Position numbers and translations under genes: made by a program. This document shows positions 1 through 64,000 of a stretch of DNA of 64,000 nucleotides, in pieces. Source of the stretch: Citrobacter sp. 18056 (lineage in GTDB: Bacteria > Pseudomonadota > Gammaproteobacteria > Enterobacterales > Enterobacteriaceae); contig CACSJR010000007.1 in assembly GCA_902706235.1 (NCBI GenBank), positions 124,001 through 188,000 of the forward strand, given 5' to 3'. The notes beneath the pieces were generated by a model. The model had not been told where the DNA came from. It ran no database searches and saw only the letters and a program-made list of their open reading frames with translations. Each line of letters begins with the position of its first letter. The first letter of the stretch is position 1.

Positions 1-1911
1 GGTGGCAGCAAACTGGCGAGCCAGCTCGTCCTGATGCAGCTCATCTGCGTCTTCATCGCCCATCAGTTCGTCAGACAGTTCTTCAGCCGGGCGCTGTGAC
101 GGTATTTTGATACCAAAAGAGGCCGAGGCAAGTTCACGACGCGTTGGTACACGCACAGGATTTGGACGTGGAAGCTGCGGACCAATGCCTGCTTTAACCT
201 GCGGACGCGGCGCATCTGCCGGGCTGAACAACTGAGCAGCCGACGCGGCTGTCGCTGCAGCGGCAGCAGCACCGGTTGCCTGATGAACGCTTGCCGCTAC
301 GGAAGCAGCAGCTGGGGCAACCGCGGCCAGTGGATCGACAATCGATGCAGACGGCGCTGGCATGGTTGGCATTGGCGTCGTTGGTTTCACGGTCGCCGGT
401 TCCGGCGTTGGCTGATACCACGCGGCAAGTTGTTCACGTTCACGCGCACGCTTCTCTTCCACTTCTTCAAAATAGTAGAGTGGTGGGCGCTGCGGTTTAA
501 TGTCTTCTTCCGGTTCCGGCGCCACTTCTGGCAGCTGCGGAGTGTGCTCTACAGGTGGAATATATTCAGGCTGGGCGCGATACTCGGTTTCAGGTTGCTG
601 CCACGGCTGCTCAGGCTGCGCGTACTGCTGCACTGGCTCCGGATCCTGCCACAGTTCTTCGATAGAAGGCTGATGACGGAAGGCTTCAGGTTGAACATAT
701 TCTGGTTTCGTGACAGGTGCCTGCGGCGGCCAATTGTCCGGAGACGGAGCAATAACCGGATCTGGCGTTTGCGGGGCTGGAACGGCCTGCCATTCCACAC
801 TCGGCGCGGCCATTTCCCCGCCGGGAACGGAAGGTGCAGCCATCGCGGCTGATGCAGGTTCTGCCCAAGCCTGAGTGGTCGCCATTGCAGCAGCTGCTGC
901 TGCAACCGGTTCGGCGATGGAGTGACCGTTCATCAGCGGATCGTTTTCATCCCAGGCTGCCGGGCGGGTCGCGCTGTTGCCGGAGAAAAGAACATCATCG
1001 ACATCAGGCTGGCGCGTTGCGCTATTGCCTGAGAACAATACATCATCGGCATCTGCGGCTTGACCACGGGCGCTGTATTGAACTTCGGTTTCGTCTTCAT
1101 CCATTCGGCGACCGGAGAACAACGCAGCGTCCGTTTTGCGACCCATCGGGTTGCTAAACTTATCGGCAATGCGCTGGCGACGCGCCAGTGCACCGCGCAG
1201 AATACGGGCGCGGCGCCCTTCTCTCTTCGGTGCGACGTCATGATCGTCTTCGTCATCTTCGTATTCTTCGTCGTCAATCCACGAATCGTCGCGACGGGTA
1301 CGGTTGCTGGCGAAGGTCAGAATATTGAGGATCCAGTTACCGATTTTCTCGGCAATGCTAACCCAGGACCAGCCGGTGAACAGCGTCAGTCCTGCAGCCC
1401 AAATGCAAAGCAAGGCCAGCGTACCGCCGCTGCTGTGCAGCATGGGTTGCAATGCGGTGCTGAGCAGGCTGCCGATAACCCCGCCCGAGGCAAAGTACCA
1501 GATGTCATCTGCGTTGATCGCGGCAAGCCCACACAGGGTGAGGATCATCGCCAGGACGCCAATCAGACGTAGCGCCACTGCAAAATAATCAACGTATTCG
1601 TCACTCGCGCGATGCTTATACGCGAACCAGCAGGCACCGATAATCATCACGGGCAAGGTGTACGCCATTACGCCAAAAATGAAAAACAGCGTATCCGCAA
1701 GCCATGCACCCGGCATTCCGCCAAGATTATGTATCGGTTCGTGCCAGGCGGTTTGTGACCAACTGGGATCGGAAGGATTAAAGCTAAGTAGTGCTGCCAT
1801 CAGCCAGATGGCAAAAAGGGAACAGAGGATCAGGAACGCTTCAAGAAGACGGCGCCCGCTGCTTAATCTGTTAATCGTTACTTCTTTTTCTTCAGTGTAT
1901 TCCTGGCTCAA
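1..1911 (-). CDS. ftsK: FtsK, DNA translocase of the division septum (N-terminal part, cut by window edge)
   Basis: Septal DNA pump that clears chromosome termini and activates XerCD recombination; the N-terminal membrane domain is also needed for division. Residues 1-637 are present and the motor and gamma domains lie outside the window. The start is TTG at 1909-1911, eight bases after a GGAG site, giving MSQEYTEEKEV as in E. coli. Hydrophobic segments fill about residues 20-190, followed by an acidic stretch (DEDEYEDD) and a Pro/Gln/Ala-rich linker. The linker holds a tandem duplication: the unit DDVLFSGNSATR occurs twice about 15 residues apart (around 975-1050). PTRRELAS...IPSQRP near the edge matches the conserved end of the linker. 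It lies downstream of lrp in the same direction. Confidence 0.95.
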   Translation of the reverse strand, partial: MSQEYTEEKEVTINRLSSGRRLLEAFLILCSLFAIWLMAALLSFNPSDPSWSQTAWHEPIHNLGGMPGAWLADTLFFIFGVMAYTLPVMIIGACWFAYKHRASDEYVDYFAVALRLIGVLAMILTLCGLAAINADDIWYFASGGVIGSLLSTALQPMLHSSGGTLALLCIWAAGLTLFTGWSWVSIAEKIGNWILNILTFASNRTRRDDSWIDDEEYEDDEDDHDVAPKREGRRARILRGALARRQRIADKFSNPMGRKTDAALFSGRRMDEDETEVQYSARGQAADADDVLFSGNSATRQPDVDDVLFSGNSATRPAAWDENDPLMNGHSIAEPVAAAAAAMATTQAWAEPASAAMAAPSVPGGEMAAPSVEWQAVPAPQTPDPVIAPSPDNWPPQAPVTKPEYVQPEAFRHQPSIEELWQDPEPVQQYAQPEQPWQQPETEYRAQPEYIPPVEHTPQLPEVAPEPEEDIKPQRPPLYYFEEVEEKRAREREQLAAWYQPTPEPATVKPTTPMPTMPAPSASIVDPLAAVAPAAASVAASVHQATGAAAAAATAASAAQLFSPADAPRPQVKAGIGPQLPRPNPVRVPTRRELASASFGIKIPSQRPAEELSDELMGDEDADELHQDELARQFAAT

Positions 1912-1936
1912 GAAAGGCACTCCAGGTCCTTGATGC

Positions 1937-1978
1937 TAAAACGGACAACAGCGCCGGGTCTCCCCGGCACTGTTGCTG
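1937..1978 (-). terminator. hairpin between lrp and ftsK
   Basis: Arms 1946-1958 and 1963-1975 (CAACAG plus a GC-rich core) form a strong hairpin with a four-base loop. On the minus strand it is followed within a few bases by TTTT. It probably attenuates or ends lrp transcription before ftsK. Confidence 0.6.
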
Positions 1979-2030
1979 TATGGATTAACAGGAGTGTAAT
2001 CAACTTACGTTGATTTTGCACCTGTTCCGT

Positions 2031-2525
2031 TTAGCGTGTCTTAATTACCAGACGATTACTCTGCTTGACCTCTTCCATAACCACGTAGGTACGGGTGTCA
2101 TTTACGCCTGGCAGGCGCAGCAGGGTTTCGCCTAACAGCTTACGGTACGCTGACATGTCAGGCACGCGGGTTTTCAACAGATAGTCGAAATCACCGGAGA
2201 CCAAGTGACACTCTTGAATTTCTTCAAGTTTTTGCACAGCGGAGTTAAATTGTTCAAACACATCCGGGGCGCCACGATTCAGAGTTATCTCAACAAAAAC
2301 CAGCAGCGATGCATCCAGATAATGTGGGTTCAGCAGCGCAGTATAGCCCTGAATAAACCCTTGTCTTTCCAGCCGACGTACGCGCTCAAGGCAAGGTGTC
2401 GGAGAAAGTCCCACTCGTTTAGAAAGCTCGACGTTGGAAATTCGCCCATCCTTTTGCAATTCGTTCAAAATGTTACGATCGATGCGGTCGAGATCTTTGC
2501 CTGGGCGCTTCTTGCTATCTACCAT
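2031..2525 (-). CDS. lrp: Lrp, leucine-responsive global regulator
   Basis: Global transcription factor of the AsnC/Lrp family that controls amino acid metabolism, fimbriae and nutrient response, with leucine as effector. The 164-residue protein MVDSKKRPGKDLDR... is essentially identical to E. coli Lrp: winged helix-turn-helix at about residues 15-60 (ISNVELSKRVGLSPTPCLER) and an RAM effector domain at about 80-150. The open frame runs upstream to 2714, but only the ATG at 2525 gives the conserved N-terminus and the exact family length. It is divergent from trxB and upstream of ftsK. Confidence 0.97.
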   Translation of the reverse strand: MVDSKKRPGKDLDRIDRNILNELQKDGRISNVELSKRVGLSPTPCLERVRRLERQGFIQGYTALLNPHYLDASLLVFVEITLNRGAPDVFEQFNSAVQKLEEIQECHLVSGDFDYLLKTRVPDMSAYRKLLGETLLRLPGVNDTRTYVVMEEVKQSNRLVIKTR

Positions 2526-4043
<1,518 letters not shown>

Positions 4044-4071
4044 TCTTTACAAGTCAGTAACAAAGGTAAAG

Positions 4072-4100
4072 AAGGCGACGATAAGTCGCCTTTATTTTTT
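4072..4100 (+). terminator. intrinsic terminator after trxB
   Basis: Stem AAGGCGAC / GTCGCCTT (4072-4079 and 4085-4092) with a five-base loop, then TATTTTTT. Confidence 0.85.
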
Positions 4101-4158
4101 CCCCGATGTAACATTGCCTTGCCTAATGATTTCAAATAAGACACCTGCTAAGCACGCA

Positions 4159-5925
4159 ATGAATAAAACCCGTCAACAAGAGCTTACCCGCTGGTTAAAA
4201 CAGCAAAGCGTTCTCTCCCGCCGATGGCTGATGCTTTCTCGTCTGCTCGGTGCGGTCAGCGGAGTGCTGATCATCGCCCAGGCCTGGCTTCTGGCCAAGA
4301 TACTGCACCACATGATTATGGAAAACATTCCTCGGGAAGCGCTGCTGCTGCCTTTTGTAATGCTGGTTCTGGTCTTTATCCTGCGCGCGTGGGTGGTCTG
4401 GCTGCGAGAACGGGTGGGTTTCCATGCCGGGCAGCATATTCGTTTTGAGATCCGAAAAATGGTACTCGACCGCCTACAACAAGCGGGTCCGGCGTGGATC
4501 CAGGGTAAACCGGCGGGCAGTTGGGCAACGTTGATTCTTGAACAAATCGACGACATGCATGATTACTATGCTCGTTATCTGCCACAGATGGCGCTGGCTG
4601 CGTCCGTGCCGATGCTTATCCTTATCGCGATTTTCCCGTCTAACTGGGCTGCCGCGCTAATCCTGCTGTGCACCGCCCCGCTGATCCCGATGTTTATGGC
4701 GCTGGTTGGAATGGGTGCTGCCGATGCCAACCGTCGTAATTTCCAGGCACTGGCAAGACTGAGCGGCCATTTCCTCGACCGCCTACGCGGGATGGACACC
4801 TTACGTATTTTCGGACGCGGTGAAGCGGAAACCGACAATATTCGTCAGGCTTCCGAAAGTTTCCGCCAGCGCACGATGGAAGTTCTGCGACTCGCTTTCC
4901 TCTCCTCAGGCGTTCTGGAATTTTTCACTTCGCTTTCGATTGCCGTTGTCGCTGTTTACTTTGGTTTCTCCTATCTTGGCCAGCTGAATTTTGGCAGCTA
5001 TGGCACGACCGTCACCTTGATGTCTGGCTTTTTGGCATTGATCCTGGCGCCGGAATTCTTCCAGCCGTTGCGTGATTTGGGTACTTTTTATCATGCCAAA
5101 GCGCAGGCAGTGGGTGCAGCCGACAGTCTGAAGACCTTCCTTGAAGCTCCACTGGCACAGCCTGAGCGTGGTAGCGTCGCGCCAGATGAAACGCAAAATG
5201 TGAGCCTTGAAGCGCAAGGTCTGCTGATTAAATCGCCGGAAGGTAAAATCCTCGCAGGACCGCTGAATTTCAGCCTCGCCGCTGGCGAGCGCGTGGTGCT
5301 GGTCGGCCAGAGCGGTTCGGGCAAAAGCTCACTGCTCAATACTCTGACAGGTTTTCTGCCATACGACGGCTCGTTAAAGGTGAATGGGACCGAATTGCGT
5401 GACCTGGATCCTGACGCATGGCGACGCCTGCTGAGTTGGGTCGGACAAAACCCGCAGCTTCCGGCGTATACGCTGCGTGAAAATGTGCTGCTGGCGGATC
5501 CAAAAGCCAATGAGGCGCAGCTGCAACACGCGCTCGACCGTGCTTGGGTGAACGAATTTATCAGCCAGCTTCCGCAAGGGATTGATACGCCAGTCGGCGA
5601 TCAGGCGGCCCGGTTGTCCGTCGGTCAGGCCCAGCGAGTGGCTGTGGCCCGTGCCCTGCTCTCTCCTTGCCGCTTCTTGTTACTGGATGAGCCAGCCGCC
5701 AGCCTCGACGCACACAGCGAACAGCGCGTTATGCAGGCGCTAACGGAAGCAGCAACCAACCAGACCACACTGATGGTCACTCATCAGTTAGAAAACCTTG
5801 CCGAATGGGATGCCGTTTGGGTCATGCATCAAGGCCAAATCGTCGAGCAGGGTTCGTTTGCAGAGCTTGCTGAAGCACAAGGGCATTTTGCGCACCTGCT
5901 TGCCCATCGTCAGGAGGAGATTTAA
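4159..5925 (+). CDS. cydD: CydD, heterodimeric ABC exporter subunit (glutathione/cysteine export)
   Basis: With CydC it forms the inner-membrane ABC exporter that moves thiols (glutathione, cysteine) or, in later work, handles heme, and is needed for assembly of cytochrome bd oxidase. 588 residues from the ATG at 4159 (MNKTRQQELTRWL), exactly the E. coli length; the frame opens at 4114 without family support. Six membrane helices fill about residues 20-310. The ATPase domain has Walker A GQSGSGKSS, an LSVGQ signature instead of LSGGQ, and Walker B LLLLDEPAAS. Its stop codon is directly followed by the cydC ATG, so the two are translationally coupled. Confidence 0.95.
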   Translation: MNKTRQQELTRWLKQQSVLSRRWLMLSRLLGAVSGVLIIAQAWLLAKILHHMIMENIPREALLLPFVMLVLVFILRAWVVWLRERVGFHAGQHIRFEIRKMVLDRLQQAGPAWIQGKPAGSWATLILEQIDDMHDYYARYLPQMALAASVPMLILIAIFPSNWAAALILLCTAPLIPMFMALVGMGAADANRRNFQALARLSGHFLDRLRGMDTLRIFGRGEAETDNIRQASESFRQRTMEVLRLAFLSSGVLEFFTSLSIAVVAVYFGFSYLGQLNFGSYGTTVTLMSGFLALILAPEFFQPLRDLGTFYHAKAQAVGAADSLKTFLEAPLAQPERGSVAPDETQNVSLEAQGLLIKSPEGKILAGPLNFSLAAGERVVLVGQSGSGKSSLLNTLTGFLPYDGSLKVNGTELRDLDPDAWRRLLSWVGQNPQLPAYTLRENVLLADPKANEAQLQHALDRAWVNEFISQLPQGIDTPVGDQAARLSVGQAQRVAVARALLSPCRFLLLDEPAASLDAHSEQRVMQALTEAATNQTTLMVTHQLENLAEWDAVWVMHQGQIVEQGSFAELAEAQGHFAHLLAHRQEEI

Positions 5926-7647
5926 ATGCGCGTTTTAGCCCCTTACCTGGTGTTATATAAGCGACACAAATGGTTGCTCTCCCTCGGCGTCGTGCTCGCG
6001 ATTATCACCTTGCTGGCCAGCATTGGTCTGCTGACGCTCTCTGGCTGGTTCTTGTCCGCCTCGGCAGCCGTCGGTTTTGCTGGCGCCTACACCTTTAACT
6101 ATATGTTGCCTGCCGCGGGTGTACGTGGTGCCGCCATCATCCGTACCGCTGGACGCTATTTCGAGCGTCTGGTCAGCCACGATGCAACCTTTCGCGTGTT
6201 GCAGCACCTGCGCGTATTTACGTTCAGCAAGCTGCTGCCGCTCTCCCCTGCCGGGCTGGCACGTTTTCGTCAGGGCGATTTGCTCAACCGCGTGGTGGCG
6301 GATGTCGATACCCTCGATCATCTCTACCTGCGCGTCATTTCCCCGCTGATTGGGGCGCTGGTCGTCATTCTGGCGGTCACGTTTGGCTTGAGTTTTCTCG
6401 ACCTGACGCTGGCGCTGACCCTCGGCGGCATTATGTTACTGACGCTATTCCTGCTACCGCCGCTGTTTTACCGGGCCGGAAAACCAACCGGTGAGAACCT
6501 GACGCGGCTTCGCGGTGAATACCGCCAGCAGCTCACATCCTGGCTGCACGGCCAAGCCGAGCTGACAATTTTCGGTGCCAGCAAGCGTTATCGCGAGCAG
6601 ATGGAACAGACAGAGCTGAGCTGGCACGAGGCGCAACGCCGCCAGTCCGAACTGACAGCCCTTTCCCAGGCACTGATGCTGCTGATGGGTGCCGCGGCGG
6701 TCATTGTGATGCTGTGGATGGCCGCTGGGGGCGTAGGCGGCAATAGCCAGCCAGGCCCGCTGATCGCGCTGTTCGTGTTCTGTGCGCTAGCCGCATTTGA
6801 AGCGCTGGCCCCGGTGACTGGCGCATTCCAGCACCTTGGACAAGTCATGGCTTCCGCAATGCGGATAACAGAACTGACAGGACAACAAGCCGAAGTTACG
6901 TTCCCTGAGACTGTTTCTGAAGTACCGCAACACGTGAGCCTGACGCTGAACAATATCAGCTTCACCTACCCGCAGCAGATTCAACCCGCGCTGGCGAATC
7001 TTAATTTGCACGTCAACGCGGGAGAACATGTTGCGATTCTGGGCCGAACCGGCTGCGGTAAATCGACCTTGTTACAGTTGCTGACCCGCGCCTGGGATCC
7101 TCAGACCGGTGAATTACTGCTGAACAAGCAGCCGATTTCATCTCTGGATGAAATAACGCTGCGCCGCACCATGAGCGTAGTTCCACAACGAGTACACCTT
7201 TTCAGCGCTACCCTGCGGGATAACCTGCTGCTGGCAGCCCCGAACGCCACGGATGACGCACTGAGCGCCGTGCTTGTGCGCACCGGCCTGGAGAAGTTAC
7301 TCGACGATGGCGGGCTCAACAGCTGGCTCGGTGAAGGTGGGCGTCAACTCTCCGGTGGCGAGCTGCGCCGCCTGGCGATTGCCCGCGCCCTGCTGCACGA
7401 TGCGCCGCTAATGCTGCTCGATGAACCAACCGAAGGCCTCGACGCCACCACGGAAAGCCAAATCCTTGATTTACTGGCCGATGTGATGCGTGACAAAACC
7501 GTGCTGATGGTGACCCACCGCCTGCGCGGACTGGCTCGTTTTGAGCAAATAATTGTGATGGACAACGGACAAATTATTGAGCATGGTAATCACGCAGAAT
7601 TGCTGGCCCAACAGGGGCGTTATTATCAGTTCAGACAGCGTCTGTAG
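5926..7647 (+). CDS. cydC: CydC, heterodimeric ABC exporter subunit
   Basis: Partner of CydD in the thiol exporter required for cytochrome bd maturation. 573 residues. An N-terminal six-helix membrane domain is followed by an ATPase domain with Walker A GRTGCGKST, a canonical LSGGE signature, Walker B MLLLDEPTEG and an H-loop (VTHR). The start directly abuts the cydD stop and has a strong GGAGGAG site inside the cydD end. The canonical signature here and the variant one in CydD fit the asymmetry seen in heterodimeric exporters. Confidence 0.96.
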   Translation: MRVLAPYLVLYKRHKWLLSLGVVLAIITLLASIGLLTLSGWFLSASAAVGFAGAYTFNYMLPAAGVRGAAIIRTAGRYFERLVSHDATFRVLQHLRVFTFSKLLPLSPAGLARFRQGDLLNRVVADVDTLDHLYLRVISPLIGALVVILAVTFGLSFLDLTLALTLGGIMLLTLFLLPPLFYRAGKPTGENLTRLRGEYRQQLTSWLHGQAELTIFGASKRYREQMEQTELSWHEAQRRQSELTALSQALMLLMGAAAVIVMLWMAAGGVGGNSQPGPLIALFVFCALAAFEALAPVTGAFQHLGQVMASAMRITELTGQQAEVTFPETVSEVPQHVSLTLNNISFTYPQQIQPALANLNLHVNAGEHVAILGRTGCGKSTLLQLLTRAWDPQTGELLLNKQPISSLDEITLRRTMSVVPQRVHLFSATLRDNLLLAAPNATDDALSAVLVRTGLEKLLDDGGLNSWLGEGGRQLSGGELRRLAIARALLHDAPLMLLDEPTEGLDATTESQILDLLADVMRDKTVLMVTHRLRGLARFEQIIVMDNGQIIEHGNHAELLAQQGRYYQFRQRL

Positions 7648-7694
7648 ACTACTATTCACTATTATTAGGCTTATCAGGCGTGGAGTTGTGAAGT

Positions 7695-8399
7695 ATGCGG
7701 CTGGTCCAGTTATCACGTCATTCCATAACCTTTCCGTCGCCGGAAGGTGCCCTGCGCGAGCCTAACGGTTTGCTCGCTCTGGGTGGTGATCTCAGCCCAG
7801 CGCGACTGCTGATGGCCTATCAGCGCGGTATCTTTCCCTGGTTTTCACCCGGCGACCCGATTTTATGGTGGTCGCCTGACCCTCGTGCCGTTTTGTGGCC
7901 TGACGCATTTCATATCAGTCGCAGCATGAAACGGTTTCACAAATCGTCCCCATTTCGTATCACGTTAAATCACGCTTTCGGCCAGGTGATTGAAGGTTGC
8001 GCCGCCGATCGCGATGAAGGCACATGGATTACCGAAAGCATTGTTCAGGCCTATCATCGGCTACATGAGTTGGGGCATGCGCATTCGGTTGAGGTGTGGC
8101 TGGGAAGCGAGTTGGTGGGTGGCATGTACGGCGTGGCGCAAGGGGCGCTGTTCTGCGGTGAGTCGATGTTCAGTCGGGCGGAAAATGCCTCAAAAAGCGC
8201 ACTGATGGTTTTCTCGCAGGCGTTTGCCGGTCAAGGTGGAAAGTTGATGGATTGTCAGGTGCTGAATAATCATACAGCATCGCTGGGTGCGATTGAAATT
8301 CCCCGCCGCGAGTACCTGGAACACCTCGCAGAATTACGCACGCAGCCCCTGCCCGGGCACTTTTGGGTCCCTCGCACGCTCTTTTTACCCACAGTGTAA
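7695..8399 (+). CDS. aat: Aat, leucyl/phenylalanyl-tRNA-protein transferase
   Basis: Adds Leu or Phe from aminoacyl-tRNA to proteins with N-terminal Arg or Lys, making N-degrons that ClpS hands to ClpAP. 234 residues, the E. coli length, with the family core [21 protein letters not shown] and [19 protein letters not shown]. It lies 47 bases after cydC and before infA, as in E. coli. ClpA and ClpS are encoded about 3 kb away, so most of the N-end rule pathway is clustered here. Confidence 0.96.
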
Positions 8400-8675
8400 A
8401 TGTTTTCGGCACATTCATTGTCAAGGTGATATAATTGCCTCGGAAGTCGTTTCTGCCTGTTGCCCCGCCATCGTTTCAGGAATATCCCCCTATACGTTTG
8501 CGCTCGTCATACGGTCTCTGTGTATGACAGACGGGTAATGCGCAAAAACGATCTCTTTTTACCCTGCACACCGGCATTAGGCCGAAAGATGACGGGTAAA
8601 TCTTTACTTAATGGCTGAATTTCGGCATTATCTTGCCGGTTCAAAACTATGGTAGTGATACCCCCCGAGGACTAG

Positions 8676-8894
<219 letters not shown>

Positions 8895-8927
8895 TCGCTA
8901 AACGGCCCGCTGGGCACGTTGATGCTG

Positions 8928-8955
8928 AAAGGTCGGGAATCCCCGACCTTTTTCA
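8928..8955 (+). terminator. intrinsic terminator after infA
   Basis: Perfect ten-base-pair stem (8928-8937 with 8942-8951; AAAGGTCGGG and its complement) with a four-base loop, running into TTTTT. Confidence 0.9.
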
Positions 8956-9235
8956 ATTCCTGGCGCTCATATGCTTTCCGCAGTGATACTCAAATCAACC
9001 TTGCTGCCCCTTTTTCTTTGCACCCACGCTCTCCAGGCGCCCCTCCATGTAACAAAAAAGTTAACACGTAGTTAACCAACCAATCAGCAATGCTAAATAA
9101 TCACTACGCAAAATCATAAGCCACTGTTATTATTTAATTTATTTAATATTGTCATTAACAATTCTGAAATAAAAACACAACAATCACTTCTTATACTTCG
9201 CGCCTTACTCATCATTGATGGCAAGGAGTGTAGTT
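8956..9235. promoter_or_regulatory. AT-rich promoter region of the phosphatase-autotransporter; no serW
   Basis: This gap normally holds the tRNA gene serW in E. coli. I find no tRNA cloverleaf, TTCGAATCC T-arm or CCA end here. Bases 9050-9200 are strikingly AT-rich next to GC-rich coding DNA. They hold GTTAAC-N5-GTTAAC (9060-9065 and 9071-9076), a possible operator for an unknown regulator. Confidence 0.5.
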
Positions 9236-11149
9236 TTGAAATCTTCGGTTCGGCCTCTGGCTCTGCTTATTGGTCTGGTGTGTTGTACCGCACATGCTGC
9301 GGATGCCTCTCTCTCAACCCCACACCTGGCGGGGATCGATAATTTTCGTGACGTCGCCGGGATAACTACCGCTTACGGCACTGCCAATGATGGCGTGATG
9401 CGCGCGGGAGTGTTCTATCGCTCGAATGCCCTGACGCCGCAAGGTGACGATCTTTCCGTGCTTGAGCAACTCAACGTCAGGACGGTTATCGATCTGCGCT
9501 CTCCGGCAGAAGTCGCGGCACAGGCTGACACGCTGCCGGCTAACAGCAAATACCTGAATATTGATTTGATTGGCAACAACGGCGCGTTCGTTATCGATCT
9601 CAACAAAATGACCGTCAACGATGTGGATGCGATGATGGAAGACGGAGAACGCAGTTTTGTCACCACGCCGTATGCCCGTCAGGGGCTGGGCGACGTGTTT
9701 CGTGACCTCGCCAGAGCCGATGATGCCGCCCTGTTCCACTGCACCGCGGGTAAAGACAGAACCGGTTGGGTGAGCGCAGTGCTGCAAACCATCGCTGGCG
9801 TCAGCCATGACGATATCGTAGCGAACTACCTGGCCACCAACGACTACACCGCCGAGCGGATCAACGCCACACTGGCCGTCTTGCCCGCTTCTATGCGCGG
9901 CACCTACGGCGCGCTGATGGGCGTACGCGCCAATTGGCTACAGGCTGGGCTGGATCAGGTGGTGACCAGCTACGGCTCAATGGACAATTACCTGAAGGAA
10001 GGGCTGGGTCTCGACCAGGCGACGATTTACGTGCTTCGCGGGAAAATGGTGCGTTATTTGAGCCTGCCAGGGCAAAGCGAATTCAGCGGGAATGCCGCCA
10101 ACGGCGCGTCATTGTTGAACGCATTGCAAGACTCTCCACTTTCGGGCCACTACACAGCGTATAACGACTTCCTCCAGAGCGCCATCGACCAGGGTACGCT
10201 TGCCGGGGTTGAAAAACAGATTGGCGGCCAGGTTCACGCCGATGCCAGCAGCTATTTGCTGCGCCAGCCTTCGCGTTTATATGATTCCCTCGCACCGGTA
10301 ATTTCCGGCCAGGGTATGCAGAATGAGCAATCCCTGGTGTGGTTACAGGGTCAGTCCGCGTATCTGGGAACCGACAGCAGCAGTAATGCCAGTTCTGGCA
10401 ATGAGCATACCAACGGCGCGATGGTCGGCGCCACGTATCGCTTTAACGATCGCGCGGCGGCCAACGGCGGTGTGGGTTACAGCCACGGTTCCGTGTCCTC
10501 CGCCGGGGGCGAGGTAAAGACTAATACGACTCAGATGAGCCTTGGCGTACGCTATGCGCTGAATTCACTGGATGCAGGGCCGTGGGTCGGTCTACAGAGC
10601 AGCGCTGGCTATATCGACTATCAGAGCGATCGTCGTTTAGGCGGGGGTTTAGGCACGGCTCAGGGCGATACCAACGGCGGATACTACAGTGGCCGCGCCT
10701 CTGTTGGTTGGCTAACCCAAGCCGCAACGCTAAGCCTGACGCCCGCCGTTGGCGTGCAGGTCACCCATTTAAACATCGACAGCTTTAAAGAGAGTGGCAG
10801 CGAACTGGCGCTGGACATGGCGGGCGTCAACGAAACGCAGACCAGTCTGACCGCCGACCTGGGTATTACTATTCTGCCCCAGGCGGTGGGCAACTGGTCG
10901 CTGACGCCAGGGATTGCATTAGGTTACGAGCGAATGCTGAATGACGCGTCCACAAACAGCCATGGCACGCTGTATGGCATTGGCGTGGACCAAACCTCCG
11001 CCTATGGCAGCAAAAACCTCTACAAAGCGGGTGTGCAGCTCAGTGCGCATTACCGCAGTTTGACGGTCAGCACCCGGGTAAATTATCTCACCGCCGATAA
11101 GCACAGCGATGGCGTATCGGGTCTGTTGGACGTGGCTGTCGCCTTTTAA
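9236..11149 (+). CDS. secreted CX5R tyrosine/lipid phosphatase fused to an autotransporter beta-barrel
   Basis: Type V secretion protein whose passenger is an enzyme, not a beta-helix adhesin. I prefer the TTG at 9236: it sits seven bases after AAGGAG and opens a clean signal peptide (21 residues, ending TAHA). An ATG at 9218 and TTG at 9215 lie in frame upstream. That start gives 637 residues. Residues about 30-285 are a Y_phosphatase3-type domain with NFRDVAG, RTVIDLRS and the P-loop HCTAGKDRTG, catalytic Cys169. The AGKDRTG loop resembles Mycobacterium MptpB and Listeria LipA. From about 365 to the end there are alternating aromatic/polar beta-strands of an autotransporter domain, ending ...DVAVAF with the terminal Phe typical of outer-membrane barrels. 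No E. coli K-12 counterpart at this site. The substrate is unknown; phosphotyrosine or phosphoinositides is inference. Confidence 0.85.
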   Translation: MKSSVRPLALLIGLVCCTAHAADASLSTPHLAGIDNFRDVAGITTAYGTANDGVMRAGVFYRSNALTPQGDDLSVLEQLNVRTVIDLRSPAEVAAQADTLPANSKYLNIDLIGNNGAFVIDLNKMTVNDVDAMMEDGERSFVTTPYARQGLGDVFRDLARADDAALFHCTAGKDRTGWVSAVLQTIAGVSHDDIVANYLATNDYTAERINATLAVLPASMRGTYGALMGVRANWLQAGLDQVVTSYGSMDNYLKEGLGLDQATIYVLRGKMVRYLSLPGQSEFSGNAANGASLLNALQDSPLSGHYTAYNDFLQSAIDQGTLAGVEKQIGGQVHADASSYLLRQPSRLYDSLAPVISGQGMQNEQSLVWLQGQSAYLGTDSSSNASSGNEHTNGAMVGATYRFNDRAAANGGVGYSHGSVSSAGGEVKTNTTQMSLGVRYALNSLDAGPWVGLQSSAGYIDYQSDRRLGGGLGTAQGDTNGGYYSGRASVGWLTQAATLSLTPAVGVQVTHLNIDSFKESGSELALDMAGVNETQTSLTADLGITILPQAVGNWSLTPGIALGYERMLNDASTNSHGTLYGIGVDQTSAYGSKNLYKAGVQLSAHYRSLTVSTRVNYLTADKHSDGVSGLLDVAVAF

Positions 11150-11164
11150 ATTTCAGGCATAAAA

Positions 11165-11186
11165 AAACCGGGCTTTCGCCCGGTTT
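11165..11186. terminator. bidirectional terminator between the autotransporter gene and clpA
   Basis: Stem AACCGGGC / GCCCGGTT (11166-11173 and 11178-11185) with a TTTC loop, preceded by seven A and followed by TTTCGT. It can serve both convergent genes. Confidence 0.8.
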
Positions 11187-11213
11187 CGTCATTTCAGTTA
11201 TCACACCGACGGT

Positions 11214-13490
11214 TTAGTGTGCCGCTTCCGGTTTGCGTTTCTGCGCCGCCTGGAAGTCATAGGTCAACGCATTGGCGTCGGTATCGAGCGCCACGGTGAC
11301 CTGACCGCCGTCCACCAGCGAGCCAAACAGCAGTTCGTTGGCGAGCGGTTTCTTCAGGTTGTCCTGAATCACACGCACCATTGGACGCGCACCCATCGCA
11401 CGGTCGTAGCCTTTTTCCGCAAGCCAGTTGCGGGCTTCCTGACTCACTTCCAGCGACACGCCTTTCTGATCCAGCTGCACCTGCAGTTCAACAATGAACT
11501 TATCGACGACCTGATGGATAACATCCGTTGACAGGTGATCGAACCAGATGATGTTGTCCAGACGGTTACGGAATTCCGGCGTGAAGATTTTTTTGATCTC
11601 TTCCATCGCATCGGTGCTGTTATCCTGATGGATCAGCCCGATAGATTTACGCTCAGTTTCACGTACCCCGGCGTTGGTGGTCATCACCAGAACGACATTG
11701 CGGAAGTCTGCTTTGCGGCCGTTGTTATCGGTCAGCGTGCCGTTGTCCATCACCTGCAACAGCAGGTTAAAGACATCCGGATGCGCTTTTTCGATTTCAT
11801 CCAGCAGCAGTACCGCGTGTGGATGCTTGATGACCGCGTCCGTCAGTAGACCACCCTGATCAAATCCCACGTAGCCCGGAGGCGCACCAATCAGGCGACT
11901 CACCGTGTGGCGTTCCATGTATTCCGACATATCGAAACGCAGCAGCTCAATACCGAGCGCCTTCGACAGCTGAACGGTCACCTCAGTTTTACCGACCCCG
12001 GTTGGCCCTGCGAACAGGAACGAACCGACCGGTTTGTGATCCTGGCCCAGTCCTGCACGGCTCATCTTGATGGCTTCGGTTAAGGCCTCAATGGCTTTAT
12101 CCTGACCAAAGACCAGCATTTTCAGGCGGTCGCCGAGGTTTTTCAGCGTGTCGCGGTCGCTCTGAGAAACGCTCTTCTCAGGGATACGCGCGATACGGGC
12201 CACCACGGTTTCAATATCCGCAACGTTGATCGTTTTCTTGCGTTTGCTGATCGGCATCAGACGCGCACGTGCGCCCGCTTCGTCGATCACATCAATCGCT
12301 TTATCCGGCAAATGACGATCGTTAATGTATTTCACCGCCAGTTCCACCGCCGCACGCACCGCTTTCGCGGTATAACGCACGTCGTGGTGCGCTTCGTACT
12401 TCGGCTTCAGGCCGTTAATGATTTGAACGGTTTCTTCAACCGACGGCTCCGTGATATCGATTTTCTGGAAGCGTCGTGCCAGTGCACGGTCTTTTTCGAA
12501 AATGTTGCTGAATTCCTGATACGTCGTGGAACCAATCACCCGAATTTTGCCGCTGGAAAGCAGCGGTTTAATCAGGTTCGCCGCATCAACCTGGCCGCCG
12601 GACGCCGCACCCGCACCGATAATGGTGTGGATCTCGTCGATAAACAGGATGCTGTTGGTATCCTGCTCCAGCTGTTTGAGCAGCGCTTTAAAGCGTTTTT
12701 CAAAATCACCGCGATATTTGGTGCCCGCCAGCAGCGAGCCAATATCCAGCGAGTAAAGGGTGCAATCGGCAATTACTTCCGGCACATCGCCCTGCACAAT
12801 GCGCCAGGCAAGACCTTCCGCAATCGCGGTTTTACCGACGCCGGACTCACCGACCAGCAACGGGTTATTTTTACGTCGACGGCACAGAACCTGTATGGCG
12901 CGCTCCAGCTCTTTATCGCGGCCAATCAGCGGGTCAATGCCGCCTACGCGAGCAAGCTGATTTAAATTGGTGGTGAAGTTTTCCATACGATCCTCCCCGC
13001 CTGCTTGCTCTTCAGTGTTCGGTTGGCTTCCGGAATCGGAAGACTGGCTCGGCTCGTCTTTACGGGTGCCGTGGGAGATGAAGTTCACCACATCGAGACG
13101 GCTCACTTCATGTTTGCGCAGCAGATAGGCCGCCTGCGACTCCTGCTCGCTGAAGATGGCGACCAGGACATTCGCACCAGTGACTTCGCTACGGCCGGAC
13201 GATTGAACGTGGAATACGGCACGCTGTAATACGCGCTGGAAGCTGAGCGTCGGCTGAGTGTCGCGCTCTTCTTCGCTGGCTGGCAGTACCGGCGTGGTCT
13301 GTTCGATGAAGGCTTCGAGTTCCTGACGCAGCGCCACCAGATCCACGGAGCAGGCTTCCAGCGCTTCGCGGGCAGATGGGTTGCTGAGCAGAGCCAGCAA
13401 CAGATGCTCGACGGTCATAAACTCATGACGGTGCTCGCGCGCTCTGGCGAAAGCCATATTTAAACTGAGTTCCAGTTCTTGATTGAGCAT
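11214..13490 (-). CDS. clpA: ClpA, AAA+ unfoldase of the ClpAP protease
   Basis: Hexameric unfoldase that feeds substrates, including N-degron proteins delivered by ClpS, into ClpP. 758 residues from the ATG at 13490 ([14 protein letters not shown]), the E. coli length; an in-frame ATG at 13505 adds five residues without support. An N-domain (1-140) is followed by two AAA+ modules with Walker A GESGVGKT and GPTGVGKT, and Walker B pairs LFIDEIHT and [10 protein letters not shown]. The IGL motif (SIGLIH) that docks ClpP is present in the second module. It is 30 bases downstream of clpS in the same direction. Confidence 0.97.
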
Positions 13491-13520
13491 AGGCACCTCC
13501 CCCAATTTGAATGCCTGAAA

Positions 13521-13841
13521 TCAGGCCTGTTCCAGCGTACACAACAACGGATGTTCGTTTTCCTTAGCGTACGTGTTCACCATCGCAACTTTGGTTTCGG
13601 CGACTTCGGCGGTAAACACGCCGCAAATCGCTTTGCCCTGATAGTGAACAGCGAGCATCAGTTGCGTTGCACGTTCTACATCATAAGAAAAGAATTTCTG
13701 TAACACGTCAATAACAAACTCCATTGGCGTGTAATCATCATTGAGCAATATCACTTTATACATCGACGGCGGCTGTAGCGCGTCGCGTACTTTGTCTTCT
13801 GCAAGCTGGTCGAAATCCAGCCAATCACGCGTCTTACCCAT
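13521..13841 (-). CDS. clpS: ClpS, N-end rule adaptor of ClpA
   Basis: Binds bulky N-terminal residues (Leu, Phe, Trp, Tyr) and hands such proteins to ClpA. 106 residues, the E. coli length, with the conserved core [16 protein letters not shown] and the acidic N-degron pocket residues of that loop. First gene of the clpS-clpA pair. Confidence 0.97.
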
Positions 13842-14177
13842 TGTCAGTGTTCATCTTTGGTTGCCGCTCCGGCGGGAAACATCCCGTCGGCATTCCAGAG
13901 CGAGTTCATTTGAATCTACAGTAAAGCGTAGATAACTATCCTCTATTACTGCCATTCGCCATTCCTGCTAATCGCGACTTTTGTCACATTCCTTGCAATA
14001 GCGTTAACTGCTTCAAATTTTGGTGCATTTTTCACCGAACTTCGCTATCTGCCGCTTGACGCGATGCCTGATTTATCTAAATTGTACAGGCGAGAGTTGG
14101 TGAGGTTTTGAACAGCCCGCCGATTTCACCACCGGTTCTTTCCATCTGAATATAAGATTCTCGAAGGATGTCGATGT
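13842..14177. promoter_or_regulatory. clpS-cspD divergent promoter region
   Basis: 336 bases between divergent clpS and cspD. No open frame of interest and no repeat. An AGGATG-containing stretch precedes the cspD ATG. The space presumably holds promoters for both genes and the cspD leader; I cannot place exact sites. Confidence 0.5.
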
Positions 14178-14405
14178 ATGGAAATGGGTACTGTTAAGTG
14201 GTTCAACAATGCAAAAGGGTTCGGTTTTATCTGCCCTGAAGGCGGCGGCGAAGATATCTTCGCGCATTACTCTACCATCCAGATGGATGGCTACAGAACG
14301 TTAAAAGCCGGACAAGCCGTTCGGTTTGATGTCCACCAGGGGCCAAAAGGCAATCACGCCAGCGTCATCGTTCCGGTCGAAGCTGAAATCGCCGCGGTTG
14401 CGTAG
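14178..14405 (+). CDS. cspD: CspD, cold-shock-like DNA replication inhibitor
   Basis: CspA-family protein that binds single-stranded DNA and inhibits replication in stationary phase in E. coli; it is not cold-induced there. 75 residues, with RNP1 KGFGFI (13-18) and RNP2 DIFAHY. Divergent from clpS, as in E. coli. Followed by a long hairpin terminator facing macB. Confidence 0.96.
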   Translation: MEMGTVKWFNNAKGFGFICPEGGGEDIFAHYSTIQMDGYRTLKAGQAVRFDVHQGPKGNHASVIVPVEAEIAAVA

Positions 14406-14436
14406 TCTTTAGCTCCATTGTGTACATCACGCAGTC

Positions 14437-14476
14437 AAAATGCCAGTCTCTGTTTTTTCGTGACTGGCATTTTTAT
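14437..14476. terminator. terminator between cspD and macB
   Basis: Twelve-base-pair stem AAAATGCCAGTC / GACTGGCATTTT (14437-14448 and 14462-14473), loop of 13 bases, then T. A- and T-runs on both sides let it act for the convergent macB as well. Confidence 0.85.
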
Positions 14477-14481
14477 GCCCG

Positions 14482-16425
14482 CTATTCCCGCGCCAGGGCA
14501 TCCACCGGATCAAGCCGGGCTGCATTTCGCGCCGGTAACCAGCCAAACAGCACGCCGGTCAGGGTAGAACAGATAAACGCCATCAGCAGTGCCAACGGGG
14601 AGAAACCGATTCCCCAGTCGGGCAAAAACAGCTGCAGGGTAAAGGCGATAATCAGCGATAAACTGACGCCCAACGCACCGCCCACCAGACACACCAGCAC
14701 CGCTTCAATCAAAAACTGTTGCAGCACATCACTGGCCCGCGCCCCCACCGCCATGCGGATCCCTATTTCACGGGTGCGTTCCGTCACCGACACCAGCATG
14801 ATATTCATCACTCCGATGCCGCCCACCACCAGCGAAATTATCGCCACCAGGGTTAAGAACAACTGTAGTGTATGTGTGGTCCGCTCAGCCGTTTTCAAGA
14901 TGCTGTCCATGTTCCAGGTGAAGAAATCTTTCTTCCCATGGCGCAGATTCAGTAAGCGCGTAAGCTGCAGGTCGGCCAGCGTGCTGTCATAGCCTTCGTT
15001 CACGCGGACCGTTATCGAATTCAGCCACGACTGGCCGATCACCCGCCCGGCCATCGTGGTGTACGGCAGCCAGACACGGAGAATTTTACTGCTGCCAAAC
15101 ATCCCCTGCTTTTCATCCGCCACGCCAATAATGGTGGCAGGCATATTTCCCACCAGAATGATTTCACCCACCACATTGGCTTTGTTCGGGAACAGCTGGC
15201 GTCGGGTATTACCGTCAAGTACCACCACCTGCGCCCGGCCATTCAGCTGCACGTCATTGAAGGTATTCCCTTCGCTGAAGGTCATGCCGTAAACGTTAAA
15301 ATACTGCGCGCCCACGCCTTCTACGCTGGCCGAAACGTCGGTATTGCCCACTCGCAAACGCAGGCTTTTCGACACCGCAGGCGTGGCAGAACTCACCCAG
15401 GATTGCTTTTGGATCGCCAGCAGGTCGTCATATTTTAGCGCCTGCTGATATTGCGGATCGTCGTCACCAAAATCTTTGCCGGGGTACACATCGATGGTAT
15501 TAGTGCCGATCGCGCGGATATCCGCCAGCACCATCTGCTTGGCGGCATCGCCCACAACCACAATCGACACCACCGAGGTGATGCCGATAATGATCCCGAG
15601 CATCGTTAACAGGGTGCGCATTTTATTGGCCGCTAATGCCCGCCAGGCCATGGCCAGCGCCTCGCGAAAGCCGCTGATGAACTGTCTCCAGCCGGAAAGC
15701 TCACCGGCTGACGCGACGCTTGACGCACCTGAAAGCGCTATTTTTGCAGGCGGATCGCTAATGATTTCGCCGTCGCGAATTTCGATGATGCGCTCAGCCT
15801 GCGCCGCCACCGTCGGGTCGTGGGTGACGATAATCACCGTATGTCCCTGGGATTTGAGCTGATGCAGAATCGCCATGACCTCTTCGCCAGAATGGCTGTC
15901 GAGCGCCCCGGTCGGTTCATCGGCCAGTATCACCTGCCCGCCGTTCATCAGCGCACGGGCGATACTCACGCGTTGCTGCTGACCGCCGGAAAGCTGCGAG
16001 GGTTGATAATCCACGCGATCGCCCAAGCCCAGGCGCTGCAACAGCTGCTGCGCCCGCTCAAACCGCCGTTTACGCTCGGTGCCTGCATACACCGCAGGCA
16101 CCTCCACGTTTTGCGCCGCCGTCAGGTGCGACAGCAAATGATATCGCTGGAAGATAAAACCGAAATGTTCCCGACGCAGCCGCGCGAGCGCATCGCCGTC
16201 GAGCGTTGCTACGTCCGTGCCCGCCACGCGATAGGTGCCACTGCTCGGCTTATCGAGGCAGCCGAGAATGTTCATCAGCGTCGATTTACCGGAGCCGGAC
16301 GCGCCGACAATCGCCACCATTTCACCCGCATGAATGCTGAGCGTAATCCCTTTCAGAACCTCAACACTCTGGTCACCGGAAGGATAACTGCGACGAATAT
16401 GGCTGAGCTCCAGCAACGCCGTCAT
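14482..16425 (-). CDS. macB: MacB, ABC-type macrolide/peptide efflux ATPase-permease
   Basis: Inner-membrane half of the MacAB-TolC tripartite pump, which uses ATP to drive export of macrolides, enterotoxin or peptides from the periplasm. 647 residues. The N-terminal ATPase has Walker [10 protein letters not shown] (41-49), signature LSGGQQQR and Walker [13 protein letters not shown]. One transmembrane helix at about 270 is followed by a large periplasmic domain and three C-terminal helices, as in the MacB family. The start overlaps the macA stop by four bases. Confidence 0.96.
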
Positions 16426-17537
16426 TTCACCGCCCCAGGTTTGCCCTCGCCAGTAATGACTTCATCGCCCTCTTCAAGACCTTTCACCACTTCCACATCG
16501 GTGTCGTTCCGCGAACCCAGGGTGATTTCCCGCTCTTTAACTTCGCCATTACGTAGCAAGCGTACGTTGTAACGGTTGTCGCCCGTCGCATCGCCCAGGG
16601 CAGAAAGCGGAATGCTCAGCACATTGTTCACGCCCGAAAGCTGAATATGCACCTGGGCGGTCATTTCCAGGCGCAGCACGCCATTCGGGTTCGGCACTTC
16701 AAAACGCGCGTAATAGAAAATGGCGTCATTGACCTTTTCCGGGGTCGGCAGAATGTCTTTCAGCGTGCCTTCGTATCGGGTTAGCGGATCGCCCAGTACC
16801 GTAAACCAGGCTTTCTGGCCCGGTTTAAGGTGGATCACGTCAGCCTCGGAGACCTGGGCTTTAACCAGCATGGTGCGGAGATCGGCCAGGGTCAGAATGT
16901 TAGGCGCCTGCTGGGCTGCAATCACAGTCTGGCCTTGCAGCGTGGTAATTTGCGTCACTTCGCCCGCCATTGGCGCCAGAATGCGGGTGTAGTCGAGGTT
17001 GGTTTTGGCGGTGTCCAGGGTCGCCTGATTGCGCTTGATTTGCGCATCAATGGTGCCAATCTGCGCCTCTTTCACCGCCACGTCCGTCGCGGTGGTATCC
17101 AAATCCTGCTGTGAAATAAGTTTGGTTTTGGCCAGTTGCTGGTTACGGGCGTAGGTCACCTGCGCCAGCTTACGTTCAGCCAGCGCCTGCAAGCGCTGCG
17201 CGCGCAGCTCCATCAGCGTCGCTTCCACCTCTTTGATTTGGTTTTGCGCTTGTTCAGGGTCGATAACCCCCAACAGCTGATCTTTCTTCACCTTATCGCC
17301 AATCGCGACCGACAGCGTTTTCAACTGCCCGCTGACCTGCGCGCCGACGTCGACTTTACGCACCGCGTCGAGCTTACCGGTTGCCAGCACGCTCTGTTGC
17401 AGGTCGCCCTTACGGACAATCAGCGTTTGATAGCTCGGCAATGGCGCATTTAACGTCCGCCATAACCAGACCCCCGCCAGTAACACCAAGACGGCGAGCA
17501 CCAGGTAAACTTTTTTGCCCTTTCCCTTCAGCTTCAT
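16422..17537 (-). CDS. macA: MacA, periplasmic adaptor of the MacAB-TolC pump
   Basis: Membrane fusion protein linking MacB to TolC. 371 residues, the E. coli length. An N-terminal membrane anchor (about 8-27) is followed by lipoyl, long alpha-helical hairpin and beta-barrel domains. [21 protein letters not shown] and [16 protein letters not shown] are the split lipoyl halves. First gene of macAB. Confidence 0.96.
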
Positions 17538-17686
17538 AAAAATCCTACGCGTTTATCTTCTGCCGTTGATTGTATCTAAACATTTCCTCAACGAAACCTC
17601 TCTTTTCTGGCGACGACCAGACCGTTGTCACGGCGTTGAGGAACGTGTTGATAAATTCGCCTTTTCACTCCGGCAAGGTGTCCCGT

Positions 17687-18643
17687 ATGTCACTCAACGC
17701 AGAACTTTCTTATTCAGAGCAACTGAACCTCAAAACTGGCTGGCAATTGTTTCGGCTGTTGAGTAGTGGCCAACTGATGCCGGGTCTGGCCTGGAAAAAT
17801 CCAGCCTACCGCCGCAAGTTTATGTTGCGTTCTTTGGCTACGCCATTCAGCACGGCCGCGTTGCTGTCGCGCCTTGCACAACAACCGCAATTGCTGGACA
17901 TGCTGCACGTCCAGCCGGGCCTGCCGTGTCGCTTGCACCGTCCGTGGCTGTCGATGAACATGCCGCGCCAGAATGCCACCTCGGCGCTGATGGCTCATTA
18001 TCAGATAATGGCTCAGCATCTGCCGGTTCAGGTGATGAATGCCTGGCTCAGCCGTCGGGGCGTGACGCTCGCGACCCTCACCGGGCGCGATGAAAAGACG
18101 TTCAATATCCGTCTAATTTCGGATGCGTTTCTCGATAAAGAAGGTGAAGCCACGCTGGTGTTTACCGATGCAGACAATACCGTGCTGGCAGAATTAACCT
18201 TTACGCTGTGCCCGTTTGACAGCAAGCGGACGCTGTATATCGGTGGAATGCAGGGCGCGAAATCACACGTGCCTCACGAGCTGATTCAGGCTGCAACCAA
18301 ATCGTGTAACGGCCTGTTCCCGAAACGCCTGCTGGTCGAAGCGGCGATGGCCCTCGGCCAGAAAATGAGCGTGGAGATGATTCGCGCGGTGAGCAACGAA
18401 ACACATATCTATCGCAGCGTGCGCTATCGCCGGAAAAAGCAGGACAAGCTGCATGCGGATTACAACAGCTTCTGGGAGTCGCTCGGCGGTAATGTAGACG
18501 ATAACGGCGATTATTTGCTGCCGCTAACGATGCCACGTAAGCCGATGGAAGAGATTGCCAGCAAGAAGCGTTCGGAATACCGCCGTCGCTATGAATTGCT
18601 CGACGGCCTGCAGATGCAGACCGCCGGAGTGTGCCAGCGTTAA
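17687..18643 (+). CDS. ybjX: YbjX, VirK-like DUF535 protein
   Basis: DUF535 (VirK/YbjX) family; in Salmonella and Shigella relatives are tied to envelope change and antimicrobial peptide resistance under PhoPQ/PmrAB control, but the biochemical role is unknown. I take the ATG at 17687 (MSLNAELSYSEQ), eight bases after AAGGTG, giving 318 residues. The frame is open to a TTG at 17570, so a longer product cannot be excluded. Family motifs include YIGGMQGAK and the Lys/Arg-rich SVRYRRKKQDKLHADYNSFWESLGG. Its stop codon overlaps that of convergent ybjD within TTAA. Confidence 0.85.
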   Translation: MSLNAELSYSEQLNLKTGWQLFRLLSSGQLMPGLAWKNPAYRRKFMLRSLATPFSTAALLSRLAQQPQLLDMLHVQPGLPCRLHRPWLSMNMPRQNATSALMAHYQIMAQHLPVQVMNAWLSRRGVTLATLTGRDEKTFNIRLISDAFLDKEGEATLVFTDADNTVLAELTFTLCPFDSKRTLYIGGMQGAKSHVPHELIQAATKSCNGLFPKRLLVEAAMALGQKMSVEMIRAVSNETHIYRSVRYRRKKQDKLHADYNSFWESLGGNVDDNGDYLLPLTMPRKPMEEIASKKRSEYRRRYELLDGLQMQTAGVCQR

Positions 18644-20298
18644 TCTGCCCGCCCGCGTGCCAGCCACAGCACGCGGGAAAACATCTTGCGCAACAGACTC
18701 GGCACGGCTTCGATACCCCGCCGCCCGGCTTCCATCGCCACTTCTATTGCTAAATCCGGTTTTGATGAACGGTGAATCGCTTTGATTATCACCCGCCGCA
18801 TATTCATCGGCACGCCGTCCGGAATTTGCGCCACCCGGTGATACACATCGTCAAACCCCTGACGGTACATGAAGTGTTCCATATCCAGCGCCGGAAGCGT
18901 GGTGAGGTGATGCCGCTCAAGCTCCCGGTCGTTATTCAGCAAGCCGCGCACCGTGGCCGCATATTTTTTCCCTGCTTCGTCACCGTCGACTAACACGTGC
19001 CATTCAATCCCCATCCGCCGGGCAAATTTAATCAGCGGTTTGAGGCCTGACTGCGCGAATTCAATCACCTTAATCCCTTCGGCATCAAAATGATGCCCAC
19101 ACTGGCGCGCCAGTTCGTTGATAACCCAGGTTTCCGTTTCGCCTTCAACCAGCAGCCAGCAGCGTGAAAAGAGAGACGAGGCGCGATTAAAACGGATGTG
19201 AAACGCAATACGCCGCCCGTCTTCCGCGCTCAGGCCATCCGGCCCAAGACGCCAGGTGGCGACGCGCGAGGATTCACGCACCAGACGGCAGACGTGTTCC
19301 ACCGGCGTCATCGACAGTAATTCACCGGAGTTGGTGGTCGTAATGCGCTGGAGCGGCAACAGGTTCAGCAGATTCCATGCCACCGATAGCATGATCGGAT
19401 GCAGCCGCGTTTCAGGATCTTCCACCAGCAGCAGCGGTCGTGCGTCTTTATCGAGCCGCACCGTGCCTTTGGCCTGTAGTAACGTGGAAAACAGCCCCAA
19501 CAGAATCACCCGATGGCTGCGCCCGCCCGGCTTATCGATCATCCGGTTGATAATATCGAGGTAGCGCCAACTGCGCTGTTCGTCGTGGGAGCGGCGGCGC
19601 ATCAGTCGGTGACGAGAATCGGCGGTGCCCTGCTCAGAAAAATAGTGTTCCAGCAATTGCACCATCGCCGACAGCCCTTGGCGAATCTGCCCATCGGACA
19701 AATTTTGCGGGCTGCTCACCAGTTCACGGGAGAGAAAATCGAGCTGTCGGGCGGTAATTTCGACGTCAGGCACATTGGGCACCGTACCGTTACGAATCCG
19801 GCGCATAAATCGGGCATCACGCAGACGCAGCACCGGCATCAGCCGCACCAGATGCCCTGCCCGGGCGTCAATATCGTGCAAAGGCAGCGCGTGCCCTTCC
19901 CCATCGATAAAGCTGCGCAGGGTCATCACCGTGTCGTCTTCTGCCAGCTCGCCTTCGAGGCGATAGTGAATGCGCTGATAGCCATCGAGCGAGGGTACCC
20001 AACACGGCTCCAGCGGACGATAGCGCCGCACGCGATGGCGACCTGGCTCCAGCTCGCGGAACGTCAGAATAATATGCAGATGGTGTTCGCGTCCCTGAAC
20101 GTCCCCGGGAGGAAACCAGAAATCGTCGCGGACGAAGTGATAAAGCTCAGACTCTGGCGATAACAATAAGGTCAGCGCATCCAGCAGGCTGGATTTACCC
20201 CAGGCGTTCTCACCGATTAATACGTTGTTCTGTTCCAGCATCAACGATAACCGGTTGATACCCCGAAAGCCCACAATCTCCACTCTTTCGAGAAGCAT
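18640..20298 (-). CDS. ybjD: YbjD, OLD-family ATP-dependent endonuclease
   Basis: ATPase-Toprim protein of the OLD (overcoming lysogenization defect) family, whose members are nucleases in repair or phage defence; the E. coli role of YbjD is not settled. 552 residues from the ATG at 20298 (MLLERVEIVGFRG), the E. coli length. Walker A GENAWGKSS, an ABC-like LSDGQ region, Walker B PLLLVEDPETRLHP, and a C-terminal Toprim domain with LLVEGETE and DGDEAGKK. All catalytic acidic residues appear intact. The frame opens at 20451 without support. Confidence 0.93.
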   Translation of the reverse strand: MLLERVEIVGFRGINRLSLMLEQNNVLIGENAWGKSSLLDALTLLLSPESELYHFVRDDFWFPPGDVQGREHHLHIILTFRELEPGRHRVRRYRPLEPCWVPSLDGYQRIHYRLEGELAEDDTVMTLRSFIDGEGHALPLHDIDARAGHLVRLMPVLRLRDARFMRRIRNGTVPNVPDVEITARQLDFLSRELVSSPQNLSDGQIRQGLSAMVQLLEHYFSEQGTADSRHRLMRRRSHDEQRSWRYLDIINRMIDKPGGRSHRVILLGLFSTLLQAKGTVRLDKDARPLLLVEDPETRLHPIMLSVAWNLLNLLPLQRITTTNSGELLSMTPVEHVCRLVRESSRVATWRLGPDGLSAEDGRRIAFHIRFNRASSLFSRCWLLVEGETETWVINELARQCGHHFDAEGIKVIEFAQSGLKPLIKFARRMGIEWHVLVDGDEAGKKYAATVRGLLNNDRELERHHLTTLPALDMEHFMYRQGFDDVYHRVAQIPDGVPMNMRRVIIKAIHRSSKPDLAIEVAMEAGRRGIEAVPSLLRKMFSRVLWLARGRAD

Positions 20299-20697
20299 AC
20301 GCCCTCCGCCTGAAAACTTCCCTTTCGTTAACAGCAGTATAGCGGCAGGGTTTGCGTGGTGATAGCCGGAGAAAAGTAATGTTATGACAAAAAATGTCCG
20401 TGACTTTTTCACTGCGAAACAAATAACCACACCATTAATAACGGTTCGCAATGAATTTAATTATAAACGAGATTCGCATGGCGAAAATTAAACTATACTC
20501 AAATCAACTCAACCACGTATAAGGAATGACCAGACATTAACTTAAATCAATATTAGCGGCTTTATTTAACTGGTTAAGGGGTAGCGTTAGTTCTTAAAAT
20601 AACGGTTCTTTAATTATGTCGTCTTCCCCTTGTGGCGATAAATAATGTCCGGTGCAGGAATAACTGACACCGTCACTGTTATTTTTTTGAGGTGGTT
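20299..20697. promoter_or_regulatory. ybjD-aqpZ intergenic region
   Basis: 399 bases between divergent genes, AT-rich between about 20440 and 20620. It should hold promoters for both genes. I see no repeat, RNA gene or convincing small frame. A GAGGTG site precedes the aqpZ ATG. Confidence 0.45.
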
Positions 20698-21393
20698 ATG
20701 TTTAGAAAACTGGCTGCAGAATGTTTTGGTACATTCTGGCTTGTATTTGGTGGTTGCGGTAGCGCCGTGCTGGCGGCAGGTTACCCGGAATTAGGTATTG
20801 GTTTCGCGGGCGTTGCACTGGCATTTGGTTTAACCGTACTGACCATGGCCTATGCTGTGGGTCATATTTCTGGTGGTCACTTCAACCCGGCTGTCACTTT
20901 AGGTCTGTGGGCTGGCGGTCGTTTCCCGACTAAAGATATTGTGGGTTATATCGTTGCTCAGGTTATTGGCGGCATTATTGCAGCAGCAGTGCTTTATCTG
21001 GTTGCCAGCGGTAAAACCGGCTTTGACGCTGCGGCAAGTGGCTTCGCGTCTAACGGTTACGGCGAACATTCACCGGATGGCTATTCCATGCTGTCTGCTA
21101 TCGTGATTGAAATCGTCCTGACCTGTGGCTTCCTGATGGTGATTCACGGTGCAACGGATAAACGTGCTCCGGCTGGTTTCGCGCCAATCGCTATCGGTCT
21201 GGCACTGACCCTGATCCACCTGATCAGCATCCCGGTAACCAACACCTCTGTTAACCCGGCGCGTAGCACCGCGGTTGCTATCTTCCAGGGTGGTTGGGCA
21301 CTGCAGCAGCTGTGGCTGTTCTGGGTAATGCCAATCATCGGCGGTATCCTCGGCGGCGTGCTGTACCGCACCCTGCTGGAAAAACGCGACTAA
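20698..21393 (+). CDS. aqpZ: AqpZ, aquaporin
   Basis: Tetrameric inner-membrane water channel. 231 residues from the ATG at 20698 ([13 protein letters not shown]), matching E. coli; a GTG two codons upstream is less likely given the GAGGTG spacing. Six helices and both half-helix NPA motifs are present (NPAV at 63-66 and NPARS in the second half), with the selectivity Arg following the second NPA. Confidence 0.97.
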
Positions 21394-21412
21394 TTCGCGA
21401 CTGCATTCCCTG

Positions 21413-21445
21413 AAGGCCCGGCATTGCCGGGCCTTTTCTTTTTTT
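21413..21445 (+). terminator. intrinsic terminator after aqpZ
   Basis: Perfect ten-base-pair stem AAGGCCCGGC / GCCGGGCCTT (21413-21422 and 21426-21435), three-base loop, then TTCTTTTTTT. Confidence 0.92.
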
Positions 21446-21518
21446 GGCAGCTTTACTCCCTCCCGCTCTTTCGGTAGTGTCAGGTGCGCTTTTTACACAC
21501 AAAAGGACCGTGCCGTTC

Positions 21519-22418
21519 ATGTTTTCGGGATTGCTTATTATTCTTGTGCCGCTGGTGGCAGGTTACCTGATCCCCCTGCGCCATCGTCATGCGCTACAGT
21601 GGATTAATCGTCTGCTGAGCTGGATTGTTTACGTTATTCTCTTTTTCATGGGCATCAGCCTGGCGTTTCTGGATAATCTGGCCAGTAATTTGCTGGCCAT
21701 ATTTCATTATTCTGCCGTCAGCATTGTGGTTATTCTGCTGTGCAATATTATTGCCCTGCTGTGGCTCGAACGCACCCTTCCCTGGCGCCACAACCATCAA
21801 CAGGAAAAATTACCCTCACGTATTGCAATGGCAATGGAGTCATTACAGCTGTGCGGCGTGGTATTACTGGGCTTTCTTCTGGGTCTTACCGGCTGGCCCA
21901 TTTTGCATCACGCCACCGAAGCCAGCGAATATACCCTGATCTTCCTTTTATTCCTGATTGGTATCCAGCTTCGCAATAATGGAATGACCCTTAAGCAGAT
22001 TGTACTTAATCGCCGGGGAATGATGGTCGCGGTGGTGGTGGTCCTGAGTTCACTGGCAGGCGGCGTGATTAATGCCCTTATTCTTGGCCTGCCGATAAAA
22101 ACCGGTCTGGCAATGGCATCGGGCTTTGGCTGGTATTCGCTGTCCGGTATTTTGCTGACCGAATCATACGGCCCGGTAATTGGCAGCGCCGCCTTCTTTA
22201 ACGACCTGGCGCGCGAGCTTATCGCCATTATGCTTATTCCCGGCCTGGTATTACGGCACCGTTCAACGGCGCTCGGGCTGTGTGGCGCGACGTCGATGGA
22301 CTTTACGCTGCCGGTATTACAACGCTCCGGCGGCCTGGAAATTGTACCTGCGGCTATCGTTCACGGCTTTATTCTGAGCCTGCTGGTTCCGCTGCTGATG
22401 GCGCTTTTCTCCGCGTAA
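21519..22418 (+). CDS. lysO: LysO, L-lysine exporter
   Basis: Inner-membrane exporter of lysine and its toxic analogue thialysine (formerly YbjE). 299 residues from the ATG at 21519 (MFSGLLIILVPL), the E. coli length; the frame opens upstream at 21444 inside the aqpZ terminator. About eight hydrophobic segments; the family core GFGWYSLSGILL and FFNDLARELIA is intact. In E. coli it is controlled by ArgP and ArgR; I do not see a clear site in the short gap. Confidence 0.94.
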   Translation: MFSGLLIILVPLVAGYLIPLRHRHALQWINRLLSWIVYVILFFMGISLAFLDNLASNLLAIFHYSAVSIVVILLCNIIALLWLERTLPWRHNHQQEKLPSRIAMAMESLQLCGVVLLGFLLGLTGWPILHHATEASEYTLIFLLFLIGIQLRNNGMTLKQIVLNRRGMMVAVVVVLSSLAGGVINALILGLPIKTGLAMASGFGWYSLSGILLTESYGPVIGSAAFFNDLARELIAIMLIPGLVLRHRSTALGLCGATSMDFTLPVLQRSGGLEIVPAAIVHGFILSLLVPLLMALFSA

Positions 22419-22428
22419 TACCCCTAAG

Positions 22429-22450
22429 GCGGTAGCGTTCGCTGCCGCCA
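22429..22450 (+). terminator. hairpin after lysO
   Basis: GGCGGTAGCG and CGCTGCCGCC pair with one G-U pair around a short loop. There is no real T-run, so termination is uncertain; it may only stabilise the 3' end. Confidence 0.4.
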
Positions 22451-22453
22451 AAA

Positions 22454-22467
22454 TTGCGTTAAATCAA
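22454..22467. promoter_or_regulatory. candidate FNR box upstream of hcp
   Basis: TTGCG-TTAA-ATCAA fits the FNR consensus TTGAT-N4-ATCAA with two mismatches in the left half and a perfect right half. hcp-hcr is known to need FNR for anaerobic expression in E. coli. Location 97 bases before the ATG suits activation. Confidence 0.55.
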
Positions 22468-22525
22468 TCTCCCTGTAAGTTGCCCGACATATCCCTTTTC
22501 AGCGCTTTCGCACAGGCTTACCCTT

Positions 22526-22551
22526 AAACATGTATTTATAATATAACTTAT
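22526..22551. promoter_or_regulatory. candidate NsrR site upstream of hcp
   Basis: AAACATGTATTT resembles the NsrR half-site AANATGCATTT and is followed by an AT-rich imperfect repeat (TATAATATAACTTATA). NsrR represses hcp in E. coli and releases it on nitric oxide. Confidence 0.5.
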
Positions 22552-22563
22552 AAAGGTGTGATT

Positions 22564-24216
22564 ATGTTCTGTGTGCAATGTGAACAAACCATTCGTACCC
22601 CGGCCGGTAACGGCTGCGCTTATGCTCAGGGAATGTGCGGCAAGACCGCGCAAACCTCTGACCTTCAGGATTTGCTGATCGCCACACTGCAAGGGCTTTC
22701 TGCCTGGGCAGTCAAAGCCCGCGAGTTCGGCATCATCAGTCATGAGATCGACAGCTTCGCCCCGCGCGCCTTTTTCTCGACGCTGACCAACGTGAATTTC
22801 GATTCCCCACGCATCGTCGGCTATACACGTGAAGCCATTGCCCTGCGCGAGGCGCTCAAAGCACAGTGTCTGGCTAAAGATGCCAGCGCAGCCGTCGATA
22901 ACCCAATGGCGGGTTTACAGCTGGTCAGCGATGACCTCGGTGATTTACAGCGCCAGGCCGAAATGTTCACCCCAAATAAAGACAAAGCCGCCATCGGCGA
23001 CAACATACTCGGCCTGCGCCTGCTGTGCCTGTACGGTCTGAAAGGCGCAGCGGCGTATATGGAACACGCCCACGTGCTTGGGCAGTACGACAACGACATC
23101 TATGCGCAATACCATAAAATCATGGCCTGGCTCGGCACCTGGCCTGCAGACATGAACGCCTTGCTGGAATGTTCGATGGAAATCGGCCAGATGAACTTCA
23201 AGGTGATGAGCATTCTCGACGCCGGTGAAACTAATGCCTATGGTCATCCGACCCCAACACAGGTCAACGTGAAAACGGTGGCGGGCAAAGCGATTCTGAT
23301 TTCCGGCCACGACCTGAAAGACCTGTACAATCTGCTGCTGCAAACCGAAGGGACCGGCGTGAACGTCTATACCCACGGCGAAATGCTGCCCGCGCACGGT
23401 TATCCGGAACTGCGTAAATTCAAGCATCTGGTCGGGAACTACGGCAGCGGCTGGCAGAATCAGCAGGTGGAATTTGCCCGTTTCCCTGGACCAGTGTTGA
23501 TGACATCCAACTGCATTATCGACCCAACGGTCGGGGAATATGACCAGCGCATCTGGACGCGCAGCATCGTTGGCTGGCCGAACGTCAGCCATCTCGAAGG
23601 CGACGATTTTACACCGGTTATCGAACAGGCCCAGCAGCTGGCAGGGTTCCCGTACGACGAAATTGAACACCTGATCACCGTCGGTTTCGGCCGTCAGACC
23701 TTGCTCGGCGCGGCGGATACGCTGATCGACCTGGTCAGCCGTGAAAAACTGCGCCATATCTTTCTCGTCGGAGGCTGCGATGGCGAGCGCTCCGAGCGCA
23801 GCTACTTTACCGATTTCGCCACCAGCGTGCCGGACGACTGCCTGGTAATGACCCTCGCCTGCGGCAAATACCGTTTCAACAAACTGGATTTCGGTGACAT
23901 TGAAGGCCTGCCGCGTCTGGTGGATGCAGGACAGTGTAACGACGCCTACTCGGCGATCATTCTTGCGGTGACGCTGGCAGAAAAACTCGGCTGCGGCGTG
24001 AACGACCTGCCGCTGTCGCTGGTGCTCTCATGGTTCGAGCAGAAAGCGATCGTCATTCTGCTGACGCTGCTCTCTCTCGGCGTGAAAAACATCGTCACCG
24101 GGCCGACCGCGCCGGGCTTCCTGACCCCGGATTTGCTGGCTGTCCTGAACGAAAAGTTTGGCCTGCGTGCCATTACCACCGTCGAACAGGATTTACAGCA
24201 GATGCTGGGCGCATAA
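22564..24216 (+). CDS. hcp: Hcp, hybrid-cluster protein (nitric oxide reductase)
   Basis: Cytoplasmic iron-sulfur enzyme with a hybrid Fe-S-O cluster; reduces NO to N2O under anaerobic nitrosative stress and drives protein S-nitrosylation. 550 residues from the ATG at 22564. N-terminal Cys3, Cys6, Cys18 and Cys25 match the C-X2-C-X11-C-X6-C pattern of enterobacterial Hcp. The hybrid-cluster ligands lie in [17 protein letters not shown] and [19 protein letters not shown] two codons upstream (22558) is in frame. hcr follows ten bases on. Confidence 0.97.
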
Positions 24217-24226
24217 GGAGCAGACC

Positions 24227-25195
24227 ATGACCATGCCAACTCCACAGTGCCCGTGGCGGATGCAGGTGCATCACATCAGGCAGGAAACGCCAGATGTGTG
24301 GACGCTGTCGCTGCTGTGTCACGATGCTTATCCGTATCGCGCCGGGCAATACGCGCTGGTAAGCATCCGTGATTCCGCGGATACGCTGCGCGCTTACACG
24401 CTCTCATCCACGCCGGGCGTGAGCGAATTCATCACCCTCACCGTGCGCCGCATTGACGATGGCACAGGCTCTGAGTGGCTGACCCGTGATGTCAAACGCG
24501 GCGACTATCTGTGGGTGTCCGATGCGCAGGGGGAATTCACCTGCGACGATAAACCCACCGATAAACTGTTACTCCTGGCGGCGGGCTGCGGCGTCACACC
24601 GGTGATGTCGATGCGTCGCTGGCTGGCAAAAAATCGCCCTGACGCTGACGTGCAGGTGATCTTCAGCGTCCGTTCGCCGGAAGATGTCATTTTTGCCGAC
24701 GAGTGGCGGCACTATCCGGTCACGCTGGTGGCGGAAAACAATGCCACACACGGTTTTGTATCTGGACGGTTAAGCCAGGCTATTCTTGAAAGCGTGCCGA
24801 ATCTGGCCGTGCGGACGGTAATGACCTGTGGTCCTGCGCAATACATGGAGTGGGTGGAAGAAAACGTGAAGCAGCTCGGCGTAACGCGTTTCTACAAAGA
24901 GAAATTCTTCACACCGGTAGCAAAAGCCGCCACCAGCGGGCTGAAATTCACCAGACTGCAACCAGCAAAAGAATTTTACGCGCCGGTTGGCACCACGCTT
25001 CTGGAAGCACTGGAAAGCAATAAGGTGTCGGTGAATGCCGCCTGTCGCGCGGGCGTTTGCGGGAGTTGCAAAACGCAGGTGGTCAGCGGGGAGTACACCG
25101 TCACCAGCACCATGACCCTGACCGTGGAAGAGCAAAAACAGGGCTATGTGCTGGCCTGCTCCTGTCATCCTCAGGGCGATTTAGTCCTCGCCTGA
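24227..25195 (+). CDS. hcr: Hcr, NADH oxidoreductase for Hcp
   Basis: Flavin and [2Fe-2S] enzyme that passes electrons from NADH to Hcp. 322 residues from the ATG at 24227, five bases after AAGGAG. FAD domain (RAYTLSST), NAD-binding motif (LLAAGCGVTPVMSM) and a C-terminal plant-type ferredoxin domain with CRAGVCGSC plus a distal CSC. Second gene of hcp-hcr. Confidence 0.96.
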   Translation: MTMPTPQCPWRMQVHHIRQETPDVWTLSLLCHDAYPYRAGQYALVSIRDSADTLRAYTLSSTPGVSEFITLTVRRIDDGTGSEWLTRDVKRGDYLWVSDAQGEFTCDDKPTDKLLLLAAGCGVTPVMSMRRWLAKNRPDADVQVIFSVRSPEDVIFADEWRHYPVTLVAENNATHGFVSGRLSQAILESVPNLAVRTVMTCGPAQYMEWVEENVKQLGVTRFYKEKFFTPVAKAATSGLKFTRLQPAKEFYAPVGTTLLEALESNKVSVNAACRAGVCGSCKTQVVSGEYTVTSTMTLTVEEQKQGYVLACSCHPQGDLVLA

Positions 25196-25205
25196 TAAAA
25201 CGCAT

Positions 25206-25232
25206 GCCCGGTGGCGTTGCGCTCACCGGGCC
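25206..25232. repeat. REP-like palindrome between hcr and the DoxX gene
   Basis: Arms GCCCGGTG (25206-25213) and CACCGGGC (25224-25231) around GCGTTGCGCT, typical of enterobacterial REP units. It sits between convergent 3' ends and can act in transcript ending. The same core recurs at 45988-46013. Confidence 0.75.
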
Positions 25233-25235
25233 TCT

Positions 25236-25661
25236 TCACGCGCTTTTCCCTAACGCGTAACGCCCTGCCCCCAGGCAGACAATCGCCAATGCGCCGATGA
25301 AGTAATAAACCAGGCTTTCAATTCCCCAGGCTCCCACTGCATCCAGCGCGAAAGTTTTTCCGGTGCCAACCATCAGCCACGCCACCACCATGGTCAACGC
25401 CAGAACCAGCGCCGCCGGGCGAGTCAGAATACCCAGCACAATCAGACACGGAGCCACCACTTCGCCAATCAGCACACCGTAAGCAATAAAGCCCGGTAGC
25501 CCTTTCGCTACCAGCATCCCACTGATGCCGTCCACGCCGTGGAACAGCTTATGCAAACCGTGAAACAGCATCAGCCCGCCGACGGCAAGACGTAACAGAA
25601 GTTTGCCGACATCGTCCCCGGTACGTGTTTGTCGTCTATCCATTAACAATGATTTAACCAT
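25236..25661 (-). CDS. DoxX-family membrane protein
   Basis: 141-residue inner-membrane protein with four predicted helices. LRLAVGGLMLFHGLHKL and GVLIGEVVAPCLIVLG are typical of the DoxX family (PF07681), whose members are small quinone-linked or redox-related membrane proteins. The function is unknown; E. coli has a distant relative, YphA, elsewhere. The start is the ATG at 25661; the ATG at 25643 (MDRRQTRTG) is an alternative. Convergent with hcr, divergent from poxB. Confidence 0.8.
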   Translation of the reverse strand: MVKSLLMDRRQTRTGDDVGKLLLRLAVGGLMLFHGLHKLFHGVDGISGMLVAKGLPGFIAYGVLIGEVVAPCLIVLGILTRPAALVLALTMVVAWLMVGTGKTFALDAVGAWGIESLVYYFIGALAIVCLGAGRYALGKSA

Positions 25662-25813
25662 TTGACATTATTCCTTATTTTCCCTGTATTCCATCCAGAT
25701 TATGCCGAAGAACGACACAAATAATCCTGCTGAAAATAAGGGGATTTTGCCGGGCACACCAGTGAGTTTCATCTAAGCTTGTAAGCGGTATCACAAAAAG
25801 GAGAAGGAAACCC

Positions 25814-27532
25814 ATGAAACAAACCGTTGCGGCCTATATCGCAAAAACTTTTGAACAAGCCGGGGTGAAACGAATCTGGGGTGTCACCGGAGACTCCCTT
25901 AACGGGCTCAGTGACAGCCTTAACAAAATGGGCACCATCGAATGGATGCCCACGCGCCATGAAGAGGTGGCCGCATTCGCTGCAGGTGCCGAAGCCCAGC
26001 TCACCGGCGAACTGGCGGTCTGCGCTGGCTCCTGCGGGCCTGGCAACCTGCATCTGATTAACGGTCTGTTTGACTGCCATCGCAACCACGTGCCAGTAGT
26101 GGCTATTGCCGCCCACATCCCATCCAGCGAAATCGGCAGCGGTTATTTTCAGGAAACTCATCCACAGGAACTATTCCGCGAATGCAACCATTACTGCGAA
26201 CTGGTCTCTTCACCCGAACAAATCCCACAGGTGCTGGCGATTGCGATGCGCAAAGCGGTGCTTAACCGTGGTGTTTCGGTGGTGGTGTTACCCGGCGACG
26301 TGGCGTTGAAACCCGCCCCGGAAAGCGCCAGCACCCATTGGTATCACGCCCCACAGCCAGTAGTGGTGCCGGAAATGGAAGAGCTGCGCAAGCTCGCGCA
26401 ACTGCTGCGCTACTCCAGCAACATCGCGCTCCTGTGCGGCAGCGGCTGTGCCGGGGCGCATAAAGAGCTGCTGGAGTTTGCCGGCAAGCTGAAATCACCG
26501 ATTGTGCACGCCATGCGCGGCAAAGAGCACGTCGAATACGACAACCCATATGATGTCGGGATGACCGGCCTGATCGGTTTCTCATCCGGTTTCCACACCA
26601 TGATGAACGCCGACACGCTGGTGCTGCTCGGTACCCAATTCCCGTATCGCCCGTTCTACCCGGCCGATGCCAAAATTATTCAGATAGACATTAATCCAGC
26701 CAGCATTGGCGCACACAGCAAAGTGGACATGGCGCTGATCGGCGATATCAAAGCCACCCTCGCCACCCTGACGCCGCTGCTGGAGGAGAAAACCGATCGC
26801 GCGTTCCTCGACAAAGCGATAGAACACTATCGCGATGCGCGGAAAGGGCTCGATGATTTAGCCAAACCGAGTGAGAAAGCTATTCACCCGCAGTATCTGG
26901 CGCAGCAAATCAGCCATTTCGCCGACGATGACGCCATTTTTACCTGCGATGTCGGCACGCCAACCGTGTGGGCCGCACGTTACCTGAAAATGAACGGCAA
27001 GCGCCGTCTGCTCGGTTCGTTCAACCACGGATCGATGGCCAACGCCATGCCGCAGGCGCTCGGTGCGAAGGCTACCATGCCGGACCGTCAGGTGGTCGCG
27101 ATGTGCGGTGACGGCGGTTTTAGCATGCTGATGGGGGATTTTCTCTCCGTGGCTCAGCTCAAACTGCCGCTGAAAATCGTGGTCTTCAACAACAGTGTGC
27201 TCGGCTTTGTGGCGATGGAAATGAAGGCTGGAGGTTACATGACCGACGGCACCGAACTGCATGACACCAACTTCGCCAATATCGCTGAAGCCTGCGGTAT
27301 CACCGGGATACGCGTCGAAAAATCGGCAGATCTCGATGAAGCGCTACAGCGAGCATTCAGTATCGACGGGCCGGTACTGGTTGACGTGGTGGTGGCGAAG
27401 GATGAACTGGCGATCCCGCCGCAAATTAAACTCGAACAGGCCAAAGGTTTCAGCCTGTATATGTTGCGCGCGATCATCAGTGGGCGCGGCGATGAAGTTA
27501 TCGAACTGGCGAAAACCAACTGGCTCAGGTAA
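25814..27532 (+). CDS. poxB: PoxB, pyruvate:ubiquinone oxidoreductase
   Basis: Peripheral membrane flavoenzyme that oxidises pyruvate to acetate and CO2 and reduces ubiquinone; an overflow route, RpoS-dependent in E. coli. 572 residues, identical in length to E. coli PoxB. Thiamine diphosphate site with Glu50 ([12 protein letters not shown]) and [12 protein letters not shown]...NN, an FAD domain in the middle, and the C-terminal lipid-binding segment ending [24 protein letters not shown] site precedes the ATG. ltaE follows after 38 bases. Confidence 0.97.
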
Positions 27533-27570
27533 AAAGAGAGGCATAACCCTGATGCAAAAAAGGAAATGCC

Positions 27571-28575
27571 GTGATCGATTTACGTAGTGATACCGTCACC
27601 CGCCCTGGGCGCGCCATGCTGGAACAGATGATGGCCGCCCCGGTCGGGGATGATGTGTACGGGGATGACCCGACCGTTAATGAACTGCAACGCTATGCCG
27701 CGGAGCTCGGGGGCAAAGAAGCCGCTCTGTTTCTGCCAACCGGCACTCAGGCGAACCTGGTGGCGCTGTTGAGCCACTGCGAACGCGGCGAAGAGTACAT
27801 CGTCGGCCAGGGCGCGCATAACTATCTGTACGAAGCGGGCGGCGCCGCGGTATTGGGCAGCATTCAGCCACAGCCGATTGATGCTGCCAGCGACGCGACT
27901 CTGCCGCTCGATAAAGTCGCGGCGAAAATCAAAGCCGATGACATCCACTTTGCACGCACCAAACTGTTAAGCCTCGAAAACACCCATAACGGCAAAGTGC
28001 TGCCGCGCGAATACCTGAAAGATGCGTGGGAATTTACCCGCGAGCGCGGGCTTGCCCTGCACGTTGACGGTGCGCGTATCTTCAACGCCATCGTGGCGTA
28101 CGGCTGCGAGCTGAAAGATGTCACGCAATATTGCGACTCCTTCACCATCTGTCTGTCCAAAGGGCTGGGTACGCCGGTTGGCTCCCTGCTGGTCGGCAAC
28201 GCGGATTACATCAAGCGCGCGAACCGCTGGCGTAAAATGACAGGCGGCGGGATGCGTCAGGCAGGCATTCTGGCGGCGGCTGGTCTGTATGCGCTGAAAA
28301 ATAACGTTCAACGTTTGCAGGACGATCACGACAATGCCGCGTGGATGGCTGAACAACTGAAAGAAATTGGCGCTGACGTGATGCGTCACGACACCAACAT
28401 GCTGTTCGTGCGCGTTGGGGAAGAGAACGCAGCCGCGCTCGGCGAGCATATGCGCGCCAACGGCGTGCTGATCAACGCCTCGCCGATTGTGCGACTGGTG
28501 ATGCATCTGGATGTGGATCGCCAGAAGCTGGCAGAAGTAGTCGGCCACTGGAAATCATTTTTACGCTCTAAATAA
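27571..28575 (+). CDS. ltaE: LtaE, low-specificity L-threonine aldolase
   Basis: PLP enzyme that splits L-threonine/L-allo-threonine to glycine and acetaldehyde. 334 residues beginning at GTG 27571 ([13 protein letters not shown]), eight bases after AAGGAA. The PLP lysine lies in [11 protein letters not shown] (about residue 198); the HVDGAR motif holds the Asp that binds the ring nitrogen. Probably cotranscribed with poxB, ybjT and ybjS. Confidence 0.95.
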
Positions 28576-28605
28576 GCAGTCTAATGAAACGTTAAGGAGA
28601 ACAAC

Positions 28606-30039
28606 GTGCCACACACTATTCTGGTGCTCGGTGCCAGCGGCTACATCGGCCAGCATCTGGTCACTGAACTGAGCGCGCGCGGGGCAACCGTACGGGCAGC
28701 GGCACGTAACACGGATCGTCTGCAAAAACTGGCGCTGCCCGGCGTCAGCTGTCATCACGTGGACCTCAACTGGCCGGAAGGCCTGCCAGCCCTGCTGGAC
28801 GGGGTCGACACCGTTTATTTCCTGGTGCACGGCATGGGCGAAGGCGGTAACTTCGTCGCCCACGAACGTCAGGTCGCGCTGAATGTGCGCGATGCCCTGC
28901 GCCAGCAGCCAGTCAAACAGATTATCTTTTTGAGTTCGCTGCAGGCCCCGGAAAATGAGCAGTCCGACCATTTACGCGCGCGCCAGATTACCGGCGAACT
29001 TCTGCGCGAAGCGGGCATTCCGGTGACAGAACTGCGGGCCGGGATTATCGTCGGCGCGGGATCTGCCGCCTTCGAAGTAATGCGCGATATGGTTTACAAC
29101 CTGCCGGTGCTGACGCCGCCGCGCTGGGTGCGTTCCCGCACCACGCCGATCGCCCTGGAAAATTTGCTCTATTACCTGGTGGAATTACTCAATCACCCAA
29201 CCGATACGCACCGCGTGCTGGAAGCCGCCGGGCCTGATGAGCTGAGCTATCAGCAGCAGTTCGAGCATTTCATGCGCATCAGCGGTCGCCATCGCCCGTT
29301 AATTCCCATTCCTTTCCCTACTAGCTGGATTTCGGTGTGGTTCCTCAATGTCATCACCTCCGTGCCGCCGACCACCGCCAAGGCGCTGATCCAGGGGCTG
29401 AAACACGATCTGTTGGCTGACGATCGCGAACTTCGGGCACTGATCCCGCAGACGCTTATCTCTTTTGACGAAGCGGTGAAACGCACGCTGAAAGAAGAAG
29501 AGCAGCTGATGAACTCCAGCGACTGGGGCTACGATGCCCAGGCTTTCGCCCGCTGGCGGCCAGAATATGGGTATTTTCCAAAGCAGGCGGGCTGCACCAT
29601 CAGTACCTCCGCCAGCCTTGACGCGTTATGGCAGGTCGTCAACCAGCTCGGCGGTAAAGAGCGCTATTTCTTCGGCAATATTCTATGGGATATTCGCGGC
29701 GCGATGGACCGTGTAATGGGACATAAACTGGCTAAAGGCCGCCCGGAACGTGAGATGCTGAAAACCGGTGACGCGGTGGATAGCTGGAAAGTGATCATCG
29801 TTGAACCGCAAAAACAGCTTTCGCTGTTGTTCGGCATGAAAGCACCAGGCCTCGGGCGCCTCACCTTCAGCATGAAGGATAAAGGCGACCATCGTGAAAT
29901 CGACGTTCGCGCCTGGTGGCATCCGCACGGTATGCCAGGCTTATTCTATTGGCTGCTGATGATCCCCGCACATCTGTTCATTTTTCGGGGTATGGCGAAG
30001 CGCATTGCCAGGCTCGCCGAAGAAATCACGCACAAATAG
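28606..30039 (+). CDS. ybjT: YbjT, NAD(P)-binding SDR-like protein with DUF2867
   Basis: Starts at GTG 28606, six bases after AAGGAG; 477 residues. N-terminal atypical SDR Rossmann domain with [10 protein letters not shown], and a C-terminal DUF2867 domain ending in a hydrophobic segment ([17 protein letters not shown]). The substrate is unknown. Conserved poxB-ltaE-ybjT-ybjS order suggests a common transcript. Confidence 0.9.
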
Positions 30040-30135
30040 ACAAAACAAGAATTTTTCTTCGCAGTTTCCCATTGCAACTCAGCGTAATTCACGGAAAAAT
30101 GCGCACAAAATTCTTTTCAGACACAGTGGATTGAT

Positions 30136-31149
30136 ATGAAGGTACTGGTCACCGGAGCCACCAGCGGTTTAGGCCGTAATGCGGTGGAATATCTGCGCCG
30201 TAAAGGCATCAGCGTCAGAGCAACCGGTCGCAATGCGGCAATGGGTCGGCTGCTGGAAAAAATGGGCGCTGAGTTTGTTCAGGCCGATCTGACCGAACTG
30301 GTGTCTTCGCAGGCGAAAGTGATGCTCGCCGGGATCGACACGCTGTGGCACTGCTCCAGTTTCACGTCCCCGTGGGGCACGCAGGAAGCCTTCGATTTAG
30401 CCAACGTGCGCGCCACGCGCCGTCTGGGCGAATGGGCCGTTGCCTGGGGCGTGCGCAACTTTATTCATATCTCGTCGCCGTCACTGTACTTTGATTATCA
30501 CCATCATCGTGACATCAAAGAAGAGTTCCGCCCGCAGCGTTTTGCCAATGAATTTGCCCGCAGCAAAGCCGCTGGTGAAGAGGTCATTAACCTGCTGGCT
30601 CAGGCGAACCCGAATACCCGTTTCACGGTACTGCGCCCGCAAAGCCTGTTTGGCCCGCACGATAAAGTGTTTATTCCGCGTCTGGCGCAGATGATGCATC
30701 ACTACGGCAGCGTGCTGCTGCCGCGTGGCGGCAATGCGCAGGTGGACATGACCTACTACGAAAACGCGGTACATGCGATGTGGCTGGCGAGCCAGCCGCT
30801 GTGTGATTCGCTGCCTTCCGGTCGCGTTTACAACATCACCAACGGCGAGCCGCGCAGCCTGAAAAGCATCGTGCAGAAGCTTATTGACGAGCTGGATATT
30901 CAGTGCCGCATCCGCTCGGTGCCCTATCCGATGCTGGATATGGTCGCCCGCAGCATGGAAAAATTCGGCAACAAGGCGGCAAAAGAGCCGTCGTTCACCC
31001 ACTATGGCGTGTCGAAGCTGAACTTTGACTTCACGCTGGACATCAGCCGCGCTGAAAAAGAGCTCGGCTATCAGCCCATCGTGACGCTGGATCAAGGCAT
31101 TGTGGAAACCGCCCACTGGCTGAAAGATCACGGCAAACTACCGCGCTAA
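30136..31149 (+). CDS. ybjS: YbjS, extended-SDR family protein
   Basis: 337-residue NAD(P)-dependent epimerase/dehydratase-type protein; Rossmann motif [14 protein letters not shown] at the N-terminus and 3-beta-HSD-like [12 protein letters not shown] near the end. The usual YxxxK site is replaced by FARSKAAGE, in which Lys is kept but Tyr is Phe; activity is therefore uncertain. Last gene of the poxB cluster, ending three bases from convergent amiD. Confidence 0.87.
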
Positions 31150-31152
31150 CCG

Positions 31153-31995
31153 TCAACCCTGACCGTATTTTTCCAGTAACGCTTCGGCAATGGCCTGCGT
31201 TTGCGCATCCGCCACGCCGTCCCAACGTTCGGGGCGGAAGTGCATCTGGAACGCCATAATCACCCGTTTCTTCTGCGCGTAGGTCATCCCCGGCGTCACT
31301 TCATAGCCATAGCGTGCGAGCAAATCCAGCACTGACGCGGTATTCACCGGTTCCTGCGGCTGACGTCCATTGAGATAAAATGCCACCCGGTTCTCATCCG
31401 GCCAGGCGCCTATCCCCTGCTTCGCCAGTTGCAGCCACGGGAACAGCGGCCCTGGATCGTCTTTACGCTGCGGCGCAACGTCTGCATGTGCCACCACGTT
31501 TTGCGGTTCAATGTGATAGCGGGCAATGATGTCTTTTGCCAGCGGGATCAGCGCGTTGATTTGCGACGGGGCAAACGGAGTAAAGCTTTTTACGCCCGCC
31601 GTTTTCTCCCAGCCTGGGTTTTCCAGTTCGATGCCAATCGATGTGTCATTGATACGTGTAGCGCCGCGCCAGAAGCTTATTCCCGCATGCCAGGCCAAAT
31701 CCTGTTCCGGAACCAGCTGCCAGATAAGCGGTTTACCCTTTCTTTCGGGCGGCGTGTTCGGAATCAGATAGTGCACGCTGACATCCTTAGCCGTCAGCGT
31801 CGCCAGAGAATTTTCAAAATCCCCGGCGGTATAATGGAGAACCAGCACTTTAATGCGCGGATACGCATTGGGCGCCGGATGACTGGCGTCCAGCATATAG
31901 CCCGGTTTGCTGATGAGATTCTGCTGACTGGCGTCCTTATCACTGCCGCAGCCCGCCAACAGCAACGCCAGCGCTATCGGTAAAAAACGTTTCAT
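31153..31995 (-). CDS. amiD: AmiD, outer-membrane N-acetylmuramoyl-L-alanine amidase
   Basis: Zinc amidase lipoprotein that cleaves MurNAc or anhydroMurNAc from stem peptides. 280 residues, with lipobox LLAGC (Cys16) followed by Gly, hence outer-membrane sorting. Amidase_2 domain with zinc ligands in VLHYTAGD and [17 protein letters not shown], and a C-terminal peptidoglycan-binding-like domain. The start overlaps the ybjQ stop by four bases. Confidence 0.95.
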
Positions 31996-32315
31996 CGGCG
32001 TACTTTTACGGCGGTGCCACTGACGCTGACCATCAACATGCTGCTGTCTTTGCCGACGGTTTCATAGTCGATATCAATGCCGACAACCGCATCGGCGCCC
32101 AGCGCTTTGGCCTGCTCGCCCAGCTCCTGAAACGCTATTTCACGCGCTTTGCGCAGCTCTTTTTCGTACGCACCGGAGCGCCCGCCGACGATATCGCGGA
32201 TACCGGCAAAAAAATCACGGAAAATGTTCGCGCCGAGAATCGCTTCCCCGGTCACCACGCCGCAGTATTCGACGATGGTTTGTCCTTCCAGTGTTGGGGT
32301 CGTTGAGAATTGCAT
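31992..32315 (-). CDS. ybjQ: YbjQ, UPF0145 family protein
   Basis: 107-residue heavy-metal-binding-like UPF0145 protein ([14 protein letters not shown]...) that forms pentamers in relatives of known structure; function unknown. Conserved [23 protein letters not shown] core. First gene of ybjQ-amiD; GGAGGA precedes the ATG. Confidence 0.92.
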
Positions 32316-32409
32316 TCGTCCTCCTTCTTCAATGCCTTAGCTCAGTTAATCAAACACATTATCGTACCGATACGCTATGCTTGAAAACATCTAAATACCG
32401 TAGTCAGTC

Positions 32410-32537
32410 TATACCCTAAATAATTCGAGTTGCAGGCAGGCGGCAAGCCTGAGAATCCCAGGAGCTTACTCAGGTAAGTGACTGGGGTGAGCAGGCGTAG
32501 CCAACGCTCATGCAACTTGTAGTATGACGGGAATATA
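32410..32537. repeat. ERIC element (full length) between ybjQ and ybjP
   Basis: About 128 bases. It shares the central core AAGTGACTGGGGTGAGC and GGAGCTTACTC with the ERIC consensus, and has near-palindromic ends (TATACCC...GGGAATATA). It ends 12 bases before the ybjP ATG, so it forms the ybjP leader, with AAGGA just past its edge. Confidence 0.93.
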
Positions 32538-32549
32538 AGGAAATCACTC

Positions 32550-33062
32550 ATGCGTTACTCTGCCGCTGCTCTTCTTGTCCCTTGCGCCCTTTTGCTGAGC
32601 GCCTGCACCACCGTCACCCCTGCGTTCAAGGATATCGGTACCCGTTCAGGTCCTTGCGTAGAAGGTGGCCCGGACACCGTTGCACAGAAGTTTTACGACT
32701 ATCACATTCAGCACCGCACCACCGATTTAGCCGCACTGCGTCCATACCTGAGCGATGATCTGGCAAAAGTGCTTAACGATGCGAACAACGATCCGAATAA
32801 ACGCGCTCTGTTGCAGGAAGACTTGTTCTCCAGCCGCACAACACCCGCCGACAGCGCTGATGTAGCCAGCGCATCAACCATCCCAAATACTGACGCCCGC
32901 AACATTCCGCTTCGCGTTGAACTGAAACAAGGTTCTCAGAGCTGGCAGGATGAAGTACTGATGATCCGCGAAGGCCAATGCTGGGCTGTAGACGACGTGC
33001 GCTACCTCGGCGGCACCGTTCACGCCCCGGCGGGCACGCTGCGCCAGACGCTGACCAAGTAA
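32550..33062 (+). CDS. ybjP: YbjP, predicted lipoprotein (DUF3828-like)
   Basis: 170-residue lipoprotein with lipobox LLSAC (Cys19) and Thr at +2, which predicts outer-membrane sorting. The remainder is a soluble periplasmic domain (EGGPDTVAQKFYDYHIQ...). The E. coli structure is known but the role is only now emerging; I give none. The ATG at 32550 follows AAGGA at the edge of an ERIC repeat. Confidence 0.9.
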   Translation: MRYSAAALLVPCALLLSACTTVTPAFKDIGTRSGPCVEGGPDTVAQKFYDYHIQHRTTDLAALRPYLSDDLAKVLNDANNDPNKRALLQEDLFSSRTTPADSADVASASTIPNTDARNIPLRVELKQGSQSWQDEVLMIREGQCWAVDDVRYLGGTVHAPAGTLRQTLTK

Positions 33063-33085
33063 AATCCCCCTTAATAACTCAGGTT

Positions 33086-33124
33086 AAATGTCTGGCATTC
33101 TGTGATGGATGCCGACATTTATTT
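33086..33124 (+). terminator. terminator-like hairpin after ybjP
   Basis: AAATGTC-GGCAT pairs with ATGCC-GACATTT (33086-33098 and 33109-33120) with one bulged base, followed by ATTT. Confidence 0.65.
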
Positions 33125-33202
33125 CCTTGCCCCTGCGCTCTCGCTATTTTGTGCTAACTTTAAGTGTAAACGTGGTTTATATTTAAGTTTTAACGCACAA
33201 AT

Positions 33203-33220
33203 ATTGCATAACTATTCTGT
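33203..33220. promoter_or_regulatory. candidate ARG box (ArgR) upstream of artP
   Basis: Eighteen bases with TGCAT and ATTCT in the positions of the TGAAT...ATTCA palindrome of the ARG box, one mismatch per arm. art genes are ArgR-repressed in E. coli. The partner box is weak. Confidence 0.5.
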
Positions 33221-33269
33221 GAACGTTACTATCTGCGGCCTCAATAGCTATCGGTGTCAGATTTCCCGG

Positions 33270-33998
33270 ATGAGTATAAAACTAGAAGGCATTAACTGCT
33301 TTTACGGCGCACATCAGGCGCTGTTCGACATAACCCTGGATTGCCCGCAGGGTGAAACGCTGGTGCTGCTTGGCCCTAGCGGCGCGGGAAAAAGTTCGCT
33401 GTTGCGCGTGCTTAACCTGCTGGAGATGCCGCGTTCCGGCCAACTCTCCATTGCGGGAAATCAATTCAATTTCAGCAAAGCCCCTTCCGATAAAGCGATA
33501 CGCGATCTGCGTCAAAACGTCGGAATGGTCTTCCAGCAGTACAATCTGTGGCCGCACTTAACCGTGCAGCAAAACCTGATTGAAGCCCCCTGCCGCGTGC
33601 TCGGTTTATCGAAAGAGCAGGCGCTGGCGCGTGCCGAAAAGTTACTGGAACGTCTACGTCTGAAACCCTACAGCGACCGCTATCCTTTACACCTTTCCGG
33701 TGGTCAGCAGCAGCGCGTGGCCATTGCCCGTGCGCTGATGATGGAACCGCAGGTTCTGCTGTTTGATGAGCCAACCGCCGCACTGGACCCGGAAATCACT
33801 GCCCAGATTGTGAGCATCATTCGTGAGCTGGCTCAGACCCAAATTACGCAAGTGATCGTCACCCATGAAGTCGAAGTGGCGCGTAAAACCGCCAGTCGTG
33901 TGGTGTATATGGAAAACGGCCACATCGTCGAGCTTGGGGATGCGAGCTGCTTTGCCAAGCCGCAGACCGAAGCGTTTAAAAACTATCTTTCACACTGA
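33270..33998 (+). CDS. artP: ArtP, arginine ABC transporter ATPase
   Basis: ATPase of the high-affinity arginine importer ArtPQM-ArtI/ArtJ. 242 residues from the ATG at 33270 ([15 protein letters not shown]), the E. coli length; the frame runs far upstream without family support. Walker [10 protein letters not shown] (35-43), signature LSGGQQQR, Walker [15 protein letters not shown]. First gene of artPIQM; the next gene starts 20 bases on. Confidence 0.96.
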
Positions 33999-34018
33999 TG
34001 TTTTCGGGAACAATGACA

Positions 34019-34750
34019 ATGAAAAAAATCGTGATTGCCGCGCTGCTCGCCAGCGTCAGCCTTTCCGCTGGTGCAGCCCAGACTATTCGTTTTGCGATGG
34101 AAGCGTCTTATCCTCCGTTTGAATCCATCGATGCCAACAACAAGATCGTCGGCTTCGACGTGGACCTGGCGAACGCGCTGTGCAAACAGATCGACGCCAC
34201 CTGTACGTTCACCAACCAGGCGTTCGACAGCCTGATCCCAAGCCTGAAATTCCGTCGTTTTGACGCGGTAATTTCCGGTATGGACATCACGCCAGAGCGT
34301 GAAAAGCAGGTCCTGTTCACTCAGCCGTACTACGAGAATTCTGCGTTGTTTGTGGGCCAGAAAGGCAAAGTGGCGGATATCGCCGCGCTGAAAGGTAAAA
34401 AAGTGGGCATGCAAAACGGCACCACGCACCAGAAATTCATCATGGATAAACATCCAGAAATCACCACCGTGCCGTACGACAGCTATCAGAATGCGAAGCT
34501 GGACCTGCAAAATGGCCGTATTGACGCGGTGTTCGGCGATACCGCCGTGGTGACCGAATGGCTAAAAGCCGATCCGAAACTGGCGGCCATTGGCGATAAA
34601 GTGACAGACAAAGAATACTTTGGTACTGGCCTCGGCATCGCCGTGCGTCAGGGCAACAGCGATTTGCAGCAGAAGCTGAACGATGCGCTGACCAAAGTGA
34701 AGCAGGATGGGACGTACAAAACCATCTACAGCAAATGGTTCCAGAAGTAA
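34019..34750 (+). CDS. artI: ArtI, arginine/basic amino acid periplasmic binding protein
   Basis: Solute-binding protein of the Art importer. 243 residues with a signal peptide (MKKIVIAALLASVSLSAGA), then an SBP_bac_3 domain (TIRFAMEASYPPFESID...). The ATG at 34019 matches the family length; an in-frame start at 33998 lies before it. It is a paralogue of ArtJ, encoded 2.3 kb downstream, sharing segments such as NGTTHQK and FGDTAVV. Confidence 0.95.
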   Translation: MKKIVIAALLASVSLSAGAAQTIRFAMEASYPPFESIDANNKIVGFDVDLANALCKQIDATCTFTNQAFDSLIPSLKFRRFDAVISGMDITPEREKQVLFTQPYYENSALFVGQKGKVADIAALKGKKVGMQNGTTHQKFIMDKHPEITTVPYDSYQNAKLDLQNGRIDAVFGDTAVVTEWLKADPKLAAIGDKVTDKEYFGTGLGIAVRQGNSDLQQKLNDALTKVKQDGTYKTIYSKWFQK

Positions 34751-34756
34751 TTCTTG

Positions 34757-35473
34757 ATGAACGAAATGTTTCCATTAGCAAGTGCCGCCGGGATGACCGT
34801 CGGCCTTGCCGTTTGTGCTCTGGCGATTGGCCTGGTGCTGGCGATGATCTTTGCGGTTTGGGAGTCAGCGAAATGGCGTCCCGTCGCGTGGGTTGGCACC
34901 GGACTGGTCACCCTTCTGCGTGGATTACCGGAAATTCTGGTGGTCCTGTTCATCTATTTCGGCTCTTCACAGCTGCTGCTGATGCTGTCCGACGGCTTTA
35001 CGCTGAACCTCGGTTTTGCGCAGATCCCGGTGCAGGTGCAGATTGAAAACTTCGACGTCAGTCCGTTCCTCTGCGGCGTGATTGCGCTGTCCCTGCTCTA
35101 TTCCGCTTACGCGTCGCAGACCCTGCGCGGTGCGCTGAAAGCGGTGCCGGTGGGTCAGTGGGAATCCGGCCAGGCGCTTGGGCTGTCTAAAGCCGCCATT
35201 TTCTTCCGCCTGGTGATGCCGCAAATGTGGCGTCATGCGCTGCCGGGGCTGGGTAACCAGTGGCTGGTGCTGCTGAAAGATACCGCGCTGGTGTCGCTTA
35301 TCAGCGTGAACGATTTGATGCTGCAAACCAAAAGCATCGCCACCCGGACCCAGGAACCGTTTACCTGGTACATCGTGGCGGCGGCGATTTACCTCGTCAT
35401 CACCCTGCTCAGTCAGTACATCCTCAAACGCATTGACCTGCGCGCGACTCGCTTTGAACGGAGGCCAGGCTGA
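34757..35473 (+). CDS. artQ: ArtQ, arginine ABC transporter permease
   Basis: Inner-membrane permease of the Art system, HisMQ family. 238 residues from the ATG at 34757 ([15 protein letters not shown]), the E. coli length; a TTG one codon upstream is in frame. EAA-type loop [20 protein letters not shown] docks ArtP. Six bases separate it from artI and its stop overlaps the artM ATG. Confidence 0.95.
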
Positions 35474-36141
35474 TGCTTGAGTATTTACCCGAACTGCTGA
35501 AAGGGCTGCATACCAGCCTGACGCTGACCGTAGCCTCAATTGTGCTGGCGCTGATCCTGTCGTTGATTTTCACCATCATTCTGACGCTGAAAACGCCGGT
35601 GCTGGTGTGGATTGTCCGCGCCTACATCACGCTGTTTACCGGCACGCCGCTGCTGGTGCAAATCTTCCTGATTTACTATGGCCCGGGCCAGTTCCCGCAG
35701 TTGCAGAACTATCCTGCGCTGTGGCATTTGTTCTCCGAACCCTGGCTGTGCGCCATGATCGCCCTGTCGCTTAACAGCGCCGCGTATACCACGCAGCTGT
35801 TCTTTGGTGCGATCCGCGCCATTCCGGAAGGCCAGTGGCAATCCTGTGGCGCGCTGGGGATGAGCAAGAAAGACACGCTGGCCATTTTGCTGCCATATGC
35901 CTTTAAGCGCGCCCTCTCCTCTTACTCCAACGAAGTGGTGCTGGTGTTCAAGAGTACCTCTCTGGCCTACACCATCACGCTGATGGAAGTGATGGGCCAC
36001 GGGCAGTTGCTGTACGGACGCACCTACGACGTGATGGTATTTGGTGCCGCAGGTCTGGTCTATCTGGTGGTCAACGGATTACTGACGTTGATCATGCGTC
36101 TCGTTGAGCGCAAAGCGCTGGCGTTTGAACGCCGCAATTAA
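35473..36141 (+). CDS. artM: ArtM, arginine ABC transporter permease
   Basis: Second permease of the Art importer, 222 residues. EAA loop AIRAIPEGQWQSCGALGMSKKDT. The ATG shares its first base with the artQ stop, indicating coupled translation. Last gene of artPIQM before a strong terminator. Confidence 0.95.
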   Translation: MLEYLPELLKGLHTSLTLTVASIVLALILSLIFTIILTLKTPVLVWIVRAYITLFTGTPLLVQIFLIYYGPGQFPQLQNYPALWHLFSEPWLCAMIALSLNSAAYTTQLFFGAIRAIPEGQWQSCGALGMSKKDTLAILLPYAFKRALSSYSNEVVLVFKSTSLAYTITLMEVMGHGQLLYGRTYDVMVFGAAGLVYLVVNGLLTLIMRLVERKALAFERRN

Positions 36142-36162
36142 ACTGCATAAAATATCGACAAC

Positions 36163-36199
36163 AAAGCGGACCCTCACCAGAGCGTCCGCTTTTTTTTAT
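36163..36199 (+). terminator. intrinsic terminator after artM
   Basis: Stem AAAGCGGAC / GTCCGCTTT (36163-36171 and 36184-36192), loop of 12 bases, running into a T8 tract. Confidence 0.9.
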
Positions 36200-36205
36200 T
36201 TCACA

Positions 36206-36244
36206 ACGAAATAGTTAATCATTTTTATTGCATACAAATTCACA
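36206..36244. promoter_or_regulatory. tandem ARG boxes (ArgR operator) upstream of artJ
   Basis: Two 18-base boxes separated by exactly three bases, the classic ArgR layout. The downstream box (36227-36244) holds TGCAT-N4-ATTCA, one mismatch from consensus. The upstream one (36206-36223) is weaker. artJ is ArgR-repressed in E. coli. Confidence 0.65.
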
Positions 36245-36314
36245 AAATGGCAAGGTAAGTCCTATGCCACAGAGACGGCACAACATCATAAGATTGACCG
36301 ACGGGAGCTTTACC

Positions 36315-37046
36315 ATGAAGAAACTTATTCTGGCAGCGCTGCTTGCCACCTTCGCCACAGGCGCGGCTGCGGCAGAGAAAATCAGCTTTGGCGTATCCGC
36401 CACCTATCCACCGTTTGAATCCCTTGATGCCAATAACCAGATTGCCGGTTTTGATATCGATCTGGCCAAAGCCTTATGCAAACAAATGCAGGCGGAATGC
36501 ACCTTCACCAACCACGCGTTTGACAGCCTGATCCCGTCGCTGAAATTCAAAAAATATGACGCGGTGATCTCCGGTATGGACATCACACCAGAGCGCAGCA
36601 AACAAGTGACGTTCACCGACCCGTACTACGCCAACTCGGCGCTGGTGATTGCGAAAAAGGGCGAGTTCACCTCTTTTGAGCAGCTGAAAGGCAAACGTAT
36701 CGGCATGGAAAACGGCACCACGCATCAGAAATACTTGCAGGATAAGCACCCGGAAGTGAAAACCGTGGCCTATGACAGCTACCAGAATGCGATCATCGAC
36801 CTGAAAAATGGCCGTATCGACGGTGTGTTTGGCGACACGGCAGTGGTCAATGAATGGCTGAAAACCAACCCGCAGCTGGGTGTCGCAACGCCAAAAGTGA
36901 CCGATCCGCAGTACTTCGGCACTGGCCTTGGGATTGCCGTGCGTCCGGATAACAAGGCGCTGCTGGAAAAACTGAACGGCGCGCTGAAAGCCATTAAAGC
37001 CGACGGGACGTACCAGAAAATCAGCACTCAGTGGTTCCCGCAATAA
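36315..37046 (+). CDS. artJ: ArtJ, arginine-specific periplasmic binding protein
   Basis: High-affinity arginine-binding protein of the Art system, made from its own promoter. 243 residues from the ATG at 36315 (MKKLILAALLATFATGAAA signal peptide). SBP_bac_3 fold, close paralogue of ArtI. The frame is open upstream through the ARG boxes, which argues against the earlier ATG at 36228. A strong terminator follows. Confidence 0.95.
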   Translation: MKKLILAALLATFATGAAAAEKISFGVSATYPPFESLDANNQIAGFDIDLAKALCKQMQAECTFTNHAFDSLIPSLKFKKYDAVISGMDITPERSKQVTFTDPYYANSALVIAKKGEFTSFEQLKGKRIGMENGTTHQKYLQDKHPEVKTVAYDSYQNAIIDLKNGRIDGVFGDTAVVNEWLKTNPQLGVATPKVTDPQYFGTGLGIAVRPDNKALLEKLNGALKAIKADGTYQKISTQWFPQ

Positions 37047-37066
37047 GCCATTGATGCATTGAAATT

Positions 37067-37098
37067 AAAAAGCCGGGCAATCAATCGCCCGGCTTTTT
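37067..37098. terminator. bidirectional terminator between artJ and the sensor kinase gene
   Basis: Perfect twelve-base-pair stem AAAAAGCCGGGC / GCCCGGCTTTTT (37067-37078 and 37087-37098) with an eight-base loop; serves the two convergent genes. Confidence 0.92.
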
Positions 37099-37110
37099 AC
37101 TGCCCATCGT

Positions 37111-38583
37111 TTAGAGCGGCACGTAAAAGCGGAAACACGCTCCCGGTGTCACATCCATCAAACGAATGCCGCCGCCGTGCAATTCCAGCATCCGGCGCAC
37201 AATAAGCAGTCCCAGTCCGCCGCGATCTTCACGCGCGCTTCGAGCGTTGAGCGCCGAAGGACGCTGGAATAGCTGTTCGCGCAACGCCTGCTCAATGCCC
37301 GGCCCGCTGTCCGCGACTTCCACCTGCAGCTGGGCGTTTTCCTGCCATATGCGAAGCTGAATAGTGCCGCCGACCGGGGTGTGGCGCACCGCGTTGTCCA
37401 GCAAATTGGTCACCACGCGCTCAATCATCGACACGTCGGCATTCACCAGCGGTAGTGAACGCGGCATTTCCACCTGCAGTTTTAACTGTCGCGTTTCGAT
37501 GGCCAGGTCGAATTTTTGCGCCACGTCCTGAATCAGTTCGCCGATGGCAAATCGTTCCAGTTGCGGCTTGATGCCGCCGTGCTCAAGTTTCGCTAACTCA
37601 AACAGCTGTTGCGACAGATGCCGCACTTTGTGCCCCTGACGAAGCGCAATCGCCAGATACTGACGGTTATCCTCTGGCGACAGCGTGTCGGCTTTCATCG
37701 ACAATGTTTCCAGATAACCCAGCAGTGAGGTCAGCGGCGTACGCAAATCATGGGAGATGTTGGCGATAAATTCGCGGCGCTGGCGATCGCTGTCAGAAAG
37801 TTGATCCCACTGGCTGGCAATTTTGCGCGCCAACTCGATAAAGGTGTTGTGCAGAATAGCCACTTCGTTGGCCGGTTCAGTTTCCGGCGTTTGCTGCGCC
37901 AGCTGTTTGATGGCGCTAATGCTGTCCTGATCCAGACCACGCACGTCCGCCGTCAGCTGTTTCACCGGACGCGTCACCCAGTACCAGACCATCACGCCCG
38001 CCAGCAAACCAAACAGCGCCACCAAAAGCAGCGACCACAGTACCGTGCTCCACAGCGCTTTCTGCCAGGCGCTGTCGGAAAGCGCGTTGAGATCTTCGCC
38101 CTGCAAAATAATGTACAGATAGCAGTGCAGTTCGCCGTTGAATCTTACCGGCGCAACGCTGAACACTTTTTCTTTATCCAGACTGCGCGGATCGTCACCA
38201 AAAATAGGCCACGCTGCGCCGCCGAGGAAAGTCTGCAATGGCGCGATGTCGATTTTCTGCCGCTTCACATGGCCCGCTGGCGCGGCGTCGGCCAGCAATT
38301 CCCCTTCGGGTGAGACCAGATACAGCTCCACGCTCGGGTTAAGCGTCATCAGCCGGGTAAATAACATTTGCAGCGTCTGGCGGTTCACGTCGCCCTGTTT
38401 ATCCAGCAGCGGCTCGCTGTTAACGATCTGCTGTGCCAGCCCGGCGGACAAACGTTGCACCATCGCGCTACCGTACTGGCTGGTGCTGTAAAGCTGCACG
38501 CTGCATGCCGCCACCGCGCAGAGCAGCAAGATTGCGGTAAAGACCAGCGTCAACCGCTGGCTGAGGCTGAGGCGGCGGATCAT
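37111..38583 (-). CDS. sensor histidine kinase of an accessory two-component system
   Basis: 490-residue membrane kinase. Transmembrane helices at about 12-31 and 178-202 flank a 145-residue periplasmic sensor domain that I do not recognise. Then HAMP, a HisKA dimerisation domain with phospho-acceptor His278 (FIANISHDLRTPLTSL), and an ATPase domain with N-box NLLDNAVRHT, DSGPGIE and GGLGLLIVRRM. The start overlaps the end of the regulator gene by four bases, so the two are translationally coupled. Not present here in E. coli K-12. The divergent redox genes at 39442-41184 are the likely targets. The layout recalls HprSR beside msrPQ. Confidence 0.9.
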   Translation of the reverse strand: MIRRLSLSQRLTLVFTAILLLCAVAACSVQLYSTSQYGSAMVQRLSAGLAQQIVNSEPLLDKQGDVNRQTLQMLFTRLMTLNPSVELYLVSPEGELLADAAPAGHVKRQKIDIAPLQTFLGGAAWPIFGDDPRSLDKEKVFSVAPVRFNGELHCYLYIILQGEDLNALSDSAWQKALWSTVLWSLLLVALFGLLAGVMVWYWVTRPVKQLTADVRGLDQDSISAIKQLAQQTPETEPANEVAILHNTFIELARKIASQWDQLSDSDRQRREFIANISHDLRTPLTSLLGYLETLSMKADTLSPEDNRQYLAIALRQGHKVRHLSQQLFELAKLEHGGIKPQLERFAIGELIQDVAQKFDLAIETRQLKLQVEMPRSLPLVNADVSMIERVVTNLLDNAVRHTPVGGTIQLRIWQENAQLQVEVADSGPGIEQALREQLFQRPSALNARSAREDRGGLGLLIVRRMLELHGGGIRLMDVTPGACFRFYVPL

Positions 38584-39302
38584 ATCGCGTGCTCCGTTTT
38601 CTCACTGGCGAACTTATAACCTTTCCCCCACACCGTCAGGATAATTTCCGGCTCGGCGGGGTCGCGCTCGATTTTGATGCGCAGGCGGTTGATATGGGTG
38701 TTGACGGTGTGCTCGTAGCCTTCATGCTGATAACCCCAGACGCGGTCCAGCAGTGACAGACGCGAAAACACTTCGCCGGGATGGCGGGCAAACCAGTACA
38801 GCAGATCGAACTCGCGCGGCGTCAGCTCGATAATGTCCCCGCGCAGGCGCACTTCGCGGCTCAACGGATCAATGTTCAGCCCGTGACAGGCGATGTGCCC
38901 GCCTTCCATGCGAATGTTCTGCCCCATCGCCTCCTGGCGACGAAACAGCGCTTTCACGCGCGCAATCAGCTCAAGCACCGAAAACGGTTTGGGCAGATAG
39001 TCATCGGCCCCCATTTCGAGGCCCAGCACGCGGTGCGTCTCACTGGTTCGCGCGCTGATGATGATCACCGGCAGGTAGCGCGTCATCTGACGAATGCGGC
39101 GGCAAATCTCCAGGCCGTCGACGCCGGGCAACATTAAATCGAGGATAACGGCATCCCAGACCTGTTTTTCCAGCTGAACCAGCGCCTGATGGCCATCCGC
39201 TTCGTGGACAATCTGGTAACCCTCATCCTGCAGGTTTAGCCGCAGCAAGGTCGCGATATCCTGATCGTCTTCCACCAGCAGTATTTTCTTTGGGTTATTC
39301 AT
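38580..39302 (-). CDS. OmpR-family response regulator
   Basis: 240 residues. Receiver domain with acidic pocket (VEDD), phospho-acceptor Asp55 (ILDLMLPG), switch Thr/Ser (ISART) and Lys in YLPKPF. C-terminal winged helix of the Trans_reg_C type (LTPREFDLLYWFARHPGEVFSR...VNTHINRLRIKIE...VWGKGYKF). First gene of the regulator-kinase pair and divergent from the cytochrome b gene across 139 bases. Confidence 0.92.
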   Translation of the reverse strand: MNNPKKILLVEDDQDIATLLRLNLQDEGYQIVHEADGHQALVQLEKQVWDAVILDLMLPGVDGLEICRRIRQMTRYLPVIIISARTSETHRVLGLEMGADDYLPKPFSVLELIARVKALFRRQEAMGQNIRMEGGHIACHGLNIDPLSREVRLRGDIIELTPREFDLLYWFARHPGEVFSRLSLLDRVWGYQHEGYEHTVNTHINRLRIKIERDPAEPEIILTVWGKGYKFASEKTEHAI

Positions 39303-39441
39303 CGCGTTTCACCAACAGTCTTTTCTCCAAGCTTAACGCAGGCGGGCGCCGCAAGTTATCACATTTTATTTAAACTTCCGTGAGGATGTGGTGATAAGAA
39401 ATCCCGCATGCTGGTGACATGTCATTCACGGAGAGCCGACC
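39303..39441. promoter_or_regulatory. divergent promoter region with an inverted repeat
   Basis: 139 bases between the response regulator and cytochrome b genes. TTATCACAT (39356-39364) and ATGTGGTGATAA (39386-39397) form an inverted repeat with one extra base. This is a candidate binding site for the adjacent OmpR-type regulator. Confidence 0.4.
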
Positions 39442-40041
39442 ATGTCCCGGATGCGTTCCAAAACGATTCACCCGCTCTGGCTGCGCTGCTGCCATTGGGT
39501 TAACGCCATCGCCATCGCGGGCATGATGTTCAGCGGCTGGCGCATTTATAACGCCTCTCCGCTGTTCGGTTTCTCCTTCCCGGCGGAAATCACGCTCGGC
39601 GGCTGGCTCGGCGGCGCATTGCAGTGGCATTTCGCCATGATGTGGGTGCTGGTGATTAACGCCACCGTCTATTTGTCGCTCGGCATTATCAGCGGCCATT
39701 TCAAACGTAAATTCTTCCCGCTGTCGCTGCGTGAATTATTCAATGACCTGCAACAGGCGCTGCGCGGCAAACTTCAGCATGCCGACCTCAGCCATTACAA
39801 CATGGTGCAAAAGCTGGCCTACGGCGGCGTAATTCTGCTGGGCATCGGGCTGGTGTTGTCCGGCCTGGTGCTGTGGAAATCGGTTCAGTTTTCCCTGCTG
39901 CGGGAGCTGCTTGGCGGCTACGAAGCCGCGCGTTATATCCACTTTTTCTGTATGAGCGCCATGGCGTTGTTCGTGGTTATCCATTTGCTGATGGTGCTGC
40001 TGGTGCCACGTACGCTGCTCGCCATGCTACGGGGCCGTTAA
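39442..40041 (+). CDS. membrane cytochrome b (b561 / Ni-hydrogenase cyt b type)
   Basis: 199-residue integral membrane protein with about four to five helices. Histidines at 18, 63, 167 and 181 lie in or next to helices (LRCCHWVN, QWHFAMMW, YIHFFCMS, VVIHLLM) and fit two b-heme sites. This is the cytochrome b561 / Ni_hydr_CYTB superfamily, not the ferric-reductase-like fold of MsrQ. Nine bases before the molybdoenzyme gene. Probable role: electron transfer from quinol to that enzyme (inference). Confidence 0.85.
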   Translation: MSRMRSKTIHPLWLRCCHWVNAIAIAGMMFSGWRIYNASPLFGFSFPAEITLGGWLGGALQWHFAMMWVLVINATVYLSLGIISGHFKRKFFPLSLRELFNDLQQALRGKLQHADLSHYNMVQKLAYGGVILLGIGLVLSGLVLWKSVQFSLLRELLGGYEAARYIHFFCMSAMALFVVIHLLMVLLVPRTLLAMLRGR

Positions 40042-40050
40042 GGAGAACAG

Positions 40051-40821
40051 ATGAAAAAGCCCGGTTTTCTTTCCGACAGTGACGCCCGCGACCTGGTGAA
40101 GGACGCAGAAAAGTTACTCAGCCCGGACCGCCGACGCGTGCTGCGCCAGGGGCTGACCCTCGGCGGCATCATGATGCTGACCGGTTGCGACATCAGCGAT
40201 AACGAAAGCGTCGAGACTGCGCTGTCCCGCATGTCCCGCTTTAACGACCGGGTGCAGGGTTTTCTGTTCAGCCACCGCAATCTGGCACCTGAATATAAAG
40301 CGTCCGAGATAACCCGTCCGTTCCCGTTTAACGCCTTTTATGGCTGGGATGACATTCCACAGATTGATGGTCGTGATTTCCAGCTGGAAATAAGGGGCCT
40401 GGTGCGCGACACCAAACGCTGGACGCTGCCGGAGCTGTATCACATGCAGCAGGTCAGCCAAATCACCCGCCATATTTGCGTTGAAGGCTGGAGCGCCATC
40501 GGCAAATGGGGCGGCGTGCCGTTCGCTCATTTCTTACAGCTGATTGGTGCGGATATGCGCGCGAAATATATCAGCTTCCGCTGTGCGGATGATTATTACA
40601 CCAGCATTGATATGGCCACTGCATTACATCCGCAAACCCTGCTGGCCCTGACCTGGGATAACAAAATTCTCCCTCCGGAATACGGCTATCCGATGAAAAT
40701 CCGTATTCCGACCAAGCTCGGCTACAAAAACCCAAAACACGTTTTATCCATCGAAGTCACCAATCGTTTCCCGGGCGGTTACTGGGAAGACCAGGGTTAC
40801 AACTGGTTTGGTGGCAGTTAA
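40051..40821 (+). CDS. sulfite-oxidase-family molybdopterin oxidoreductase, putative Tat lipoprotein
   Basis: 256 residues of the YedY/MsrP-like oxidoreductase molybdopterin-binding fold (PF00174). The Mo-binding Cys is probably Cys143 in RHICVEGWSAIGKWGG, matching the MsrP motif RMRCVEAWS. The N-terminus has a twin-arginine pattern (RRRVLRQGLTLGG, 27-39) running into a lipobox LTGC (Cys46). This predicts Tat export followed by lipid anchoring with Asp at +2, the inner-membrane retention signal. The ATG follows AAGGAGA and is coupled to the cytochrome b gene. It is much shorter than MsrP (334 residues). Substrate unknown; sulfoxides are a reasonable guess. Confidence 0.87.
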   Translation: MKKPGFLSDSDARDLVKDAEKLLSPDRRRVLRQGLTLGGIMMLTGCDISDNESVETALSRMSRFNDRVQGFLFSHRNLAPEYKASEITRPFPFNAFYGWDDIPQIDGRDFQLEIRGLVRDTKRWTLPELYHMQQVSQITRHICVEGWSAIGKWGGVPFAHFLQLIGADMRAKYISFRCADDYYTSIDMATALHPQTLLALTWDNKILPPEYGYPMKIRIPTKLGYKNPKHVLSIEVTNRFPGGYWEDQGYNWFGGS

Positions 40822-40860
40822 ACCCAGAAGCACTTCACAACGTAAAAATGAGGAATTCCC

Positions 40861-41184
40861 ATGAAAAAATTAATGCTTGCAGCTGCTGCCTTCTCTGCCC
40901 TGGTGATGTTTAACGTTCAGGCCGCCGACAGCATGAGCAAAGACAGTATAGCGAAAGACAATATGTCGATGTCCCACGACGGTATGGCCAAAGACGGGAT
41001 GTCAAAACCCCACGATAAAATGTGCAAAGACGGCATGTGCAAGGATGGGATGAAGAAAGACGGGATGAAGAAGGACGCCATGAAAAAAGACAGCATGGGC
41101 AAAATGGACAACATGTCGAAAGACGGCATGAAAAAGGATGAGATGAAGAAAGATGAGATGAAAAAAGAGAGTATGTCTAAATAA
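40861..41184 (+). CDS. methionine-rich MxKDx-repeat periplasmic protein
   Basis: 107 residues: signal peptide (to about VQA, residue 21-22), then a low-complexity chain built from pentapeptides of the type M-K-K-D-G. The mature part has 17 Met in about 85 residues, with many Lys and Asp, two Cys (MCKDGMCKDG) and two His. This matches the pentapeptide MXKDX repeat family (TIGR02953), of unknown function. GAGGAA precedes the ATG, 39 bases after the molybdoenzyme gene. Met, Cys and His could bind Cu(I) or act as an oxidant sink; both are inference. Confidence 0.85.
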   Translation: MKKLMLAAAAFSALVMFNVQAADSMSKDSIAKDNMSMSHDGMAKDGMSKPHDKMCKDGMCKDGMKKDGMKKDAMKKDSMGKMDNMSKDGMKKDEMKKDEMKKESMSK

Positions 41185-41194
41185 GCTGGCTGGC

Positions 41195-41229
41195 AGGCCG
41201 GGCGTGGCGTAGTCGCCGCCCGGCCTCAT
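41195..41229. terminator. bidirectional terminator/REP-like hairpin before rlmC
   Basis: Perfect arms AGGCCGGGCG / CGCCCGGCCT (41195-41204 and 41217-41226) followed by CATTTT, between convergent genes. Confidence 0.75.
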
Positions 41230-41230
41230 T

Positions 41231-42358
41231 TTAACGGTGAATCAACAGCGTCAGTACTTCGTAATGCGCAGTGTGAGGGAACATATCAAACAGCTGCACG
41301 CGTGATACCCGGTACGCCGGCAGATAGCTGAAATCTTTCGCCATCGACTGCGCGTTGCAGCTGGAATAGATAATAAACGGCGGCGCCATGTCGCTGAGGT
41401 AGTCGCATAACGCTTTGCCAATCCCACGGCGCGGCGGATTCACCAGCACCAGCTCAGGCACGCTACCCTGATCGGTCGCAAACTGCGTGGAGTCGAGCGC
41501 CTGAAAATGCAGATTTTGTAGTCCCAGTTCCGCAGCCGACTGCTTTGCACAGGCAATGGCTTCCGCTGAGATTTCTATTCCGGTCAGCTGCATTTCTGGC
41601 GTGGCGCAGTGCAACCCAAAACCGCCCACGCCGCAAAAGAGATCCCACATATGCTGAACCGGTAAGGCTCGCACCCAATCGCGCGCGGTGGCATACAATT
41701 CACTCGCCACCGTCGGGTTAGTCTGGAAGAAACTTTGCGGACGGATCCACAGCGGCACGTTGTTGAAACGCTCGGCCAGCGCCTGCTGGTCAGTGAGGAA
41801 AATCTCCTGCTCGCCTTCCATGATTGCCATGTGCACCGGCTGGATATTCACTGAAATTACTTTCAGCTGCGGCAACTGAGCCTGTAATGACGGCAACGCC
41901 GCGCGCAGTTGTTCCAGTTTGGCATCAGAGCGCAGAACAAAGCGCAGCATCATTCCGCCATCGAGCTGGCTTTCGGTCAGCAGCAGATATTTCAGCTCCC
42001 CACGCTTACGCGCGACGTTATACGGCGTCAGGCCCGCGCGGGCGATAAACGGTTTCAGGGCGGTAAATACCGGGGCAAACGAGGCGGGATATAGCGGGCA
42101 GTCGCATAAATCTTCCGGCGTGCCGTCGCGATGCAGCATCCCGAGCAGCGGTTTTTCGACGCTGCCGCTGACGACCATTTTGGCTTTGTTACGAAAACCC
42201 ATTTCCGGGCCGCTAACCGGTGCGCACCACTCTTCTACCGTCGAGAACGACAGCAGTTGCTGAAGATCCGCCATTTTGGCGGCAAGCTGTTGGGATACCG
42301 GCTGTTCGAGCCACTGACAGGAGCGACAGCGTCCGGCATCATAGAGTGCGCACTGCAT
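41231..42358 (-). CDS. rlmC: RlmC, 23S rRNA m5U747 methyltransferase
   Basis: SAM-dependent methyltransferase that modifies U747 of 23S rRNA (formerly RumB). 375 residues, the E. coli length. Iron-sulfur cysteines Cys3, Cys11 and Cys14 plus one in [12 protein letters not shown] motif [16 protein letters not shown]; catalytic Cys in YSSCNAQS. Confidence 0.96.
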
Positions 42359-42400
42359 ACAAAGACCTTTGAAATTCCAGGGGCCGGGATTGTATCACCG

Positions 42401-42874
42401 TTATTGCAGACGGAAAAACCGACGGCTGGCGGCGGGCACAAAAAGCAGCATCAGCACCAGAATATCAGGCAGTTTTTGCATCACCAGCGAACGTAAAATT
42501 TCGCGTTTGGATTCGCCCGCAATGCTGAACAGTTCTGGATAACCATAACCCAGTGACGCGGACCACAGATAGCCGGCGGCAATAACCTGGGTCAGGAAGT
42601 AGATCCAGCGCGCCCAGTTTCGCCCTTTGACCAGCGAAAATGCACACCAGATTTCCACAAAAACCAGCACCAGACTCGCCATAAACACCAGCGTTAGCGT
42701 CCAGGTTTGAACGCTACGGCGCACGAATTCCACCATGCCCAGGGGGCCCAGCAGATTAAGGATCATCAGCAAATCCAGCGCACGAATCAGGATAATCGCG
42801 AGCGCCGCCACCTGCACCATCGCAGGGACGTTCAGACGAGCATGTGAATGTCGGGTTTTAGAAAAGAATCGCAA
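42401..42874 (-). CDS. ybjO: YbjO, DUF2593 inner-membrane protein
   Basis: 157-residue membrane protein with about four helices and conserved SVQTWTLTLVF...VEIWCAFSLVKGRNWARW and LGYGYPELFS. The start is TTG 42874, six bases after GGAAGG. Function unknown. Downstream of pot genes, in the same direction, past a terminator. Confidence 0.85.
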   Translation of the reverse strand: MRFFSKTRHSHARLNVPAMVQVAALAIILIRALDLLMILNLLGPLGMVEFVRRSVQTWTLTLVFMASLVLVFVEIWCAFSLVKGRNWARWIYFLTQVIAAGYLWSASLGYGYPELFSIAGESKREILRSLVMQKLPDILVLMLLFVPAASRRFFRLQ

Positions 42875-42887
42875 TTGTGGCCTTCCA

Positions 42888-42920
42888 TGAAAACGTCTCC
42901 CCGGGAAGCCCGAGGAGACG
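42888..42920 (-). terminator. intrinsic terminator after potI
   Basis: On the minus strand CGTCTCC..CGGG pairs with CCCGG..GAGACG around a CTTC loop, then TTTTC. It ends the potFGHI transcript before ybjO. Confidence 0.85.
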
Positions 42921-42949
42921 ATGACACAACGCTTTAGATTTTAAGCGGT

Positions 42950-43795
42950 TCAGCCGCGTCTTGCACGCTGGATATCGCGTACACGCTGCTTTTCAGACCT
43001 TGCCATGATGAACCAGGCGATTAAACCAACAATCCCGACCACGCCAAGGATAAGCGTCGCCAGGGCATTGATTTCTGGGTTAACCCCCATACGCACGTTG
43101 GAGAACACCAGCATCGGCAAGGTAGTTGCGCCCGGCCCGGAAACAAAGCTGGCGATAACCAGGTCGTCCAGCGACAGCGTAAACGCCAGCAGCCAGCCGG
43201 AAACCACCGCAGGCATAATCATCGGCAGCGTGATCACGAAAAAGACCTTCAGCGGCGTCGCGCCAAGATCCATCGCCGCCTCTTCAATTGAGCGGTCAAG
43301 CTCACGCAGTCGCGACGAAATCACCACCGCCACGTACGCGGTACAGAAGGTGACGTGCGCCAGCCAGATGGTGAACATCCCACGATCGGACGGCCAACCG
43401 GTGGCGTGCCCGAGTGCCACGAACAGCAACAGCAGCGACAAGCCGGTGATCACATCCGGCATAACCAGCGGCGCGGTTATCATAAACGCAAAGCCGTTCG
43501 AGCCGCGGAAGCGCCCGAAACGCACCATCACGACCGCGGCGATGGTGCCGAGAATGGCCGCCATCGTCGCCGCACAGGCGGCAATGGTCAGGCTCAGGCC
43601 CACGGCGCTCATCATCGCATCGTCACGGAACAGTTCGCCGTACCAGCGCGTTGACCAGCCCGCCCACACCGTCACCAGCCGGGAACTGTTGAAGGAATAG
43701 ATAACCAGCATCAGCATTGGCGCGTAAAGGAACGAGAACCCGAGGATCAGAATCAAAATACGCCACGGCGAGCGAACGACCGGTAAGTTGTTCAT
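42950..43795 (-). CDS. potI: PotI, putrescine ABC transporter permease
   Basis: Inner-membrane permease of the PotFGHI putrescine importer. 281 residues from the ATG at 43795 (MNNLPVVRSPWRI), the E. coli length; the open frame continues to 43897 inside potH. EAA loop SIEEAAMDLGATPLKVFFVITLP. The start overlaps the potH stop by four bases. Confidence 0.96.
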   Translation of the reverse strand: MNNLPVVRSPWRILILILGFSFLYAPMLMLVIYSFNSSRLVTVWAGWSTRWYGELFRDDAMMSAVGLSLTIAACAATMAAILGTIAAVVMVRFGRFRGSNGFAFMITAPLVMPDVITGLSLLLLFVALGHATGWPSDRGMFTIWLAHVTFCTAYVAVVISSRLRELDRSIEEAAMDLGATPLKVFFVITLPMIMPAVVSGWLLAFTLSLDDLVIASFVSGPGATTLPMLVFSNVRMGVNPEINALATLILGVVGIVGLIAWFIMARSEKQRVRDIQRARRG

Positions 43796-44745
43796 CCGTG
43801 TTCCCCCATCTGTTTTTGCTGATGTTTGTGGAACCACATAATCGGCACAATCAGCAGCAGCAACATCACCACCGCCACCGCCGAGGCAACCGGCCAATCG
43901 CGGTTATTAAAGAACTCCTGCCACAGCACGCGGCCAATCATGATGGTGTCCGGGCCACCGAGCAGTTCCGGGATAACAAACTCCCCTACTGCCGGAATAA
44001 AGACCAGCATCGACCCGGCGATAATCCCGCCTTTGGTCAACGGCACGATCACGCTGAAGAAGGTTTTCAGCGGCTTCGCGCCCAGGTCCAGTGAGGCTTC
44101 CACCAGCGAGTAATCAATGCGGGTCAGCGCGGTGTAAATCGGCAGCACCATAAACGGCAGATAGGCATACACAATCCCGATGTATACCGCCAGATTGGTG
44201 TGCAGAATTTCCAGCGGCTGATGGATAATCCCAGTCCACATCAGGAAGTTATTCAGCACGCCATTACTTTTCAGGATCCCCATCCATGCATACACGCGAA
44301 TAAGGAACGAGGTCCACGACGGCAGAATCACCAACAGCAGCAGGATGTTCCGCGTTGACGTCTTACTGTGCGCCACCGCCCACGCCAGCGGGTAGCCGAG
44401 CAGCAGGCAGAAAACGGTCGAAATCGCCGCCACCTGCAACGACTGCAAATATGCCTCGATGTACAGCGGATCGTCCGTCAGTTGCAGGAAGTTGCCGATA
44501 TTAAGCGTCAGGGTTATCTGGTCATCGGCCCATTCCCACAGGTCGGTATACGGGGGAATAGCACGCGCCATTTCCGCCAGACTGATTTTAAAGACAATCA
44601 GAAACGGCAGTAAAAACAGCAGGAACAGCCACAGATACGGCAGCGCGATCACCAGTTTTCGCCCGTGCTTCATCTGCATTTTCGACATATACGCGGCAAA
44701 GCCGCCAGGCTGTTTTGCACGAACCGGAGGTTCTAATGTACTCAT
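43792..44745 (-). CDS. potH: PotH, putrescine ABC transporter permease
   Basis: Permease partner of PotI. 317 residues from the ATG at 44745 (MSTLEPPVRAKQPGG), preceded by GGAGG. Six helices; EAA loop LVEASLDLGAKPLKTFFSVIVPL. Eleven bases after potG. Confidence 0.96.
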   Translation of the reverse strand: MSTLEPPVRAKQPGGFAAYMSKMQMKHGRKLVIALPYLWLFLLFLLPFLIVFKISLAEMARAIPPYTDLWEWADDQITLTLNIGNFLQLTDDPLYIEAYLQSLQVAAISTVFCLLLGYPLAWAVAHSKTSTRNILLLLVILPSWTSFLIRVYAWMGILKSNGVLNNFLMWTGIIHQPLEILHTNLAVYIGIVYAYLPFMVLPIYTALTRIDYSLVEASLDLGAKPLKTFFSVIVPLTKGGIIAGSMLVFIPAVGEFVIPELLGGPDTIMIGRVLWQEFFNNRDWPVASAVAVVMLLLLIVPIMWFHKHQQKQMGEHG

Positions 44746-44756
44746 TGCGCCCTCCT

Positions 44757-45890
44757 CTATACCGTCAGGACCACACAGCTGTCCGCATCCCAGCACAGAC
44801 GCACTTCATCGCCCCAGGTCGGCAGACCTTTACGATAGCGATGCTCGTTCTGTAACTGGGCGCTGATCATCTGGCCGCTTTTCAGGCGCACGTGATAAAT
44901 CGACAGATCGCCGAGATAGGCGATGTGCACCACTTCGCCGACCGCAAAGTTGTAGCCGTCGGCCGGGGGCTCCTCGCAGAGCATGATTTTTTCCGGACGT
45001 AGCGCCACGTACACCGGCACGTTATCCAGCACCGATGCGTCGACATCCACCTTCAGCGGATGCATCAGCCCCGGCGAGTCAATCACCAGCCCTTGTTCCT
45101 GGCGCTCTTTCAACAGTCCTTCGAACACATTCACCGAGCCGATAAACTCGGCGCTAAAACGGGTGGTCGGATGCTCGTAAATGTCTTCCGGTTCGCCGGT
45201 CTGCACGAACTTACCGCGGTTCATGATTGCGATGCGCCCGGCCATGGTCATCGCCTCTTCCTGGTCATGCGTCACCATCACGCAGGTCACGCCGACGCGT
45301 TCAAGAATATCCACCACTTCGAGCTGCATCCGGTCGCGCAGTTTTTTATCCAGCGCGCCCATCGGTTCGTCGAGAAGTAATAATTTTGGCCGTTTGGCGA
45401 GGCTGCGGGCCAGCGCCACCCGCTGACGCTGACCGCCTGAAAGCTGGTGCGGCTTGCGTTTGGCAAACTCCTGCATGTGGACGAGGCTGAGCATTTCCTG
45501 CACCCGGGCAGTAATTTCCGCTTTCGGCAGCTTGTCCTGCTTCAGGCCAAAGGCGATGTTCTGTTCCACCGTCATGTGCGGAAACAACGCGTAGGACTGG
45601 AACATCATATTGATTGGGCGCTGATACGGCGGCACCTGCGACATATCGACGCCATCCAGCACAATCTGCCCGGCGGTAAGGGTTTCAAAACCTGCCAGCA
45701 TACGCAGCAGCGTCGATTTTCCGCAGCCTGATGGGCCGAGCAGAGCAAAAATTTCGCCTTTATAAATGGTGAGACTCACGTCGTCGACGGCGTGCTGCCC
45801 GTCAAAGGATTTGGTCAGATTGCGGATTTCCAGCAGCGGGGTCAGCGCTTTAGGTGTTTTCGCATGTGGGCGTGGGATTGCGTCAGTCAC
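44757..45890 (-). CDS. potG: PotG, putrescine ABC transporter ATPase
   Basis: ATPase of the putrescine importer. 377 residues if started at GTG 45890 (MTDAIPRPHAKTPK), seven bases after GGAGAG, matching the E. coli length. The frame is open to 45965, but the extra residues have no family support. Walker A GPSGCGKST (52-60), LSGGQRQR, Walker B LLLLDEPMGALD, and a C-terminal TOBE domain that reads the permeases and substrate state. Confidence 0.95.
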   Translation of the reverse strand: MTDAIPRPHAKTPKALTPLLEIRNLTKSFDGQHAVDDVSLTIYKGEIFALLGPSGCGKSTLLRMLAGFETLTAGQIVLDGVDMSQVPPYQRPINMMFQSYALFPHMTVEQNIAFGLKQDKLPKAEITARVQEMLSLVHMQEFAKRKPHQLSGGQRQRVALARSLAKRPKLLLLDEPMGALDKKLRDRMQLEVVDILERVGVTCVMVTHDQEEAMTMAGRIAIMNRGKFVQTGEPEDIYEHPTTRFSAEFIGSVNVFEGLLKERQEQGLVIDSPGLMHPLKVDVDASVLDNVPVYVALRPEKIMLCEEPPADGYNFAVGEVVHIAYLGDLSIYHVRLKSGQMISAQLQNEHRYRKGLPTWGDEVRLCWDADSCVVLTV

Positions 45891-45985
45891 GATGTTGCTC
45901 TCCGGCAAAAAACAAACATTTGCATGGTCCGGTGCCATACAAAGAACATCACAGTGCAGCTGCACTGACCTGGTGCGTTTTATTC

Positions 45986-46015
45986 TTGCCCGGTGGCGTG
46001 GAGCTCACCGGGCAA
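45986..46015. repeat. REP-like palindrome between potF and potG
   Basis: Arms GCCCGGTG (45988-45995) and CACCGGGC (46006-46013), the same core as at 25206. It lies within the pot operon, where such hairpins often keep the upstream (potF) message more abundant than the transporter genes. Confidence 0.75.
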
Positions 46016-46022
46016 AGCGGGT

Positions 46023-47135
46023 TTACTTCCCGGTTTTTACTTTGGTCCAGGAACGGGTGACCACGCGGTCAATTTTCGGTGACAGCACGCTCTGGGTGAA
46101 CAATTTCGCCCGCACGTCCGCTGGCGGATAAATACCCGGGTTATCACGCACTTCAGCACTCAGTAACGGCGTGGCGGCTTTGTTGGCGTTAGCGTAATAA
46201 ACGTGATTACTGATATTCGCCACCACGTCCGGACGCAGCAGGTAATTCAGGAACTGATACGCTTCATCGGTATTTTTTGCATCTTTAGGAATGGCGAACA
46301 TATCGAAGTACACCATCGCCCCTTCCTTCGGAATGGTGTAGGCAATGTTCACGCCGTTTTTGGCTTCTTTCGCGCGGTTTGCTGCTTGCAGAATATCGCC
46401 TGACCAGCCAATCGAGACGCAAATATCGCCATTCGCCAGGTCGTTAATGTACTGAGAAGAATGGAAATAACGGATAGACGGACGCAGCTTCAACAGCAGA
46501 TCGTTCGCCGCGCCGGTGTAATCTTTCGGATCTGAACTGTTCGGGTCTTTGCCGAGATAATGCAGCACTGCAGCATAGATTTCGCTTGGTGCATCAAGGA
46601 ATGAAACGCCACAGCTTTTCAGTTTTTCGAGGTTCTCAGGCTTGAGGATAAGGTCCCAGCTGTTCACCGGCGCATCTTTGCCAAGTGCCGCTTTCACTTT
46701 ATCGACGTTGTAGCCAATGCCGGTGGTGACCATCATGTACGGAATACCGTATTTATTATCGTGGTCGTTTTGCGCCACCAGCTTGAGCATTTCTGGATCG
46801 AGATTTTTGTAATTCGGCAGTTTGCTTTTATCAATCGGCTGGAAAATGCCCGCCTGCGACTGACGCTCAAGGAACTGTGACGATGGCACCACGAGGTCAT
46901 AACCGGTGCTGCCCGCCATTAATTTACCTTCCAACACTTCGTTGGAATCAAATACGTCATAAACCACTTTAATGCCGGTTTCTTTGGTGAAGTTCGCCAG
47001 CGTGTCCGGCGCGATATAATCAGACCAGTTATAAATATGCAGCGTTTTTTGTTCAGCGGCGAGCGTGCTTGCAGAGACAGCCATCAGCGCACCTGTAATC
47101 AGACCCGTTAACCATTTCTTACTTAAGGCGGTCAT
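46023..47135 (-). CDS. potF: PotF, putrescine periplasmic binding protein
   Basis: Solute receptor of PotFGHI. 370 residues from the ATG at 47135 (MTALSKKWLTGL signal, cleavage after LAA), the E. coli length. Core ligand residues known from E. coli PotF are kept: WSDY (37-40), Ser85, Glu185, Trp244, Asp247 and Asp278. Compared with the E. coli sequence as I recall it, others differ: Gln87 for Ser, Met135 for Trp, Leu249 for Trp and Tyr276 for Phe. Substrate preference may therefore differ. First gene of the operon. Confidence 0.95.
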   Translation of the reverse strand: MTALSKKWLTGLITGALMAVSASTLAAEQKTLHIYNWSDYIAPDTLANFTKETGIKVVYDVFDSNEVLEGKLMAGSTGYDLVVPSSQFLERQSQAGIFQPIDKSKLPNYKNLDPEMLKLVAQNDHDNKYGIPYMMVTTGIGYNVDKVKAALGKDAPVNSWDLILKPENLEKLKSCGVSFLDAPSEIYAAVLHYLGKDPNSSDPKDYTGAANDLLLKLRPSIRYFHSSQYINDLANGDICVSIGWSGDILQAANRAKEAKNGVNIAYTIPKEGAMVYFDMFAIPKDAKNTDEAYQFLNYLLRPDVVANISNHVYYANANKAATPLLSAEVRDNPGIYPPADVRAKLFTQSVLSPKIDRVVTRSWTKVKTGK

Positions 47136-47538
47136 ATCTCTTTTCCTTATCAACGTCCGGTAACATGGACTAAAATATACGCACAGCGGTGCATGCAAAA
47201 ATCATGCATATTTTGTCAGTCTGCAAAGAAAAGGAGAGAGCTTCTCTCCCGGCCGGCATTGCTCGTGATTGCCTCAGGATATTACGCGCCGCATCACCGT
47301 AAACGCAGTGTTTCACGCGCCCTGTTAAGGCTTCGCAAGAATAACTTTAGCCAGGGTTCGAGGCTATAGCTCGGGTTAAAAAACGCCTTTTATCAATTTT
47401 TTATGCAAGATCACTTTATGCCGTAAGCCAACAAGGGCAATAGAGTGGTGAATAATTCTTTAAGAAGTGGTTAACAGCAGAATATTGGCGGGTTTTACGC
47501 AGTCGCGCTGGTGGCGACTGCGTTGATAACGAGGGACT
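47136..47538. promoter_or_regulatory. potF-ybjN intergenic region
   Basis: 403 bases. The potF side holds an inverted repeat (ATGCA-N-TGCAT type, 47190-47210). A perfect seven-base-pair hairpin GGAGAGA / TCTCTCC lies at 47233-47249 without a T-run. The rest has no open frame, tRNA or repeat I recognise. It is at the 3' end of ybjN and upstream of potF. Confidence 0.4.
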
Positions 47539-48021
47539 TTAGTGAAGAAAATGGAATTGTGACTCTTCCATCTGTTGCTCTTCTTCTTCGTCCCCTTTAA
47601 ACAGCAGCTGGTGCGATGCGGCCTCGAGGATAACCATCGATACCTGTTCTTCGCTCTGGCGGAAGAACCATTCGAACTGTTCGCGCGTGACACCCACGTT
47701 GACCGACAGCGTCTGGCAAACCACCAGCTTTGGCAGGTTATCATCCTGAATGTCGAGGAACGCTTTCACCGTCAGCGAACTGGCGTTGATAGAGGAGAGA
47801 TCGGAGGCCAGCGGTAACAGTGCTGAAGGCTTCACTTCCGCCAGCGCCGAGAACAGCACGACGTTGTCGAGCAGATCGAGCTTAGCATCGAAAATGCCCT
47901 CAAAATTCTGCATGTGCGGCAAGTGCAGCGCCTGACAGGTATCGCACTCATAGAAGCTGATGCCCATTTCGTCGAGCCATTGACGTAGCGTATCCAGACC
48001 CGGAACGACGAGTGAATCCAT
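47539..48021 (-). CDS. ybjN: YbjN, sensory-transduction-like stress protein
   Basis: 160-residue YbjN-domain protein (type III chaperone-like fold); in E. coli overexpression affects motility, biofilm and stress responses, but the molecular role is not known. Conserved DTLRQWLDEMG, ALHLPHMQN and SSLTVKAFLDIQDDNLPKL. The acidic run EEEEQQMEE near the C-terminus is longer than in E. coli. Downstream of rimK. Confidence 0.92.
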   Translation of the reverse strand: MDSLVVPGLDTLRQWLDEMGISFYECDTCQALHLPHMQNFEGIFDAKLDLLDNVVLFSALAEVKPSALLPLASDLSSINASSLTVKAFLDIQDDNLPKLVVCQTLSVNVGVTREQFEWFFRQSEEQVSMVILEAASHQLLFKGDEEEEQQMEESQFHFLH

Positions 48022-48127
48022 AAACCCTGAAACCTCTTGCTGTGAAATGAAAGCGTAATCCGAATGAAACGCGTATTAGGGTACGCAAAAATGCATCCAG
48101 AAGCTACGACACCGACGAAATCCTGCG

Positions 48128-49030
48128 CTATCCGCCCGTTTTAAGACAAAAGCCTGGCTGGGCGTAGCGCTCGATCCACTGGATCATTTTACCCGCGATA
48201 TCGACCCCAGTGGCTTTTTCGATCCCTTCCAGCCCCGGTGACGCATTAACTTCCATCACCAGCGGCCCGCGATTGGCGCGTAAAATATCGACCCCGGCCA
48301 CGTCCAGCCCCAGCGTTTGCGCCGACTTAATGGCAATTTCGCGCTCCAGCGGCGTAATCTCAGCCACGGTGGCCACGCCGCCGCGATGCAGGTTCGAGCG
48401 GAAATCGCCCGGTTTGGCGCGACGTTCAATGGCCGCCACCACTTCATCACCCACCACGAAGCAGCGAATGTCGCAGCCTCTGGCCTCCTGAATGTATTCC
48501 TGCACCAGTATGTGCGCGTTCAGGCCACGAAAGGCATCAATCACGCTTTCCGCCGCCTGCCGCGTTTCGGCCAGCACCACGCCAATGCCCTGCGTGCCTT
48601 CCACCAGTTTCACTACCAGCGGCGCACCACCGACCATATCGATCATATCGCTGGTGTCATCCGGCGAGTGAGCAATGCCGGTAATCGGTAAGTCGATTCC
48701 CTGGCGCGCCAGCAGTTGCAGCGAGCGCAGCTTATCGCGAGCGCGAGTAATCGCGACCGATTCATTCAGTGGATAACTGCCCAGAATTTCAAACTGACGC
48801 AGCGCGGCGGTGCCATAAAAGGTGATTGCCGAGCCAATGCGGGGGATCACCGCATCGAAATATGGAAGCTGGCGGCCCTTATAGTGAATGGAGGAAGCCG
48901 CCGGACTGATGTTCATATAGCAGGAAAGCGGGTCGAGGATTTCGACCTGATGGCCGCGCTTTGACGCGGCCTCGCGCAGACGTTTACAGGACCAGAGCGT
49001 TCCGTCCCGGGACAAAATGGCTATTTTCAC
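48128..49030 (-). CDS. rimK: RimK, ribosomal protein S6 glutamate ligase
   Basis: ATP-grasp enzyme that adds glutamates to the C-terminus of ribosomal protein S6. 300 residues when started at GTG 49030 ([15 protein letters not shown]), the E. coli length; an in-frame upstream start at 49042 would add four residues. ATP-grasp signatures [18 protein letters not shown] and [15 protein letters not shown]. Part of ybjC-nfsA-rimK-ybjN. Confidence 0.95.
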
Positions 49031-49083
49031 CCTGCACCTCACTGTGATGGCCTGAAAAGGCCCGGCACATAATACCGCCGATG

Positions 49084-49806
49084 TTAGCGGATAGCCCAGC
49101 CCTGCTTGTGAAGATAGTCGAGAATAAACGGACGGGTTTCTTTCACGATAGTGCGACGAATGTGGTCACTCCAGGTATCGGCCCGGGTATTACTGTCGCG
49201 TGACAGATAGTAATTCGCCACTTCTTCGTCGTAACGCGCCAGCTCGGCGGCATCGACTGGCTGGTAGTGGTTTTCGTGCACCACGATACTGGCTGGCAAA
49301 CGTGGTTTAGTACCCGGTTCGTCCGCAGGCCAGCCGAGGCACATGCCAAACAGTGGCAGCACGTGCTGCGGCAGCTTCAGCAGTTCAGTCACCGATTCGA
49401 TGCTGTTACGAATACCGCCAATATACACCCCGCCCAGTCCCAGCGATTCCGCAGCGACCATAGCGTTTTGCCCCATCAGCGCGGTATCCACCGTACCGAG
49501 CAGCAGCTGTTCCGCGCGGCCTAAATGGGCATCGGGGCAAATTTGCAGATGGCGGTTAAAGTCGGCGCAGAAAATCCAGAACTCCGCGGCTTTCGCCACA
49601 TGCTGTTGTCCGCCGGTCAGCGTCACCAGCTGCTCGCGCATCTGTGGGTCAGTCACGCGCACAATGGAACTGCATTGCAAAAAGCTTGAGCTAGCCGCCG
49701 CCTGCGCACTGGCAATAATGGCTTCACGTTGCGCCTGGGTAATTGGCTCGTCGGTAAAATGGCGAATGGAACGGTGGCTTAAGAGCAAATCAATGGTCGG
49801 CGTCAT
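49084..49806 (-). CDS. nfsA: NfsA, NADPH nitroreductase (oxygen-insensitive)
   Basis: FMN enzyme that reduces nitro compounds, chromate and quinones; SoxRS-regulated in E. coli. 240 residues from the ATG at 49806 ([17 protein letters not shown]), the E. coli length. FMN-contact motif [12 protein letters not shown] and [10 protein letters not shown]. Its first 17 bases overlap the end of ybjC. Confidence 0.96.
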
Positions 49807-50077
49807 TACGTTTTTCCTGGTCAGGCGAAGTCGGTTTATCGTTACGTTGCATGAGCTGTGGAGCAATGGTCTGCGCCATACCGCGAAACAGTGCAACCGC
49901 GGCAGGGAGCATCAACAGTATGCCCACAAATATCATGATTAGCCCCGCCATTGGGCTGGCGAACGGTGCGGGCAAGGCGACATAGTCTTTAAGAGAAAGC
50001 CAGGCCAGTACCAACATCACCATGCCAATGGCTTCGAGGATAAGCACGCTTTTTGGGAGAGCGCCAAGTGAGCGCAT
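49790..50077 (-). CDS. ybjC: YbjC, small DUF1418 membrane protein
   Basis: 95 residues from the ATG at 50077 (MRSLGALPKSVLILE), the E. coli length; two transmembrane helices and a charged tail ending DADH. The tail overlaps the start of nfsA. Function unknown. First gene of the nfsA-rimK operon; divergent from grxA. The frame is open to 50263 but upstream residues have no support. Confidence 0.88.
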   Translation of the reverse strand: MRSLGALPKSVLILEAIGMVMLVLAWLSLKDYVALPAPFASPMAGLIMIFVGILLMLPAAVALFRGMAQTIAPQLMQRNDKPTSPDQEKRNDADH

Positions 50078-50150
50078 AGTCAGTCTCCGGTCATCGAGTA
50101 TAACGGGGAGGATAGCAACTGTGTTTGGCGAAACAAGCCCTCTGCACAGG

Positions 50151-50192
50151 CCTAAATAATTCGCGTGCAGCAACCTGCAGTATGACAAATAT
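50151..50192. repeat. internally deleted ERIC remnant
   Basis: CCTAAATAATTCG-GTGCAG is the left end of an ERIC and is joined directly to CAACCTGCAGTATGAC, its right end. The central 80 or so bases are missing. It lies in the ybjC-grxA divergent promoter region. Confidence 0.7.
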
Positions 50193-50297
50193 CGGGTTAA
50201 GCCATCGGAACAAAAGGTAGAACCTTCTTTCAACGAGACGCCAGGACGGGCATGATACCGCAATTCGCCGAAAGGCTCAGTTTCAGGAGAGAAAACG

Positions 50298-50561
50298 ATG
50301 TTTACCGTTATTTTTGGTCGCCCGGGTTGCCCTTACTGTGTTCGCGCTAAAGAACTGGCAGAAAAACTGACCGCCGAGCGTGATGATTTTAACTTCCGTT
50401 ATATCGACATTCATGCAGAAGGGATCAGCAAAGCCGATCTCGAGCAAACCGTCGGCAAACCGGTAGAAACCGTACCGCAGATTTTCGTTGATCAGACTCA
50501 CATCGGTGGTTTTACCGAATTTGAAGCCTGGGCTAAAGAAAACCTGGGTCTCTACGCATAA
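50298..50561 (+). CDS. grxA: GrxA, glutaredoxin 1
   Basis: Small dithiol oxidoreductase that uses glutathione to reduce ribonucleotide reductase and OxyR. 87 residues with active site CPYC (11-14) and TVPQIFVD for glutathione binding. An AGGAG site precedes the ATG. OxyR-induced in E. coli; I could not place an OxyR site with certainty. Confidence 0.96.
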   Translation: MFTVIFGRPGCPYCVRAKELAEKLTAERDDFNFRYIDIHAEGISKADLEQTVGKPVETVPQIFVDQTHIGGFTEFEAWAKENLGLYA

Positions 50562-50569
50562 GTGTCAAT

Positions 50570-50592
50570 GTGGGCGTCACTGGCGCCCACGT
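50570..50592. terminator. hairpin between grxA and ybjM
   Basis: GTGGGCG / CGCCCAC arms (50570-50576 and 50584-50590). No T-run follows, and the hairpin lies partly in the ybjM 3' end, so its terminator role is weakly supported. Confidence 0.4.
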
Positions 50593-50951
50593 CTTGCCTT
50601 TATCATCCCGCTGACAAACAAGAAACACAGCGCCCCCAGCGCACACCAAAACACCGCACTGAAAATCCACGCCAGTTCCTGCCAGAAAGACCTGTCCGCA
50701 AATACCCAATAACGCATCAGCACCAGACACACCGGCGTCGCCAGTATCGCTCCGACTAACGGTACCAATACCCGCTGCTTTGATGACAGAAAACTCGCCA
50801 CCGCGCCGGGAATAATAAAGAACAGCAGGCCCAGCTCAGCATGACCAGACGCCCGAACGGCACCTTTTACATGCAGTAACAGAAAAAGACACACCACAAT
50901 AAAGAGGACAAAACAACAGATAACGCCCGCCCAACCTCGCTCAGATCTCAA
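50577..50951 (-). CDS. ybjM: YbjM, small inner-membrane protein
   Basis: 124 residues if started at TTG 50951, directly after a strong AGGAGG site; E. coli YbjM has 125. Four membrane helices with GWAGVICCFVLFIVVCLFLLL and SFWQELAWIFSAVFWCALGALCF. Function unknown. Frame open to 50978. Divergent from ybjL. Confidence 0.85.
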   Translation of the reverse strand: MRSERGWAGVICCFVLFIVVCLFLLLHVKGAVRASGHAELGLLFFIIPGAVASFLSSKQRVLVPLVGAILATPVCLVLMRYWVFADRSFWQELAWIFSAVFWCALGALCFLFVSGMIKARRGRQ

Positions 50952-51214
50952 AATTCCTCCTGACTTTGTCTCTATCAAACTTCAACTACCTCCAGTTGGA
51001 TAAAGTTTCCGGCAATCCCTGCCGTGAAGCACCTACTTAAGGACAAACGATTGTTACTAGCCGCGGCAATCAGGAACGATTAAACTAGCGGCCTTAATTT
51101 GATGGTGAAAAACAGGCCGCCACATATTAGATTTTTCCTGGCTACCCGGGAAAAACCTTAGCCCAAATAGCCATTCCTTTCAACAACTTACTCGTAAACA
51201 AGAAGTTAGCTTCC

Positions 51215-52900
51215 GTGAATATAAACGTCGCAGACTTGTTAAATGGGAATTACATCCTGTTATTATTTGTGGTACTGGCGCTGGGCTTGTGTCTTGGCAA
51301 ATTGCGCTTTGGATCCATCCAACTTGGTAATTCCATTGGCGTTTTAGTGGTCTCTTTGTTATTAGGCCAACAGCATTTTAGTATTAACACTGATGCCCTA
51401 AATCTGGGCTTTATGCTGTTTATTTTCTGCGTCGGTGTAGAAGCTGGACCCAACTTTTTTTCCATATTTTTTCGTGATGGCAAGAACTATCTGATGCTGG
51501 CGCTGGTCATGGTAGGCTCTGCGCTGATGATGGCGCTTGGCCTCGGCAAGCTGTTTGGCTGGGATATCGGCCTCACCGCCGGGATGCTGGCAGGGGCAAT
51601 GACCTCCACGCCGGTGCTCGTTGGCGCCGGTGATACCCTGCGCCACTCTGGCATGAAAGGCGACGAACTCGCGCTGGCACTCGATCATTTGAGCCTCGGC
51701 TACGCTCTGACCTACCTGATTGGTCTGGTGAGTCTGATCCTCGGCGCCCGCTATCTGCCAAAATTCCAGCATCAGGACCTGCAAACCAGCGCCCAGCAAA
51801 TCGCCCGCGAGCGCGGCCTGGACACCGATTCCAACCGTAAAGTGTATCTGCCGGTGATCCGCGCCTATCGCGTCGGGCCTGAGCTGGTCGCCTGGACCGA
51901 CGGCAAAAACCTGCGTGAACTGGGCATCTATCGTCAGACCGGCTGCTACATCGAACGTATTCGTCGCAACGGCATTCTCGCGAACCCGGATGGCGACGCA
52001 GTGCTGCAAATGGGCGATGAAATTGCCCTGGTAGGCTATCCAGATGCGCATGCACGCCTCGACCCGAGTTTCCGTAACGGGAAAGAAGTCTTCGACCGCG
52101 ATCTGCTCGACATGCGCATCGTCACCGAAGAAGTGGTGGTGAAAAACCATAACGTGGTGGGCCGCCGTCTGGCGCAAATTAAGCTGACCGATCACGGCTG
52201 CTTCCTGAATCGCGTGATCCGCAGCCAGATTGAGATGCCAATCGACGACAGCATCGTGCTCAATAAGGGCGACGTATTACAGGTCAGCGGCGATACGCGC
52301 CGCGTGAAAACCATCGCCGACCGTATCGGCTTTATCTCAATTCACAGCCAGGTCACCGACCTGTTAGCCTTCTGCGCGTTCTTTATCGTCGGCCTGATGA
52401 TCGGCATGATCACCTTCCAGTTCAGTTCCTTCAGCTTTGCCATCGGTAACGCGGCCGGATTACTGTTCGCCGGGATCATGCTCGGCTTCCTGCGCGCCAA
52501 CCACCCGACTTTCGGTTACATCCCGCAGGGTGCACTGAACATGGTGAAAGAATTCGGCCTGATGGTGTTTATGGCAGGCGTCGGTTTAAGCGCCGGGAGC
52601 GGCATTGGACACGGCCTCGGCGTTGTCGGCGGCCAGATGCTGGTAGCAGGCCTGGCGGTCAGCCTGGTACCCGTGGTTATCTGCTTCCTGTTTGGCGCAT
52701 ACGTACTGCGAATGAACCGGGCGATGCTGTTTGGCGCAATGATGGGCGCCCGAACCTGCGCCCCAGCGATGGAAATTATCAGTGATACCGCACGCAGTAA
52801 TATCCCTGCGCTGGGCTACGCGGGCACCTACGCCATCGCTAACGTGTTGTTAACCCTGGCAGGTACGCTGATTATCGTCATATGGCCCGGCTTGGGATAA
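51215..52900 (+). CDS. ybjL: YbjL, AspT/AAEX-family putative transporter
   Basis: 561-residue inner-membrane protein of the aspartate:alanine exchanger family, start GTG 51215 ([13 protein letters not shown]). Two blocks of about five to six helices flank two cytosolic RCK_C (TrkA-C) domains at about 200-380. The AspT-type repeat [11 protein letters not shown] and [10 protein letters not shown] motifs are intact. E. coli YbjL is linked to glutamate export. Followed by rybB. Confidence 0.93.
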
Positions 52901-52942
52901 ATCTGAAGAATGCAATAAGCAGAAAAAAAAAGTGTGAACTAC

Positions 52943-52971
52943 CGAACTTTCTGAAGAGGCGGTAGTCATAA
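52943..52971 (+). promoter_or_regulatory. sigma-E promoter of rybB
   Basis: -35 element CGAACTT (52943-52949; consensus GGAACTT), 15-base spacer and -10 element GTCATAA (52965-52971; consensus GTCTAA), ending five bases before the expected first RNA base at 52977. Confidence 0.8.
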
Positions 52972-52976
52972 TTAGT

Positions 52977-53060
52977 GCCACTGCTTTTCTTTGATGTCCC
53001 CATTTTGTGGAGCCCATCAACCCCGCCGCTCTTCGGTTCAAGGTTGATGGGTTTTTTGTT
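52977..53060 (+). ncRNA. rybB: RybB, sigma-E-dependent Hfq sRNA
   Basis: Small RNA that represses outer-membrane protein mRNAs when sigma-E is active. The 5' seed GCCACTGCTTTTCTTTGATG is identical to E. coli RybB. The 3' terminator arms CCCATCAACC / GGTTGATGGG are followed by T6 at 53052-53057. The terminator loop is about two bases longer than in K-12. Same location and direction after ybjL as in E. coli. Confidence 0.95.
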
Positions 53061-53230
53061 GCCTGAAATTCGGGGGGCTTCAAAAGTAGTCACCTGGTCC
53101 GATTCCGTTCTTCATATTTATCATCGGTTTCAGCACCCTTCCCCACTGAGAATCCTCTGAAACAAACACTGCAATTTATAAGCCGAAGACTGGGCGACTA
53201 AGCTGAAAGTTTACGTTTTGAGGAGGTGCT

Positions 53231-54115
53231 ATGAGCCATCATTCAGATCAATCAAGCCAGTTCCCAACCCCACCATTTAAAGAACAACCTCAGGAAGCGC
53301 CTGGCCTCGCGTCTGAAATGACACCGCAACCCGATCATGGTGAAGCCAGTTATGTTGGCACCGGCAGGCTGGCGGGCAAAAAGGCGCTGATTACCGGAGG
53401 AGACTCGGGCATTGGCCGGGCCGTCGCCATTGCGTTCGCCCGGGAAGGTGCCGATGTCGCCATCAATTATTTGCCAGAGGAAGCGGCGGATGCTGATGAC
53501 GTCATTGCCCTGATAAAGGCCGAAGGCAAAAACGCCGTCGCACTTCCCGGAGATATTCGGGATGAAGCCTTTTGTAAATCATTGGTTGATGATGCTATTA
53601 GCGCGTTGGGCGGACTGGATATTCTGGTGAATAACGCGGGTCGTCAGCAGTATTGTGAATCCCTCGAAGATCTCACTACCGAGGCATTTGATGCGACTTT
53701 TAAAACCAATGTATATGCGCCATTCTGGATAACCAGGGCGGCACTACCGCACCTGAAATCGGGGGCTTCGATCATTAATACGTCCTCTGTTCAGGCGTAT
53801 CAGCCGAGCGCCATTTTGCTGGATTATGCCCAGACCAAGGCCTGCCTGGCGGTATTTACCAAAGCGCTGGCGAAGCAGCTCGGACCGAAAAATATCCGGG
53901 TGAATGCGGTAGCGCCTGGACCGTACTGGACCGCGCTTCAGCCCAGCGGAGGTCAGCCGCAGGAAAAGGTCCGCGAGTTTGGTAAAAGCGCGCCGTTGGG
54001 ACGTCCCGGTCAGCCCGTTGAGATAGCGCCGCTTTATGTCACCCTGGCCTCAGATGCCTGCTCATATGCGTCAGGTCAGGTGTGGTGCTCCGATGGCGGT
54101 ACGGGCACCCTCTGA
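53231..54115 (+). CDS. short-chain dehydrogenase/reductase (YghA / GSP39-like)
   Basis: 294 residues. A polar Pro/Gln-rich N-terminal extension (1-45) precedes a classical SDR fold: GGDSGIGRAVA coenzyme motif, NNAG, catalytic Ser (INTSSVQAY) and YAQTK (Tyr-xxx-Lys). The extension and QPDHGE...GKKALITGGDSGIGRAV are typical of the YghA / Bacillus general-stress-protein-39 group. GAGGAGGTG precedes the ATG. Substrate unknown. First gene of an accessory block between rybB and rcdA. Confidence 0.85.
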   Translation: MSHHSDQSSQFPTPPFKEQPQEAPGLASEMTPQPDHGEASYVGTGRLAGKKALITGGDSGIGRAVAIAFAREGADVAINYLPEEAADADDVIALIKAEGKNAVALPGDIRDEAFCKSLVDDAISALGGLDILVNNAGRQQYCESLEDLTTEAFDATFKTNVYAPFWITRAALPHLKSGASIINTSSVQAYQPSAILLDYAQTKACLAVFTKALAKQLGPKNIRVNAVAPGPYWTALQPSGGQPQEKVREFGKSAPLGRPGQPVEIAPLYVTLASDACSYASGQVWCSDGGTGTL

Positions 54116-54128
54116 TCCGCGCTATCGA

Positions 54129-54158
54129 AACCAGAAGCCGTTCACCAGGCTTCTGGTT
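54129..54158. terminator. hairpin at the convergent ends of the SDR and VOC genes
   Basis: Arms AACCAGAAGCC / GGCTTCTGGTT (54129-54139 and 54148-54158). The right arm is part of the last codons of the VOC gene. There is only a short T/C tract, so its action as terminator for the SDR gene is likely but weak. Confidence 0.55.
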
Positions 54159-54504
54159 CTCTCACCATATGCACAATATTGCACGGGCTCATAATCCATC
54201 CGCCCCTAAATCCCTCAGGTAAAAGCTCAACGCTATCGCAGCGGGTGACGCCCTGCTCCGCCAGATGTTTTTCGGCGTGTTTAAAATCAGGGGTGAACAA
54301 TTCCAGCCAGATCTCGGCCTGACTCATTGCCGGGGCTTCATCAATCCACAATCGGTTTGGGCCGAGGATAAACCCGGTAGCCGGTGCTTTATCCGTAATT
54401 TCCTCCAGCCCGATCGTGTTGCGATAGAAATCCAGCGTCTGCTGATACTGATGCGATGGCACTTTGAGCGCGATATCAATTCCACCTTTCATCTCTGCTT
54501 TCAT
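54142..54504 (-). CDS. VOC-superfamily (glyoxalase/bleomycin resistance-like) protein
   Basis: 120-residue single-module VOC-fold protein: DIALKVPSHQYQQTLDFYRNTIGLEE is the first beta-alpha unit and IWLELFTPDFKHAEKHL the second. Start ATG 54504, eight bases after AGGAGC. Members bind metals or small molecules; the specific role cannot be read. Convergent with the SDR gene. Confidence 0.75.
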   Translation of the reverse strand: MKAEMKGGIDIALKVPSHQYQQTLDFYRNTIGLEEITDKAPATGFILGPNRLWIDEAPAMSQAEIWLELFTPDFKHAEKHLAEQGVTRCDSVELLPEGFRGGWIMSPCNIVHMVREPEAW

Positions 54505-54654
54505 AACGTGTGCTCCTGATTCAGGGTTAACGATAAGGTGATGCGTCTGACCAACCCTGAGTATGTCGCAAGATTCGTCGACCCGCCTCGCCTTGCATCA
54601 GCCCCTTTATTACCCATACTTTTGGCAGGTCCGGCAAATGTGTGAGGAGACGCG

Positions 54655-55452
54655 ATGTTACTTCAGGGCAAAGTCGTGGTGATTTTCGGAGGCAGCGGCG
54701 CGATTGGCAGCGCGGTTGCGCAAGCGATGGCGCGGGAAGGTGCGCAGGTGCATCTTGTTGCCCGGCATCAGGATAAGCTGGACCGGGTGGCGAACAGCAT
54801 CCGCTCTGCGGGTGGCACGATTGACACCTGTGTGATGGACGTTCTCGACGAGCAAATCACCGTTGATAAAACAGCGCTGCTGGCTCAACAGACCGGCGGG
54901 TTTGATGTGGTGGTGAATGCCACCGGCTTTATGCACGATCAGGGCAAAAACATTTTTGCGTTGTCGCTGGCTGAGTTCAGGCAAGGGTTCGATCCGTTTT
55001 TGTCGGCGCTGTTCACTATTTCAAAAGCGGTCGCGCCGTTTATGGGTGGCGACCGGGCGGGCGTATTCCTGACGGTCGTTGCTCCGGCGGGTGGGATGGT
55101 GATGCCGAATCATCTCGGCCATATTGTCGGCTGCGCCGGGACGGAAGCCTTTGTTAAAGCCCTCGCCAGCGAGCTGGGTCCGAAGAATATCCGCACCATT
55201 TGCGTGCGCTCTCACGCGATTGTCGATGCGGTTCAGGCAGGTTCGTATACCGGGGAAATTTTCACGCCAAAAGCGCAGGAGATGGGACTCACGGTGGACC
55301 AGTGGCTGGGTGGCGCGGCGCAAAGCACGATGCTCAAGCGGCTGCCTACGCTTGCACAAGTGGCGGAAGTGATGACATTTCTGGCCTCGGATTCTGCCAG
55401 CGCCATGACCGCGACGGTGGTCAATATGACGGCGGGCGCAACCACCAGCTGA
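54655..55452 (+). CDS. SDR-fold protein with a degenerate active site
   Basis: 265 residues. The coenzyme motif is intact (FGGSGAIGSAVA), with the variant NATG for NNAG. Where classical SDRs have Tyr-x-x-x-Lys, this protein reads HIVGC (aligned backward from LASELGPKNIR), so both catalytic residues are missing. The end (FLASDSASAMTATVVNMTAG) is typical of the fold. It may bind NAD(P) without oxidoreductase activity, or use another mechanism. GAGGAGACGCG precedes the ATG. It converges on rcdA. Confidence 0.8.
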   Translation: MLLQGKVVVIFGGSGAIGSAVAQAMAREGAQVHLVARHQDKLDRVANSIRSAGGTIDTCVMDVLDEQITVDKTALLAQQTGGFDVVVNATGFMHDQGKNIFALSLAEFRQGFDPFLSALFTISKAVAPFMGGDRAGVFLTVVAPAGGMVMPNHLGHIVGCAGTEAFVKALASELGPKNIRTICVRSHAIVDAVQAGSYTGEIFTPKAQEMGLTVDQWLGGAAQSTMLKRLPTLAQVAEVMTFLASDSASAMTATVVNMTAGATTS

Positions 55453-55464
55453 CGTGCGCCGCGG

Positions 55465-56007
55465 TTATATCGCCGCTATTCTGCCCACCATCTGGCGGAT
55501 GTCTGCCCTGCCAAGCGGAGTCCGGTCGGTGACGAAATGCAGCGTCATGCCTTCGATAAATGCGTCAAGCGCGCGGGCCGTCGCCGGGTCAAACCACTGC
55601 TCAAGCACCTGTTGGCTGTGCTGCATCCAGTTTTGCATAACGTTTTTCAGCGCCGGTTTGCAGCCAATGAACGCATAAAGTTGATACATCAATTCCATGT
55701 TTCGCGTCGTCGTCACCTGAGCGCTGAGAATTAACTGGGTGATCGCATCGCAGGCTTCCTGCGGCGACGTGACGTCTGCAAAAAACGCTTTGTACTGCAC
55801 CAGCATTTCATCGGTAAAACCGGTGAAAGCCTCTTCCAGCAGCGCATCTATCCCGCTGAAATAATAGGTCATTGAACCGAGCGGCACATCGGCACAGGTG
55901 GCGATTTTACGGTGCGTCACGGCCTGGATACCGTGGCGGGCGATGGTGTCCAGCGTCGCGAGCAGGATCCTCTCCCGGCGCTGCGGATCGTTCGGTCGGC
56001 GTGCCAT
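55465..56007 (-). CDS. rcdA: RcdA, TetR-family regulator
   Basis: TetR regulator (YbjK) that in E. coli activates csgD and controls stress and biofilm genes. 180 residues from the ATG at 56007 ([15 protein letters not shown]). HTH at about 28-50 ([22 protein letters not shown]); C-terminal ligand domain with [11 protein letters not shown] and [14 protein letters not shown], close to E. coli. A palindromic operator lies 18 bases upstream, so autoregulation is likely. Confidence 0.93.
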
Positions 56008-56025
56008 AATTTTTCCTTTTGCGAT

Positions 56026-56045
56026 TTGTGTACAAATGTACACAA
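56026..56045. promoter_or_regulatory. TetR-type palindromic operator between rcdA and ybjJ
   Basis: Perfect nine-base arms TTGTGTACA and TGTACACAA separated by two bases. It is 18 bases before rcdA and 46 bases before ybjJ. Symmetry and place point to RcdA as ligand. Confidence 0.75.
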
Positions 56046-56091
56046 CCTTGCTAGTGTTGTCTCTCCCTCTTTTTCTACAGGCAGTTTACGG

Positions 56092-57294
56092 ATGACGTCG
56101 CATTCCTCCCGCCGGGCCCTGCAATTGCGCATGTGGGCACTGTTTATGTTCTTCTTTTTACCGGGCTTGTTGATGGCGTCGTGGGCCACCCGCACCCCCG
56201 CCATTCGCGACATTCTCTCGGTGAATACTGCCGGAATGGGCATCGTACTGTTCGGCCTGTCAATAGGTTCGATGAGCGGCATTCTCTGTTCCGCGTGGCT
56301 GGTCAAACGCTTTGGTACACGCAAAGTCATCCGCACCACGATGTCCTGCGCGTTGGTGGGCATGGTGATGCTCAGCCTGGCACTGTGGCTCGCGTCTCCG
56401 CTGTTTTTCGCCTTCGGCCTGATGGTGTTCGGCGCCAGCTTCGGCTCTGCCGAGGTGGCGATTAACGTGGAAGGCGCGGCGGTTGAGCGCGAGATAAACA
56501 AAACCGTGCTACCGATGATGCACGGCTTCTACAGCCTCGGCACGCTGGTCGGCGCGGGTATCGGCATGGCGCTGACGGCGTTTGGCCTGTCGGCCACCCT
56601 CCATATTCTGCTGGCTGCGCTCTGCGGCATCGCGCCGATTATTATTGCCATTAAAGCCATTCCGGACGGTACCGGTAAAAACTCCGCCGAGAACAGCACC
56701 CATAACGAGAAAGGCGTGCCGTTCTATCGCGACGGTCAATTGATGCTGATTGGCGTGGTGGTGCTGGCGATGGCGTTTGCGGAAGGCTCCGCCAACGACT
56801 GGCTACCGCTGTTGATGGTTGACGGTCACGGCTTCAGCCCGACCTCCGGCTCATTGATTTACACAGGATTTACCCTCGGCATGACCGTCGGACGCTTTAC
56901 CGGCGGCTGGTTTATCGACCGCTACAGCCGCGTCGCAGTGGTTCGCGCCAGCGCCATTATGGGGGCGCTCGGCATTGCGCTGATTATCTTCGTCGACGTC
57001 GATTGGGTCGCTGGCGTGTCGGTCATTCTCTGGGGACTGGGCGCGTCTCTTGGTTTCCCGCTGACCATTTCCGCCGCCAGCGATACCGGCCCGGACGCGC
57101 CAACCCGCGTCAGCGTCGTCGCCACCACCGGCTATCTGGCGTTCCTCGTTGGCCCGCCGCTGCTTGGTTTCCTTGGCGAACATTATGGCCTGCGCAGCGC
57201 CATGCTGGCGGTGTTATCCCTGGTCATCGTCGCCGCGCTGGTGGCTCGCGCGGTGGCAAAACCTGAATCTGAACCTGTGACGGAGCGTGCGTAA
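56092..57294 (+). CDS. ybjJ: YbjJ, MFS transporter
   Basis: Twelve-helix major facilitator of unknown substrate. 400 residues from the ATG at 56092 ([15 protein letters not shown]), in line with the E. coli protein (402). The frame is open to 55912 through the rcdA N-terminus, so only this start is credible. Conserved [16 protein letters not shown] and [28 protein letters not shown]. Its stop overlaps the ybjI ATG. Confidence 0.92.
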
Positions 57295-58106
57295 TGAGTA
57301 TCAAACTGATTGCCGTAGATATGGATGGCACCTTTCTCAGCGATGAGAAACGCTACAACCGGGCACGTTTTCTCGCCCAGTATCAGCAGATGAAGGCGCA
57401 GGGCATTCGCTTTGTGGTCGCCAGTGGAAACCAGTACTGGCAGCTCATTTCATTCTTTCCTGAAATTGCTGACGAAATCGCCTTTGTTGCCGAAAACGGC
57501 GGCTGGGTACGGGATGCGGGCGAGGACGTGTTTAACTGCGAATTGCCGCAGACGCATTTCAAAAAAGTCGTCGATTTTCTGAATACCCTGCCAGATGTGG
57601 AAATCATCGCCTGCGGCAAGCGCAGCGCCTACACCCTGAACCGTTATGATGACGAACTCAAAGCCATGGCCGCGCGGTATTACCATCGTCTTGAGCTGGT
57701 CGACAGCTTTGATAATCTTGACGATACGTTCCTGAAATTTGGCCTCAACTTGCCAGACCGGCTGGTGCCTGACGTCCAAAAAGCGCTGCACGAAGGCGTG
57801 GGCGATGTGATGACAGCGGTAACCACCGGCCACGGTAATATCGACTTAATCATTCCCGGCGTGCATAAAGCCAACGGCCTGCGCCTGTTGCAGCAGCGCT
57901 GGGGCATTGATGACAACGAAGTGGTGAGCTTTGGCGACAGCGGAAATGACCTCGAAATGTTGCGTCAGGCCGGGTTTGGTTTTGCGATGCAGAATGCGAA
58001 TGAGGCGGCCATTGCGGCGGCTAACCATCGTGCGCCGCATAATAACGAAGAAGGCGTGTTGCAGGTGATTGATCAGGTTTTGAATCGGGAAGCGCCGTTT
58101 CATTAA
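57294..58106 (+). CDS. ybjI: YbjI, HAD-superfamily flavin mononucleotide phosphatase
   Basis: Cof-type (IIB) HAD phosphatase; E. coli YbjI hydrolyses FMN and other phosphates. 270 residues. Motif I DMDGTFL (nucleophile Asp9), motif II VASGN, motif III Lys in IPGVHKANGL, motif IV FGDSGNDLEML. Coupled to ybjJ by a one-base overlap. Confidence 0.94.
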   Translation: MSIKLIAVDMDGTFLSDEKRYNRARFLAQYQQMKAQGIRFVVASGNQYWQLISFFPEIADEIAFVAENGGWVRDAGEDVFNCELPQTHFKKVVDFLNTLPDVEIIACGKRSAYTLNRYDDELKAMAARYYHRLELVDSFDNLDDTFLKFGLNLPDRLVPDVQKALHEGVGDVMTAVTTGHGNIDLIIPGVHKANGLRLLQQRWGIDDNEVVSFGDSGNDLEMLRQAGFGFAMQNANEAAIAAANHRAPHNNEEGVLQVIDQVLNREAPFH

Positions 58107-58111
58107 TCCGT

Positions 58112-58142
58112 TGGCCCGGCAGACATTGCGTCGCCGGGCGCA
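58112..58142. repeat. REP-like hairpin between ybjI and mdfA
   Basis: GCCCGGC (58114-58120) and GCCGGGC (58133-58139) arms in the 45-base gap between convergent genes. E. coli has the small gene ybjH near here; none is present. Confidence 0.6.
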
Positions 58143-58151
58143 ACCTCCGCC

Positions 58152-59381
58152 CTACTGCCGTGAGTCGCCGACCGTTTTATCGTTCAGGAAGTAGACAATC
58201 GGCCCCAGCCAGATAATGCCGTTCGCGAGGTTAAACACGCTGAACAGGCCATTGCCGCCGAACTGGTAAGCGTGTTTGCTGACTTCAATGCCGACGGTGA
58301 AAATCAACATCTGCAACATGCCCATCGCCGCCGATACCGTGCCTTTGCTCATGTCGCTGGCGAACAGCGTCAGACGCACCAACCCGGCGTTAGCCAGGCC
58401 AATCCCGAAAGCGTATACGCTCAGGCCTGCGGTCATCCACAGATAGGCATGCGTGGAGACCACCGTTGCCGCCGCAGCCAGAATCAGCCCGGCCATAATC
58501 GGCCAGCCACCTGCAATAATCAGCCAGCGCACGCTCCGACGCGACGTCAGCTTCGCCAGCGCAAGGTTACCGAGAATCAGCGCACCAAAAATCGGTACCT
58601 GCAACATGCCGTATTCATACGTGGTGGCATGTTCGCCGCTGATAATAATCACCGGCGATTGCGCAATCCACGCCAGCAGCGGCAGGCTGACGAATCCAAT
58701 CGCCAGCGCTCCGGCAACAAAACGTAGGTTTTTCAGTACCAGGCCGTAATCATGTCCCAGCTCTTTCAGGGAGAGTTTTTCCCCCAACCGGGTCGCCGTT
58801 TCCGGCATCGCCCGTTGCAGGCCGAAGAATGAAATTAGCGCCAGCACCGCAAACAGCACAAACATGGTTTCCCACGGCGCGACGTGAACCCAGGCTGCAC
58901 CCACCAGCGGCCCCAGCAGCGGCGCAATCAGCGCCACGTTCGCCATCAACGCGGTGATTTTGATGCACACCGCCTCCTCGAACGATTCCTGTATCGCGGC
59001 ATACCCCACCGCGCCGATAAAGCACAGGCTTATCCCTTGCAGGAAACGCAGGAGGGTGAACTGTTCAATATTTTGCGCCAGCAGCGTCGCGAGGCAGGTA
59101 ATAATGAACCACACCACGCCGGTGAGCATCACCGGACGGCGGCCAATACGGTCCGACAGCGGCCCCAGCAGCCACTGTAAAAACATGCCGCCCGCAAGAT
59201 AGGCGGTCATCGATGTCGGTACCCATTCCATACCGGCGTTGAACTGCTCGACCACCGTCAACATGCCCGGTTGGATCATGTCATTGCCGATATAGGTTGA
59301 GAATTCGTAAAGCACCAGACAGAGCGGGAAAAGTAACGCCTGACGACCGAGGCGTTTACCGGAAAGTGAAGGGTTGTGCAT
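58152..59381 (-). CDS. mdfA: MdfA, multidrug/H+ antiporter
   Basis: Twelve-helix MFS exporter of chloramphenicol, cationic lipophilic drugs and, at alkaline pH, Na+/K+. 409 residues against 410 in E. coli. The membrane-embedded acidic residues Glu26 and Asp34 ([12 protein letters not shown]) are kept, as are motif A ([14 protein letters not shown]) and motif C-like [14 protein letters not shown]. Divergent from ybjG. Confidence 0.96.
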
Positions 59382-59485
59382 GCAATCTCTTTAAGGTTTC
59401 GAAATCGCGAGAAGTGTAATGAATGATGTGAAAAGGCGATAGCAAAAAGTACGGAAAACATCCTGTTACAGCACAATTTTACTTG

Positions 59486-59502
59486 TTTAAGGTTCGCTTA
59501 AG
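59486..59502 (+). promoter_or_regulatory. PmrA (BasR) box upstream of ybjG
   Basis: TTTAAG-N5-CTTAAG (59486-59491 and 59497-59502) fits the PmrA direct repeat. TATACT at 59513-59518 makes a good -10. ybjG is PmrA/BasR-activated in E. coli and Salmonella. Confidence 0.8.
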
Positions 59503-59656
59503 TTCGGGGCCCTATACTGCAACTCTGCAAGCAGAATTGTAAACGCTGCCTGAACAAAAATCGTAACCACCGGACATTTAAGACAATCCCCCTTTACCGC
59601 TCCGGCCGCGATTTTTAAGGTGAACATCGTCATCAAACTGTAAGAGTCCGCAAGAT

Positions 59657-60265
59657 ATGCTGGAAAATTTGAATTACTCGCTGTTTTACTGGATCAATGG
59701 CACCCCGGCGTCGCCGCAGTGGATGATTTCGATGGCGACGTTTATCGCCAAAGATCTGATTAACATCGTCCCGCTACTGGCCGTGGTGCTGTGGCTGTGG
59801 GGCCCGCGCGCGCAGGTCTGCGCTCAACGCCAGTTGGTTATTAAAGTGGGAATGGCGATTGGCGTTAGCCTGCTGCTGTCATGGATTGTCGGGCACGTTT
59901 TCCCGCATGACAGGCCTTTTGTCGACGGTGTGGGTTATAACTTCCTGCATCATGCGGCGGATGACTCTTTCCCAAGCGACCACGGCACGGTGATTTTCAC
60001 TTTCGCACTGGCGTTTATGTTCTGGCATCGCCTGTGGTCCGGCGTTGTGTTGCTGGTTGTCGGTGGCGCGATTGCCTGGTCCCGCGTGTACCTCGGCGTG
60101 CACTGGCCGCTAGATATGGTTGGCGGTTTCCTTTCCGGTCTGAGTGGTTGTCTCGCGGCGCAGATAATGTGGGTACTATTCGGGCAGGCTATTTATCAAC
60201 GTTTGCAAGCCATGTACCGTTTTTGCTTCTCGATGCCTATCCGCAAAGGCTGGATACGTGACTAA
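59657..60265 (+). CDS. ybjG: YbjG, undecaprenyl pyrophosphate phosphatase
   Basis: PAP2-family membrane phosphatase that recycles the cell wall lipid carrier. 202 residues; active-site motifs HDRP (C1), SFPSDHGT (C2) and SRVYLGVHWPLD (C3) intact; about five helices. The PmrA box upstream suggests induction with lipid A modification. deoR follows 74 bases on. Confidence 0.94.
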   Translation: MLENLNYSLFYWINGTPASPQWMISMATFIAKDLINIVPLLAVVLWLWGPRAQVCAQRQLVIKVGMAIGVSLLLSWIVGHVFPHDRPFVDGVGYNFLHHAADDSFPSDHGTVIFTFALAFMFWHRLWSGVVLLVVGGAIAWSRVYLGVHWPLDMVGGFLSGLSGCLAAQIMWVLFGQAIYQRLQAMYRFCFSMPIRKGWIRD

Positions 60266-60339
60266 GACCGGATGCGCAGGTAAAATTGCCGCCAGACCCT
60301 CTGCCTGACGCGGAGGGCGTTTCGGTTTACAGGGGTAAT

Positions 60340-61104
60340 ATGGAAACACGGCGCGATGAGCGAATCAGTCAGCTTATTCAGGCTCTTAAACGTAGCGATA
60401 AGCTCCATCTAAAAGAAGCGGCAGCCCTGCTGGGTGTTTCTGAGATGACGATTCGCCGTGACCTGAACAGCCACAGCGGGCCGGTGGTGTTACTCGGTGG
60501 ATACGTAGTGCTTGAACCCCGCAGCGCCAGCCATTATTTACTCAGCGATCAGAAAACGCGCCTGGTGGATGAAAAGCGCCAGGCCGCGCGTCATGCAGCG
60601 AAATTACTGAAAGCTCATCAGATGGCGTTTTTCGACTGCGGCACCACCACGCCGTGGATTATCGACGCCATTGACGACGAACTGCCGTTTACCGGCGTGT
60701 GTTACTCCCTGAATACCTTTCTCTCTTTACAGGAAAAACCGCTGTGCCGCGCCATTCTTTGCGGCGGTGAATTTCATGCCAGCAACGCCATTTTCAAACC
60801 GCTTAGCCCGCAGGACACCCTGAGCCATCTTTGCCCCGACATCGCCTTTTATTCTGCGGCGGGCGTGCATGTGCAGCACGGCGCAACCTGTTTTAATCTC
60901 GATGAACTGCCGGTAAAACACTGGGCGTTAACCCGCGCACAGCGCCATGTACTGGTAGTCGATCACAGTAAATTTGGGAAGGTACGTCCGGCGAAGATGG
61001 GAGAGTTGAGTCGCTTTAACGTCATAGCCAGCGACCGCCGTCCGGATGATGAACTGACGGCGCTGGCCAAGCAGCATGGGATCACGCTGCTATACTCTAA
61101 ATAA
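60340..61104 (+). CDS. deoR: DeoR, repressor of deoxyribonucleoside catabolism
   Basis: Represses deoCABD, nupG and tsx; effector deoxyribose-5-phosphate. 254 residues from the ATG at 60340 (METRRDERISQLIQ). HTH at about 20-42 (LKEAAALLGVSEMTIRRDL) and a DeoRC sugar-phosphate domain (FFDCGTTTPWIID, VVDHSKFGKV). The last codons and the stop lie inside an ERIC repeat; the protein ends LLYSK, two residues beyond the Tyr that ends the E. coli protein. Confidence 0.94.
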   Translation: METRRDERISQLIQALKRSDKLHLKEAAALLGVSEMTIRRDLNSHSGPVVLLGGYVVLEPRSASHYLLSDQKTRLVDEKRQAARHAAKLLKAHQMAFFDCGTTTPWIIDAIDDELPFTGVCYSLNTFLSLQEKPLCRAILCGGEFHASNAIFKPLSPQDTLSHLCPDIAFYSAAGVHVQHGATCFNLDELPVKHWALTRAQRHVLVVDHSKFGKVRPAKMGELSRFNVIASDRRPDDELTALAKQHGITLLYSK

Positions 61105-61217
61105 TTCGAGTTGCAGGAAGGCAGCAAGCCTGTGAGTCCCCAGGAGCTTACTCAAGTAAGTGACTGGGGTGAGCAGGTGTAGCTAACGCACATGCAACCT
61201 GGAGTATGACGAGTATA
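61091..61217. repeat. ERIC element (127 bases) overlapping the deoR 3' end
   Basis: Full-length ERIC with core GGAGCTTACTCAAGTAAGTG and GACTGGGGTGAGC, and inverted ends TATACTC...GAGTATA. It lies between convergent deoR and dacC and supplies the deoR stop codon (TAA 61102-61104). Confidence 0.95.
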
Positions 61218-61226
61218 TACGATAGG

Positions 61227-62435
61227 TCATGAGAACCAGCTGCCAAACCACTGGTGGAATTTCATCAGAACGAAATCCACCATTCGGTTAAAGAAGCTGC
61301 CTTCATTGACGGCTTCCATGACGATCAGCGGACGCTGTTCGATGGTTTTGTCATTCAGTTTAAAGTCGATGGTCCCCACTACCTGCCCTTTCGTCAGCGG
61401 TGCCGTCAGCTGCGGTTCGTTCAGGGTATAACTGGCTTTCAGGTTTTTCAGCTGTCCGCGTGGCAGCGTGATGGAACCCGCCTCACCAGCACCCAGCTTG
61501 GCCTGGCTGCTGTCGCCGTACCATACGCGTTGCTCAATGAACGTTGCATCCGGTTTGATAGGGGTGACGGTTTCATAGAAACGGAAGCCCCATGTCAGCA
61601 GTTTTTCGGATTCATTAAATCGGATTCGGTCCGTTTTGGTGCCGAGAACCACCGCAATCAGACGCATATCGCCCTGCTTCGCTGACGAGACCAGGTTATA
61701 CCCTGCACCCGCCGTGGTGCCCGTTTTCACGCCATCAGCGCCCAGGCTGCTGTTCCACAACAGACGGTTGCGGTTCGGCTGTTTGATGTTATTGAACGTG
61801 AACTCTTTTTCTTTGTGAATGGCGTACTCATCCGGCACGTCGTGGATCATCGCTTTGGTCAGCAAAGCCATGTCGCGCGCGGTGCTGAACTGTCCCGGCG
61901 CATCCAGGCCGTGAACGGTTTTGAAGGTGGTATTGGTCAGGCCCAGCTTTTGCGAATAGCTGTTCATCAGGCTGATGAAGGAATCCTGGCTGCCCGCGAC
62001 GTAATCCGCCAGGGCGATACAGGCGTCATTCCCGGACTGAATAATGACCCCTTTATTGAGGTTTTCTACCGACACCTGATCGCCAGGCTTCAGGAACATC
62101 ACCGACGAACCGCGCAGCGCTGGATTACCCGTCGCCCACGCATCTTTGCCGATGGTGACCATATCGGTCATTTTGATTTTGTTTGCTTTAATCGCCTGAC
62201 CCACCACATAGCTGGTCATGATTTTCGTCAAACTAGCCGGATCAAGCTTATCATCGGCATTGCCCTCGCTAAGCACTTTGCCGCTGGCATAATCCATCAG
62301 GATCCACGCTTTGGCATCGACCGGTGGAGCGTCTGGTTGTTGAACAGCTTCAGCCGCCTGAATGCCAGGAGCCACGAGAAGTAAAAGCAAAGAGCCTGCC
62401 GCCAGGCTGCGGGGAGAAACAACTGTACGCGTCAT
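61227..62435 (-). CDS. dacC: DacC, penicillin-binding protein 6 (D-Ala-D-Ala carboxypeptidase)
   Basis: Periplasmic carboxypeptidase that trims pentapeptides. 402 residues from the ATG at 62435 ([20 protein letters not shown] signal, cleaved after IQA). Active-site motifs SLTK (Ser68), SGN and KTGT. C-terminal amphipathic membrane anchor [11 protein letters not shown]. In-frame upstream ATGs (62468, 62456) would disturb the signal peptide; the family has about 400 residues. Confidence 0.95.
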
Positions 62436-62676
62436 AAGAGCCACCCAAGTATCCATTCCAAAAAACACGCTACGTCACTGACGCCGTGTAACAACAGGCG
62501 GTGAGTAATAACGTAGAAATGACCTTAAAGAAACAATGCGTTGGTAAAGTTTTTAAAGTTTACGCAAGAACGCCGCGTTGTGCTTAAAAGTGGGCGTTTT
62601 TTTTGATCGCGGTTGTGTGAATGTTGAAATTAACCGACCATGAAGCTTCATTGATGCGCTGTTTACCGGAGTTTAT

Positions 62677-63303
62677 ATGATTACGCTGTGGGGCAGAAAC
62701 AACTCAACAAATGTCAAAAAGGTCCGCTGGACGCTGGAAGAGCTTGACCTTACTTATGATCAGATCCTGGCCGGGCTGGAATTTGGCCTCAATCACGACG
62801 CTGACTATTTGGCTAAAAACCCCAATGGCCTGGTGCCGCTGCTGAATGATGACGCAGAGCAAATTACGCTATGGGAATCGAACACCATCGTGCGCTATCT
62901 GGTCGCACAGTATGGGCAAAACAGCCTGTGGCAGGCCAATCCGGCCAAACGCGCGCAGGGTGAAAAATGGATGGACTGGGCCAACGGGTCACTCTCTCCG
63001 GCACACCGGGTTATCCTGATGGGACTGGTTCGCACGCCGCCAGAGCAGCGCGACCACGCGGCAATTGACACGGGTATTGCCCAATGTGAAAAGCTGTTAA
63101 CCATCCTGGATGCGGCCCTTGCCGAATCACCGTGGCTTTCCGGTAACGAATTTGGCGTGGGTGATATTGCCGTTGCACCGTTTATTTATAACCTGCTGGA
63201 AACGGTCAAAACCTGGCAGCCGCACCCGAATTTACAGCGCTGGTATCAACAGCTGTCGCGCCGTCCGGCGTTCCAGAACGTGGTGATGATCCCAGTCACC
63301 TGA
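62677..63303 (+). CDS. gstB: GstB, glutathione S-transferase
   Basis: Cytosolic GST; E. coli GstB conjugates bromoacetate and is linked to resistance to halogenated acids. 208 residues. N-terminal thioredoxin-like domain ([20 protein letters not shown], glutathione motif [10 protein letters not shown]) and an all-alpha C-terminal domain with [14 protein letters not shown]. Convergent with yliI. Confidence 0.95.
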
Positions 63304-63306
63304 TGC

Positions 63307-64000
63307 TCAGGATTGCGGGCTGACCTTTAACAGCTCGCCGTCGGATTCGTCGGTTAACACATACAGATAGCCGTCGGGTCCGACGCGCACATCACGAATG
63401 CGCTGCTTTCTGTCACCCAGAATGCGTCCTTCCTCAGTGACTTTATTGCCGTCAACGTTTAATACGATAACGTCCTCATCCTTTAACGCGCCGATAAACA
63501 ACTTTTTCTGCCATTGTGGGAACGTACTGGCATTGTAGAACGCCATACCGCTCACGGCGGGAGAGTGTTCCCAGAAGAACAGCGGCGTTTCGGTTCCGGC
63601 TACTTTTTCGCCTTTCGCCTCCGGGATAGGCAAACCGCTGTAGTTAATGCCGTGCGTCGCCAGTGGCCAGCCATAGTTTTTCCCGCGCTCTGGAATATTG
63701 ATTTCATCGCCGCCGCGCGGGCCGTGTTCGTTCAGCCACAAGGTGTTGCTCCACGGGTTCATCGCCATGCCCTGCGGATTACGAATACCGTAAGACCAGA
63801 TTTCAGCTCGCGCACCGGGCTGATCCACAAACGGATTATCCGCCGGGACTTTACCCTGATCGGTCAGGCGCACCACTTTGCCCTGCAATTTATCGAGATC
63901 CTGCGCCGTCGCGCGCTGGTTGTTTTCGCCCAGACCAATAAACAGATAGCCTTTACCATCGAACACTAGCCGTCCGCCAAAGTGATTCCCGGTTGAAAGC
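63307..64000 (-). CDS. yliI: YliI, PQQ-type soluble aldose sugar dehydrogenase (C-terminal part, cut by window edge)
   Basis: Periplasmic beta-propeller quinoprotein; E. coli YliI (Asd) oxidises aldoses when PQQ is supplied. About 231 C-terminal codons are present; the frame continues to the window edge (LSTGNHFGGRLVFDGKGYLFIGLG), so the start is outside. Family motifs: WSYGIRNPQGMAMNP, LWLNEHGPRGGDEIN, NYGWP and RIRDVRVGPDGYLYVLTD. Confidence 0.93.
   Translation of the reverse strand, partial: LSTGNHFGGRLVFDGKGYLFIGLGENNQRATAQDLDKLQGKVVRLTDQGKVPADNPFVDQPGARAEIWSYGIRNPQGMAMNPWSNTLWLNEHGPRGGDEINIPERGKNYGWPLATHGINYSGLPIPEAKGEKVAGTETPLFFWEHSPAVSGMAFYNASTFPQWQKKLFIGALKDEDVIVLNVDGNKVTEEGRILGDRKQRIRDVRVGPDGYLYVLTDESDGELLKVSPQS

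What the first reader, a model, noticed from the sequence alone, without database searches (positions are those of the whole stretch)
37111..41184. Five-gene redox island: two-component system, cytochrome b, Mo-enzyme and Met-rich protein
Between artJ and rlmC, adjacent in E. coli, lies a kinase-regulator pair divergent from a cytochrome b561-type protein, an MsrP-like molybdoenzyme and an MxKDx-repeat protein. The logic matches HprSR-MsrPQ, which repairs periplasmic methionine sulfoxide. The heme subunit is of another family and the Met-rich protein has no counterpart there. I infer an envelope redox system in which the 17-Met protein is substrate, oxidant sink or Cu(I) ligand for the enzyme pair.
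Basis: partly seen in the sequence, partly recalled or inferred. Interest (0 to 1): 0.8.

Follow-up and report, generated by a model that had tools for sequence, protein, structure and literature searches.

The report
Methionine-sulfoxide repair cluster with Met-rich protein
A sensor-regulator pair faces an operon for a membrane haem protein, a molybdenum enzyme and a methionine-packed periplasmic protein that most likely mop up oxidants and repair oxidised methionine in the cell envelope; a close relative is already published from uropathogenic E. coli, while the shared DNA box that ties this operon to two unrelated methionine-repair systems in other bacteria was not found in the papers searched.

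Summary
In detail: five intact genes lie at 37111-41184 between artJ and rlmC. New here: (1) MxKDx proteins over the family cut-off occur only with this Mo-enzyme family (21 of 21 genomes; MsrP control 11 of 21), though 13 of 15 genomes with below-cut-off matches lack the enzyme. (2) The Mo enzyme is a predicted Tat-exported lipoprotein. (3) A 33-bp box precedes the operon in 60 of 60 regions. Where the regulator is not adjacent it is elsewhere in 26 of 27 genomes: in 20 of 20 Pseudomonas facing predicted exported MsrB, in one Citrobacter facing MsrPQ. All 13 perfect boxes in 36 chosen genomes face a methionine-sulfoxide reductase operon. MetO repair is likely; MxKDx as recyclable oxidant sink plausible; Cu(I) ligand unsupported.

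The parts
37111..38583 (-). OrhK-type sensor histidine kinase (two hydrophobic stretches 11-29 and 181-199 around a periplasmic domain); the only Met/Cys invariant in the periplasmic part is Met79 (codon 38347-38349)
   Evidence: HisKA/HATPase_c; 70% identity to the kinase of the E. coli ATCC 25922 copy; Met79 in 95 of 95 distinct aligned kinases
38580..39302 (-). OrhR-type OmpR-family response regulator
   Evidence: PF00072 + PF00486; 81% identity to the ATCC 25922 regulator, which bears the same accession (WP_001066996.1) as CFT073 C_RS16925, orhR
39353..39385 (+). 33-bp conserved putative OrhR operator AAGTTATCACATTTTATTTAAACTTCCGTGAGG (TCAC-N17-GTGA)
   Evidence: PWM site; block present in 60 of 60 intergenic regions; single match in the own genome
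39442..40041 (+). b561-type (Ni_hydr_CYTB) membrane cytochrome, putative quinol-oxidising haem subunit
   Evidence: PF01292; His18, 63, 113, 167, 181 in 81 of 81 rows
40051..40821 (+). MsrP/SUOX-fold molybdoenzyme, probable MetO reductase
   Evidence: PF00174; Cys143 in 81 of 81 rows; Foldseek best hits 1xdy/1xdq (YedY) E about 1e-12
40129..40188 (+). Tat signal (RR, residues 27-28) running into lipobox LTGC-D (Cys46, Asp at +2): predicted Tat-exported, inner-membrane-retained lipoprotein
   Evidence: R27, R28, C46 invariant in alignment A2, C46 in 81 of 81 rows; lipobox variants; the Asp+2 retention rule is recalled
40861..41184 (+). MxKDx Met-rich periplasmic protein (TIGR02953), 17 Met in 85 mature residues, with a CKDGMCKDG motif
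   Evidence: two or more Cys in 33 of 47 Enterobacterales relatives listed, none in the 10 Achromobacter ones
41195..41226 (+). GC-rich hairpin followed by TCATTTT: probable operon terminator
   Evidence: RNAfold -26.9 kcal/mol on the stretch; not reported by the consensus scanner

Best explanation
This is an OrhKR-controlled methionine-sulfoxide (MetO) repair and oxidant-scavenging operon of the cell envelope. OrhK senses oxidant outside the inner membrane and phosphorylates OrhR (phosphotransfer and response to tert-butyl hydroperoxide were reported in UPEC, not tested here). OrhR binds the 33-bp box 57-89 bases before the cytochrome gene and switches on cytochrome b, Mo enzyme and MxKDx (operon and promoter binding reported in UPEC; the box as the exact site is inferred here). 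The b561 protein takes electrons from the quinol pool and hands them to the Mo enzyme, which is held at the outer face of the inner membrane by a Tat-lipoprotein anchor (inferred from sequence). The enzyme reduces MetO in envelope proteins and, above all, in the MxKDx protein, whose many methionines react with HOCl or peroxide first and are then regenerated (inferred; proposed by others for MrpX and BcrX).
For: Gene-for-gene match to UPEC c3564-c3568, where operon, OrhR binding, peroxide induction and peroxide resistance through c3566/c3567 were reported (passages of PMC8550376; identities; orhR accession link). MxKDx over the family cut-off only in genomes with this Mo-enzyme family: 21 of 21 vs 38 of 278 others, Fisher 6e-17, 13 genera; control MsrP 11 of 21, p 0.15. 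In the order, the same 7 of 295 genomes carry MxKDx over cut-off and the close Mo enzyme, and all 7 also have MsrP, so it is an added system. Same regulator and box in front of undisputed MetO-reductase families: 20 of 20 Pseudomonas genomes have OrhR beside MsrB, one Citrobacter beside MsrPQ; 13 of 13 perfect boxes in 36 chosen genomes face a MetO-reductase operon, 5 of them (MsrB, MsrPQ) not used to derive the box. Fold nearest to YedY/MsrP.
Against: No activity on MetO was measured for this branch; in the UPEC passages read I saw no result for c3568 alone. Below the MxKDx cut-off the link weakens: 13 of 15 phylum genomes with such matches lack the Mo enzyme, and the 6 below-cut-off genomes of the order lack it too. 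Nine of 18 over-cut-off MxKDx loci outside the order are not linked to the enzyme. Edwardsiella (3 genomes) has OrhR and the operon but no box. Five genomes keep orhKR by rlmC without the operon there and without a perfect box (one of them, G566, has the operon elsewhere with a weak box). Of five class-level orhRK-MsrB loci only two show the box by PWM. The structure model is moderate (pLDDT 70).
Confidence: 0.66

Rival explanations
1. Pure repair: the enzyme pair repairs general envelope proteins as MsrPQ does, and MxKDx is a passenger, a chaperone-like disordered protein or an oxidation sensor, not a sink.
For: In UPEC resistance was assigned to c3566/c3567; cytochrome-Mo pairs without an adjacent MxKDx are common: all 22 loci that I fetched for Mo-enzyme hits away from MxKDx have the pair, and the Met-rich ORFs flagged there are not MxKDx proteins.
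Against: Over-cut-off MxKDx occurs in 21 of 21 cases with the Mo enzyme while the enzyme often occurs without MxKDx: the one-way dependence expected of a client or substrate; Met richness is kept while length and sequence drift.
Confidence: 0.2
2. Copper/silver handling: MxKDx is a Cu(I) ligand like Met-rich copper proteins and the redox pair keeps it or copper reduced.
For: Met- and Cys-bearing MCKDGMCKDG motif in the window protein; MsrP in E. coli repairs the copper chaperone CusF and msrPQ is under CusSR in copper stress (passages of PMC9302797); four paralogous pairs carry CopR/HprR-type regulators.
Against: OrhR is outside the CopR/CusR subfamily (168.6 vs 279.2 bits); the Cys pair is missing in the 10 Achromobacter proteins and in part of the Enterobacterales; the 13 perfect OrhR boxes face MetO reductases, none a copper operon. 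I did not search systematically for copper genes near the loci.
Confidence: 0.07
3. The Mo enzyme acts on another substrate (sulfite or a small sulfoxide) as a respiratory reductase or sulfite dehydrogenase.
For: Sulfite dehydrogenases and oxidases fill much of the Foldseek list; SorA and SoxC models hit weakly.
Against: Best sequence and fold matches are MsrP; shared regulator and box with MsrPQ and MsrB; Met-rich partner.
Confidence: 0.07

Closest known systems
OrhK/OrhR-c3566-c3567-c3568 of E. coli CFT073 (PMC8550376)
   Same: Same five genes, order and divergence; regulator orthologous; operator block conserved in the ATCC 25922 copy, whose regulator equals CFT073 orhR
   Different: Window copy sits between artJ and rlmC, not on a pathogenicity island; hairpin terminator after MxKDx; 70/81/77/47% identity of kinase/regulator/Mo enzyme/MxKDx to the ATCC 25922 copy
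MrpX-YedYZ with SigF/NrsF of Azospira suillum (Melnyk 2015, not held; via PMC8315932 and PMC4623255) and BcrXQP with BcrS/AbcS (PMC8315932)
   Same: Met-rich periplasmic protein with a Mo-type MetO reductase system, oxidant-induced
   Different: Sigma/anti-sigma control instead of a two-component system
MsrPQ with HprSR of E. coli K-12
   Same: Two-component system beside a MsrP-fold Mo enzyme with a membrane haem subunit
   Different: MsrQ-type subunit is PF01794 (Citrobacter MsrQ), here PF01292 without significant similarity to K-12 MsrQ; Mo enzyme 29% identical over 144 residues; lipoprotein signal; MxKDx added; regulator 38% identical to HprR
MsrB-(DsbD-like)-MsrA operons beside orhRK in Pseudomonas
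   Same: Same regulator OrhR and same box
   Different: Thiol-based MsrB/MsrA, with a thioredoxin/DsbD-like membrane protein between them in some loci; no Mo, no haem

Membership tests
OrhKR-c3566-c3568 | Kinase-regulator pair divergent from cytochrome b, MsrP-like Mo enzyme, small Met-rich protein | tested here: met
   same order in an E. coli plasmid and in ATCC 25922
OrhKR-c3566-c3568 | Orthologous regulator and conserved promoter block | tested here: met
   81% identity; block in 60 of 60 intergenic regions incl. the ATCC 25922 copy
OrhKR-c3566-c3568 | Induction by peroxide and peroxide resistance | not testable with these tools
   reported in UPEC only (PMC8550376)
MrpX / MxKDx (TIGR02953) | Protein over the family cut-off | tested here: met
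   78.8 bits vs 41
MrpX-YedY (Azospira type) | SigF/NrsF control | tested here: not met
   two-component system in place; SigF/NrsF found beside another MxKDx gene, L143
MsrPQ | MsrP equivalog score | tested here: not met
   NF003767 80.1 bits vs 207
MsrPQ | MsrQ-type (PF01794) haem subunit | tested here: not met
   PF01292 instead; no significant BLAST match to K-12 MsrQ
MsrPQ | MsrP/SUOX fold with Cys ligand to Mo | tested here: met
   Cys143 in 81 of 81 rows; Foldseek 1xdy; that this Cys binds Mo is by homology
HprSR | Regulator over the HprR equivalog cut-off | tested here: not met
   155.1 vs 353 bits
CopRS/CusRS copper systems | Regulator over TIGR01387 cut-off | tested here: not met
   168.6 vs 279.2 bits
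CopRS/CusRS copper systems | Cu(I) binding by the Met-rich protein | not testable with these tools
   no assay

The most novel reading that the evidence does not exclude
The trio is a respiratory-chain-driven catalytic scavenger: quinol electrons pass through the b561 protein and the membrane-anchored Mo enzyme to MxKDx-MetO, so that a disordered Met polymer turns over as a peroxide/HOCl reductase; and OrhKR is a general envelope methionine-oxidation sensor (perhaps through invariant Met79) that in different bacteria commands three chemically unrelated MetO reductases (Mo/b561 pair, MsrPQ, exported MsrB/MsrA) through one box.
Probability: 0.4. Interest if true: 0.75.

Novelty: new member of a known kind. 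Interest (0 to 1): 0.5.

Why it matters
It places the UPEC island system as one branch of a wider chromosomal one, names a likely DNA switch, and ties three unrelated methionine-repair chemistries to one sensor. It makes a standing question testable: is the Met-rich protein a recyclable oxidant sink fed by the respiratory chain?

Tried and rejected
Rejected: (a) 'no counterpart' for the Met-rich protein: MrpX, BcrX, c3568 are counterparts. (b) The published inverted repeat TCACA-N15-TGTGA as the general operator: its right arm TGTGA is in 1 of 60 regions, CGTGA in 57; TCAC-N17-GTGA in 59 of 60. (c) A conserved Cys of the kinase as sensor: Cys154 only 5 of 49, Cys22 31 of 49; Met79 is invariant but so are 21 other periplasmic residues, so weak. 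(d) Phage origin: 2 of 50,697 phage records match at E 1e-5, both under 40% identity, one an annotated YedY in a Salmonella contig. (e) Sigma-70-like promoter by consensus: 0 found, mean 1.6 in shuffles. (f) Melnyk 2015 is not held; what I say of it is recalled or from papers citing it. Led nowhere: terminator-scan hits lie inside genes; Edwardsiella orhKR shows no box and lies by a sugar-binding-type protein gene.

Results against my reading, told in full: the 21-of-21 link holds for MxKDx over the curated cut-off only; of 36 phylum genomes with any match at E 0.001, 15 are below it and 13 of these lack the Mo enzyme, and in the order 6 of 13 are below it and lack the enzyme; L152, L153 and L158 are such Met-rich genes beside OrhR-like two-component genes without the enzyme pair (L153 35.7 and L158 24.9 bits vs 41). 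9 of 18 over-cut-off MxKDx loci outside the order are unlinked to the enzyme. 5 of 27 no-adjacent-regulator loci lack the box (L012, L015, L020, L041, L054) and a sixth, L029, is weak (PWM 30.4). G521 and G452 have the trio without OrhR or box. OrhR also occurs in genomes without the Mo enzyme (e.g. G080, G166, G188, G248). Among class-level orhRK-MsrB loci, L233, L234 and L236 show no box by PWM (L234's genome has a two-mismatch one). Imperfect pattern hits at G267 (one mismatch, genome without OrhR), G080 and G228:C1 (two each) were not examined, and the reversed control pattern hit once in 36 genomes.
Full report
WHAT IS THERE. Five open genes fill 37111-41184 between artJ (36312-37046) and rlmC (41231-42358); in E. 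coli K-12 artJ and rlmC are direct neighbours. Kinase and regulator run leftwards; cytochrome b, Mo enzyme and MxKDx run rightwards with gaps of 9 and 39 bases and end in a GC-rich hairpin (41195-41226). The window's genome is 5.3 Mb, held without a name; its nearest relatives are Enterobacteriaceae.

IDENTITIES. The cytochrome is PF01292 (b561/Ni_hydr_CYTB) and has no significant BLAST match to K-12 MsrQ; the Mo enzyme is 29% identical to K-12 MsrP over 144 residues and scores 80 bits where the MsrP cut-off is 207; the regulator is 38% identical to HprR. The model of the Mo enzyme (pLDDT 70) matches YedY/MsrP 1xdy best, then sulfite dehydrogenases. MxKDx passes TIGR02953 (78.8 vs 41 bits) and has 17 Met in 85 mature residues.

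ALREADY PUBLISHED. UPEC CFT073 c3564-c3568 is the same cluster: TCS OrhK/OrhR, cytochrome B, MsrP-like enzyme, Met-rich peptide; cotranscription, OrhR binding, peroxide induction and peroxide resistance through c3566/c3567 were reported (outline and passages of PMC8550376). The regulator of the ATCC 25922 copy bears the same accession as CFT073 C_RS16925, orhR. Window proteins are 70, 81, 77 and 47% identical to the ATCC 25922 copy (kinase, regulator, Mo enzyme, MxKDx) and 79, 88, 75, 82 and 50% identical to an IncF plasmid copy (kinase, regulator, cytochrome, Mo enzyme, MxKDx). DNA matches occur in 351 of 5426 E. coli genomes, 292 places on chromosomes and 75 on plasmids, and in 229 of 72,556 plasmid records, 68 of them covering at least 80% of the query in one place. 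The paper likened c3566 to MsrQ at 23.1% identity; for the window's homologue the profiles give another family. The sink idea is Melnyk 2015 (MrpX; paper not held) and was repeated for BcrX (passages of PMC8315932).

CO-OCCURRENCE. From the Mo-enzyme side, among the 79 best loci: cytochrome adjacent 79 of 79, MxKDx 78 of 79, divergent regulator 52 of 79, with kinase 50. From the MxKDx side, over 299 genomes sampled in the phylum: 21 have MxKDx over cut-off, 59 have the Mo-enzyme family at E 1e-20; all 21 are among the 59 (Fisher 6e-17; 3e-18 when six weak hits are dropped, leaving 53), while K-12-type MsrP (E 1e-60) is in 11 of the 21 and 118 of 299 (p 0.15). The 21 span 13 genera; p-values ignore kinship. 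Below the cut-off the link is lost: 13 of 15 such genomes lack the enzyme. In 295 genomes of the order, 7 have MxKDx over cut-off (13 at E 0.001) and 10 have the Mo-enzyme family at E 1e-20, 7 of them strongly (460-501 bits for the best copy) and 3 weakly (75-81 bits); the two sets of seven are the same, and all seven also have MsrP. Linkage is looser further out: 9 of 18 over-cut-off MxKDx loci outside the order lie away from the Mo enzyme.

ENZYME CORE AND PARTNERS. In 22 of 22 loci fetched for Mo-enzyme hits away from MxKDx, the cytochrome is still beside it, but the third gene and the regulator change: DUF5666-like (9 of 22; two checked by Pfam fall below its cut-off and a third has no match) or fasciclin (4 of 22) proteins, and in four loci a CopR/HprR-subfamily regulator over its cut-off. 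SigF/NrsF-like genes lie beside or near some other MxKDx genes. Arg27, Arg28 and Cys46 of the Mo enzyme are invariant in alignment A2 and Cys46 is in 81 of 81 rows: a Tat signal ending in a lipobox, with Asp at +2 in the Enterobacterales and Asp, Asn, Ser or Thr elsewhere; by the recalled Lol rule Asp+2 would keep it in the inner membrane.

THE BOX. All 60 regulator-cytochrome intergenic regions examined hold one block, consensus gAGTTaTCACATTTtaTTTAActtTnCGTGAGg (22-33 of 33 identities; best in 1200 mononucleotide shuffles 20; 30 distinct sequences; at least two genomes are in the set twice under different locus names). The 60 are the window, one plasmid copy, ATCC 25922, 51 of the 52 loci with an adjacent regulator (L059's is cut) and six more. 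The repeat published for UPEC is this block with a right arm (TGTGA) seen in 1 of the 60.

A PREDICTION THAT HELD. The block also precedes the cytochrome gene in 22 of 27 loci that lack an adjacent regulator (one of them, L029, weak), which predicts OrhR in trans. OrhR (63-87% identical, one match per genome at E 1e-60) is elsewhere in 26 of those 27 genomes (one of the 26, Rahnella bruchi, is explained by a second full cluster, L196); the 27th, L054's genome, lacks box and regulator. In all 20 Pseudomonas genomes the trans orhRK faces MsrB with a box between; MsrA follows directly in 11 of the 20 three-kb loci, and in two others fetched wider it follows after a thioredoxin/DsbD-like protein (L243, L246). 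Export of MsrB (Tat-like start) is read from the sequences seen (Pfam TAT_signal 20.4 bits vs 22.7). In Citrobacter On2M (L242) orhRK faces authentic MsrPQ with a box between. Genome-wide in 36 genomes chosen by me, 13 perfect boxes (no mismatch at 19 fixed positions) exist and all face such operons: 8 cytochrome-Mo-MxKDx, 4 MsrB, 1 MsrPQ; Citrobacter On2M and three Pseudomonas have exactly two each, one per operon; the 12 genomes without OrhR have no perfect box. The matrix was built from regulator-cytochrome regions only, so the MsrB and MsrPQ sites are independent. Eight imperfect hits: five at such operons (G112, G140, G238, G379, G476), three not examined. Control: OrhR at E 1e-60 is in 26 of 80 genomes; 16 of these are over 60% identical, 10 are 49-57%. 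Of the 16, five sit beside MsrB/MsrA and four sit alone between artJ and rlmC.

HOW IT LIKELY WORKS. Oxidant outside the inner membrane activates OrhK; OrhR-P binds the box; the operon makes a quinol-fed b561 subunit, a membrane-anchored Mo MetO reductase and a Met-rich periplasmic protein. The regulator and box shared with MsrPQ and MsrB/MsrA are evidence, independent of homology, that the unknown pair is a MetO reductase; the one-way dependence of true MxKDx on the enzyme fits a substrate or sink. Reported in UPEC, not tested here: operon, OrhR binding, peroxide response. Inferred: electron path, anchor, box as the exact site, sink. HprS senses through two periplasmic methionines (passages of PMC10151825); OrhK has one invariant periplasmic Met, Met79 (95 of 95), a candidate only.

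EVOLUTION. In a tree of 32 regulators that I selected, the window groups with Enterobacteriaceae copies; the plasmid and island copies of E. coli fall with Citrobacter and Pluralibacter copies (98/93); orhKR alone between artJ and rlmC occurs in four genomes. So the island version is best read as one branch of a chromosomal system, spread or lost piecemeal.

NOVELTY. The window cluster is a new member of a known kind. In the listings of the searches run and the passages read I saw no paper on the box, on OrhR beside MsrPQ or MsrB, or on the lipoprotein; that covers only open-licence full texts.

Noticed in passing
L229, L230, L231, L232; L194: orhKR without the enzyme operon between artJ and rlmC (four genomes) or beside rlmC (one, whose operon lies elsewhere); no perfect box in these five genomes, so the target is unknown.
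   Followed up: partly
L170, L171, L180, L181; L172, L173, L178, L179: Paralogous cytochrome-Mo pairs with CopR/HprR-type two-component systems and DUF5666-like proteins, or with fasciclin proteins, in place of MxKDx.
   Followed up: partly
L129, L131, L133, L134, L135, L137, L139: MxKDx genes away from the Mo enzyme in seven large-genome relatives; TRAP-transporter genes (DctP) lie beside it in the two checked (L129, L134), a ChrR-cupin-like gene in L137.
   Followed up: partly
L152, L153, L158: Met-rich genes, below or near the MxKDx cut-off, beside OrhR-like two-component genes but without the enzyme pair.
   Followed up: partly
L003: A record titled Chryseobacterium sp. 18061 carries this cluster between artJ and rlmC (Mo enzyme 95% identical to the window's); probably an Enterobacteriaceae genome under a wrong name.
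   Followed up: no
L239, L241: More distant OrhR-like regulators (52 and 51% identical) lie near small exported proteins; the one checked (L241) has a Spondin_N match.
   Followed up: no
L164:1149-1747: Cytochrome b gene of the ATCC 25922 copy is annotated as frameshifted; described only.
   Followed up: no
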